Shown here piece after piece: positions 1 through 46,221 of a stretch of 46,221 nt of DNA. The DNA comes from Caryophanales bacterium (GTDB lineage Bacteria > Bacillota_I > Bacilli_A > RF39 > UBA660): positions 1-46,221 of the forward strand of contig JAEEVN010000006.1 in NCBI GenBank assembly GCA_016290885.1, in the 5' to 3' direction. Position numbers and translations under genes: made by a program. The notes under the pieces were generated by a model. The model was not told the DNA's origin. It worked only from the letters and a program-made list of their open reading frames with translations, and searched no databases. Within the stretch, counting starts at the first letter, position 1. The number at the start of each line of letters is the position of its first letter.

Positions 1-497
1 TGTTAAAACCAGGTTTAGACCGTGGAGATATTAAAATAATTGGTGCTACTACTACTCAAGAATATAATGAATACTTATTAAAAGATAAAGCTTTCTTACG
101 TAGATTTGAAAAAGTAGAAATTGAAGAACCAGATCAAGCTACTACAGTTAAGATATTAATGGGAACTAAAAAGAAAATAGAGGCATCAACTGGTGTAATA
201 TTCCCTTATTCAGATTGGGTTCTTGAAGAATTATGTAAGTTTATAGTAAATATGACTTCAGAATATAAAAGAATATATGAAAATGGTTCTAGATATCCAG
301 ACGTGTCATTATCATTATTCTCTAAGATATTTACATTTGCTAAATTTGAAAACTCAGATAAAGTTACATTTAAACATATATATGAAGCAATTAAAAATAC
401 TAATTTAGTATATGATGATGTAATTAGAAAAGAATTACCTGTATTTAAGGAAAAATTTAGTGAATTCTTAAAAAGAGAAAATATAACAATAGAATAA
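1..497 (+). CDS. AAA+ ATPase, ClpA/ClpB first-domain type, 3' end only
   Basis: Only the C-terminal part is present; the reading frame is open from base 3 to the TAA at 495-497. The visible residues carry the second half of a Clp/Hsp100 D1 AAA+ module: a sensor-1-like IIGATTTQEYNEY, the arginine-finger segment AFLRRFEKVEI, and a lid segment with YPDVSLSLFSK where ClpA/ClpB have the PDKAIDLLDEA-like motif. Known Clp proteins of this type continue into a second AAA+ domain or a middle domain, but this protein stops about 75 residues after the lid. It therefore looks like a single-ring AAA+ protein or a shortened Clp relative. The N-terminal half, including Walker A and B, lies outside the window, so its partner and substrate cannot be named. 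It converges on the next minus-strand gene and shares a hairpin terminator with it. Confidence 0.75.
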   Translation, partial: LKPGLDRGDIKIIGATTTQEYNEYLLKDKAFLRRFEKVEIEEPDQATTVKILMGTKKKIEASTGVIFPYSDWVLEELCKFIVNMTSEYKRIYENGSRYPDVSLSLFSKIFTFAKFENSDKVTFKHIYEAIKNTNLVYDDVIRKELPVFKEKFSEFLKRENITIE

Positions 498-526
498 AAA
501 AAGATATTCATTTGAATATCTTTTTA
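496..526. terminator. Bidirectional hairpin terminator between convergent genes
   Basis: A stem of 13 bp (AAAAAGATATTCA at 498-510 paired with 513-525) is flanked by A and T runs, so it can work in both directions. It ends the AAA+ gene on the plus strand and the DUF1292-like gene on the minus strand; the stop codon of the latter (524-526) overlaps the stem. Confidence 0.85.
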
Positions 527-745
527 ATTTCTAAATTTTTCTAAGAATAAAGGCCATACATCATTCTCAAATATTATAGGATCAATTTTAATAAATTGGT
601 TATTCTTAATTTCTACAAATCTAGTATCTTCTTCATCACTAGTATTTGCTATGTATAAATATGAATGATTATTAAATTCAACTTGTTCGATAACCACATA
701 TGTATTACCATCATCTAAAGTATATTGTTTATTTGTGTAATCCAT
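524..745 (-). CDS. Small DUF1292-like protein
   Basis: A 73-residue protein. The start is placed at the ATG of MDYTNKQ because GGAGGT (753-758) lies 8 nt upstream; the longer frame from 766 would put its start inside that site. The sequence is acidic and looks like the DUF1292 (YrzB-like) family: a short beta-rich protein with DDGNTYVVIEQVEFNNHSYL near the N-terminus and an acidic DEEDTRFVEI stretch, ending in an aromatic PLFLEKF tail. The function of DUF1292 proteins is not established. It overlaps the 3' end of the upstream membrane-protein gene by 17 nt and is probably translated from the same transcript. The family call rests on my reading of the pattern. Confidence 0.6.
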   Translation of the reverse strand: MDYTNKQYTLDDGNTYVVIEQVEFNNHSYLYIANTSDEEDTRFVEIKNNQFIKIDPIIFENDVWPLFLEKFRN

Positions 746-1826
746 TATTGTTACCTCCATCTTCAATTATGAGAATATCATATTTATCTCTCATTTGTTT
801 GTCATAGGCCATAAGTTCTCTTTTAGTGGTTTCTGCGTCTACCATTGTTTGCAAAACACCCATTTTTTTATATTCTTCAATTGCTTCCTTGTCATCTTTT
901 CTACCAATTCTATAATAAGTAGCAGCCAATCCTGCAAATATTAATGGAGTTGCTATAGCAATTACTGGGAATAATGAACCATCAGCAATTTTCATATCAG
1001 AAACTATACCAGATCCAATTCCACCAGCAATACTAAAGGCTGTTGTCAATGCTGTCACATTTGCATTACCAAATGTTGTTTTAGCTACGGCTTTAGTTTT
1101 AGCTAATACGCTATTTCTAAACTTCTTATTTTTATCTGTAATTAAAGACTCTGTAACAATATTATTCACTTCGTCATCTATTGTTTCTTTTGCAGTATCA
1201 TCTCTCAATGATAATGGAATTGCTACTTTAGTTTTATTTTCTTCACTAACTTCAGCAGCAGTAGCACAAACAGCAGCTACTCTTGCTTTATATAAATATT
1301 CACGTTTTCTTGCTTCAGAGAATAAATCTATATAGTCTTTCAATTCTTCGTCTGTCATATTTTGGAAAAGTTCAGCATCTGATAAACATTTTTTTGCTTC
1401 ACTATTCATATAAGCCTCTTTATTTTTTACTTTATAGTTAGTAATAATTCTGGCTCTAGACTCATCATCCAATGTACCAATTACTTCATCAATTCGTTTA
1501 CGAATTACTCTAAGCCTTTTATTTTTAAATAGATGAGGGAAAAATCTGTCTCTATCATAGGCTTCTGCTATATTTTGAAACAATCCTCTTCTCAAAGCTT
1601 CGCCATCACTCATTTTATCAAATTTCTCAGCTGCATCTGCATCAATACTAGCAAATATTTCTTCAGCAGAACTTTTTCTATAAAAAATAATTCCATTTCT
1701 TAATTCATTTGTATCTTTTCTTGCTTTATCACTCGCATTTTTCATTCTTAAAATAAAATTTGCCTCAATTTTATCTTGAACACCTTTGCTGTCTAGGTTT
1801 AATACATCTTCATTAATAATTCCCAT
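729..1826 (-). CDS. Hypothetical protein with a C-terminal two-helix membrane hairpin
   Basis: A 365-residue protein that I do not recognise. The first 230 residues are charged and helical (many K, E, D and R) with no signal peptide. Two hydrophobic segments follow at about 253-275 and 285-307, rich in Gly and Ala (one begins SLFPVIAIATPLIFAGL), and then a charged tail of about 55 residues that would face the same side as the N-terminus. The start is supported by GAGGTG 7 nt upstream and by an extended -10 promoter. It is followed by the DUF1292-like gene. It may be a cytoplasmic domain anchored by a C-terminal hairpin; no catalytic motif is visible. Confidence 0.7.
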   Translation of the reverse strand: MGIINEDVLNLDSKGVQDKIEANFILRMKNASDKARKDTNELRNGIIFYRKSSAEEIFASIDADAAEKFDKMSDGEALRRGLFQNIAEAYDRDRFFPHLFKNKRLRVIRKRIDEVIGTLDDESRARIITNYKVKNKEAYMNSEAKKCLSDAELFQNMTDEELKDYIDLFSEARKREYLYKARVAAVCATAAEVSEENKTKVAIPLSLRDDTAKETIDDEVNNIVTESLITDKNKKFRNSVLAKTKAVAKTTFGNANVTALTTAFSIAGGIGSGIVSDMKIADGSLFPVIAIATPLIFAGLAATYYRIGRKDDKEAIEEYKKMGVLQTMVDAETTKRELMAYDKQMRDKYDILIIEDGGNNNGLHK

Positions 1827-1844
1827 TTAGTACACCTCACTATT

Positions 1845-1853
1845 ATTATAACA
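1845..1853 (-). promoter_or_regulatory. Extended -10 promoter of the 365-residue protein gene
   Basis: The minus strand reads TGTTATAAT, a TGn-extended -10 box, about 20 nt before the start codon. No convincing -35 is visible. Confidence 0.55.
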
Positions 1854-1893
1854 AATAATATATAAATAATAAATATATTTATATATTATATGT

Positions 1894-1918
1894 AAAATAA
1901 CGCATTTCTGCGTTATTT
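1894..1918 (-). terminator. dnaJ terminator
   Basis: A 10-bp stem (AAATAACGCA / TGCGTTATTT) with a GAAA tetraloop, read on the minus strand and followed by TTTT. The dnaJ stop codon TAA (1913-1915) is part of the stem. Confidence 0.85.
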
Positions 1919-3046
1919 AAAATGTTTATTAAAAATTTTGAATTTATCTGAAGTATCTAGATTAGTTTCTGATAATTCTTCAAATAATCTTCTTTGATTT
2001 CTATCTAGTTTAGTAGGCATAACTACATCTAAAACTATATATAAATCTCCTCTTTTTGATCCATTAGGTACTCCTCTGCCTTTTATTCTTAATTTATCAT
2101 TAGTTTGAGAATAAGGAGGTATTGTTAGTATAATTTTACCATCAAGAGTTGGTACTTCTTTTTCTCCTCCTAAAGTAGCTTCTACTATGTTAATTGGAAG
2201 AGTCATATATATATCATTACCATCTCTTTTAAATATAGGATCAGATTCTACTATAAATTCTACGTAGATATCACCATTTTCACCACCATTAGAGCCAACT
2301 TGGCCTTTACCTTTAATTCTTATTTGAGAACCAGTATCAACACCTTCTGGTATAGTTATAGTGATTGTTTTTCTATTTATATTATATCCTTTACCTTTAC
2401 AGTCAGAACATCTCTTTTCAAATACTTCTCCTTGGCCTTTACAATCAGGACATACACTTTCTGATACAAATGAACCAAATAATGAAGATTGACTTCTTCT
2501 TACTCTACCTGTTCCATTACATGTAGAACATTTTTTAAAATCAAATCCTCCACGCCCTTCACATGTTTCACATTTTTCAGTTAAATCTAATGTAATATCT
2601 TTTTTAGAACCAAATACAGCATCTTCAAAGCTTATTTTCATTCTATAAAGTACATCTTCACCCTTAGTAGGTCTATTCTTTCTCTTAGACCCTCCAAATC
2701 CAGAACCAAACATATTAGATAATATATCATCTAAATTGATATTAAAATCCTCAAAACCAAATCCAGAAGTATTAAAACCACCATAATTTCCATATGATCC
2801 ATATGGATTACCACCAGCATTATTATCAAATGCAGCAGAGCCAAATTGATCATATGTTTTTCTTTTTTGTTCATCACTTAATACATCATATGCTTCTTGG
2901 ACTTCTTTAAATTTTTCTGCAGCATCTGGTTCTTTATTAAGATCCGGATGATATTTTTTAGCAAGTTTTCTAAAAGCAGATTTAATCTCTGCATCACTAG
3001 CAGATTTATCTACACCTAAGACATCATAATAATCTCTTTTTGCCAT
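1913..3046 (-). CDS. dnaJ: Chaperone protein DnaJ (Hsp40)
   Basis: Co-chaperone that stimulates DnaK ATPase and delivers unfolded substrates. At 377 residues it has the full type I layout: J-domain 1-70 with HPD at 33-35; a Gly/Phe-rich linker at about 72-120; a zinc-binding region with four CxxCxGxG repeats ([32 protein letters not shown]); and a C-terminal substrate-binding beta region. AAAGGAG precedes the ATG. In most Bacilli dnaJ follows dnaK directly. Here it follows tldE by 12 nt, so it is separated from dnaK by tldD-tldE and a hairpin terminator. No separate heat-shock promoter or CIRCE copy is visible before it. Confidence 0.98.
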
Positions 3047-3058
3047 ATTTATTCTCCT

Positions 3059-4330
3059 TTAATCTATATTTCCTGAAATTGTAATATTTTCTAATAATAA
3101 TGATACTCCTGAACCAGCTCTAGAGAACTCTTTTAAATCATTACCTACTCTAATAACATTTGAAAATATATCAAAGAAATTAGTTTGTAAAATAATCATA
3201 TCTAATGCTCTAACTATCTTACCATTTTCTACTAAAAATCCATCAGATTGTAATGATATATCCCCTGTTTGATAATTAATACCTGCATGTAAGCTATGGC
3301 ACTCACTAATAATTATTCCATTATCTAATTCTTTAACTAGTTCATTATAAGATTTATCTCCTGGAACAATATGCATATTTGAAGTACCACCAGCATTACC
3401 AGTAGGCTTAGTATTATTTTTAATAGAGTATTCTAATGTATTTAATGGTAATTTAAATACACCTTTATCTACTATAGTCTTATTATATGTAAGTACACCT
3501 TCACTATCAAAATGTTCATTAACAATAAATTTATCATTTAAAGGTTCTTCTACAATAGTAATCTTATCAGAGAATATCTTTTTACCTACTTTATCAGTTA
3601 GAGGGGATAATTTCATAGCTATACTCTTTTCATAAAAAGCATCAGTAAATGAACCTAAAATACTGTAAACAACATTATTATTTAAGATAATATTATATTT
3701 ATTAGTTTTAATAGATGTAGCATCTAAAGACAATTCTAATTCTTTAATATACTTTTCTAATTCATCTTTTATTCTAACTATATCAAATTTATTATCATAT
3801 ATAGTAAAATATACAGATTTATTAATATCACCTTTTTTAGCACTAATAAAGAATCCTACTCTCATATAAGCATACATATCATCCATATGATGATTACTAT
3901 TATCAATAGAGCATTTATCTTCTATATAAGAAAAACCAGATTCAATATTTACTATATTAGGACATTTATTTCTAAAATCATCTAGTTCTAATAATTCATT
4001 TTTAATTCTATTTATATCAAATTTAATACTAGTATCTTTACTAAATTTATAATCATTATCACATAATCTATTTTGATTATCATTATCAAGTAAATTAGCA
4101 TTATTAATAATAGTATTTATGATTTCATCTGGATTACTAATATTCTCTACATCTAAAACAACCATCTTACCATTATAAATAGCTTTTATTTGATAAGTTA
4201 ATTCTTTATTAATATCAAATTTTTGTAATTTTTTATTTAATATTTCTATTTCATATTCTTTACATTCATCAGTAAGAATTTCTATATCAATATTGTTCTC
4301 TTTAGCTAGAGTTATTAATTTATTAATCAT
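3059..4330 (-). CDS. tldE: TldE/PmbA-family subunit of the TldD/TldE protease
   Basis: A 423-residue PmbA/TldE homologue, the partner of TldD in a heteromeric metalloprotease. The characterised E. coli complex trims microcin B17 precursor and degrades unfolded peptides. The N-terminal half starts NKLITLAKENNIDIEILTDE, as in the family, and the C-terminal half has the Gly-rich GNAGGTSNMHIVPGD and HSLHAGINYQTGDIS stretches. No HExxxH is present, as expected for the non-catalytic subunit. The ATG at 4330 is chosen because GGAGG lies 8 nt upstream; a TTG start at 4345 would use that site as coding sequence. It overlaps the tldD stop by 8 nt, indicating translational coupling. Confidence 0.92.
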   Translation of the reverse strand: MINKLITLAKENNIDIEILTDECKEYEIEILNKKLQKFDINKELTYQIKAIYNGKMVVLDVENISNPDEIINTIINNANLLDNDNQNRLCDNDYKFSKDTSIKFDINRIKNELLELDDFRNKCPNIVNIESGFSYIEDKCSIDNSNHHMDDMYAYMRVGFFISAKKGDINKSVYFTIYDNKFDIVRIKDELEKYIKELELSLDATSIKTNKYNIILNNNVVYSILGSFTDAFYEKSIAMKLSPLTDKVGKKIFSDKITIVEEPLNDKFIVNEHFDSEGVLTYNKTIVDKGVFKLPLNTLEYSIKNNTKPTGNAGGTSNMHIVPGDKSYNELVKELDNGIIISECHSLHAGINYQTGDISLQSDGFLVENGKIVRALDMIILQTNFFDIFSNVIRVGNDLKEFSRAGSGVSLLLENITISGNID

Positions 4331-5693
4331 CTGATTCACCTCCAACTAATATATTAGATATTTTGATTGTAGGTTGACCCATAGTAACATGAACCCATCC
4401 AGAAGAAGCTCCACAGTTTCCTCCAGTAAATGCAAAATCATCACTTACCATTTCTACATTTTTTAAAATATCTAGCGCATTACCGATTAAAGTAGCACCT
4501 TTAACACATTCTGCTATCTTACCATCTCTAATCATATATGCAGTATCACAAGCAAAATTAAACTTACCTGTTTCAGTATCAACTGATCCTCCACCTAGTT
4601 CAACTGCATATAAACCAAAATCTATACTTTTTATCATATCTTCAATCTTATCAGTACCAGGTTTTAAATATGTATTATTCATTCTTGATACTGGTGCAAA
4701 TCTATAGTTTTGTCTACGAGATGATCCAGTTAATTCTAGATTTAATAATCTATTATTTATTTCATCATTAAAATTGTTTTTAAGAATACCATTTTCAATC
4801 ATAATATTCTTTCTAGTAGGAATACCTTCATCATCTATTATTGTAGAACCCCATTTTTTCTCTAAACTACCATCATCTATAATAGTTACTTTATCTGAAG
4901 CAACTTTTTCTCCTATTTTACCAGCTAATACACTTTGATTCTTTGAAGTTGCAGAAGCTTCCATCGCATGGCCACATGCTTCATGGAATATAACTGCTCC
5001 TTCTCCTTTAGCAAGTATTACAGGCATAACTTTACCAACACAGTTTTTAGCATATAATTTATCAATTCCATATTTAACAGCATTATCAATTAATTCATCT
5101 AGATCTTTATCTAGTAACTCTAAATTACCATTAATATGCCAAGAAATATATGAAGTAGAGTTTAAATCTTTATCCTTAAACATAATATGTATATAAGCAC
5201 ATGCATAATGTCTTTTTTCATTTTTATATAATCCATGATAATTAGCAATAGTAATATCTTTATTATCAAACATTATAGTAATACCTACTTGAGATATTCT
5301 ACTATCTTTACTTCTTACTTTTTTATCTAATGAACTCATATATTCTTTAATTATGGATTCCTCAGAATCTTTTATCAAATTACATTTCATTTCATTTTTT
5401 TCTAATTCATCTAGTTTTATATCCTTATATATAATTGGTTCATTAACATTAGAAATTAATTCGTCTGCTAAAGCATCTACTTCATCAATATTATTAGTAG
5501 AACCATAATATATTTCATTATTCTTAGCTATTCTTAATCCAACACCATCTATTGAGGAATAGGAAATTTTATCTAGTTTAGAATCAAGATAACCATATGT
5601 TTTCTTTTCTGTTTTTTCTTCGTATATTTCAGAAAAATCAGCACCTGTAGATAATAATTTATTAATTAATCTTTCAGTAGTTTCTCTATTCAT
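4323..5693 (-). CDS. tldD: TldD-family zinc metalloprotease subunit
   Basis: A 456-residue TldD, the catalytic half of the TldD/TldE protease. The zinc site HEACGH (HExxxH) sits at residues 237-242, inside the family stretch GEGAVIFHEACGHAMEA. Downstream come the typical SGSSRRQNYRFAPVSRMNN-like segment (here beginning GSSRRQNYRFAP) and a C-terminal GGNCGASSGWVHVTMGQPT. AAGGAA precedes the ATG. It lies about 50 nt behind dnaK, after a hairpin terminator, and starts a tldD-tldE-dnaJ gene run. With so little room between terminator and start, transcription must come by read-through from dnaK or from a promoter inside dnaK. The native substrate is unknown; no peptide-toxin genes are nearby. Confidence 0.95.
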   Translation of the reverse strand: MNRETTERLINKLLSTGADFSEIYEEKTEKKTYGYLDSKLDKISYSSIDGVGLRIAKNNEIYYGSTNNIDEVDALADELISNVNEPIIYKDIKLDELEKNEMKCNLIKDSEESIIKEYMSSLDKKVRSKDSRISQVGITIMFDNKDITIANYHGLYKNEKRHYACAYIHIMFKDKDLNSTSYISWHINGNLELLDKDLDELIDNAVKYGIDKLYAKNCVGKVMPVILAKGEGAVIFHEACGHAMEASATSKNQSVLAGKIGEKVASDKVTIIDDGSLEKKWGSTIIDDEGIPTRKNIMIENGILKNNFNDEINNRLLNLELTGSSRRQNYRFAPVSRMNNTYLKPGTDKIEDMIKSIDFGLYAVELGGGSVDTETGKFNFACDTAYMIRDGKIAECVKGATLIGNALDILKNVEMVSDDFAFTGGNCGASSGWVHVTMGQPTIKISNILVGGESDD

Positions 5694-5710
5694 GGTAGTT
5701 CCTTTCTAAT

Positions 5711-5741
5711 CAAAATAGAAAGTTCTAGTTACCTAGAACTT
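5711..5741 (-). terminator. Hairpin between dnaK and tldD
   Basis: On the minus strand AAGTTCTAG, loop GTAA, CTAGAACTT (stem 5720-5728 with 5733-5741), followed by TCTATTTT. It begins 5 nt after the dnaK stop and ends about 20 nt before tldD. The U-tract is interrupted, so it may be a leaky terminator that lets part of the transcription reach tldD-tldE-dnaJ. Confidence 0.8.
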
Positions 5742-5746
5742 ATCTA

Positions 5747-7567
<1,821 letters not shown>

Positions 7568-7577
7568 TCATTCCTCC

Positions 7578-8066
7578 TTATTTATTTACCTTTACCATTG
7601 CTGGTCTAATTACTTTATCTTTATAAGTATAGCCTTTTTGCATAACTTCAATTATTTCATTATCTTTTTTACCTTCAATATGATCTGTTAATACTGCTTG
7701 ATGATACATAGGATCAAATTCTAAACCTAAACATTCAATTTCTTTAACCTCATATTTATCTAGAACAGATCTAAGCCCTGCATAAATCATATCAAAACCT
7801 TTTTGATAATTTTCATCAGTGCTTTTAACTGATAAAGCTCTTTCAAAATTATCAACTACTTGTAATAGATCCATAATTATATCTTCATCTTTATATTTAA
7901 GTAATCTATTGCATTCTTCATCTTTTCTTCTATTAGAATTAATCATTTCAGATGTTACTCTTAAATTCTTATCTTCTAATTCTTTTACTTTTAGAGTTAA
8001 TGCTTCAATTAACTCTTTTTCTTTAGACTTTTTTTCTTTTTTAGTTACTTTAACTTCTTCTTCCAT
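7578..8066 (-). CDS. grpE: Nucleotide exchange factor GrpE
   Basis: A 162-residue GrpE, on the short side because the acidic N-terminal extension is reduced. It has a long N-terminal coiled coil (about 5-75) for dimerisation, the family landmark DLLQVVDNFERAL, then the C-terminal beta domain with FDPMYHQAVLTD and a final KGYTYKDKVIRPAMVKV. It releases ADP from DnaK. Its ATG overlaps the hrcA stop by one base (TAATG), so it is translationally coupled to the repressor. Confidence 0.97.
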   Translation of the reverse strand: MEEEVKVTKKEKKSKEKELIEALTLKVKELEDKNLRVTSEMINSNRRKDEECNRLLKYKDEDIIMDLLQVVDNFERALSVKSTDENYQKGFDMIYAGLRSVLDKYEVKEIECLGLEFDPMYHQAVLTDHIEGKKDNEIIEVMQKGYTYKDKVIRPAMVKVNK

Positions 8067-9055
8067 TATTTACCTTCTTTCATGTTATCTTTAATATACT
8101 CTAGTAAAGAAACAACTTTATCATATTCCATTCTCTTTGGTCCTATAATAGCTAAAGTGCTTTCTTTATTATTTAGTTTAACTTTAGTTTTAACTATAGT
8201 TAAATCCTCATCTAACTCATTTTCTTTACCAATATATATATTTATACCATCTTTAGTTTCTTCAATATTCTTAAGTGAATTATCATCTAATTTACTAATA
8301 ATATTTTTAATCTTATCAACTTCATTAAATTCAGGAAGAGAAAGTATTCTATCTTTTCCTTTACTGTATACTTCATTTTCATCTTTAAAGTTATTAAATG
8401 CATTATAAAATGCATTATATACAGTTTCATAATTCATAATATATGATCCTATAATAGGTTTTATTTCAAATTCTAGCTTACTACTAACATCATTAATAGG
8501 AGTACCTATAATCATTTTATTAATAAGTTCTACTATCTTCTTAACTTCATTTAAGTTACTACCTTTAATATTAATATTTTTATTAGTAACATGACCTTTA
8601 TCGGTAACAACTATTGCTATTATATTTTCATCATCAATAGGAATAACTTCTACTTGTTTAAGATTTTCTTCATCACTCTTATTTTCTAAAATAATAGCAG
8701 TATAATTAGTCATATCTGATATTATTTGTAAACTTTTTGAAATAGAATCATTTAATTCAAGTTTAGAATTATCAAATACTCTTTGAAGATTATATACTTC
8801 TTCCCCAGTCATTTCTTTAACCTTCATTAGATTATCTACATAATATCTATAACCTTTTTCAGAAGGTATTCTACCACTAGATGTATGTGTTTTTTCTAAG
8901 TAACCCATTTCTTCAAGCTCTTGCATTTCATTTCTTACAGTGGCGCTAGATACATTTAAAGTATCACATAAGTTCTTAGAACCAACTGGTTTTATAGTTT
9001 TAATATACTCTTCAACTATCAGTTTTAATATAGCTTCTTTTCTTTCACTAAGCAT
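8066..9055 (-). CDS. hrcA: Heat-inducible transcription repressor HrcA
   Basis: A 329-residue repressor that binds CIRCE and needs GroEL to stay active. The start is placed at MLSERKEAILKLIVEEYI, with AGAGGTG upstream; an in-frame extension of 22 residues would run back through the promoter and CIRCE. The N-terminal winged helix includes the recognition helix region SSATVRNEMQELEEMGYL and the wing HTSSGRIPSEKGYRYYVD, both typical of HrcA. The rest is the GAF-like and dimerisation region. It is the first gene of hrcA-grpE-dnaK and represses its own promoter. Confidence 0.97.
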   Translation of the reverse strand: MLSERKEAILKLIVEEYIKTIKPVGSKNLCDTLNVSSATVRNEMQELEEMGYLEKTHTSSGRIPSEKGYRYYVDNLMKVKEMTGEEVYNLQRVFDNSKLELNDSISKSLQIISDMTNYTAIILENKSDEENLKQVEVIPIDDENIIAIVVTDKGHVTNKNINIKGSNLNEVKKIVELINKMIIGTPINDVSSKLEFEIKPIIGSYIMNYETVYNAFYNAFNNFKDENEVYSKGKDRILSLPEFNEVDKIKNIISKLDDNSLKNIEETKDGINIYIGKENELDEDLTIVKTKVKLNNKESTLAIIGPKRMEYDKVVSLLEYIKDNMKEGK

Positions 9056-9085
9056 ATCTTCACCTCTAATCTCATCACGATAATA

Positions 9086-9114
9086 ATCATACAACAAAAA
9101 ATTAGCACTGTCAA
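9086..9114 (-). promoter_or_regulatory. Sigma-A promoter of hrcA-grpE-dnaK
   Basis: On the minus strand a perfect -35 TTGACA (9109-9114), 17-nt spacer and -10 TATGAT (9086-9091), ending about 30 nt before the hrcA ATG. The -35 box overlaps one arm of the CIRCE operator, so HrcA binding would exclude RNA polymerase. Confidence 0.92.
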
Positions 9115-9128
9115 TACCCAAGTGCTAA
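9102..9128. promoter_or_regulatory. CIRCE operator (HrcA binding site)
   Basis: An inverted repeat TTAGCACTG - 9 nt - AAGTGCTAA. It matches the consensus TTAGCACTC-N9-GAGTGCTAA at 16 of 18 arm positions; only the innermost base of each arm differs. It overlaps the promoter of hrcA. Confidence 0.95.
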
Positions 9129-9139
9129 TTTACATTATT

Positions 9140-9361
9140 TTATACTTCAATAAAGGCTTCAAATAACGGATAACCAAAGAAATATATTATTACTGTAAGT
9201 AATATCCAAATACCTATTAATATCAGTTGTACCATAAGTACTTTATCATTTTTTAAATCTAATTTAAACTTCTTTTTAGGAGGTTTATCTTCTACTTCTA
9301 ATACTTCTATTTGCTCATTAGTAGTATTAGTACTGAAGATATCATCAAATTCATTATTCAT
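9140..9361 (-). CDS. Small single-span membrane protein of unknown function
   Basis: A 73-residue protein between hemW and hrcA. It has an acidic N-terminal half (about 1-28), a basic patch PPKKKFKLDLKNDK, and one hydrophobic helix at about 46-66 (LILIGIWILLTVIIYFFGYP). No signal-peptidase site is visible, so it is probably membrane-anchored with the N-terminus inside. GGAGG precedes the ATG and an extended -10 promoter lies upstream. Its stop codon is 11 nt before CIRCE, so transcription from this gene would run through the operator into hrcA. The SecE-like size and layout are not backed by any SecE motif. Function unknown. Confidence 0.7.
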   Translation of the reverse strand: MNNEFDDIFSTNTTNEQIEVLEVEDKPPKKKFKLDLKNDKVLMVQLILIGIWILLTVIIYFFGYPLFEAFIEV

Positions 9362-9384
9362 ATTTCCTCCTATTCTTTTAAATT

Positions 9385-9393
9385 ATTATATCA
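9385..9393 (-). promoter_or_regulatory. Extended -10 promoter of the 73-residue membrane protein gene
   Basis: The minus strand reads TGATATAAT just after the hemW terminator and about 24 nt before the start codon. The -35 region overlaps the terminator hairpin and is weak. Confidence 0.6.
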
Positions 9394-9424
9394 AAAAAAG
9401 AAACTAATTTAAATAGTTTCTTTT
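9393..9424 (-). terminator. hemW terminator
   Basis: On the minus strand a 9-bp stem AAGAAACTA / TAGTTTCTT (9398-9406 with 9414-9422), followed by a run of T. It lies directly after the hemW stop. Confidence 0.85.
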
Positions 9425-9427
9425 AAT

Positions 9428-10498
9428 TTATACAAAATTAGATAAAATTTCATTTTCTATATATAAATATTTATCATCAATAAAGATATAATCATCTTTA
9501 ACTACTAATTTACCTTCTTTAATTAATTCTTTTATATTATATAAATCAATCATATTCTTATTATATTTATTATAAAAATCATTAATATTAATACCTTTAG
9601 TCTTTCTAAAACCTAGTATTAATTCATAACTAATTTTATCTTCTATAGTTAATTCTTCTTCAAAAGTTTTATACTCATTATCTAAATAAGATAATATATC
9701 TTTACTATTAAGTATTCTTTTATTACCTATATAAGAAGCTGCTCCTACTCCAAAGCCACAATATTCTTCATTATTCCAATAAGTTAAATTATGTCTAGAC
9801 TCATATCCTTCTTTAGCGTAATTACTAATTTCATAATGATTATAATCCTTTAATCTATCATTAATTAATTTATACATATCATAATCAAGATCTTCAGATA
9901 TTTCTTTAGTGCCTTTATTATTTAATATAGTATGTTCTTCAATTATTAAAGAATAACATGATATATGAGGTACATCTAATTCTAGTAAATTATCTATATC
10001 ATTATTTAATACATTTATATCTTCAATAGATAATCCATATATTAAATCTACATTTATATTATCAAAATATTTTTTAACTAAATTAATTTTTTCTTTAAAA
10101 TTTAAATAATCTCTACCTAGATATTTTAAATTATCTTTATTAAATGATTCTATACCTATAGAAATTCTATTAACACCATATTTTTTACATAAAGATAATT
10201 TAGATTCATTTATATCTTCTGGATTAAATTCAATAGTATATTCATAATTATCATTAAGTTTAAATCTTTTACATATCTTTAATAATTCTTCAAATAAATT
10301 ATTATCTAAACTAGATGGAGTACCACCCCCAATATAAAGAGTATTTAGAATTTCTCCTTTATAATTAAGTTTAATTTCATTATCTAAAGATTTAATATAC
10401 TTAGTAACCCATTCATCATTATAATAAAACTTACAAAAATCACAGTAAGTACATATTTTTTTACAAAAAGGTATATGTATATAACAAGACTTAATCAA
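9428..10498 (-). CDS. hemW: HemW-type radical SAM heme chaperone
   Basis: A 356-residue radical SAM protein of the HemW (formerly HemN-like) family, which handles heme rather than oxidising coproporphyrinogen. The cluster motif CKKICTYCDFC places the CxxxCxxC cysteines at 12, 16 and 19. GGGTPS follows, and later HNLTYWNNEEYCGFGVGAAS, the HemW-type version of the family motif. The likely start is TTG at 10498, with AGAAGGG upstream; it overlaps the preceding stop by 8 nt. The position between lepA and hrcA matches Bacillus. No heme biosynthesis genes are in the window. Confidence 0.93.
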   Translation of the reverse strand: MIKSCYIHIPFCKKICTYCDFCKFYYNDEWVTKYIKSLDNEIKLNYKGEILNTLYIGGGTPSSLDNNLFEELLKICKRFKLNDNYEYTIEFNPEDINESKLSLCKKYGVNRISIGIESFNKDNLKYLGRDYLNFKEKINLVKKYFDNINVDLIYGLSIEDINVLNNDIDNLLELDVPHISCYSLIIEEHTILNNKGTKEISEDLDYDMYKLINDRLKDYNHYEISNYAKEGYESRHNLTYWNNEEYCGFGVGAASYIGNKRILNSKDILSYLDNEYKTFEEELTIEDKISYELILGFRKTKGININDFYNKYNKNMIDLYNIKELIKEGKLVVKDDYIFIDDKYLYIENEILSNFV

Positions 10499-12167
10499 GT
10501 GTATTACCCTTCTTCATAGCATACATATCTTTTATTTCAAATAATGTATTTGTTTGCTCAATGAAGTAATCATCAAGCCAGTTTTTAACATTATTCTTAG
10601 TATTTTCATCAACATTATCAAATGAAATATATTTATTATTTTCAATTGAAGCATTTTGCATAGTAAATTTACCACTCTTTAATTTAACTTTATCACTAAA
10701 ACTTAATAAACTAACTGGTATATAACCTCTAGTGATATGTTCTATATAATCAAAACAAGGTTTTAAGATAGCTGAGTTACCATTATCTGGTAATTTACCT
10801 ATACATCTGCCACCTACTACATCGAATAGTTTAACATTATCTTTATCATCAGTTGGTGCTAATGCTCCAAAGAATATAATGTTTCCTTTACCATAATGAA
10901 GTTCTTCTAATAAATTAGAATGTCTTTTAAATGCATGAATTCTATATTTATCTCTACTATCTCCTTGTCTCTTGTAATCAAAATTATATGGTGCAGTTAC
11001 AAGGCGTTTAACTTCTTTACCTGGTCCAAGGTTAGGGACCCCAGTAGCATCAAATTTAAAATTATTATCTGCATATACTTTTTCAAATAAATCTGTTGTA
11101 GCTCTTAAAACTGTCATTATATTCGAATTATCATATCCAGCAATATCTTTTAAGAAAGAATCACCTAAGAAGCAAATAATGCATTCTGTATCAGGTCTTC
11201 TAAAGTAATCAGAATCAAGGTCTTTAGGTTGAACACTTATTACAGGTTTTTCTGGTTTTTCTGCGTTTAACTCAACTGTATCATCAATTTTTTCTGATTT
11301 AACATATGTTAATTTTTTAGCATTTCTTGTACTAATAACACCTAATAACTTCATCTTTCCAATCATATCTGTAAACTTTGCAGGATCTTTAGTTTTTCTA
11401 AAATCATCACGTAATTCATATATTTGATCTATAGTATCAAGAGATTGTTGATTACTAGCAATTTTAGTATTTATTTCACTTAAATGTCCTTTTATTTCTT
11501 CTCTTCTTCTTTCAATAGGATTTACAGTTGGTATTGTATTCTTGCTAGAAACCCTATCCTTATTTTTAAGCATTATTTCAGCAGCATTTTTAAGATATTT
11601 AATATTCTTATCACAAAAGTCCAACATTTTTTTCAATGAATCCTTATATTTTTGGGTTAAAGTATCCTTTTCTTCTTTAGCTTGATAATCATTATTATGA
11701 AGTCTTATTGAAATATCAAAAGCCTCAGATAAATTTTGATTGTATTGATAAAATGCATTTTCACCATAAACATACTTTTGCTTAGATTCACGTGCGAATC
11801 TCTCAAACTTTCTATATTCATCGCTTGCACTAATTTGTGGCATTAGATATGCGAAATAAGAAGAAAGTTCATCACTGTTGGTATTACTTGGATCAAGTGA
11901 TAAAAGCCCATTTATTTTCTTCTTTTTTAATTCATATTCTTCTCTTGCTTCGTCTGCCATATACGAATCATTATGTAATGATATCATTTTTAGTGCACCC
12001 TCAAGTGAAACAAACTGTGGTCCATTATCTTCTTCTATATCAAATTCAGAATTCGATAGCATATATTGTTCTTTTTGCTCCTCTAATGTTTCTATTTGTG
12101 TTTCTAATCTTCCTCTTTTTGCAGCTAAATCTTTAAATGCTTCAGCTAATATTATTTCGTTATTCAT
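10491..12167 (-). CDS. Hypothetical 558-residue coiled-coil protein
   Basis: I do not recognise this family. Residues 1-60 and about 210-265 look like coiled coils, with many charged residues and no membrane segment or signal peptide. The C-terminal half (about 325-500) is more globular, with the hydrophobic stretches ECIICFLGDSFLKDIAG and GNIIFFGALAPTDDKDNVKL and a conserved-looking GGRCIGKLPDNGNS. It lies between lepA (5 nt after its stop) and hemW (8-nt overlap), so it is co-transcribed with housekeeping genes although it is not part of the usual Bacilli order. AAAGGATG precedes the ATG. A cytoplasmic structural or binding role is possible, but nothing in the sequence fixes one. Confidence 0.75.
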   Translation of the reverse strand: MNNEIILAEAFKDLAAKRGRLETQIETLEEQKEQYMLSNSEFDIEEDNGPQFVSLEGALKMISLHNDSYMADEAREEYELKKKKINGLLSLDPSNTNSDELSSYFAYLMPQISASDEYRKFERFARESKQKYVYGENAFYQYNQNLSEAFDISIRLHNNDYQAKEEKDTLTQKYKDSLKKMLDFCDKNIKYLKNAAEIMLKNKDRVSSKNTIPTVNPIERRREEIKGHLSEINTKIASNQQSLDTIDQIYELRDDFRKTKDPAKFTDMIGKMKLLGVISTRNAKKLTYVKSEKIDDTVELNAEKPEKPVISVQPKDLDSDYFRRPDTECIICFLGDSFLKDIAGYDNSNIMTVLRATTDLFEKVYADNNFKFDATGVPNLGPGKEVKRLVTAPYNFDYKRQGDSRDKYRIHAFKRHSNLLEELHYGKGNIIFFGALAPTDDKDNVKLFDVVGGRCIGKLPDNGNSAILKPCFDYIEHITRGYIPVSLLSFSDKVKLKSGKFTMQNASIENNKYISFDNVDENTKNNVKNWLDDYFIEQTNTLFEIKDMYAMKKGNTLD

Positions 12168-12172
12168 TTATA

Positions 12173-13957
12173 TCATCCTTTCAAATTTAATATTTCTAAA
12201 AATGCTTCTGGTGGTACTTCTACAGAACCTATATTTTTCATTTTCTTTTTACCTTCTTTTTGTTTTTCAAGAAGTTTCTTCTTACGAGAAATATCTCCAC
12301 CATAACATTTAGCAAGTACATTTTTTCTTAGAGGCTTAATAGTCTCTCTTGCTATTGCTTTATTATTTATAAATGCTTGAATAGGTACTTCAAACATTTG
12401 TCTAGGTATAATAGATCTTAATCTATTAACCATATTTTTACCTATATTATATGCAAAATCTTTATGTACTATCATAGATAATGCATCAACTTTTTCACCA
12501 TTTAAAAGTATATCCATTTTAACTAATTTATTAACTCTATAATCAATTAATTCATAATCAAATGATGCATATCCCTTAGTAGCACTCTTTAATTTATCAA
12601 AGAAATCATACATTATTTCAGATAATGGAAGTTCATAATGAATATTAACTCTTGTTTCATTAATATATTCCATATTCTTAAATGTACCTCTTTTATTTTC
12701 ACATAATTCCATTATTGGGCCTATATAATCAGTTGGAGTAAATATATTAGTTTTAATATATGGTTCTTCAATGTAAGATACTTTTTCTACCGGAGGTAGA
12801 TCTGATGGATTAGAGATAGAGACCATTTCTTTGTTTGTTAAATATACATTATATATAACTGATGGTGCAGTTAAAATAATATTTAAATTAAATTCTCTTT
12901 CTAATCTTTCTTTTATTATATCCATATGAAGTAGTCCAAGAAAACCACATCTAAAACCAAAACCTAATGCTTTAGATGTTTCTGGTATGAAAGTAAGTGA
13001 TGCATCATTAATAGCAAGTTTTTCTAAAGCATCTTTAAGTAAATCATATTCTCTAGTTTCTACTGGGAATATTCCTGAATATACCATTGGTTTGACTTCT
13101 TCATAACCTTTTAATGGTTCATCACATGGATCATTATCTAAAGTAATAGTATCTCCTATTTTAATATCAGATATAGTCTTAATAGAAGCACATAAATATC
13201 CTACATCTCCTGCAGATAATTTATCTACATTTACTATTTTAGGAGTAGTATATCCAAGTTCAGTTATTTCATAACTAGAATTATTACTCATAAATCTAAT
13301 TCTATCTTTTTTAGTTAAAGTACCATCAATTATTCTTATATGTACTATAACGCCTTTATAACTATCAAATACTGAATCGAATATTAATGCTTTTAATTTA
13401 CCATCTTTATTACCTTTAGGAGATGGAACTCTATCTATTATTGCATCAAGTAATTTATCTACACCTTCACCTGTTTTACCACTTGTTAGAATAATCTCAT
13501 CTCTGGTAAAACCGAATGTATTAATTAATTCATTACTAACCTTTTCTACATCACTATTAGGTAAATCAATTTTATTAATAACAGGGATAACTTCTAAATC
13601 ATTTTCTAGAGCTAAGTAATAATTAGCAAGAGTTTGAGCTTCTATTCCTTGAGTAGCATCCACAAGTAAAATAGCACCTTCACAAGCTGCTAAAGATCTT
13701 GATACTTCATAAGAAAAATCTACATGCCCTGGAGTATCTATTAAATTAAATTCATAACCTTTGTAATTAAGTCTAACAGCATTCATTTTGATAGTAATGC
13801 CTCTTTCTTTTTCTAGTTCCATATTATCTAATATTTGACTAGTCATTTCTCTTTTAGAAACATTACCAGAAAGTTCAAGCATTCTATCTGCTAAAGTACT
13901 TTTACCATGATCAATATGAGCTATAATTGCAAAGTTTCTAATTTTATCTTGATTCAT
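12173..13957 (-). CDS. lepA: Elongation factor 4 (LepA) GTPase
   Basis: A 594-residue ribosome-associated GTPase that back-translocates stalled ribosomes. GTPase landmarks: [10 protein letters not shown] near residue 14, the RGITIK switch, DTPGHVDFS and NKIDLP. After domain II and the EF-G-like domains it ends with the LepA-specific C-terminal domain, with [16 protein letters not shown] close to the end. The TGA stop falls at the family-typical end, showing that TGA terminates in this organism. It is transcribed divergently from rpsT, as in many Firmicutes. Confidence 0.99.
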
Positions 13958-13980
13958 ACTTATTCCCTTTTTCCAAACCT

Positions 13981-13989
13981 ATTATATCA
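13981..13989 (-). promoter_or_regulatory. Extended -10 promoter of lepA
   Basis: The minus strand reads TGATATAAT about 24 nt before the lepA ATG, with AAAGGG as the ribosome-binding site in between. No clear -35 is visible. Confidence 0.6.
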
Positions 13990-14035
13990 TGTTTTTAAAT
14001 ATTATATATATAATTAATAAAATTAATAATAATTA

Positions 14036-14064
14036 TTGCATTTTTATAATATTTTTGTTAAAAT
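14036..14064 (+). promoter_or_regulatory. rpsT promoter
   Basis: -35 TTGCAT (14036-14041), 17-nt spacer, -10 TAAAAT (14059-14064) with a TGT extension. It would give a leader of about 25 nt before the rpsT start. Confidence 0.75.
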
Positions 14065-14096
14065 TATATTCGTTAAGCAAAAAGGAGGAAATAATA

Positions 14097-14333
14097 ATGG
14101 CAAATATTAAGAGTGCAAAAAAGAGAATTTTAGTAACTAAAACTAAAAAAGCAAATAATGTACCTAAAAAATCTTCTATGAAAACTGCTGTTAAAGCTGC
14201 TGTTGCTAATCCTAGCAAAGAAACAGTTAATGAAGCTTATAAAAGAATAGATAAAGCTTTAGCAAAGAATATTATTACTAAAAACAAAGCTGCTAGAGAA
14301 AAAGCTAAAGTTGCAAGTAAATTAAATAAGTAA
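14097..14333 (+). CDS. rpsT: 30S ribosomal protein S20
   Basis: A 78-residue basic protein that binds 16S rRNA early in 30S assembly. It starts MANIKSAKKRILVTKTKK and ends in a Lys/Ala-rich helix KNKAAREKAKVASKLNK, both typical of S20. An AAAGGAGG site 8 nt before the ATG fixes the start; a longer upstream frame is not real. It is one of the few plus-strand genes here and stands divergent to lepA. Confidence 0.98.
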   Translation: MANIKSAKKRILVTKTKKANNVPKKSSMKTAVKAAVANPSKETVNEAYKRIDKALAKNIITKNKAAREKAKVASKLNK

Positions 14334-14335
14334 TT

Positions 14336-14359
14336 AAATATCCATTAGGATATTTTTTT
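14336..14359 (+). terminator. rpsT terminator
   Basis: Stem AAATATCC, loop ATTA, GGATATTT followed by a T-run, directly after the rpsT stop. Confidence 0.9.
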
Positions 14360-14365
14360 AATGTA

Positions 14366-14394
14366 AAAAGACTTACAAATGTAAGTCTTTTTTT
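14366..14394. terminator. Bidirectional terminator for the miaA operon
   Basis: Stem AAAAAGACTTAC (ending at 14376) paired with GTAAGTCTTTTT around the loop AAAT (14377-14380), with runs of A and T on both sides. The stop codon of the 152-residue gene (14373-14375) lies inside the stem. It is the second hairpin in a row between convergent genes. Confidence 0.85.
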
Positions 14395-14831
14395 ATGTAA
14401 TTACTTTTTATTTGATCTGCATCAATTAAAGCATTATTAATAGTTATGTTGTCTGGGAAATGTCTTAGTTTACCAGTTGTAGGATTCTTTTTAATTTCTA
14501 CTTCCCTATATCCTTGAACATAACTTTCATATATTTCATTACGTTTTTCTTCTAATGAATCTTCATCAAGTGATTCAAATTCAGCTGGAGTAAATGCAAT
14601 ACATGTTGGTTTATCTGTAGAATTTTTAATTATATCTACTATATTATAAAATTCTTCTTTATTTAAAATACCTGCAAAAATACTAATATCAAGAACAGAA
14701 CTTTTATTTGCTTTAAGATTAAACATTTCTTTATCTATATTTTTACCTTCCATGTATATTTCAAATGTACCTTCTCCTTCATCTGGAGTTTTAAATACAT
14801 TCTTATATCCAGGTATATTTATTGTTCCCAT
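14373..14831 (-). CDS. Hypothetical 152-residue protein
   Basis: A soluble, acidic protein with no membrane segment that I do not recognise. It starts MGTINIPGYKNVFKTPDEGE with AGAGGG 5 nt upstream; this site overlaps the stop of miaA, so the two are coupled. The sequence is a mix of short strands and helices, with a charged SLDEDSLEEKRNEIYESYV segment and a C-terminal NITINNALIDADQI stretch. It is last in the mutL-tpiA-miaA operon. No catalytic motif is visible. Confidence 0.65.
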   Translation of the reverse strand: MGTINIPGYKNVFKTPDEGEGTFEIYMEGKNIDKEMFNLKANKSSVLDISIFAGILNKEEFYNIVDIIKNSTDKPTCIAFTPAEFESLDEDSLEEKRNEIYESYVQGYREVEIKKNPTTGKLRHFPDNITINNALIDADQIKSNYIKKDLHL

Positions 14832-14832
14832 A

Positions 14833-15696
14833 TTAACCCTCTAAATATTTTACTACTTCATTATATGTATTTTCAAAATTATCATAATCAGTATTAAACC
14901 ATTTAACATCATTCTTGTTATTAAACCATGTATATTGTCTTTTAGCATAATGTCTACTATTTTGTTTAATACTATCAATGATTTTTATTGCTTCATCTAA
15001 TGTTATTTTATCATCAAGATAATTGATTATTTCTTTATATCCAATTGCACTATTTAAGATCTTAGTATTTCCATATGTATCGCGTAGTTTTCTAACTTCA
15101 TCAATAAGACCTTGTTCAAACATCTTATCTACTCTAAGATTAATTCTTTCATATAATGTATCTGTATCAGTAGTAAGACCTATAAATTTAACATCATACA
15201 ATAGTTTAGGTTCTTTAGTATTATGATTAGTATTTTTTAAATAGTTTTCTAAACGTCTTCTATTATTTGGATGTATATCAACATCTTCATTAATATCTTT
15301 ACACATATCAAATAATTCTTCATTAGAAAATTCTTCTAAATCTTTTGCTTCTTTAGGAGAAAATTCATAGTCATATAATCCTGCAGTTAAATAAAGACCA
15401 GACCCACCCACTATAATTATATTATTACTGCTATAACGATATAGTAATTCTCTTAAATCTTTTTGATAATCATATACTGTATATTCTTCATCAGGATTCT
15501 TTATATCAAATAGATAATGAGGTACTCCTTCTTTTTCTTCTCTTGTTACTTTAGCAGTACCAATATCCATACCTTTATATACTTGGCATGCATCTGCATT
15601 AATAACTACTGCATTATATTTTTTAGCTAACATAATACTTAATTTTGTTTTACCAACTCCTGTTGGGCCTACAACACAAATAATCAATTTAATCAC
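14833..15696 (-). CDS. miaA: tRNA dimethylallyltransferase MiaA
   Basis: A 287-residue MiaA, which adds an isopentenyl group to A37 of tRNAs reading UNN codons. The P-loop GPTGVGKTKLS is at the N-terminus, followed by NADACQVYKGMDIGTAK and HYLFDI, and later the tRNA-binding ILNSAIGYKEI and KRQYTWF motifs. The frame opens with GTG at 15696, which overlaps the tpiA stop (GTGA); a TTG three codons later has a better placed GGTGA and is an alternative start. In many bacteria miaA is next to mutL, as here with tpiA in between. Confidence 0.96.
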   Translation of the reverse strand: MIKLIICVVGPTGVGKTKLSIMLAKKYNAVVINADACQVYKGMDIGTAKVTREEKEGVPHYLFDIKNPDEEYTVYDYQKDLRELLYRYSSNNIIIVGGSGLYLTAGLYDYEFSPKEAKDLEEFSNEELFDMCKDINEDVDIHPNNRRRLENYLKNTNHNTKEPKLLYDVKFIGLTTDTDTLYERINLRVDKMFEQGLIDEVRKLRDTYGNTKILNSAIGYKEIINYLDDKITLDEAIKIIDSIKQNSRHYAKRQYTWFNNKNDVKWFNTDYDNFENTYNEVVKYLEG

Positions 15697-16346
15697 CAGT
15701 TAATTATTATATTAAGAAATGCATCTATGTCAAGTGATGCCTTACCTACTAATAATCCATCTAATCCATCTATATTAGATAAATTAGAGATATTTTCAGC
15801 CTTAATACCACCACCATAAAGTACTGGGCATTTCTTATTAGTAACTTTATTTATTTCGTCGATAAAGTCTATTAAACCTTCTCTAGAGATAGTTTCTGAT
15901 TTACCAATAAATTCTTTTGGTTCAAATGCTATTAATAAGTTAGAAAAATCAGTAACATCTTTAATAGAATTAACTAATTCATCAATACATGTAATACAAA
16001 GTATTACTTTTAATCCTTGTTCTAGAGCATTTAATACTTTCTTATTAATATATTCATTTGATTCATTTAATTTAGTTCTTCTTTCATTATGACCTATTAT
16101 TACATATTCACATTTAAATTCTTTTAACATATCACAAGATATTTCACCAGTATTAGATCCTCCATTAAATATAGATACATCTTGACCTGCTACCTTAACA
16201 TTGTTTGTATCAAGAAGAGGTAAATATACATAAGGTGGAGCAATGACTACTTCTTTATCAGTAATACCCTCTAATTTTTCTACATATTCCTTATAATCAA
16301 TATTAATATTATTTTGTTTCCAGTTACCTACAACTAATTTTTTCAT
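15693..16346 (-). CDS. tpiA: Short, divergent triosephosphate isomerase
   Basis: A 217-residue TIM-barrel protein with the catalytic set of triosephosphate isomerase: NWKQN with K10, GHNERR with H86, and the glutamate of AFEPKEFIGKS at E142; YGGGIKAEN near the C-terminus is the phosphate-binding loop. Bacterial TIM is normally about 250 residues. The missing residues are mainly before the catalytic glutamate, and the EPKEFIGKS loop replaces the bacterial EPVWAIGTG, which recalls the short archaeal TIMs. Its place between mutL and miaA, away from other glycolytic genes, is also unusual. It interconverts dihydroxyacetone phosphate and glyceraldehyde 3-phosphate. Confidence 0.85.
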   Translation of the reverse strand: MKKLVVGNWKQNNINIDYKEYVEKLEGITDKEVVIAPPYVYLPLLDTNNVKVAGQDVSIFNGGSNTGEISCDMLKEFKCEYVIIGHNERRTKLNESNEYINKKVLNALEQGLKVILCITCIDELVNSIKDVTDFSNLLIAFEPKEFIGKSETISREGLIDFIDEINKVTNKKCPVLYGGGIKAENISNLSNIDGLDGLLVGKASLDIDAFLNIIINW

Positions 16347-16359
16347 TTTTCTTTCTCCT

Positions 16360-18087
16360 TTACATAACTCTTTTAAATAATTTATCTAATTCATATTTTG
16401 GATAATGAATTATTGTTGGTCTTCCATGAGCACAGTTATATGGATTTTTACATGTTCTTAAATCCTTTATAACTTGATTCATTTCTTCAATTGATATTTG
16501 TGTATTTGCTTGTATTGAAGAGTGACAAGCAAGTGATGCTGCTAATGAATCATTAAATCTTTCTAAATCAAAGTTCTTAGCATTATTAATTATTTTTTCT
16601 AATATATTTTTAACAAAGTATTCTTCAAAACCTTCTTTAAACCATGTTGGATGAGATCTTACTATAAAAGATGTTTCTCCAAATTCTTCTATTTCTATAC
16701 CAATATTTTTTATTATATCTATATTATTCTTTAAAGTAATAAATTCATCTTTAGTATATTCTAGATTAATTGGTATAAGAAGATTAATTCTATCTTTACC
16801 AGGATCTTTTAATAGTCTTTTAAACTTTTCATAATTAAATCTCTCTGCTGCAGCATGTTGATCTATTAAGTACATACCATCTTCATTATGACATACTATA
16901 TAAGTTCCAAGTACTGAACCAATAACAGATAATTCTGGGAAAGGTTTAGTTTCTTCTTCAGCCTTTTCATATTTAGTTTCTGGTTCAGATATTTCAAACG
17001 AAGATAAATCTAATGTTAATTCTTCATGAGTATGTACTTCTTCTTTAGGTTCTTCAGTATATTTAACTATATTTACTTCTTTAGTAGAAATATCTACACC
17101 TAAGAAATTATTATCTAATGCTTTTTCTATTAGATTAGATACTAATAGTTTTAAATCCTCAAAATTAGAAAATTTAATATCTAATTTTGATGGATGTATA
17201 TTTACATCTATTAAAGATGGGTCTGTTTCTATTTCTAAGACAGTTATTGGATATCTATTATCAGGTTTATATTTATGATAACTATCATTAATAGTTTTAT
17301 TAAGTTCTGTATTTCTAACTACTCTTCCATTAACTAAAGTAATCATGTGATTTCTATTTGATTTATTTTCATCTGGTAAAGATATATAACCATGTACTTC
17401 ATAGTCATCATTTTCTCCAGATATTTCAAGCATCTTTTTTGCTACTGTTTTACCATATATTTCATTTATTACTTTAAGTAAGTTATTAGAGCCATCTGTT
17501 TGTAATAATACTTTATCATTATTACTTAATATAAATCTTATATCAGGATGAGATAATGCGGCATGATTAATAACAGATACTATATTTGCAAGTTCACTAG
17601 GAAGTGAATTTAAATATTTAAGTCTTGCGGGAGTATTATAGAATAAATCTTTTACTTCTATAATAGTTCCTTTTCTTAAGTCTCCTTTTTCTTTAGAGAC
17701 TATTTTTCCTCCTTCTAGAGTCATTTTAATGCCTGTTTCTCCGTTGCTAGTTGTTAAGTTAACAATTGATACGGATGCAATTGAAGGAAGTGCTTCACCT
17801 CTAAAACCAAGTGTATTTATATTATATAAATCATCTTCTTTTAATAATTTACTAGTAGCATGTGTTCCAAAGCATAATACAGCATCTTCTTCATCCATAC
17901 CAGAACCATTATCTACTACTTTAATTAATTTAGTACCAGAATCTATTAATTCTACTTTTATTTCAGATGCTCCTGCATCTATAGAATTTTCAATTAGTTC
18001 TTTTACTACTGATGCGCATTTTTCTATTACTTCACCAGCTGCTATTTTATTTGCTAAGTTTTCGCTCATTATTCTTATTTTGCCCAT
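16360..18087 (-). CDS. mutL: DNA mismatch repair endonuclease MutL
   Basis: A 575-residue MutL. The start is at MGKIRIMSENLANKIAAGEV; an ATG one codon earlier is also possible, and AGGTG lies upstream. A further 31-residue in-frame extension crosses the promoter and is not real. GHKL ATPase motifs: ELIENSIDAGA, DNGSGM, GFRGEALPSIASV. The C-terminal domain has the metal-binding nuclease motif DQHAAAERFNYE (about 409-420), ACHSSIQAN and CAHGRPT, so this is the nicking type of MutL found in Gram-positives rather than the E. coli type. mutS is not in the window. The gene is 13 nt before tpiA. Confidence 0.97.
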   Translation of the reverse strand: MGKIRIMSENLANKIAAGEVIEKCASVVKELIENSIDAGASEIKVELIDSGTKLIKVVDNGSGMDEEDAVLCFGTHATSKLLKEDDLYNINTLGFRGEALPSIASVSIVNLTTSNGETGIKMTLEGGKIVSKEKGDLRKGTIIEVKDLFYNTPARLKYLNSLPSELANIVSVINHAALSHPDIRFILSNNDKVLLQTDGSNNLLKVINEIYGKTVAKKMLEISGENDDYEVHGYISLPDENKSNRNHMITLVNGRVVRNTELNKTINDSYHKYKPDNRYPITVLEIETDPSLIDVNIHPSKLDIKFSNFEDLKLLVSNLIEKALDNNFLGVDISTKEVNIVKYTEEPKEEVHTHEELTLDLSSFEISEPETKYEKAEEETKPFPELSVIGSVLGTYIVCHNEDGMYLIDQHAAAERFNYEKFKRLLKDPGKDRINLLIPINLEYTKDEFITLKNNIDIIKNIGIEIEEFGETSFIVRSHPTWFKEGFEEYFVKNILEKIINNAKNFDLERFNDSLAASLACHSSIQANTQISIEEMNQVIKDLRTCKNPYNCAHGRPTIIHYPKYELDKLFKRVM

Positions 18088-18103
18088 CATATCACCTATT
18101 ACA

Positions 18104-18109
18104 ATTATA
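18104..18109 (-). promoter_or_regulatory. Probable -10 box of mutL
   Basis: The minus strand reads TATAAT about 16 nt before the mutL start and after the upstream terminator. The -35 region is poor. Confidence 0.4.
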
Positions 18110-18120
18110 CAACAAAAATT

Positions 18121-18150
18121 AAAAAAATTAGAACATTTTGTTCTAATTTT
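18121..18150 (-). terminator. Terminator of the uvrC operon
   Basis: On the minus strand ATTAGAACA / TGTTCTAAT with a 3-nt loop and a long T-run. The TAG stop of the upstream membrane-anchored protein (18143-18145) is inside the stem. Confidence 0.88.
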
Positions 18151-19117
18151 CAAATTCATATGGGCTATCCTTAGTTCCATCTCCTGAAATATATTTACTT
18201 ATACCATGGACATAAATAACTTTTTTAGCTTGTATACTATCTTCTAATTCTTTACTTATTATTTTTTTGTTTTCATCTACATAATATACTTTATTATCTT
18301 CTAATGTATTAGCAGTATAAGTATTATCTAACATACTAATTAAATAACTGTTACAGTTTTCTTTATTAATATCTAATATATTATTATAAGTACATGTTTC
18401 ACTAGCACTTATAATATCTGATATATTAGCAAAAGAATAATATCCATAATATTTAGGCATTCCTATAGTATAATTATTATTTCTTTTTTCATTTTTAATA
18501 ATACTTTCTAATTCTTTAGTTTCACTTCTTATATATCCAACATAGAATATACCTTTAACTGAATCTTCTTTAGGTAATTCTTCTCCTTCAAAATAATTTA
18601 TATTATTTGATAATCCCCAAGATATATTATTATAATTATCTAAAGATATTATCTTTAAATCATTAGTATTAGTTATACCTATAATTCTATATAAATTATT
18701 ATTATATTTAATATAGTTTTTAGGATCTTCTCCTTTATAAATATAATTTAAATCATATGGCATATTTTCATTAAATTCAACTTTAGTCAAACTATTATTA
18801 TCTATAATTTTATCTATTAATAAATTTTCTTCATTAACATAAGAATATTCATTATTAATAATTCTTACATATCCTTTATATTCATCAGATTTAATAATAG
18901 ATTTAGTATCTATTCTATATTCCATATCTTTTTCTTTAAATAATTCATTAAAATATGTACTATTATTATTAACATATTCTCTAGTTTTAGTAATAATAGG
19001 ATCTTCATCAACTGAAATAGTACTATTTTTCTTTTGATATATTCCAATACCTATCAATCCTATACAAGCTAATATAATAACTATATATCTTATTATTTTA
19101 AATTTTTTATTTTCCAT
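18143..19117 (-). CDS. Membrane-anchored extracellular protein of unknown function
   Basis: A 324-residue protein with a basic N-terminus and one hydrophobic helix (about 8-27, IIRYIVIILACIGLIGIGIY), then an Asn- and Tyr-rich domain that would lie outside the cell. The helix lacks a clear cleavage site, so it is a probable signal anchor. Two cysteines (SETCTYNN and KENCNSYL) lie close together and could form a disulfide. The stretch YNNNLYRIIGITNTNDLKI and the ending GDGTKDSPYEF recall surface proteins of gut Firmicutes with DUF6273-like domains; this is a weak resemblance. It follows uvrC by 17 nt but has no obvious link to DNA repair. Confidence 0.65.
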   Translation of the reverse strand: MENKKFKIIRYIVIILACIGLIGIGIYQKKNSTISVDEDPIITKTREYVNNNSTYFNELFKEKDMEYRIDTKSIIKSDEYKGYVRIINNEYSYVNEENLLIDKIIDNNSLTKVEFNENMPYDLNYIYKGEDPKNYIKYNNNLYRIIGITNTNDLKIISLDNYNNISWGLSNNINYFEGEELPKEDSVKGIFYVGYIRSETKELESIIKNEKRNNNYTIGMPKYYGYYSFANISDIISASETCTYNNILDINKENCNSYLISMLDNTYTANTLEDNKVYYVDENKKIISKELEDSIQAKKVIYVHGISKYISGDGTKDSPYEFEN

Positions 19118-19134
19118 ATGCTCACCTATAATAA

Positions 19135-20910
19135 TTATAACTCTTTTAATACATCTTTTAAAGTTTTTACTACATCTTTTGGTAATATTTTTTCTAAATC
19201 AGAATCATTTGCTTCTTTAATACCTTTAAGTGAACCGAAAGTTTTAAGAAGTAATTTCTTTCTTTTATCTCCTATTCCTGGAATCATATCTAGTTTAGAA
19301 GAGAAAGACCCTTTACTTCTAATTTCTTTATGATAACTAATAGCAAATCTATGTACTTCTTCAGATATAGTTTCAAGAAAATGAAATAAGTCACTATTTT
19401 TTTCTATTTCTATTTCATTACCATCTTTATCTACTAAAGCAGTTATTCTATGTTTATCATTCTTTTTCATACCATATACTGGTATATCAAGAAGTAAATT
19501 ATCTAATACTTCATTAGCAGCATTTATTTGAATTAAACCCCCATCTACTAGTATTAGATCTGGTTTAACTAGATTATCATTTATTACTCTAGAATATCTT
19601 CTTTCTAAGACTTCTATCATCATATGATAATCATCTTTTTCATCCCCAATAATCTTATATTTTCTATAATCTTTAGTACTCTTTTTACCATCTACAAATG
19701 TAACCATACCTGCTACTCTAAATGATCCAAATAATTGAGAGTTATCAAAACTTTCTATTCTATGAACATTAATACCAAGTAAATTACTTAATTCTTCAGA
19801 AGCATGAACTGTTCTATTATAATCAGATTTAATTAATGTAATCTTATCATTAATCTTTATCTTAGCATTCTCTCTAGCCATATCTATTAATTTCTTTTTA
19901 GATCCTTTGATAGGACTAATAGTTTTAATACTAGTTAATTCTTCAATTAAATTAGTATCTACTATTTCAGGCACTAATATTTCTCTCGGTTTAAATCTAT
20001 CATCATCATAGAAAGATATAATAAAGTTTTCTATAGCATCTTCTTCATCTTCATTAAGTTCATATATATAACTATCTCTTTCAGTTAGATTACCATTTCT
20101 TAAATGTAATACTTGTATAGATATATAATCATCCATTACATAGTAATTAAATATATCTCTATTAATATTATCATTTAAATCTATCTTTTGTTTTTCAAGA
20201 ACTATTTTAATATAATCAATTATATCTTTTATTTCTTTAGCTTTTTCAAAGTTTAATTTCTCTGATTGAGATTCCATTTCTTTTTTTAGTTTATACATTA
20301 TATTTTCATAATTACCATTAAGAAATGATGTTATTTCTAAAACTATATTATCCATGATACTTCTATCTATATCTAGTTTACAATAACCAAGACATTCTCC
20401 TATATGATAATATAAACATAAATCATCTTTAAAGTTTTTACATTTTTTTAATGGATATAATCTATTTAATATTTGTACTATTTTTTTAGCAGCATAACTA
20501 TTTGGATATGGTCCAAATAATTTTACATTTTTTCTTTTAGTTTTTTTATTAGGCCTTACTATAGATAAGACAGGATATTTATCATATTCAAGCATAATAT
20601 ATGGATATTGTTTATCATCTCTAAAGATAATATTATATTTAGGATCATATTTCTTAATTAAATTAATTTCTAATAAAAGAGCTTCTTTTTCTGAACCAGT
20701 TACTATATATTCAAAATCATAAATATTAGATACTAGCATTTTAGTTTTACCATATTTAGTACCATTAAAATAACTAGATACCCTATTTTTTAGTTTTTTA
20801 GCTTTACCAACATATATAATAGTACCAGTTATATCTTTCATTAAATAACATCCTGGTTTAAGTGGTAATAAAGCAAGTTTCTTTTTAATATTTTCTAGTC
20901 TACTATCCAT
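19135..20910 (-). CDS. uvrC: Excinuclease ABC subunit C
   Basis: A 591-residue UvrC that makes both incisions in nucleotide excision repair. The N-terminal GIY-YIG nuclease is visible as GCYLMKDITGTIIYVGKAK; a UvrB-interacting (UVR) helix lies around EKLNFEKAKEIKDIIDYI; the RNase H-like second nuclease has SFDNSQLFGSFRVAGMV and ILVDGGLIQINAA; the end has a helix-hairpin-helix region (DMIPGIGDKRKKLLL). GGGAGG lies upstream of the ATG. It is divergent from the YigZ-like gene and is followed by a membrane-anchored protein gene in the same transcript. uvrA and uvrB are not in the window. Confidence 0.98.
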   Translation of the reverse strand: MDSRLENIKKKLALLPLKPGCYLMKDITGTIIYVGKAKKLKNRVSSYFNGTKYGKTKMLVSNIYDFEYIVTGSEKEALLLEINLIKKYDPKYNIIFRDDKQYPYIMLEYDKYPVLSIVRPNKKTKRKNVKLFGPYPNSYAAKKIVQILNRLYPLKKCKNFKDDLCLYYHIGECLGYCKLDIDRSIMDNIVLEITSFLNGNYENIMYKLKKEMESQSEKLNFEKAKEIKDIIDYIKIVLEKQKIDLNDNINRDIFNYYVMDDYISIQVLHLRNGNLTERDSYIYELNEDEEDAIENFIISFYDDDRFKPREILVPEIVDTNLIEELTSIKTISPIKGSKKKLIDMARENAKIKINDKITLIKSDYNRTVHASEELSNLLGINVHRIESFDNSQLFGSFRVAGMVTFVDGKKSTKDYRKYKIIGDEKDDYHMMIEVLERRYSRVINDNLVKPDLILVDGGLIQINAANEVLDNLLLDIPVYGMKKNDKHRITALVDKDGNEIEIEKNSDLFHFLETISEEVHRFAISYHKEIRSKGSFSSKLDMIPGIGDKRKKLLLKTFGSLKGIKEANDSDLEKILPKDVVKTLKDVLKEL

Positions 20911-20930
20911 ATATATGCCTCCCTTCTTTT

Positions 20931-20959
20931 TTGTATTATATCATATTTTATAGTATAAT
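20931..20959 (+). promoter_or_regulatory. Promoter of the yigZ-like gene
   Basis: -35 TTGTAT (20931-20936), 17-nt spacer, -10 TATAAT (20954-20959), about 16 nt before the start codon. It overlaps the uvrC promoter on the other strand. Confidence 0.6.
20935..20943 (-). promoter_or_regulatory. Extended -10 promoter of uvrC
   Basis: The minus strand reads TGATATAAT about 24 nt before the uvrC ATG. Its -10 box shares bases with the -35 of the divergent gene. Confidence 0.6.
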
Positions 20960-20975
20960 TAAATTGGTGAAGAAA

Positions 20976-21326
20976 ATGATTACTAATGAAATAGAAATAA
21001 AAAAATCTAGGTTTATTACTTATCTATATAATCTAGATGATGAATCAAAAGTTAATGAAATAATTGAATCTATTCGTAAAGAACATAAAAAAGCAAGACA
21101 TGTAGTATATGTATATAAAATAAATAATACTGCAAAGATAAATGATGATGGTGAACCTAAAGGCACTGCTGGAATGCCTATATTTAATGTTATAGAAAAG
21201 AATAATCTAAATAATGTATTAATTATTGTAGTAAGATACTTTGGAGGTATTAAACTAGGTGCTGGGGGTCTATTTAGAGCATATTCTAATTCTGCATCAG
21301 AAATAATAAAAAAGATAACTAATTAG
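20976..21326 (+). CDS. Single-domain YigZ/IMPACT (UPF0029) protein
   Basis: A 116-residue protein. The start is the ATG of MITNEIEIKKSRF, preceded by GGTGAAG. It has the two signatures of the UPF0029/IMPACT fold: DGEPKGTAGMP and VRYFGGIKLGAGGLFRAYS. Bacterial YigZ is normally about 200 residues, with a second C-terminal DUF1949 domain; here the gene stops right after the first domain, in the terminator stem. The fold is linked to ribosome- or GCN-related regulation in eukaryotes (IMPACT); the bacterial role is unclear. The frame is clean, so this looks like a genuine short form rather than a recent frameshift, but the downstream sequence shows no DUF1949 remnant. Confidence 0.88.
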   Translation: MITNEIEIKKSRFITYLYNLDDESKVNEIIESIRKEHKKARHVVYVYKINNTAKINDDGEPKGTAGMPIFNVIEKNNLNNVLIIVVRYFGGIKLGAGGLFRAYSNSASEIIKKITN

Positions 21327-21338
21327 TTATCTTTTTTT
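21310..21338 (+). terminator. Terminator of the yigZ-like gene
   Basis: Stem AAAAGATAACT / AGTTATCTTTT with loop AATT, then a T-run. The TAG stop codon (21324-21326) lies at the loop and stem junction. Confidence 0.88.
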
Positions 21339-21385
21339 CCTCTATATATTCATAATTAAGTGCATTTTTATTACTTAAAATACTT

Positions 21386-21619
21386 TCACCCAATTTTTTC
21401 TCTATACTTACCATCCTTAGCAAGCATTTTTAATCTCCGACAACTTGTCGGAAGTTGACTTTCTTCTTCTTTGGAAAGTCTTCTTTTTAATGTTGTCCAA
21501 TAATCACTCGGGTCAGTTGGTTCAACCAACGCATTAATAATATCTACCACACTAAAGAAATAGTCTTCTTTTTCTGCACTTCAAATGCTTCTGATTTCTT
21601 TCAGGATACATTTTTTCAT
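21386..21619 (-). pseudogene. Decayed Bro-N phage antirepressor fragment
   Basis: The 309-base gap between the yigZ-like gene and rpe holds a broken gene on the minus strand. From the ATG at 21619 the frame reads KEIRSI, a TGA stop (codon 13), then SAEKEDYFFSVVDIINAL, VEPTDPSDYWTTLKRRLSK and ESQLPTSCRRLKMLAKDGK before a second stop at 21386-21388. This is the N-terminal Bro-N domain of BRO and phage antirepressor-like proteins, whose usual pattern is yFSvvDvi, YW..LK.RL, SQLp..c..LKm.A.DGK. The rest of the domain and the C-terminal part are gone. No ribosome-binding site is visible. The remaining 21339-21385 holds nothing I can identify. It is a relic of a prophage or mobile element. Confidence 0.82.
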
Positions 21620-21620
21620 A

Positions 21621-21648
21621 AAAAAATAACTATTTCTAGTTATTTTTT
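21621..21648 (-). terminator. Terminator of the rlmN-rpe operon
   Basis: On the minus strand AAAAAATAACTA, loop GAAA, TAGTTATTTTTT: a 12-bp stem with T-rich tail. The rpe stop codon TAG (21636-21638) overlaps the stem. Confidence 0.9.
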
Positions 21649-22271
21649 AAGTGTTTTAATTTTAATATTTGATCTTCATATGAATTACTTGAAAGTATAT
21701 AACTACCAACGACTAAAATATCTACTTTATCACATACTAGCTTAGTAACTTCATAGTTTACTCCACCATCTAATCCTACCAAGAAATCATGCTTAATTTT
21801 CATTAACTTCTTTAATTTCTTTATAGTTTTTGGAATAAATTCTTGTCCACCTTGTCCAGCATATACCCCCATCACCAAAAGATAATCTATTTTTTTAAAA
21901 TATTTTTTTATCTTTCTAATACTAGTTCTAGGGTTAATAGCAATACCTGCTCTTATACCATTCTCTTTTATTAAGTTTAGGTATTTATCAATATCTTTTC
22001 TTCTTACTGCTTCATATTGAATAGTAATAATTTCAGGTTTTAATTTGATAGCTTCATTAATCTGAAATTCCATATTAGTGCTCATAATATGAATATCATA
22101 TGGAGTACTACTTTTTATTTTAGAAAAATCTTTTAATTCAAAAGAAGTAAAAGGTACAAAAGTATTATCTAATACATCAATATGAATGAAATCTGTATGA
22201 GTATTATTTAATGCTTTTATAGTTTCATCAAAATTATCTTTATTTCTTAGAATTGAAACTGATACCTTCAT
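21636..22271 (-). CDS. rpe: Ribulose-phosphate 3-epimerase
   Basis: A 211-residue TIM-barrel epimerase of the pentose phosphate pathway that interconverts ribulose 5-phosphate and xylulose 5-phosphate. Family landmarks are recognisable but divergent: SILR at the N-terminus, HIDVLDNTFVPF with the metal-binding His and Asp, the second His in YDIHIMST, VMGVYAGQGGQEFIP, and the second Asp in LVGLDGGV with VVGSYI for phosphate binding. AAGGAG lies upstream of the ATG, and the start lies 32 nt inside rsgA. In B. subtilis rpe follows the same genes, which supports the call. Confidence 0.88.
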   Translation of the reverse strand: MKVSVSILRNKDNFDETIKALNNTHTDFIHIDVLDNTFVPFTSFELKDFSKIKSSTPYDIHIMSTNMEFQINEAIKLKPEIITIQYEAVRRKDIDKYLNLIKENGIRAGIAINPRTSIRKIKKYFKKIDYLLVMGVYAGQGGQEFIPKTIKKLKKLMKIKHDFLVGLDGGVNYEVTKLVCDKVDILVVGSYILSSNSYEDQILKLKHLKNN

Positions 22272-23094
22272 TTTCTTTCTCCTTTATAAATTCCACATAA
22301 TCATTATATCTTTGTTCATTTATTTCATTATCTTTTACCATTTGTTTTATATAGCAATCATCTTCTTTTATATGCATACAATCGCTGTATTTACAATAGT
22401 TTCTATACTTTTCAAATTCAATGAAATTATCTCTTATATCTTCTTTAGTCATATTCTTAAAATCAAGAGATGAGAATCCTGGAGTATCTGCGATCATAAG
22501 ATCTTCTATCTCATAGAATTCAATTGCTCTTGTAGTATGTTTTCCTCTTCCTAAAGCCTTTGATATTTCATCAGTTTTAAGATTAAGATTTGGATCAATA
22601 CTATTAAGAAGTGAACTCTTTCCAGAACCTGTTTGTCCAGTTAATATAACATATTTATCTTTAATAGCTTCTTTTAATTCATTAATCTCATAGTTATATA
22701 AAACTGTATACCCTATTCTCTTGTAATAAGAAATTATATTTCTAATAGTATCATCAATATATAGATCAGTTTTTGATACTACTATTAATGGTGTAATATT
22801 ATTAAATTCAATAATATTTATCATTTTATTAAGAAGTAAAGATGAGAAATCAGGGTCTTTAGTACTCACTACAATAATAGCAATATCTATATTACTTACT
22901 GGTGGTCTATCTAATTTATTTTTTCTCTTATAAATAGCAGTAATTATATTGTTTTCATCGATTTCTACATTATCTCCAGCGAGAGGAGTAATCTTTTTAT
23001 TTCTAAATACTCCTCTTGCTTTACAGATATGTTTTTCTCCATCTACTAATACAGTATAATCATTGCTAATTACTTTAACAATCTTACCTTTCAT
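22240..23094 (-). CDS. rsgA: Ribosome small-subunit-dependent GTPase RsgA
   Basis: A 284-residue circularly permuted GTPase that checks maturation of the 30S decoding centre. An N-terminal OB fold (about 1-60) is followed by the permuted G motifs: VSKTDLY (G4) before the P-loop GQTGSGKSSLLNSI, then DTPGFSSLD (G3). A C-terminal zinc knuckle has CKYSDCMHIKEDDC. In the related Gram-positive CpgA the protein is a substrate of PrkC, the kinase encoded just upstream. Its ATG overlaps the prkC stop by one base. Confidence 0.97.
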   Translation of the reverse strand: MKGKIVKVISNDYTVLVDGEKHICKARGVFRNKKITPLAGDNVEIDENNIITAIYKRKNKLDRPPVSNIDIAIIVVSTKDPDFSSLLLNKMINIIEFNNITPLIVVSKTDLYIDDTIRNIISYYKRIGYTVLYNYEINELKEAIKDKYVILTGQTGSGKSSLLNSIDPNLNLKTDEISKALGRGKHTTRAIEFYEIEDLMIADTPGFSSLDFKNMTKEDIRDNFIEFEKYRNYCKYSDCMHIKEDDCYIKQMVKDNEINEQRYNDYVEFIKEKENEGISFNSKK

Positions 23095-24881
23095 TATTCA
23101 GTTGTTCCCTCATTTGATTCAGTAGAACTAGATGTTTCATCTTGTTCTAGTGGAACTAATTCTTTTTCTTCTAATTTAGAAACCACAATATTTATAGTAG
23201 CCCCTTCAACTACATCAGATCCTTTTGCTCTACTTTGAGAAAGTACAGTACCTGGAGTTTTAGTATTATCTGCTTGTTCTTCTACTGTTACTACACATTT
23301 AAATTCTTTACAGAATTCTTCTACTTGTCCTCTAGTCATACCAGTAAAATCAGGATATACTTCAGTCATATTTGGAGTATATAATTTAATAATTCCTCCT
23401 ACTTCTAATTCTCCTTCTTTAGGATTTTGATCTACTATAGTATCTTCTTTACCTTCATAATCATCTTTATTTTCTACTTTAATAGTTTCTACAATTACAT
23501 TTAATCCTTGTAATTCAAGCTTAGCTTGTACTTTATTTACATCTTGCCCAGTATAGTCTTCTATTTTAACTTTATCTGATCCAGATGATTTATATAAAGT
23601 AATTTTAGCTCCTTTTTTAACTTTAGAACCTGCAGCAGGATCAGTCTTAGAAATCTTACCTTTTTCTACTTCAGAAGTATAATCAGTCTTAGTTTTAGTA
23701 TCAACTTTTAAACCTAATTTTTCTAATTTATCTCTTGCACTAGCCTTAGTTAATCCAGATACATCTGGTACTGTTATATCTTTTGAAACAGTTAAATTAG
23801 GAATAATTATAAATACAGTTAATAACGCTACTACTAATACACCTACTAATGCTATTAATATTTTAGTAAATGCATTTAGTTTTTTATCACTATATTCATT
23901 TTCTTCTATTTCTTTAACTATTAATTCTTCTTTTTTCTTATTTTTTTCTTCTTCTTTAGCTTTAATTTCATCTTTTAAATTATTAACTACTTGTGTATTT
24001 TCATCACTATATTCATTTTCTGGATATTTAAATACTATTCTTTTTTCATCTTTTCTAGATTTATCAAGACAAGTTTTAATATCATCATAAACTTCTCTTA
24101 CATTGTTATATCTATTTTTAGTATTTTTAGCAGTAGCTTTTAATATTATATTTTCTAAAGATTGTGGTACAGTAGGATTTTCTTTTCTTATACTTGGCAT
24201 AGGATTCTTTAAATGTTTCATTGCTATTTCTACTGCAGTTTCTCCTTTAAAAGGCATTGTACCTGCTAACATTTCATACATAAGTATACCAAGTGAATAA
24301 ATATCAGATTTAATAGTAGATCCTTTACCACTAGCTTGTTCTGGTGGTAAATAATGTACTGATCCCATAACTGAATTAGTTTGAGTTAAATCAGATGCAT
24401 TAATAGCCATAGCTATACCAAAATCTGTTATTTTAACCATACCATCTTCTAATATCATTATATTTTGAGGTTTAATATCTCTATGAATTATATAACTATC
24501 ATGGGCATGTGCTAGTCCATCAGTTAATTGAGATACTATATCTACTGTTTCAGGAACAGATAATCTTCCTCTTTTCTTTATTAATTGTTTTAGAGTTTGC
24601 CCTTTTATATATTCCATTACTATATAAAAGTTACCATCATCTTCACCAACATCATATATTTGAACTATATTTGGATGACTAAGTAAAGATGCATTTTGTG
24701 CTTCTCTTCTAAATCTTCTAACAAATTTTTCATCATCAGCAAGATCACCTCTTAGTACTTTGATAGCAACATCTCTTTCTAGAATAGTATCATATCCTAG
24801 ATAAACATTTGCCATTCCTCCTTCACCAATTAGTTTTCTTACTTCATATCTATCATTTATTTTTTGCCCCTTTGAAATCAT
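23094..24881 (-). CDS. prkC: PASTA-domain Ser/Thr protein kinase PrkC (PknB-like)
   Basis: A 595-residue eukaryote-type membrane kinase. Kinase domain 1-270: GEGGMANVYLG loop, VAIK lysine at 41, HRDIKPQN with the catalytic Asp at 135, and DFGIA. A Lys/Glu-rich juxtamembrane linker at about 285-335 is followed by one transmembrane helix at about 340-362. Outside there are three PASTA repeats (starting near 371, 436 and 508), which bind peptidoglycan fragments in the known members, and an acidic Ser/Thr tail. This implies a peptidoglycan wall. It is 2 nt from prpC, its phosphatase partner. Confidence 0.98.
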   Translation of the reverse strand: MISKGQKINDRYEVRKLIGEGGMANVYLGYDTILERDVAIKVLRGDLADDEKFVRRFRREAQNASLLSHPNIVQIYDVGEDDGNFYIVMEYIKGQTLKQLIKKRGRLSVPETVDIVSQLTDGLAHAHDSYIIHRDIKPQNIMILEDGMVKITDFGIAMAINASDLTQTNSVMGSVHYLPPEQASGKGSTIKSDIYSLGILMYEMLAGTMPFKGETAVEIAMKHLKNPMPSIRKENPTVPQSLENIILKATAKNTKNRYNNVREVYDDIKTCLDKSRKDEKRIVFKYPENEYSDENTQVVNNLKDEIKAKEEEKNKKKEELIVKEIEENEYSDKKLNAFTKILIALVGVLVVALLTVFIIIPNLTVSKDITVPDVSGLTKASARDKLEKLGLKVDTKTKTDYTSEVEKGKISKTDPAAGSKVKKGAKITLYKSSGSDKVKIEDYTGQDVNKVQAKLELQGLNVIVETIKVENKDDYEGKEDTIVDQNPKEGELEVGGIIKLYTPNMTEVYPDFTGMTRGQVEEFCKEFKCVVTVEEQADNTKTPGTVLSQSRAKGSDVVEGATINIVVSKLEEKELVPLEQDETSSSTESNEGTTE

Positions 24882-24883
24882 TT

Positions 24884-25621
24884 TTATTCTGCCTCCTTAG
24901 GAAATAAACATGCAATTGAAATATTATCAGTACCACCTCTAATATTAGCCTTTCTAATAAGTTTAATTACTTTTTCTTCTAATGGCCCTTCTTGAAGTAA
25001 TACTTTTTCTATTTGAGTATTATTTAACATAGCAGTAAGTCCATCTGAGCATAATACTATTCCTTCAATTTCATCTTCAACATCAAATATGTCTATTTCA
25101 ATAGGATTATTAGCACCTAATGCTCTCATAAGAATATTTTTCTTAGGATGATTTTTAGCTTCTTCTGGAGTTAATTCACCATTCTTAACAAGTAAATTAA
25201 CTAAAGTATGATCTTTAGTTATTTTAAATAATTCATTATCTTTAAATACAAATCCAGAACTATCTCCAATATTACCAAATAATAAATAATCTTTAGTATA
25301 AATAGCAAGAACTAAAGTAGATCCCATACCCTTACTTTCTGGATGATTACTTGTATAATCAAATATTTCATTATTTATTTCTTCTACTTGTTTTCTAAGC
25401 CATTTAACTGTACTAGCTTTATCTCCTAGTTTTTCCATTTCATTAAATGCTTTAGTTAAATGTTCAATAACAATAGAACTAGCTACTTCGCCTGCTTTAT
25501 GTCCACCCATACCATCTGCAACAGCAAGTAAATATTCATCATTTAAATTTTTTATAATTGTTACACTATCTTCATTATGTTCTCTAACTCTTCCTGTATC
25601 CGTTAAATAATAACTATCCAT
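24884..25621 (-). CDS. prpC: PPM/PP2C-type protein phosphatase PrpC
   Basis: A 245-residue metal-dependent phosphatase that reverses PrkC phosphorylation. Motifs: TGRVREHNEDS (metal Asp and Arg region), AVADGMGGHKAGEVAS, GMGSTLVLA, FGNIGDSSGFVF, LCSDGLTAML, GGTDNISIA. It stops 2 nt before prkC starts and begins 2 nt after rlmN ends. Confidence 0.98.
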   Translation of the reverse strand: MDSYYLTDTGRVREHNEDSVTIIKNLNDEYLLAVADGMGGHKAGEVASSIVIEHLTKAFNEMEKLGDKASTVKWLRKQVEEINNEIFDYTSNHPESKGMGSTLVLAIYTKDYLLFGNIGDSSGFVFKDNELFKITKDHTLVNLLVKNGELTPEEAKNHPKKNILMRALGANNPIEIDIFDVEDEIEGIVLCSDGLTAMLNNTQIEKVLLQEGPLEEKVIKLIRKANIRGGTDNISIACLFPKEAE

Positions 25622-25623
25622 AT

Positions 25624-26646
25624 CTATTCTCCTTCTACTTTTGCTCTAAGTTGTCCACACGCTGCAGAAACATTAGATCCAAATTCTTTTCTTATTGTTA
25701 CATTTATATTATTCTTCTTTAGTATATCATAAAATCTAGCTATTTGACTAGTATTTGATCTTTTAAATTCAATATTTTCAGTCTCATTATAAGGTATTAA
25801 ATTAACATAGCAATTAATTCCTTTTAATAATTTACTTAATTCTATAGCACATTCATCTGTATCATTAACATCTTTTAGCATTATATATTCAAACGTAACT
25901 CTTCTATTAGTTTTATCTAAATAATACTTAATAGCATCGATTATTTCTTCAATATTATATGCATTATTTATTTTCATTAATGAACTTCTAAGTTTATTAT
26001 TTGGAGCATGTAAACTTATTGCCAAGTTTACACCACTTTCTAAGTCTGCAAATAACTTAATCTTAGGTACTATACCACTAGTAGAAACTGTAATATGTCT
26101 TTGACCAATAGCAAGCCCATAAGCATCAGTAACTATATTTATAAAGTCTATAAAATTATCATAGTTATCAAATGGTTCTCCTATTCCCATGACTACTACA
26201 TGACTTATTCTTTCCCCTACATCTTTTTCTACTTCCATAATTTGAAGTAGCATTTCATCAACAGTTAGATTTCTAATTTTTTTAAGTCTTCCACTTTGAC
26301 AAAATGCACACCCCATATTACACCCAATTTGTGAGGATATACATATACTAAGACCATAATCATGAACCATTAATACACTTTCTATCTTATTACCATCAGA
26401 TAACTCAAATAAATATTTTTTAACAAGTTCATCTTCTTCTTTTTCAACCATTTTAATTTCATTAAAAGAAAAATCTTCTTTTAACATATCAATAGTTTCT
26501 TTCTTTAAATTAGTCATATCATCAAATGATCTAACACCTTTTCTATAAATCCACTCAAATACTTGAGTAGCTTTAAACTTCTTTTCGCCTTTTTCTAAGA
26601 AATAATCTTCTAACTTATTTCTTGTAATACTGAATATACTTTTCAT
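25624..26646 (-). CDS. rlmN: 23S rRNA (adenine-2503-C2)/tRNA methyltransferase RlmN
   Basis: A 340-residue radical SAM methyltransferase that methylates A2503 of 23S rRNA and A37 of some tRNAs. The cluster cysteines CNMGCAFC are at 109, 113 and 116; VVMGIGEPFDNY and TVSTSGIVPKI follow. The second catalytic cysteine is C330 in NVSAACGQLR near the end. It is the first gene of a five-gene operon (rlmN-prpC-prkC-rsgA-rpe) that matches B. subtilis order. Confidence 0.98.
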   Translation of the reverse strand: MKSIFSITRNKLEDYFLEKGEKKFKATQVFEWIYRKGVRSFDDMTNLKKETIDMLKEDFSFNEIKMVEKEEDELVKKYLFELSDGNKIESVLMVHDYGLSICISSQIGCNMGCAFCQSGRLKKIRNLTVDEMLLQIMEVEKDVGERISHVVVMGIGEPFDNYDNFIDFINIVTDAYGLAIGQRHITVSTSGIVPKIKLFADLESGVNLAISLHAPNNKLRSSLMKINNAYNIEEIIDAIKYYLDKTNRRVTFEYIMLKDVNDTDECAIELSKLLKGINCYVNLIPYNETENIEFKRSNTSQIARFYDILKKNNINVTIRKEFGSNVSAACGQLRAKVEGE

Positions 26647-26664
26647 AAATTCACCCTATAAATA

Positions 26665-26673
26665 ATTATACCA
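26665..26673 (-). promoter_or_regulatory. Extended -10 promoter of the rlmN operon
   Basis: The minus strand reads TGGTATAAT about 18 nt before the rlmN start. Confidence 0.6.
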
Positions 26674-26701
26674 TTTTTATCTTTAATTATTAAGCATTAT
26701 T

Positions 26702-26710
26702 TGATAAAAT
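26702..26710 (+). promoter_or_regulatory. Extended -10 promoter of the ParB-fold gene
   Basis: TGATAAAAT lies about 25 nt before the start, with GAGGTG as the ribosome-binding site. The two promoters in this short gap are divergent and close together. Confidence 0.5.
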
Positions 26711-26735
26711 ATAGTTAGAATGATGAGGTGTTTAC

Positions 26736-27572
26736 ATGGAGCATATACAAATTCCAAAAACAGTTAATTATGAATTAAACGATGAATTATTAGAATTCTG
26801 TGAGAGAAATGGTATAAGTGAAGCAGATATAAATAATATTGCTAATTCTGAATTAGCAAAAAATGCTAATAGAAGTAATTTTAATCCTATACTTATAGAT
26901 TGTCCAGTAAAATGTCCAACACCACTTTATGATGAAATTTATATAAGAGATATTATTGGAGAAATGCCTAATGAGGGATGTAAAAATGTATTAGAAGCAT
27001 TAAATGAAACTTACAAAAAGCATAAAGACCTTTTAAAGATGTCAAAAGATGAAATGATAAAAGCCATACAATCAACATTTGATAAAGACCATATATATTT
27101 ATCCGAAGTAAAGTATGGAAAATATATGGTAGGAGACAATGGGCGTCACAGAGTAACAATGTTAAGGTTTTTATATATCGATGAAGTTCTTAAAGGAGAA
27201 AAACCTATAGAAGAAATAGATGAAAAATATTCAATAAAAGCTGAAATTCAAAACTATGATTTAACTTTAACATATATGTATTTTTTATTAGCAAATACAG
27301 GTGCTATCAAAGCCATATCCCCTGTAGATAGTAAAATATCTCAAGGAAAACCAATCTATGAAGTAAAATTTGCAAATGGTGAAGAAAAGATTCTTTCTAA
27401 AGACCAAATAATATTTGATTTTAACAAATTATATGAATCTACTAAAAGTAATATGAGTGAAGGTTCTCTTTATCGTATTGAAGGTTATGCTAAAATGATT
27501 CCTTCCCTAAATTCATTCTTAAAAGTATATGCTCCAGAACTAGCTCAAAAGAATGAATTTGGTTCTTTATAG
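26736..27572 (+). CDS. ParB/sulfiredoxin-fold protein of unknown function
   Basis: A 278-residue soluble protein. The central segment GKYMVGDNGRHRVTMLRFLY matches the ParB/Srx core, in which a D-G-x-H-R-like turn (here DNGRHR) is followed by a helix. The N-terminal part has cysteines in LIDCPVKCPTPLYDEIYIRD, and the C-terminal region lacks a helix-turn-helix that I can see, so it is unlikely to be a chromosome-partition ParB. Other ParB-fold proteins are nucleases or nucleotide-dependent regulators. It precedes tmcAL by 8 nt in a plus-strand pair. Confidence 0.6.
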   Translation: MEHIQIPKTVNYELNDELLEFCERNGISEADINNIANSELAKNANRSNFNPILIDCPVKCPTPLYDEIYIRDIIGEMPNEGCKNVLEALNETYKKHKDLLKMSKDEMIKAIQSTFDKDHIYLSEVKYGKYMVGDNGRHRVTMLRFLYIDEVLKGEKPIEEIDEKYSIKAEIQNYDLTLTYMYFLLANTGAIKAISPVDSKISQGKPIYEVKFANGEEKILSKDQIIFDFNKLYESTKSNMSEGSLYRIEGYAKMIPSLNSFLKVYAPELAQKNEFGSL

Positions 27573-27580
27573 GTGGTAGT

Positions 27581-28690
27581 ATGGAAATAGTAGGAATAAT
27601 TTGTGAATATAATCCATTTCATAATGGTCATTTATATCATATAAATAAAATTAAAGAAATGTTTACAGATCCATTAATAGTATTAGTTATGTCTTCTCAT
27701 TATACTCAAAGAGGAGATTTATCAATATTAAATAAATGGGATAAAACAGAAATAGCACTTAATAATGGCGTTGATTTAGTTATTGAACTTCCATTTGAGT
27801 TCTCTACTCAAAGTAGTGATATATTTGCTAAAGGCACTATTGAAATATTGAAAGCATTAAAAGCAGAATATCTAGTATTTGGATCAGAATCAAATGATAT
27901 AGTAAAACTAAATAATTTAGCTTCTATTCAAAACACAGTAGAATATAATTATGAAGTATCTAAGTTAATGAAAAAAGGTATTAGTTTCCCTTCTGCATCA
28001 TCAAAAGCTTTGCACCATCTTCATGGTGAAGAAGTAGATACTCCTAATGATATATTAGGGCTTTGTTATATAAGAGAAATAAAAAAACAAAATGCTGGTA
28101 TTACTCCATTAACTATTAAAAGAACTAATGATTTTAATTCTAAAAAAGTTGAAGGAAATATAATAAGTGCTAATCTTATTAGAAAGAATCTTAATAAAAT
28201 AGATATATCTAAATATGCACCTAAAAATGCTATTAAGAATTATTATAATGTAGATATATTTAATTATTTAAAATATAAAATATTATCTGATGATGATTTA
28301 TCTAAATATTTAGATGTAGATGAAGGCATTGAAAATAAAATAATAAATGAAATTAATAAATCTAATACTCTAGATGAATTAATATTAAATCTAAAATCAA
28401 AAAGATATACTTATAATAAATTATCTAGAATGCTAATTCATATATTAACTGGATATACTAAAGAAGAAAATAAAAAAAGAAAAAGCATAAAATATCTAAG
28501 AGTTTTAGGTTTTAATAAAAAAGGAAGAAAATATCTTCATGATATTAAAAAAGAAGTTACTTTACCTATCTATACTAATTTTAATAAAGAAATGGAATTA
28601 GAATTAAAAGTAACTAAAATATATTCATTATTAACAAATGATGAATCATTAATTAAAAAAGAAATAAAAAACATAATCATAAAAAAATGA
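27581..28690 (+). CDS. tmcAL: tRNA(Met) cytidine acetate ligase TmcAL
   Basis: A 369-residue protein of the YlbM family, which activates acetate with ATP and acetylates C34 of elongator tRNA-Met. The nucleotidyltransferase-like N-terminus has EYNPFHNGHLYH with the HIGH-like motif HNGH at 14-17, then VMSSHYTQRGDLSILNKW, ELPFEFSTQS and VFGSESND. The C-terminal part is helical and Lys-rich. TAGGTGGT precedes the ATG. It converges on dinD and shares its terminator with it. Confidence 0.95.
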   Translation: MEIVGIICEYNPFHNGHLYHINKIKEMFTDPLIVLVMSSHYTQRGDLSILNKWDKTEIALNNGVDLVIELPFEFSTQSSDIFAKGTIEILKALKAEYLVFGSESNDIVKLNNLASIQNTVEYNYEVSKLMKKGISFPSASSKALHHLHGEEVDTPNDILGLCYIREIKKQNAGITPLTIKRTNDFNSKKVEGNIISANLIRKNLNKIDISKYAPKNAIKNYYNVDIFNYLKYKILSDDDLSKYLDVDEGIENKIINEINKSNTLDELILNLKSKRYTYNKLSRMLIHILTGYTKEENKKRKSIKYLRVLGFNKKGRKYLHDIKKEVTLPIYTNFNKEMELELKVTKIYSLLTNDESLIKKEIKNIIIKK

Positions 28691-28702
28691 TTATGTTTTT
28701 TT
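28667..28702. terminator. Shared terminator of tmcAL and dinD
   Basis: A 14-bp stem AAAAACATAATCAT (28667-28680) with ATGATTATGTTTTT (28687-28700), A and T-rich on both sides, so bidirectional. It contains the stop codons of both convergent genes (28688-28690 and 28691-28693), which touch end to end. Confidence 0.9.
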
Positions 28703-29500
28703 ATTATCAATCTCTTTAATAGAAGATTTTGGTTTAGGTAATTCTTCAGGCATAGTACCACCTAATTCTTTTATAGTATCCCTTACTTTTTTACCTATCT
28801 TATAGTGAGTAATATTTGCTTCATATTCATTATCAACATTATCTCTTTTTAATTTACTATCCGTCTGAGTTATTCTAAATAAATTAGCTGCTAACTCTTC
28901 ACTACCCATATTGTCTAAAATATCCTGTCTATATTTAAGCCCTTTTCTTTTAAATATATCATCTGCTGTCTCGCCATTATAAAGTCCTTTATACCCAGCG
29001 TTATGGAATTCAGCAAGATTCTTTACTCCTGACTTAACTGCAGTCCTATTAAGGCCATAATTACCCTCTTTTACTTGTTTTCTTATCTTTAGTCTTCTTT
29101 CATCCTCAGATAGAAACTTATATTCCTCATCAAGTAATTCTTGTCTTCTTGTTTGTACTGCAAAATAAGTTTGAGCAAGCGCAATCACATTCTTCCTCGA
29201 ATCGCCATTCATAGAAATTAAATAACATGCATAGCGAGTTAATCTGTAATCCTCTATAATTCTTTTACCACCATTTACATTTATTGACAATTTACCGGCG
29301 CCGGTAAATTGTTCTGAGGTATTATATCCACTAGCAGTACAAGCTAATTTTGCCTTTGATATTACCTCTTTAAATTTTTGCCATTTTACGTATTCTAAAG
29401 CTGACATAAGTTCTCTTGCGTGCCAATATTCATTGCCTTCTTCATCAATGTGTTTAATCTTTTCAAATACTTCTTCAGTATAATTTGTAATGTTCTTCAT
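28691..29500 (-). CDS. dinD: DNA-damage-inducible protein D (DinD) homologue
   Basis: A 269-residue DinD-family protein. Family landmarks: GNEYWHARELMSALEYVKW, then the core DYRLTRYACYLISMNGDSRK, AQTYFAVQTRRQEL, and later NLAEFHNAGYKGLYNGETA. The E. coli protein is an SOS gene product that inhibits RecA in vitro; homologues also travel with mobile elements. GGAGG precedes the ATG. I see no LexA-type box in 29501-29557, so SOS control is not shown. Base use is a little richer in G and C than the neighbours, and one stretch forms a perfect 26-bp palindrome; both fit acquisition by transfer. Confidence 0.92.
   Translation of the reverse strand: MKNITNYTEEVFEKIKHIDEEGNEYWHARELMSALEYVKWQKFKEVISKAKLACTASGYNTSEQFTGAGKLSINVNGGKRIIEDYRLTRYACYLISMNGDSRKNVIALAQTYFAVQTRRQELLDEEYKFLSEDERRLKIRKQVKEGNYGLNRTAVKSGVKNLAEFHNAGYKGLYNGETADDIFKRKGLKYRQDILDNMGSEELAANLFRITQTDSKLKRDNVDNEYEANITHYKIGKKVRDTIKELGGTMPEELPKPKSSIKEIDNKKT
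29287..29312. repeat. 26-bp perfect palindrome inside dinD
   Basis: Thirteen bases at 29287-29299 are exactly self-complementary to 29300-29312, with the core CCGGCGCCGG, flanked by AATTTA and TAAATT arms. It lies in the codons for QFTGAGKL and is the most GC-rich short stretch seen nearby. It could fold into a strong RNA hairpin or be a protein-binding site. Confidence 0.95.
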
Positions 29501-29556
29501 AGATCCTCCTACTTAATATATTCGCAAGAAAAAATAAATATTCCCCTATTAATAAT

Positions 29557-29582
29557 AAAAAAGATAGCAAATGCTATCTTTT
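29557..29582 (-). terminator. Terminator of the secDF operon
   Basis: Stem AAAAGATAGC (29559-29568) with GCTATCTTTT (29573-29582), loop of 4, minus-strand T tail. The stop codon of the AI-2E gene (29582-29584) overlaps the stem by one base. Confidence 0.85.
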
Positions 29583-30625
29583 TATATTTTTTCTTTTAAA
29601 TCACTAATCTTTTTAGATATTTCATCATCATAATTCTTATATATAGTTTGAATTATAATTGTAATTGGAAGTGCAATAATTATTCCAATAAAACCTCCAA
29701 GTACTCCTCCTGCAAATACTGCAAATATTGTTAATAAAGCAGGTACTTTATTAGTTTTACCATATATCTTAGGGGCAATTATATATCCGTCTATTTGAGG
29801 GAATATAAGCATAATTATAACTGATAATACTAATAATGTTGGAGATATAACTGAAGCAGTTATAATTGCTATTATATTCATTATAATACCTCCAAAATAA
29901 GGTATTAATGGTGAAAATGCTGCGACTATACCAAGTAATAAGAAATGAGGATGACCAATTATTCTATAAAGTAATGTATATTCAATAAACATTATTAAAA
30001 CATTTATAAATAAACCTCTAAAATAAGCAGTACATGATGTATCTATATCTCTAACAAGATTATATGTTTTCTTACTTTTTAATTTAAAGTATTTCTTTAA
30101 TTTTTCTCTTATCTTATCCATATCTACAAGGAAATAAATAAATGCTACTAAAGAAATTATAAAATTACTAATAACATTAATTGAAGTATTTATTATTTTA
30201 CCTCCTGTTACTGCTATATCTTTAGTGAATTCTTCAGATATCTTATTAATACCTTTAGTTAATGTATCTTGTAAACCACTTAGATCAATATTATATTTAA
30301 ATTTAACATCTTTTATAAATTGAATTAATCCTGATAATAAATCAGATAATTCATTTGTAAATACTGGAATTATATTAATTATAATATATGCAAGTATTCC
30401 AAATACTATTAATAAAATTATAACTATACCAAGCCATTTAGGTAGTTTTTTCTGCATAAATCTAAGAAATGGATAAAATGCATAAGCAAGTATAAAACCT
30501 ATTATAAATGGCGTAAAAATCGCTAATAATTTAACTGTTACCCCTTTTAACAAATCTCTCATTAAATATAATAAGAAAACTATACCAATAATCATTAATA
30601 TATTTAATAATCTATTCTTTTTCAT
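29582..30625 (-). CDS. AI-2E family transporter-like membrane protein
   Basis: A 347-residue multi-pass membrane protein of the AI-2E/PerM/YdiK family. It begins with a short basic segment and a membrane hairpin (LLNILMIIGIVFLLYLM, then FTPFIIGFILAYAFYPF), has a soluble helical stretch at about 95-150, and ends with several helices that include the family landmark FSPLIPYFGGIIMNIIA and GGVLGGFIGIIIALP. Members export diverse substrates, or act as ion antiporters; the substrate cannot be read from the sequence. It starts 2 nt after dtd, in the secDF-rel-dtd operon. Confidence 0.9.
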   Translation of the reverse strand: MKKNRLLNILMIIGIVFLLYLMRDLLKGVTVKLLAIFTPFIIGFILAYAFYPFLRFMQKKLPKWLGIVIILLIVFGILAYIIINIIPVFTNELSDLLSGLIQFIKDVKFKYNIDLSGLQDTLTKGINKISEEFTKDIAVTGGKIINTSINVISNFIISLVAFIYFLVDMDKIREKLKKYFKLKSKKTYNLVRDIDTSCTAYFRGLFINVLIMFIEYTLLYRIIGHPHFLLLGIVAAFSPLIPYFGGIIMNIIAIITASVISPTLLVLSVIIMLIFPQIDGYIIAPKIYGKTNKVPALLTIFAVFAGGVLGGFIGIIIALPITIIIQTIYKNYDDEISKKISDLKEKI

Positions 30626-30627
30626 AT

Positions 30628-31077
30628 TTATTCCCTCTCTTTTGAATCAATAATTATAGTTACTGGTCCATCATTTATTAATGATACTTTCATATCTGCT
30701 CCAAACTCACCTGTTACATAAGATATACCTGTCTTACTTAATTCTTCCTTAAATAATTCATATAATTTATTAGAATCATCATAATTTAATGCATTTGTAA
30801 ATGATGGTCTATTACCATCTTTACAAGATGCATATAAAGTAAATTGAGAAACAAGTAATATACCTCCACCAGATATTTCACTTACATTATAATTCATTTT
30901 ACCATTAGAATCTTCAAATATTCTTAAATTAACTATCTTTTTTACTAAATATTTTACATCTTCAATAGTATCTCCATTAGTCATACCAAGAAGTACTACT
31001 AATCCTTTATCAATACTATTAGTAGTATTATCAAAACTAACTGATGCTTCTTTGCATCTTTGAATAACTACTCTCAT
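30628..31077 (-). CDS. dtd: D-aminoacyl-tRNA deacylase
   Basis: A 149-residue DTD that recycles D-aminoacyl-tRNAs. It starts MRVVIQRCKEASVSFDN and has the two family motifs SQFTLYA and NDGPVTI (the Gly-cis-Pro element) that form the chiral-proofreading pocket across the dimer. Its ATG overlaps the TGA stop of rel (ATGA). The rel-dtd pairing is common in Firmicutes. Confidence 0.98.
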   Translation of the reverse strand: MRVVIQRCKEASVSFDNTTNSIDKGLVVLLGMTNGDTIEDVKYLVKKIVNLRIFEDSNGKMNYNVSEISGGGILLVSQFTLYASCKDGNRPSFTNALNYDDSNKLYELFKEELSKTGISYVTGEFGADMKVSLINDGPVTIIIDSKERE

Positions 31078-33218
31078 TTGAACACTCTTTCTACTTTTAT
31101 GATTTCACTATTAAATTTAAGATCATTCATATATTTCTTTAATTTTTCACTATCTGTAACTTCAATAGTTAATTCATAAATATTATTAGTTTGTGTACTA
31201 ATAGTATTAGCATTTAATATACCAATATTATTACTTGATGTAATAGTAATAATATCTAATAATAAATTTTCTTTTTTACTAGCAGTTATCTCTATTACAG
31301 TAATAAATTTCTTAACAATATTCTTATTCCATTTAACATCTACTAATCTTTCATCTAATTTCTCTAAATTATGACAATCCTTAGTATGAATAATAATACC
31401 ATTACCACGAGATATATACCCTACTATATCATCTCCAAGTATTGGATTACAACATCTAGCAAGTGTTACTTTTATTTCATCTATACCATCTACTAATACA
31501 TCATTTTTTAAATCAATAACATTATCTTTATTCTTAATTACTTTTTCAAGTAATTGTTCTTTAGTTATTTTATCTTCTTTAAATGCTAATGCAACACAAG
31601 ATATAGGACTATATTTACCAGTACCTATTCCTATATACATTTCATTTTCATCAGCTACTTTTAATTCTTTTAAGATATTAGGTATTCTTTCTTCTACTTC
31701 TTCAATAACTAATTTCTTTCTTCTTATTTCTTTTAAGAATAAGTCTTTACCTTTAGCTAAACTTATTTCTTTATCTACTTTAGAGAAATATGCTTTAATC
31801 TTATTTCTAGCTCCTGATGTTTTAGCATAATCAAGCCATTCCATAGATGGTGTTGCATCTTTCTTAGTATTAATCTTAACTATGTCACCATCTTTAAGTG
31901 GTGTTGATAAAGGTACCATAGTATCATTTACTACTACTCCCACCATTGTCTCACCAATCTTAGTATGTACTTTATATGCAAAATCTACACCAGTTGATCC
32001 TTTTGGAAGTTCAAATACATCTCCTTTTGGAGTATATACATAAATACTATCACCAAGTACTTCATCTTTAACACTATTAACAAAATCTTCAGCTTCAGGA
32101 TTACTTTCATTAAGCTCCATAATATTTCTAAATATTTGAAGTTTTTGTTCCATTGAACTTTGTAATTTCTTACCTTTTTCTTTATAAGACCAATGAGACG
32201 CTATACCTCTTTCTGCTACTTCATCCATTTCATGAGTTCTTATTTGAACTTCATATAATTTATTATCATAGCCAAATACAGTAGTATGTAATGATTGATA
32301 CATATTAGTCTTAGGATTAGCTATATAATCCTTAAATCTATTAGCTTTAGGCTTATATTTAGAATGAATAATACCTAATACTTGATAACATTCATTAACA
32401 GTATCTACGATTATTCTAAGACCATATATATCATATATATCACTGAATTTTCTACCTTTTTGTAATTTATTATATATACTATAAATTGACTTAACTCTTC
32501 CCTTTATTTCAAACTTAATACCATTTTCAATTAAAAGTTCAGAGATTCTATTAGTCATTTCTTTTATACAAGCTTCTCTTTCTTCAGGAGTATTATTAAG
32601 TAATTCCTCAACACTAACAAATGCATTAGGTTTATAGTATTTTAAAGAATTAACTTCTAGTTCACTCTTAATATTAGAAAGACCTAATCTATGTGCAATA
32701 GGAACAAGAATTTCAAGAGTTTCTTTAGATTTACTCTTTCTACTTTCTTCTTTAATTGCCCATAAAGTTCTCATATTTTGGCATCTTTCAGCAAGCTTAA
32801 TAATTATTATTCTTACATCTTCAGTAAGACCTACAATTATCTTTTTATAATAATTTATTTGTGTTTCACTATCAGTAAATACATTTAAATTATTAATCTT
32901 AGTAATACCTGCTACTAGATCAGTAATATCTTTACCAAAATTCTTTTTAATATCATTAATATCTGCTTTTCCTATATGAACAGTATCATGAAGTAAAGCA
33001 GCACTAATAGTATCACTATCTGCTTGTAAATCAGTAAGAATATATGCAGTATTAAGTGGATGATGCATATATTCTTCCCCACTTTTTCTTACATCATTCT
33101 TATGAACTTTACTAGCATAGTCATATGCTTTCTTAATTGTTTCTAGTTCTTCCTTACTCTCAATATATTTACTGCATACTGACAGTAATTCCTCAATAGT
33201 ATTTATTTCATTAACCAT
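31074..33218 (-). CDS. rel: Rel/Spo-type (p)ppGpp synthetase with altered hydrolase site
   Basis: A 714-residue long RSH protein. Layout: HD hydrolase domain (about 1-195), synthetase domain (about 230-360) with RFKDYIANPKTNMYQSLHTT and YEVQIRTHEMDEVAERG intact, TGS domain starting near DSIYVYTPKGDVFELP, a zinc-type segment ARCCNPILGDDIVGYISRG, and a C-terminal ACT domain. The numbering aligns with the streptococcal Rel structure: H53, H77, D78 and N148 are kept, but E81 and D82 are H81 and I82 (HDTVHIG), and D144 is E144 (KLAERCQNM). Synthesis should work; ppGpp hydrolysis is doubtful. It follows secDF by 27 nt. Confidence 0.96.
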   Translation of the reverse strand: MVNEINTIEELLSVCSKYIESKEELETIKKAYDYASKVHKNDVRKSGEEYMHHPLNTAYILTDLQADSDTISAALLHDTVHIGKADINDIKKNFGKDITDLVAGITKINNLNVFTDSETQINYYKKIIVGLTEDVRIIIIKLAERCQNMRTLWAIKEESRKSKSKETLEILVPIAHRLGLSNIKSELEVNSLKYYKPNAFVSVEELLNNTPEEREACIKEMTNRISELLIENGIKFEIKGRVKSIYSIYNKLQKGRKFSDIYDIYGLRIIVDTVNECYQVLGIIHSKYKPKANRFKDYIANPKTNMYQSLHTTVFGYDNKLYEVQIRTHEMDEVAERGIASHWSYKEKGKKLQSSMEQKLQIFRNIMELNESNPEAEDFVNSVKDEVLGDSIYVYTPKGDVFELPKGSTGVDFAYKVHTKIGETMVGVVVNDTMVPLSTPLKDGDIVKINTKKDATPSMEWLDYAKTSGARNKIKAYFSKVDKEISLAKGKDLFLKEIRRKKLVIEEVEERIPNILKELKVADENEMYIGIGTGKYSPISCVALAFKEDKITKEQLLEKVIKNKDNVIDLKNDVLVDGIDEIKVTLARCCNPILGDDIVGYISRGNGIIIHTKDCHNLEKLDERLVDVKWNKNIVKKFITVIEITASKKENLLLDIITITSSNNIGILNANTISTQTNNIYELTIEVTDSEKLKKYMNDLKFNSEIIKVERVFK

Positions 33219-33245
33219 AAATACCTCCTTTTCTAGAAAAAAGAA

Positions 33246-35948
33246 TTAAGCATTTATTCCTTTAACACTTAATTCTTCTACCTTTCTTTTCTTAGGTTTA
33301 TCCTTCTTTTTATTTTTAGTTTTTTTACTTTGTAATCTATATTCTAATATAACCCATAAAGAACCTGATATTAATATAGAAGAATATGCTCCTGCTATAA
33401 GACCTATTAATATAGCTATATCAAACTCTAATATTTCTTTTGATCCAAATATAATTAAACATATAATTGGAAGCATAGTAGTAATAGTAGTATTAATAGA
33501 ACGAAGCATTGTTTCTTTAATAGACTTATTAGCTATTTCTTTTAATTCATCTTTAGTAAGAACACTATTAATCTTCTTATTCTTATTTTCTCTAATTCTA
33601 TCAAATATAACAATAGTATTGTTAATAGAATAACCAATAATAGTAAGTATAGCTGCTATAAAGATAGAATTAATCTCTAAATGCATTATTGCAAATAATA
33701 CAACTATCATAATACTATCATGTATTAATGCTATTATTGAACTTAATGCATAACTAAACTTATATCTAATAGTTATATAAAGAATAATTCCAATAATTGC
33801 ATATACTAATGCAATTATTGCATTCTTAATTAAATCTTTCTTAACTAAATTACTAACTACAGATATATCAGTCTTAGCATCATATTTTTGACAAATAACA
33901 CCATTAACATTCTTTATTTCTTCTTTTTCAAGTATTTCAGATACTTTAACATAATAAGCATCATTATCTTTTTCTGATGAAATAATAGTTAATCCTAAAT
34001 CTTTAATATCTTTATTAATAGATTTAACACTAGCATTCTTAGCATTACTAATAGTAATATCAGTACCACCAGTAAAATCTATACCAAAATTAAATCCTTT
34101 ATTAACAAATATAAATACACCTGCAACTACTAATAAAACTATAGGTAATATTATAAACTTCTTAAAATTACCAACATAATCCTTATGAATTCTAGATTCA
34201 AATTTACTTTCTACATCTTCTAAACTATTCTTTATTTCACTTCTCTTTTGATTAATAAACATTCTAATTTTATTATCAAAGAATTTAGTTTTAATAAATG
34301 AATATGTAATTAATCTAGTAATTAATACTACTATTAACATAGTCATAATTATGTTAATTATTAACATTGTAGCAAATCCTTTAACAGAACTTTCTCCAAA
34401 TATAAATAATATTATTGCTATTATAAATGTAGTAACATTTGAATCTAAGATTGAACTAAATGAATTTTTTATACCATTTCTATAAGCAGTTTTTAAATCT
34501 CTACCTTTTCTAAGTTCTTCTTTAATTCTCTCACTAGTAATAACATTAGCATCTACTGCCATACCTACACCAAGAACTAATGCTGCTATACCAGGTAAAG
34601 TTAATACTCCATCTATTAAATAGAATACTAAGAATGTCATAAATGTATAGATTAAGATAACTGAAGATGCTATAAATCCTGAGAATCTATATCTTAAAGT
34701 CATAAATAATATAATTAATACTATACCTATTATTCCAGCAAGTTCTGTCTTTAATAATGAATTTGCACCAAATGCAGATCCTACAGTTTGACTAGATATT
34801 TCTTTAAACTTAACATTATTAGAACCACTATTAATTAAATCTACTAAATTAGCAACTTGTTCTTCAGTAAAATTACCTTGAATAATAACATTACTACTAA
34901 ATCCTTGTGAAACAGTAGCAGCACTTAAACACTTAGCATCATTTAAATCTGTAAATGATCCACACTTAGCAGTACTATAACTATCTTTTCCATCTACATA
35001 ATCAAGCCAAATAACAATTAACTTATCATCTGATTGACTAATTTGTGATGTAACATTATAGAATAAATCTTTATCTTTAATATTTAATAATACAGCAGGT
35101 CTTCCCTTATCATCTGTACTAACCTTAGCAGCAGTACCAGCAGATAATACACTCTTGTCCATTAGTTTATTATCTTTACTATCTCTAAATGTTAATTCTC
35201 CAGCAATAGTAATATAATCTCTTGCAGCTTCAGCATCTTTAACACCTGCAAGCTTAACTCTTATTTTATCTTTACCTTCAATAGTAAGTTCTGGTTCAGT
35301 AACACCTAACTTATCTATTCTTCTAAGCATTGTTCTATATGTATCATTAACATCTGCACTAGTTAACTTTTGCCCTTTTTCAGAAGGACTAATTTGATAT
35401 AAAATTTCAAATCCTCCAGCTAAATCTAATCCTTTAGTGATGTTATCAAAAACATTAGGAATTAGTACGGTAGCACTTGCTACAATTCCCAAAACTGAAA
35501 CAAATAAATAACTAAATTTAACCTTAGCACTATTAAATTCAACATTACTATTATATTTACCTTTAATAGCAAGTATTATATGAGATATTATTGGTAATAC
35601 ATTAAGTAATATATACCATAAAATACCCTTATCAAATTTTTTAGCAAGTCTTACATTTAATCTAATATAATAAAGTATAAATAATAATGCACTAAATGCA
35701 AATATTATAATAGTATTCATACTCTTTAATTTTAATAAATAAATTAATAAACATACTCCTATACTAAATATATACTCAAAAATGTGATACCATTTAAGAT
35801 CTACCATCTTTAATAAGTAAATAAAATTTACTATTGGTATCCACGCTAGAAATCTTTTTACCTCTCCCTTTTTAAATAACATAAACATAGTAAAACTAGA
35901 AAGTAAATAACTAGCTGCTATGCAAATTAAAACTATTATGCTGTTCAT
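33246..35948 (-). CDS. secDF: SecD-SecF fusion with an extra N-terminal membrane domain
   Basis: A 900-residue protein-export auxiliary that uses the proton gradient to pull substrates after SecA. SecD part: first helix at about 146-166, GLDLAGGFE at 173-180, periplasmic-type P1 domain, and GMAVDANV near 462-469. SecF part: FGIDFTGGT at 621-629 and the second six-helix bundle. Before the SecD part is an extension of about 142 residues with roughly five helices; its LAWIPIVNFIYLLKMV and RLAKKFDKGILWYILLNVLP resemble the DUF5684 membrane domain. AGAGGAT supports the upstream start. It heads the secDF-rel-dtd-AI-2E operon. Confidence 0.95.
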   Translation of the reverse strand: MNSIIVLICIAASYLLSSFTMFMLFKKGEVKRFLAWIPIVNFIYLLKMVDLKWYHIFEYIFSIGVCLLIYLLKLKSMNTIIIFAFSALLFILYYIRLNVRLAKKFDKGILWYILLNVLPIISHIILAIKGKYNSNVEFNSAKVKFSYLFVSVLGIVASATVLIPNVFDNITKGLDLAGGFEILYQISPSEKGQKLTSADVNDTYRTMLRRIDKLGVTEPELTIEGKDKIRVKLAGVKDAEAARDYITIAGELTFRDSKDNKLMDKSVLSAGTAAKVSTDDKGRPAVLLNIKDKDLFYNVTSQISQSDDKLIVIWLDYVDGKDSYSTAKCGSFTDLNDAKCLSAATVSQGFSSNVIIQGNFTEEQVANLVDLINSGSNNVKFKEISSQTVGSAFGANSLLKTELAGIIGIVLIILFMTLRYRFSGFIASSVILIYTFMTFLVFYLIDGVLTLPGIAALVLGVGMAVDANVITSERIKEELRKGRDLKTAYRNGIKNSFSSILDSNVTTFIIAIILFIFGESSVKGFATMLIINIIMTMLIVVLITRLITYSFIKTKFFDNKIRMFINQKRSEIKNSLEDVESKFESRIHKDYVGNFKKFIILPIVLLVVAGVFIFVNKGFNFGIDFTGGTDITISNAKNASVKSINKDIKDLGLTIISSEKDNDAYYVKVSEILEKEEIKNVNGVICQKYDAKTDISVVSNLVKKDLIKNAIIALVYAIIGIILYITIRYKFSYALSSIIALIHDSIMIVVLFAIMHLEINSIFIAAILTIIGYSINNTIVIFDRIRENKNKKINSVLTKDELKEIANKSIKETMLRSINTTITTMLPIICLIIFGSKEILEFDIAILIGLIAGAYSSILISGSLWVILEYRLQSKKTKNKKKDKPKKRKVEELSVKGINA

Positions 35949-35975
35949 ATATATCCTCTTTTCCTTACATATTTA

Positions 35976-35981
35976 ATTATA
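35976..35981 (-). promoter_or_regulatory. Probable -10 box of secDF
   Basis: The minus strand reads TATAAT about 28 nt before the secDF ATG. A TTGACA further upstream is only 9 nt away and too close to serve as its -35. Confidence 0.35.
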
Positions 35982-36029
35982 CAAAAATTTTGTCAATTTT
36001 TAAAGCATTATTTGTATATTTTATAAATA

Positions 36030-36056
36030 AAAAAGAGCAAATTTTAATTTGCTTTT
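36030..36056 (-). terminator. Terminator of the glycan locus
   Basis: On the minus strand AGCAAATT / AATTTGCT followed by a run of T, directly after the glf stop codon. It ends the glycan operon before secDF. Confidence 0.85.
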
Positions 36057-37157
36057 TTATTCTAAACCTTCGATTGTATTGAATGCAGATTTAATGACAT
36101 CATCCATGTCATAATATTTATATTCAGCAAGTCTACCACCAAATATAACATTTTCTTCTTTAGATGCTAATTCTTTGTATTTATTTGCGAGTTCATTATT
36201 TTTAACATCATTAACTGTATAATACTTTTCCATTCCATCTTTATAATCAGATGGATATTCAAATGTTACTACTGTCTTTGGACTAGTAGTATCAAATTCA
36301 AAATGTTTATGTTCAATAACTCTTGTATAATCAACTTCTTTGCCAGTATAATTAACTACCGCATTTCCTTGATAATTTACTTTATCAAATACTTTAGTAT
36401 CAAACTTTAAACTTCTCCATTCAAGTTCACCCAGTGAATAATTAAAGTATTCATCTATTGGGCCAGTATAGATAATTTTATTAGCCAATGAAGATAATTC
36501 TTCCCTATCATCAAAGAAATTAGTATTTAATCTAACTTCAATGCCTTCAAGCATCTTTTCAATTAATTTAGTATAACCACCTATTGGAACACCTTGATAT
36601 TTATCATTAAAATAATTATTATCATAAGTTAATCTTACAGGTAATCTTTTAATGATAAATGCAGGTAAATCTTTACAATCTCTATTCCATTGTTTTTCAG
36701 TATAACCTTTAATTAATTTTTCATAAATAGTTCTACCAACTAAACTAATAGCTTGTTCTTCTAAATTCTTTGGTTCTCCAGTTATTTCTTTCTTTTCTTC
36801 TTCAATATGTCTTAAAGCATCTTCTGGAGTAAATACATCTTCCCATATTTTAGAAAAAGTATTCATATTAAAAGGCAAATTATATACTTCATTACCTATT
36901 CTAGCAATTGGTGAATTAGTATATCTGTTAAATACAACAAAAGAATTCACATAATCCCATACATCTTTATAATCTGTATGGAATATATGAGCACCATATT
37001 TATGAACATTTATACCTTCGATATTCTCAGTATAAATGTTTCCTCCAATATGATTTCTTCTATCGATAACTAGTACTTTTTTACCCTTTTTATTTAATAA
37101 ATTTGCACAAGTAGCACCAAATAATCCTGATCCTACTATTAGATAATCATATTTCAT
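36057..37157 (-). CDS. glf: UDP-galactopyranose mutase
   Basis: A 366-residue flavoenzyme that contracts UDP-galactopyranose to UDP-galactofuranose. FAD-binding: VGSGLFGATCANLL, then VIDRRNHIGGNIY. Substrate-site landmarks: GAHIFHT, YTEKQW, RLPVRLTYDNNYFND and YTGPIDEYF. It is the last gene of the glycan locus, with AAGGAG before the ATG. It implies that the surface polysaccharide contains galactofuranose. Confidence 0.97.
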   Translation of the reverse strand: MKYDYLIVGSGLFGATCANLLNKKGKKVLVIDRRNHIGGNIYTENIEGINVHKYGAHIFHTDYKDVWDYVNSFVVFNRYTNSPIARIGNEVYNLPFNMNTFSKIWEDVFTPEDALRHIEEEKKEITGEPKNLEEQAISLVGRTIYEKLIKGYTEKQWNRDCKDLPAFIIKRLPVRLTYDNNYFNDKYQGVPIGGYTKLIEKMLEGIEVRLNTNFFDDREELSSLANKIIYTGPIDEYFNYSLGELEWRSLKFDTKVFDKVNYQGNAVVNYTGKEVDYTRVIEHKHFEFDTTSPKTVVTFEYPSDYKDGMEKYYTVNDVKNNELANKYKELASKEENVIFGGRLAEYKYYDMDDVIKSAFNTIEGLE

Positions 37158-37199
37158 ATTTACTCCTTATAAAAAAACTAAGAACAATAAATCTAGTAA

Positions 37200-38243
37200 T
37201 TAAATCATATCCCAAGTTAAAATTGTATCTTCTTCTAAATCACATAAAACTTTTCTACCAATAACAATATCTGTATATTTAGGAGAAATACCAGTTCCTG
37301 GTCTTTTAGGCATTATATCTTTTTCAGTTATTATCTCACCTTTTTTCATATTGCGAGTTAAAACTAGAGAGCGTCTAGCTTCTCTACGAGGAATCTCTTC
37401 ACATTCTAAAACTGTCTTCTCACCCGATCCTAAAATTTTGTCTATAAATTTAAAATTATTAATAGCCTTTTTAAAATCAATTGGATCACCAGCGTGATAA
37501 TGATCATTTCCAGGCAAAGTTTTATCTAATGTAAAATGTTTTTCAATCACTTCAGCACCCAATAAATAAGCTGTAGCTAAAGTCATCATTGTTTCATCAG
37601 GAGCAACATGATCGCTAAACCCGACTTTTACATCAGGAAAATCTTTCTTTAAAGTCTCAATAATGCGTAAATTAGCATTATTAGGATCTGTGGGATATGA
37701 TAAAACACAATGAAGAATAGTAATATCTTTGCATCCTGCTTCTCTTAATGCTCGTATTCCTTCATCAACTTCCGATAAATATGAAGCACCAACTGAAACA
37801 ACAATTGGTTTTCCCTTTTTGGCAATATGTTTCATGAATGGTATGTTAGAAAAATCAGAAGATGATATCTTATAAAAATCAACTAAATCATATAAGTAAT
37901 CTGCAGAATCATAGTCAAATGGTGTTGATGTAAAATCAATTCCTAAACTATGAGCGTAATCGCTTAATTCCTTATATTCTTCCTTACCAAAATGATCAAA
38001 TTTTTTAAACAATTCATATTGTGTTTTGGTTGCTTCCTTGCTTGTATCCCAGTAAGCTGGGGAATTTTTTGATACTATAGTTGAAGCTTTATAAGATTGG
38101 AATTTTGCACAATCAATGCCAGCCTCAGCTACTTCTTTTACATATAATTTTGCTGCTTCAAGTGGTGTAATATTCATTACTCTTGCTGTATCATAAAAAT
38201 TAACACCAATCTCAGCAATCATATATGGTTTACTTTTTCTCAT
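37200..38243 (-). CDS. neuB: Nonulosonate synthase (NeuB family)
   Basis: A 347-residue synthase that condenses phosphoenolpyruvate with a hexosamine to make a sialic-acid-like nine-carbon sugar. The TIM barrel begins YMIAEIGVNF, with AKFQSYKAS, FTSTPFDYDSADYL, YKISSSDFSNIPFM, FSDHVAPDE and EKHFTLDKTLPGNDHYHAGD. The C-terminal SAF (antifreeze-like) domain begins near RSLVLTRNMKKGE. The sequence alone does not show whether the product is N-acetylneuraminate, legionaminate or pseudaminate; the epimerase genes that would tell are not in the window. Confidence 0.95.
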   Translation of the reverse strand: MRKSKPYMIAEIGVNFYDTARVMNITPLEAAKLYVKEVAEAGIDCAKFQSYKASTIVSKNSPAYWDTSKEATKTQYELFKKFDHFGKEEYKELSDYAHSLGIDFTSTPFDYDSADYLYDLVDFYKISSSDFSNIPFMKHIAKKGKPIVVSVGASYLSEVDEGIRALREAGCKDITILHCVLSYPTDPNNANLRIIETLKKDFPDVKVGFSDHVAPDETMMTLATAYLLGAEVIEKHFTLDKTLPGNDHYHAGDPIDFKKAINNFKFIDKILGSGEKTVLECEEIPRREARRSLVLTRNMKKGEIITEKDIMPKRPGTGISPKYTDIVIGRKVLCDLEEDTILTWDMI

Positions 38244-38261
38244 AATTTTCTCCTTTTCTTA

Positions 38262-38372
38262 TTATAAATTTACAATTGAATTATCGATAAAATGAAATGT
38301 TGTCCCAAAAACCAAATAAATAATTATACTAATAAAAACATTTAAATAATCGATAACTATGTTTCTTTTCAT
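38262..38372 (-). pseudogene. Short hydrophobic ORF, possible acyltransferase remnant
   Basis: A 36-residue frame between the fusion gene and neuB, with AAGG 6 nt before its ATG. It contains one hydrophobic helix after a KRNIVIDYLN start and a TTFHFIDNS end. That layout recalls the first helix of acyltransferase-3 sugar acetylases (typically R..yID...  then a helix and GH), so it may be the first bit of a deleted O-acetylase. It could equally be a free small membrane peptide or chance. Confidence 0.3.
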
Positions 38373-38380
38373 AAATAACC

Positions 38381-39985
38381 TTATAAACTATCAATTAGGC
38401 TAACTATTCTATTCCTTCCTTTTTTTAAATCATGTTGCAACATTTTATTTTGAAGTTCTTTCCTATTATTCATTGAGAGACTTAAATACTCTTTTAACGT
38501 GTTTTCAATTAATTCATCATCAGGATTTAATCCTATATAAAAAAATCCATTTTCATTACATACAAAAGAATGTCTTTCTTCTCTCTCGTTTTGAGACATT
38601 GCAATAGTAGGAATACCCATGAGAGCTAGTTCATAACCTGTTCTTCCCCTAGAAGTTACAGCTATGTCATTTTCAGAAATCAATTCTGGCATATTTTTAA
38701 TATTATACAATACTTGAATGTTTTTATACTTATTGTATTCCATTAGTTCTTCAACATTTCTTTTTGCCTTACCTAAAACTATTGTAAAATTATATTTTTT
38801 ATATTCATCTTTTGATACTATTTTCAATAATCTATCGGTATAATTTTGCGGATCTGCTCCACCAAAAGTGATAAGAACATTCTCAACATTATCTTTGATA
38901 TCTATTGGATTAAAGAACAAGAAAGTCTTAGGACAAACATAATATAATTCACCACAATATGTGTTAGACTGAGTGCTGTTTGAATATAAAGCATTAAATA
39001 CTAAATCAGCTAATAAAGACCCTTCTCCATCGTCTTCAAAATTTATAATTTTAGCATTTTTCCCTAAACTACTTTTTAAACCACTCATGTAATATGTAGT
39101 TGTTGACAGAATATCATTTATAAAAATAGTATAATTATTTTCCTTACATTTTTCATATAATTCTAATTCATTTCGTACTGGAAATAAATTATATGTAGTA
39201 TCCCCAAATACTACCGGATCTGTTTTATCATAATTATAATATATATCAGGTTTTGAATAAAATTCATCAGCTAATTCAAGAACTCTATATATATGTCCTA
39301 AACCTATTTCATTATTACCATTAACATAAAATGCTACTTTCTGTTTTTTTAATGATAGTTCTGCGCTTAATAGATCTGAGAAATCATCAATATCTTGTGA
39401 TTCTTCTTCTGGAATTTCATATATATCCACTTTGTTCCCAATTCTTGAAGATGGAGATACAGCAGCATATTTTGATATAACAAAAGCTCCTGTTTCAATA
39501 TAATATGCAGGCAAATATTGTCTATTTAATCTTTCTTTATAATTTGGCACTTTTTTTCCCCCTACTTCACTCCATGATAAATGTGGTTTATTAATGGCAG
39601 AAATTAGTGTATCTAATTCATTATCAATAGCATATTTAATTGCAGAATCAAGAGTCTCAACTGTTAATGTAGGTGAAGTTGGTTGCATAGTAACAATATA
39701 ATCCCATTTTTGATCTTTAGGAATTGCATCAAATATAACAGAGTCTAAAGTAATATTATCTGCGCATAATTCTTTGCTCCTATCTTTATAATTAACTCTC
39801 ATTTTTTTTGCAATTAATTTAACTTCTTCTGAATCAGTAGTAACAACTATATCAGTAATATATCTTGAATTTAAAGCATTATTAATTGAATAGTATATTA
39901 AGGGGTGCTCCCCAATAATTCTTATATTTTTATTTGGAATACCTTTTGATCCTGCTCTAGCAGGAATAACGGCTAAAATTCTCAT
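38381..39985 (-). CDS. CMP-nonulosonate synthetase fused to a PseG-like glycosyl hydrolase domain
   Basis: A 534-residue fusion. Residues 1-210: cytidylyltransferase like NeuA/LegF, with VIPARAGSKGIPNKN at 6-20, MQPTSPT near 100 and DIDDFSDL near 198-205. Residues 215-534: a GT-B domain like PseG, which removes UDP from a UDP-linked hexosamine in pseudaminate synthesis; the Gly-rich loop with its catalytic His is IGLGHIYR (H231), and the end has SRGRTGYELALMGIPT. The start is taken at MRILAVIP, one base after the wzx stop; GTG and ATG codons just upstream are alternatives. Together with NeuB this points to a nonulosonate pathway with UDP-sugar hydrolysis built in. Confidence 0.9.
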   Translation of the reverse strand: MRILAVIPARAGSKGIPNKNIRIIGEHPLIYYSINNALNSRYITDIVVTTDSEEVKLIAKKMRVNYKDRSKELCADNITLDSVIFDAIPKDQKWDYIVTMQPTSPTLTVETLDSAIKYAIDNELDTLISAINKPHLSWSEVGGKKVPNYKERLNRQYLPAYYIETGAFVISKYAAVSPSSRIGNKVDIYEIPEEESQDIDDFSDLLSAELSLKKQKVAFYVNGNNEIGLGHIYRVLELADEFYSKPDIYYNYDKTDPVVFGDTTYNLFPVRNELELYEKCKENNYTIFINDILSTTTYYMSGLKSSLGKNAKIINFEDDGEGSLLADLVFNALYSNSTQSNTYCGELYYVCPKTFLFFNPIDIKDNVENVLITFGGADPQNYTDRLLKIVSKDEYKKYNFTIVLGKAKRNVEELMEYNKYKNIQVLYNIKNMPELISENDIAVTSRGRTGYELALMGIPTIAMSQNEREERHSFVCNENGFFYIGLNPDDELIENTLKEYLSLSMNNRKELQNKMLQHDLKKGRNRIVSLIDSL

Positions 39986-39986
39986 A

Positions 39987-41435
39987 TTATTCATCACCTC
40001 TTCTACTGAATATTTTCATAAATTCTTCCAATGATCTATTTTTTAATGCAGAAAATATTTTTTTTCTATTAATTATTATAACACTAAACATTCCAATAGA
40101 TATTATAATAATTAAAATATATCTTGCAATATTATATAAATATAAATAATTACATAAAAACATAAATAATAGAGAAATACTAATAATTATTAAGAAAAAT
40201 AATGTATCATACCAACTAGTACATTTTAATCTCTTAACAAAAATAAAATGTATAATAAATAAACAAGCATAACCAATTAAAGTCGTATATGCTGCTGATA
40301 TATAGCCATATTTTGGAATGAATAAATAATTAAGTGCAATATTTATAATTGTTGCAATAACAGTTCCAACAGCAATATTTTTTTGTTTTTTATGATAGAA
40401 TTCAATGTTAACATACAGTGAATAAATAAATTGAAAAACATAACCAACCATAACTGGTGGAAATATATACATTGCTTCAGTATAAGATTTACCTGCCATA
40501 ATATATAAAACTTCAGGAGTTATTAGCATTACTAAAAATACAACTACTACATAAAAAATAGTATATGGTTTAGAATACTTCTTTAAATTGCCATATTGTT
40601 TTTTATCCATTTGGTCATATGCCCATGGAGACCAAGCATTGTTTAATGACAACCATAGCAAAGATACAATTGATGCAATCGTATAAGGAACACTATAAAG
40701 AGCATTAGCATTTTCAGATATCATTTTAGTAATCATAATTTTATCTGCAGAGTTTAATAAATAACCTGCTAATAAATGCCAAATTAATGGAAAAGAAATA
40801 GCCAATGAATATTTCCAATATTTACTTGAAATTGTTTTTCCTTTCTTAAGTAAATAAAAATATATAACTATTGAGGAAAAAATCAGTGGAATAAAATAAC
40901 CATATACTCTACCCATAAGTGCATTCTTCAAAGAAAGAACTAATAATATAGAAATAATTGTAGATAATAAAGCATTTATTACCGAAACAAAAACTATCTT
41001 CTTATAATCGTAGTCTATCTGGCTTTTAATTTGAAACATTTGAAATGCGGGATAAAAGAATAAATACAGGAAAATAATATGTAATGTTTCTTCATTCATA
41101 ACAAAAAGGTCTAAGAAGAAATCTTTAAATATTAGAATTATTATATAAAAAAATAGAGTAACTATATTCCCTAAAACAAGATTTGAAGAAATATATTTAT
41201 CTAGTTCTTCCTTGTAATCAAATCTTGCAAGATTAACAGATGAATACAATTCAAAAGTTACTACAATTGCAAAAATATTAAACCAAGATGTAATATTAGA
41301 AAATAAACCAATATCTCCTTTAGTCATTATTCTTGTAAAAATAGGCATTGTAATAAATGTTAATGCTTTAATTAAAAAATTAGAAATTGTATACCATATA
41401 CCTGCTTTTAATGCACTTTTTTTACCTTGCTTCAT
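39987..41435 (-). CDS. wzx: Polysaccharide repeat-unit flippase (Wzx type)
   Basis: A 482-residue membrane protein with about 12-14 hydrophobic helices of the MATE/MOP flippase superfamily, which moves lipid-linked repeat units across the membrane. It starts KAGIWYTISNFLIKALTFIT and has TMPIFTRIMTKGDIGLFS, typical of the family, plus a paired second half. The C-terminal tail is cytoplasmic and basic. It follows the GT52 gene by 3 nt. Confidence 0.92.
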   Translation of the reverse strand: MKQGKKSALKAGIWYTISNFLIKALTFITMPIFTRIMTKGDIGLFSNITSWFNIFAIVVTFELYSSVNLARFDYKEELDKYISSNLVLGNIVTLFFYIIILIFKDFFLDLFVMNEETLHIIFLYLFFYPAFQMFQIKSQIDYDYKKIVFVSVINALLSTIISILLVLSLKNALMGRVYGYFIPLIFSSIVIYFYLLKKGKTISSKYWKYSLAISFPLIWHLLAGYLLNSADKIMITKMISENANALYSVPYTIASIVSLLWLSLNNAWSPWAYDQMDKKQYGNLKKYSKPYTIFYVVVVFLVMLITPEVLYIMAGKSYTEAMYIFPPVMVGYVFQFIYSLYVNIEFYHKKQKNIAVGTVIATIINIALNYLFIPKYGYISAAYTTLIGYACLFIIHFIFVKRLKCTSWYDTLFFLIIISISLLFMFLCNYLYLYNIARYILIIIISIGMFSVIIINRKKIFSALKNRSLEEFMKIFSRRGDE

Positions 41436-41438
41436 TCC

Positions 41439-42425
41439 TTATTTCCTTTCTTTGTTTTTTTCTAACCATTCCCATCCTAAATATATTTTTTCATTACAGT
41501 TATAGATTAAATTTATTGATGTAGAAGCTATTGTAATTACCTTATTAAAATTAATTGGATAAAAATTAATTAATTCAACTGGAAATGTATCACGAAAAAC
41601 AAAACAATTATCAAAATATTTTTCATAATCCGTATTTTCCCTAGGATGAGGTTTAATAATAATCTTTGTATTATCTGAATAATCATTTAATACTTTTTTA
41701 TAATAATCAATTTTCTGCTGTTCATTATCTATAATATTGTCTTCTGATAAAGGTTGAGTAATCAACAAATCGGAATTATCAAAATTGTCAATGTTAAAAT
41801 TAGAGACGAATACATTCAATATCTTTTCTTTTTCACTGGTAGACAAAGAATCTATCATTTCTTTTTTAGGGCATTGTAGAATCTTTTTGCCATATATGTT
41901 TAAATCCTCCGAGTTGTTTACTTCAATTTCTTTTATATATTTAGATTGTGCATAATCAGGGAAATTCAAAAGTGACTTAATATAATATTTTATATTTTTT
42001 TTAGGTTTTAGTCTTGAAAGATTTACTTTGAAAGTATCTGTGCCATCTTCTAACAATGTATAATATTTTTTTTGTTGGCTAATAACATGCCCAAGCAATG
42101 AACAATCAAAATATAGATAAATATTATCATATATATCAAATCTACCTTCAGTTTCTTTCACAACTTTTTTTGTTAGAAAGAATCTATAAATAGATGAAAG
42201 CAATCTTTTTTCTATATCGATTTCTTTTTCAGAATAATCAAATATTAAAATATCATTAAATATATTACTTTTTTTTATTTTTTTAATCAGTGCAAAATTA
42301 TTAACTAAAGCATTGTTACTTTTATCAGAAAAAATTAATAAAGTATTATCATCATTACTATTAATGCACTTAATCATTGAAATTAAAATATGATAATATG
42401 TATTACAACAATATAAATTTTTCAT
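41439..42425 (-). CDS. GT52-like (sialyl)transferase
   Basis: A 328-residue protein of the GT52 type, a family that includes CMP-sialic-acid-dependent and other glycosyltransferases of surface polysaccharides. Seen: NLYCCNTYYHILISMIKC at the N-terminus, LLEDGTDTF, LLITQPLSEDN and the C-terminal IKPHPRENTDY followed by FPVELINF, with the conserved His-Pro-Arg and Pro-Glu. The start is the ATG at 42425, preceded by GAGGG; a TTG 11 codons earlier has no site. It fits the nonulosonate genes next to it. Donor and acceptor are inferred, not shown. Confidence 0.8.
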   Translation of the reverse strand: MKNLYCCNTYYHILISMIKCINSNDDNTLLIFSDKSNNALVNNFALIKKIKKSNIFNDILIFDYSEKEIDIEKRLLSSIYRFFLTKKVVKETEGRFDIYDNIYLYFDCSLLGHVISQQKKYYTLLEDGTDTFKVNLSRLKPKKNIKYYIKSLLNFPDYAQSKYIKEIEVNNSEDLNIYGKKILQCPKKEMIDSLSTSEKEKILNVFVSNFNIDNFDNSDLLITQPLSEDNIIDNEQQKIDYYKKVLNDYSDNTKIIIKPHPRENTDYEKYFDNCFVFRDTFPVELINFYPINFNKVITIASTSINLIYNCNEKIYLGWEWLEKNKERK

Positions 42426-42454
42426 TAACTCACCCTCTTCTTTAAAACAATTTT

Positions 42455-42634
42455 TCAACTTTTTTGTTCAATGTGTATATCATAATCCAATTTAGAAATA
42501 TTATTTGATGCATTAGTATGATCAAATTGAACATCATAACCAAGTTCTTCGATATTTTTATTTAATCCATAAGTTTGGAGAAATGAACCATAATTATATA
42601 TTCGCTGCATAGTCATGATACCTATCTTTTTCAT
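42455..42634 (-). pseudogene. Truncated polysaccharide pyruvyl transferase (N-terminal 59 residues)
   Basis: A short frame that overlaps the wzy stop by ATGA, so it would be translated by coupling. It reads KKIGIMTMQRIYNYGSFLQT, then LNKNIEELGYDVQFDHTNAS, which is the N-terminal strand-helix-strand of the polysaccharide pyruvyl transferase (PS_pyruv_trans) family, normally about 300-400 residues. It ends at TGA after EQKS, and GT52 starts 29 nt later. The rest of the gene is gone, so the glycan probably lost a pyruvate substituent. It could still be a tiny functional protein, but I think this unlikely. Confidence 0.75.
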
Positions 42635-43755
42635 TGTTTCTTTTCTCCCTTCTCTTTTTTAAAAAAATAATATAGTAAAAATACATTAAGTGTAGGCAAA
42701 ATCATATTAGTATCTGTTAATCCTGCGATTGAAAGAAGTGTGAATACAAAAATCAAGTAATATTTTTTCTCTTCAAACATTCTTTTTAATGCTCTAGTAT
42801 AAAAATACCCAAGAATAACGTAAACTATCACTCCATAATTCAAAAGCATTTTAATAAACATGCTATCTAGATACATAGTATGACCATGAATTATTTTGTA
42901 TGGAATTTTATTCCCAACAAAGTTAATGCCATATTCTTCAAAATAATAAACATAGTTACTAATTCGACCGCTAAACAAACTATCTAAGGTGTCCTTAAAT
43001 GGAATATTAAAAGCATATAATACAATTAGCAATATTGAAATAATTGTAAATATTAAAAATTGATTTTTGACTATAAACGAAATATGTTTGCTTTTTATGA
43101 ATTTATTAATAATTTCAGAGTTAAAAATATATATAGTATACACTATAGTTAAAATAAGTACTGATCTTGAATCAGTTAAAAATTGTATTGTTAAAAGCGT
43201 TATTGGTATCAAAATCATTGTGATCAAATTTTCAAGCAGCTTATTCTTGGTTTCTTTAGCAACATAGTATCCAGCGGCAATCAAGAAGAATAAGTAGCAG
43301 GACAATGCATTTGGATGATAGAATCCAAAACTATATCGTGCACTATGATCCTCACGTAGCAAAATGTTGTTTGGAATGATGCCAATTAATGGTAAAACAA
43401 TTAAGCCACCTGTGATAATCCCTTTTATAATTAAATCTCTTTTTAAATATTCGCTAAATCTAATGTATCTAAAAGATACTGCTAACAAAAATATTCTAAA
43501 AATCAAAAAACTTCTCGAAAAAAAGTAAGATATAGAAATCATAACAAAAATTGCACTTGTTAATAAAATCTCCTTTTTAGTTATTGTATGGCGATTTTTT
43601 ATTATTTTTATCAAACAAAAAACGGCCAAGAAAGCATAACCTATTGCATTAATTTTATTATCATTATTTTTAATAAAATCAATAGTATTAAGCATATCAG
43701 TCATAACTAAAAGAAGATAACCAACATAAAACAATATATCATCTTTTAATTTCAT
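42631..43755 (-). CDS. wzy: O-antigen/capsule polymerase (Wzy type)
   Basis: A 374-residue protein with about 10-12 membrane helices and little sequence conservation, as usual for Wzy. The large extracellular loop between helices contains FGFYHPNALSCY, typical of Wzy-like proteins, and a second loop has KIIHGHTMYLDSMFIKMLLNYG. It joins repeat units after Wzx. GGAGGT precedes the ATG. The position between GT4 and the sialyl genes fits a capsule-type locus. Confidence 0.85.
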   Translation of the reverse strand: MKLKDDILFYVGYLLLVMTDMLNTIDFIKNNDNKINAIGYAFLAVFCLIKIIKNRHTITKKEILLTSAIFVMISISYFFSRSFLIFRIFLLAVSFRYIRFSEYLKRDLIIKGIITGGLIVLPLIGIIPNNILLREDHSARYSFGFYHPNALSCYLFFLIAAGYYVAKETKNKLLENLITMILIPITLLTIQFLTDSRSVLILTIVYTIYIFNSEIINKFIKSKHISFIVKNQFLIFTIISILLIVLYAFNIPFKDTLDSLFSGRISNYVYYFEEYGINFVGNKIPYKIIHGHTMYLDSMFIKMLLNYGVIVYVILGYFYTRALKRMFEEKKYYLIFVFTLLSIAGLTDTNMILPTLNVFLLYYFFKKEKGEKKQ

Positions 43756-43759
43756 GTAA

Positions 43760-44881
43760 TTATACCTCCTTTAAGAAATTTTCTTGTATTTTCTTTGCTT
43801 CAAATTCAATTGAATAACCTGCATCACTTATTTTTTTGCATGTCATACTTGAGCAATTTTTTCTATTGCTCCTATTAGCCTTAAATTCCCCTATTTTTTT
43901 AATCCAACTATCGACTGAATCACTTAATGATAATGATGTCAAATTATCTGAAAAGAAAGATTCGGATGAAACAGTATCAGAAACTAAGCAATCTATGCCT
44001 GAAGCTTGTGATTCCAATAAAGACAGACTTAGCCCTTCAAATAATGATGGAAATAAAAACAAATCCATTGCTTGATATAAATTATTTACATCATCTCTAA
44101 CTCCCATAAACATTACTTTGTCTATAATATTTAATTCACTTACTTTCTTTTCTAATTTTTCTTTATCTTCTCCATCACCAACTAACATTAGAATTGAATT
44201 TGGATCTTGTTTCAAATATTCATTAAACACATCAATAGCAAAATCTTGATTCTTTTGAAAATGCAATCTACCAACATTTCCAATTATAAATTTGTCTTGT
44301 AGACAAAATTCATCTCTATATTTTTTTCTTGTGTTTTCACTATATTTAAACTTGTCACAATCAATTGCATTATTAACAAGTAAATACTCATCACTATTTA
44401 TTATTTTCTTAAAATAAAACCATTCACTAGACTTTTCTGAGCAAGACCAAAAATCAGTCGCATACTTTATTAGAACTAATTTGTTTAATCTATGTAGTAT
44501 CCCTCTTACAAACGAATCCATGTTTTGTGAATTATGTGAGTGAATTATTCTACGTTTTATACCATATTTTTTGGCATATTTTAGATAATCAATATTAGCT
44601 AAACTGCAAACATTCATCCATATAGTAGTATATTCTTTTGCATGTTTACTAAAAAATTCATCTAGGTCTTGATAAAATTTCTTTCTATCTTTACTTCTAG
44701 CAGTAACTCTATATATTGTTCCTCCTAGTTTTTCAATTTCATCTTCATATGCTACTACTTCAGTATTGCATAAAAAATCAAATTGAATCTTTTTTCTATC
44801 GATATTTCTGTAATAATTCATTATTACAGATTCTACTCCACCAGGATTATCAGTAATACCAAATACTAGCACCTTTTTCAT
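43760..44881 (-). CDS. Glycosyltransferase family 4 (EpsF-like)
   Basis: A 373-residue GT-B enzyme. The N-terminal acceptor half starts KVLVFGITDNPGGVESVIMN; RIIHSHNSQ follows. The C-terminal donor half has GNVGRLHFQKNQDF, MLVGDGEDKEKL, and the family E-x7-E region FPSLFEGLSLSLLESQASG. Specificity is not readable. It lies 7 nt after the GT2 gene and 4 nt before wzy. Confidence 0.93.
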   Translation of the reverse strand: MKKVLVFGITDNPGGVESVIMNYYRNIDRKKIQFDFLCNTEVVAYEDEIEKLGGTIYRVTARSKDRKKFYQDLDEFFSKHAKEYTTIWMNVCSLANIDYLKYAKKYGIKRRIIHSHNSQNMDSFVRGILHRLNKLVLIKYATDFWSCSEKSSEWFYFKKIINSDEYLLVNNAIDCDKFKYSENTRKKYRDEFCLQDKFIIGNVGRLHFQKNQDFAIDVFNEYLKQDPNSILMLVGDGEDKEKLEKKVSELNIIDKVMFMGVRDDVNNLYQAMDLFLFPSLFEGLSLSLLESQASGIDCLVSDTVSSESFFSDNLTSLSLSDSVDSWIKKIGEFKANRSNRKNCSSMTCKKISDAGYSIEFEAKKIQENFLKEV

Positions 44882-44888
44882 ATTATTC

Positions 44889-45890
44889 CTACTTTCTTAT
44901 TTGTGATTGTCTTATTTTACATATTAATGCTGTTAAGAAATATAATTTGCTTTTAATAGTAAATAGAGTAACTTTTCTTGATAAAGATAAGTTATCATAA
45001 TTGCTATTCTTAATAGCATTTTTATATATGCCCATTTTGCATACTTCTTTTAAAGAAGCATATTTATTATTGTTCTTTGGATTATAGCAATAATTAACGC
45101 ATATAAGCATTAAATGATAAACTATATAATTAGATAAATTTAATTTTACTGTTTCATCATTTTTATAATTGCTATTAATATACTTAGTCATTGTTTCCAT
45201 TGAAACAGTATATTTATTAACATAATTATCATCATATCTTCTTACTACAGAATCAAGATTAATTCTATAGTTATATAAAGGTTTATTATAGATAACTGCT
45301 TTATCTAAATTCTTTGTTAATTCAATATTAAATAAAGCATCCTCTCCTACTACTAGAGATTCATTAAATCTAATACCTCTTAAAACATCTTTTTGAATCA
45401 ATTTCATGTGAACAAAACCATAACTAGTTTGAACATTTAAAAGTGAGATTAAATATTCTTTTCTATCAAGTGTCTTTTCTGTTCCATCCGCATTGATAGA
45501 TTCAACATTATTTTGATAGATTTTGTTGTACCCACAGCAAACATATTTTGAACTGGTTTCTACTGCTTTATTAAGCATATCTTCAGCATATGTAGGTTCA
45601 ATATAATCATCTGCATCTACAAATGATATCCATTCACCTTTTGCTTTGTCTAAACCTTCATTACGTGCAGTACAAACTCCACCATTCTTTTTATGAATAA
45701 CTTTTATTCTATTGTCCTTCTTTGCCCAGTCATCACACATCTTTGGTGACTTATCTGGTGATCCATCATCTACTAAGATTATTTCTAAATTTTTGTATGT
45801 TTGGTTAACTATTGATTCAACACACTTATCTAGATATTTATCTACATTGTATATTGGAACTATAACACTTATTAATGGTTCTTTTTTCAT
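44889..45890 (-). CDS. Glycosyltransferase family 2
   Basis: A 333-residue GT-A enzyme. Start chosen at MKKEPLISVIVPIYNVDKYL, one base after the upstream stop, with AAGG 9 nt before; 22 residues of in-frame extension are not used. Motifs: VDDGSPDKSPKMCDDW, ARNEGLDKAKGEW, VDADDYIEP with the DxD-type metal site. The rest is the acceptor region, with a Tyr-rich C-terminus that may lie on the membrane. It is one of two adjacent GT2 genes. Confidence 0.94.
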   Translation of the reverse strand: MKKEPLISVIVPIYNVDKYLDKCVESIVNQTYKNLEIILVDDGSPDKSPKMCDDWAKKDNRIKVIHKKNGGVCTARNEGLDKAKGEWISFVDADDYIEPTYAEDMLNKAVETSSKYVCCGYNKIYQNNVESINADGTEKTLDRKEYLISLLNVQTSYGFVHMKLIQKDVLRGIRFNESLVVGEDALFNIELTKNLDKAVIYNKPLYNYRINLDSVVRRYDDNYVNKYTVSMETMTKYINSNYKNDETVKLNLSNYIVYHLMLICVNYCYNPKNNNKYASLKEVCKMGIYKNAIKNSNYDNLSLSRKVTLFTIKSKLYFLTALICKIRQSQIRK

Positions 45891-45891
45891 A

Positions 45892-46221
45892 TTATTTAAC
45901 CTTCGCTTTCTTTCTTTTTCTATCATATGCAGTCCATGCTGTTTTAAATGCTTCATAGCTTACTGATAATAATTCTAATGATGCTCTATCTCTTTTAGGA
46001 AGTCTTTTGTCTTTTAAGACTTCTCCTGCATGATCCCTTATATATGTTAATATTTCTTTTCTACATTTTTTATTATCATTTTTAGATCTTGCTAATACTG
46101 ATAATGTACTTAGATATCCGTGCATTCTTCTTCTAGCACATCCTTGTTTTAAATCGGGATATTTCTTTTCAATATAATCACACATTTCATTAGTAGAAGT
46201 TATTAAGTCCATCCTTGATTC
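45892..46221 (-). CDS. Glycosyltransferase family 2, C-terminal end (5' part outside the window)
   Basis: The frame is open to the right edge, so the gene is partial; the ATG at 46212 has no proper ribosome-binding site and is internal. The 109 visible residues (NEMCDYIEKKYPDLKQGCARRR, later EVLKDKRLPKRDRASLELLS) look like the helical, basic C-terminal tail of EpsH-like GT2 enzymes. The catalytic part lies outside. Confidence 0.65.
   Translation of the reverse strand, partial: ESRMDLITSTNEMCDYIEKKYPDLKQGCARRRMHGYLSTLSVLARSKNDNKKCRKEILTYIRDHAGEVLKDKRLPKRDRASLELLSVSYEAFKTAWTAYDRKRKKAKVK

Follow-up and report, generated by a model that had tools for sequence, protein, structure and literature searches.

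Can SecDF, which is usually regarded as a fixed 12-helix machine, carry an additional N-terminal membrane domain, and what might such a domain do? This question is raised by a gene on the minus strand of the window, by which we mean the whole 46,221-nucleotide stretch analysed here. An ATG opens a 900-aa open reading frame (positions 33246-35948), in which direct reading found no internal stop. A Shine-Dalgarno-like stretch, AAGGAAAAGAGGA (35954-35966, minus strand), was read directly 5 nt before the ATG, and comparable purine-rich ribosome-binding sites are present in the fused orthologues described below. The continuous frame and good ribosome-binding site claimed in the first-pass annotation were thus borne out. 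Between residues 77 and 153 of the window frame, ATG, GTG and TTG are all absent, and a SecD with its first helix could therefore be made only from the upstream start. The same stretch lacks a start codon in several fused orthologues.

The SecDF part of the protein, comprising P1, the SecD transmembrane bundle and the SecF half, is encoded at 33246-35444 (minus strand) and was delimited with Pfam, NCBIfam and an alignment to the solved SecDF structure 5xan. Three Pfam models scored over their cut-offs: SecD_1st (residues 201-258, 55.5 bits), Sec_GG (residues 612-633, 29.5 bits) and SecD_SecF_C (residues 692-868, 214 bits). The NCBIfam models TIGR01129 and TIGR00966 also scored over theirs, and 5xan aligned to residues 167-870 (E 1.4e-78). 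Residues D466, D744 and R784 are invariant in our alignment, each with its match in solved SecDF. They belong to the conserved charged membrane residues tied to proton use (the D in AVDAN, the HD motif and FDRIRE). Compared with known SecDF (NF009581; solved structures 3aqp and 5xan), the window core shares P1, both RND-type bundles, Sec_GG and the conserved D and R residues. Known SecDF begins near the first SecD helix, whereas the window protein adds about 140 residues, predicted to form five helices, all but one of them long. These residues are an added domain with no core feature lost, and it is on this basis that we call the protein a SecDF variant. Enlarged SecDF models already exist in NCBIfam for particular lineages (PRK12911, 1403 aa; PRK13024.1-5, 993 aa).

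The added domain corresponds to residues 1-140 (35529-35948, minus strand), delimited by predicted helices and by a profile match mediated by its orthologues, and lies outside every Pfam SecDF model. In the 752-aa SecDF model of NCBIfam, position 9 pairs with residue 147, which leaves about 138 residues extra. AlphaFold2, given 20 aligned sequences, predicted helices at residues 2-27, 38-48, 53-72, 77-104 and 109-129, with a mean pLDDT of 72.5 overall and about 71-83 per ten-residue block over residues 1-140. This agrees with the earlier description of about 142 extra residues containing around five hydrophobic segments. The predicted helix at residues 141-168 (35445-35528, minus strand) is the normal first SecD helix, just before which the proteins of unfused relatives begin. 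Taken whole, the model had solved SecDF as its best match. For the extension itself, neither Foldseek nor VIA returned a fold match in the PDB, and a PDB sequence search gave a chance-level match to ORMDL and nothing else.

The alignment of 17 fused orthologues and the AlphaFold2 model place a conserved IP(I/V)xN motif at the start of the short helix (residues 38-48; 35805-35837, minus strand), where P38 is invariant and N41 is at least 90% conserved. Several aromatic, proline and basic positions of the extension are invariant, but invariant residues are few overall among the 17 sequences. The same alignment separates a long form, to which the window copy belongs, from a short form. The mark of the long form is a 25-residue insertion at about residues 63-87 (35688-35762, minus strand), present in nine orthologues and missing from eight. 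It makes the second and third long helices longer; in this region the helices of the short-form model are interrupted (53-59 and 64-79). Since every loop of the extension is basic, the positive-inside rule leaves its possible arrangements in the membrane undecided. The N-terminal side of SecD TM1 is cytoplasmic in the established SecDF topology, and the extension must end on that side because its C-terminus runs directly into TM1.

What is this domain? The first-pass annotation had recognized the pattern of DUF5684, and a profile search of the extension supported this in part. The window copy alone reached only 13.4 bits against PF18936 (DUF5684; E 0.12), below the Pfam cut-off of 27.4 bits. 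Nevertheless, PF18936 was among the matches of all 17 orthologous extensions at E <=1, with a best E of 6.5e-17, and was the sole family matched by all of them. Searched singly, short-form extensions scored well over the cut-off (50.7 bits for L101, 47.5 for L107 and 47.0 for G006). One long form also exceeded it (G005, 28.7 bits), and several others scored below. Stand-alone DUF5684 proteins share with the fused extensions the IP(I/V)xN motif, a final proline helix and, preceding the last helix, a basic segment, as judged by eye from an alignment. They differ in setting: elsewhere DUF5684 stands alone or in other fusions, whereas here it is joined to SecDF, and the window copy carries the insertion and falls below the cut-off. 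Judged from these comparisons, the extension is a divergent DUF5684 domain, and the name rests on its orthologues because the window sequence alone stays below the Pfam cut-off. Among the papers searched, none names DUF5684.

An apparent fusion in one genome could be an artefact, in which a frameshift, a misassembly or a wrong start codon joins two genes. We searched related genomes for the same fusion, as the first-pass annotation had proposed. With each species represented by one genome, the joined frame turned up in 16 genomes besides that of the window, as well as in a record of the window's own species; the fused genomes derive from samples that include sheep, goat, cattle, deer and water buffalo. 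In the window's genus, the fusion is present in all 10 genomes with a complete gene start, the window included, leaving out G009 (a contig end inside secDF) and G002 (71% complete, secDF not found). Because orthologues from many independent assemblies and hosts carry the same fusion, frameshift and misassembly were rejected; the lack of an internal start codon in the window also argues against two genes read as one. The chance of an artefact is negligible, and the fusion is almost certainly genuine.

The fusion is also confined to one lineage. Among the matches listed for 338 family genomes from 150 genera, it is restricted to the window's genus (g1) and to genus g224. In the rest, the SecDF matches listed begin near SecD TM1, and SecDF from the other genera sampled starts just before it, in line with the usual SecDF start assumed at the outset. 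In a maximum-likelihood tree built from the SecDF core, a branch with 100/100 support separated the 17 fused proteins from 20 unfused ones, and the long (9) and short (8) forms grouped apart from each other. The fused proteins thus form one fully supported clade, with one gene-fusion origin. DUF5684-SecDF is a new, lineage-restricted SecDF architecture, carried by Bacilli of the rumen and gut that belong to two neighbouring genera, and it shows that SecDF can acquire extra N-terminal helices. Upstream matches with several stops in G028, G033 and G034 were considered as decayed fusions and rejected, since the actual gene starts lie immediately ahead of SecD TM1. The SecDF of G033 (L020) has one extra N-terminal hydrophobic helix with no evident relation to DUF5684, possibly an independent addition.

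Is the domain maintained for a function, or simply carried along? An upstream DUF5684 gene may have run into secDF, leaving helices that are a tolerated passenger or serve membrane anchoring only. In 12 species pairs, dN/dS was 0.21-0.59 for the extension and 0.10-0.27 for the SecDF core, although single estimates are rough, with many dS values near 0.8-0.9. The extension is under purifying selection, weaker than that on the core, and by this measure evolves about twice as fast. This faster evolution and the tolerance of a 25-residue insertion suggest loose constraint. Together with the small number of invariant residues and the many different partners to which DUF5684 is joined, they are what neutral accretion would predict. 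On the other hand, every genome of the fused clade with a complete gene start has kept the extension, even though orthologous extensions share only 35-49% identity with that of the window. The purifying selection and the invariant aromatic, proline and basic positions also speak against a mere passenger. We consider neutral accretion rather unlikely, yet a serious contender. As a possible source of the fusion, a separate DUF5684 gene upstream of secDF was looked for in three unfused family members and not seen; the position directly ahead of secDF is taken there by a small gene (about 93 aa).

The reading that we favour is one of function, and as a whole (single fusion, retention, and a docking or accessory role) we give it about an even chance of being right. 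A DUF5684 membrane domain was joined to the N-terminus of SecDF in a single old event, in the ancestor of the two related genera, and the joined protein has been retained ever since. Feeding into SecD TM1 from the cytoplasmic side, the domain would lie alongside the SecD bundle and serve SecDF as its own membrane accessory or docking module, a position and role that we infer. Such a module might help to hold SecDF at SecYEG/YidC or at some other partner in the membrane, and the proton-driven core of SecDF would work as usual. The fusion makes it plausible that the domain acts at the translocon or in the folding of exported proteins. Conserved fusions rank among the better clues to where a domain of unknown function works, and the stable joining directs attention to the Sec translocon, on its SecDF side.

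One candidate for the place taken by such a module is that of YajC. The holo-translocon consists of SecYEG, SecDF-YajC and YidC (PMC5141469). Like the extension, YajC (PF02699), the small SecDF partner in this complex, is a membrane element found with SecDF; elsewhere, however, it is a separate gene, and the extension has no sequence match to it (none of the N-terminus to PF02699 at E up to 10). None of the 59 family genomes searched (G000-G058), whether with or without the fusion, had a YajC match that reached the Pfam cut-off, while YajC is present in other families of the class. This absence would fit an extension that functionally replaces a missing partner. However, unfused genera of the family also lack YajC, so that its loss does not track the gain of the fusion. 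As the whole family lacks YajC, we rejected the simple story in which the fusion compensates for a specific loss, and the extension is not a one-to-one answer to it. Simple replacement is probably not the explanation, and functional replacement in general seems very unlikely, but the extension could use the YajC site. SecDF itself is patchy: 27 of 47 other family genera (G012-G058) showed no convincing SecDF, several of them at 95-98% completeness, and the window's genus retains it, so that repeated losses of SecDF may have occurred in the family.

The other settings in which DUF5684 occurs offer a further view of its function. The domain was found in 149 of the 338 sampled family genomes, where it is a common stand-alone module, as well as in other Bacilli and on plasmids of an actinobacterium and haloarchaea. 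The window's genome also encodes stand-alone DUF5684 paralogues. One of these (G000, L132:6441-6941) lies near genes for an exported CPHC protein and a DUF4097 protein on the opposite strand, and in G001, of the window's genus, DUF5684 is fused to an exported CPHC thioredoxin-like protein (L135:10054-11010). A DUF4097 membrane protein, an exported CPHC thioredoxin-like protein and DUF5684 thus recur as a cluster (L135:9190-11585 and L132:4916-6941). The thioredoxin-like call was made from the CPHC motif and weak glutaredoxin-like profile matches. This association hints at a second, weaker link of DUF5684 to exported-protein maturation.

On this evidence, the SecDF domain might instead serve to recruit partners for exported-protein maturation, by associating with stand-alone DUF5684 or with DUF5684-linked thiol-redox proteins. 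The paralogues in the same genome, the fusion in G001 and the neighbouring genes in G000 would suit such a role. The association of one DUF5684 with another is a postulate, however, and the CPHC link was seen in two genomes only, with the thioredoxin-like call drawn from weak profile matches; we regard partner recruitment as distinctly improbable. A broader proposal, which we consider unlikely, gives DUF5684 a general role in the membrane during the last stages of export or while exported proteins mature (thiol redox, release or folding). If so, the SecDF fusion would be direct evidence of where DUF5684 works, and its stand-alone versions, which many bacteria and archaea possess, would count as uncharacterised factors associated with Sec. 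Some family DUF5684 proteins have C-terminal cysteine-rich tails that look zinc-ribbon-like by eye, and other partners occur too, and DUF5684 is therefore possibly a generic membrane module. A front domain resembling DUF5684 may also be present on signal peptidase I in some Bacteroidota. The Haloarcula plasmid DUF5684 protein AUG49543.1 (130 aa) is annotated as 'signal peptidase I', but PF18936 had no match in the control genomes, a Bacteroides included, and we give this possible link no weight as evidence.

The gene order around the fusion is largely kept in its relatives. Immediately downstream and on the same strand lies a RelA/SpoT gene (31074-33218, minus strand), an order kept in fused relatives, followed by a gene for D-Tyr-tRNA deacylase (30628-31077, minus strand), which is kept in place in most of them; both were identified with Pfam. 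Beside this secDF-relA-dtd neighbourhood, positions 28691-29500 (minus strand) encode a Bro-N domain protein resembling a phage-type antirepressor. Elsewhere in the window, a 538-aa protein (38381-39997, minus strand) has an N-terminal cytidylyltransferase (CTP_transf_3), and its C-terminal half, judged by eye, looks like a sugar-nucleotide hydrolase of the PseG type. Its gene adjoins those for NeuB and UDP-galactopyranose mutase, and the region is probably a nonulosonic acid surface-sugar cluster.
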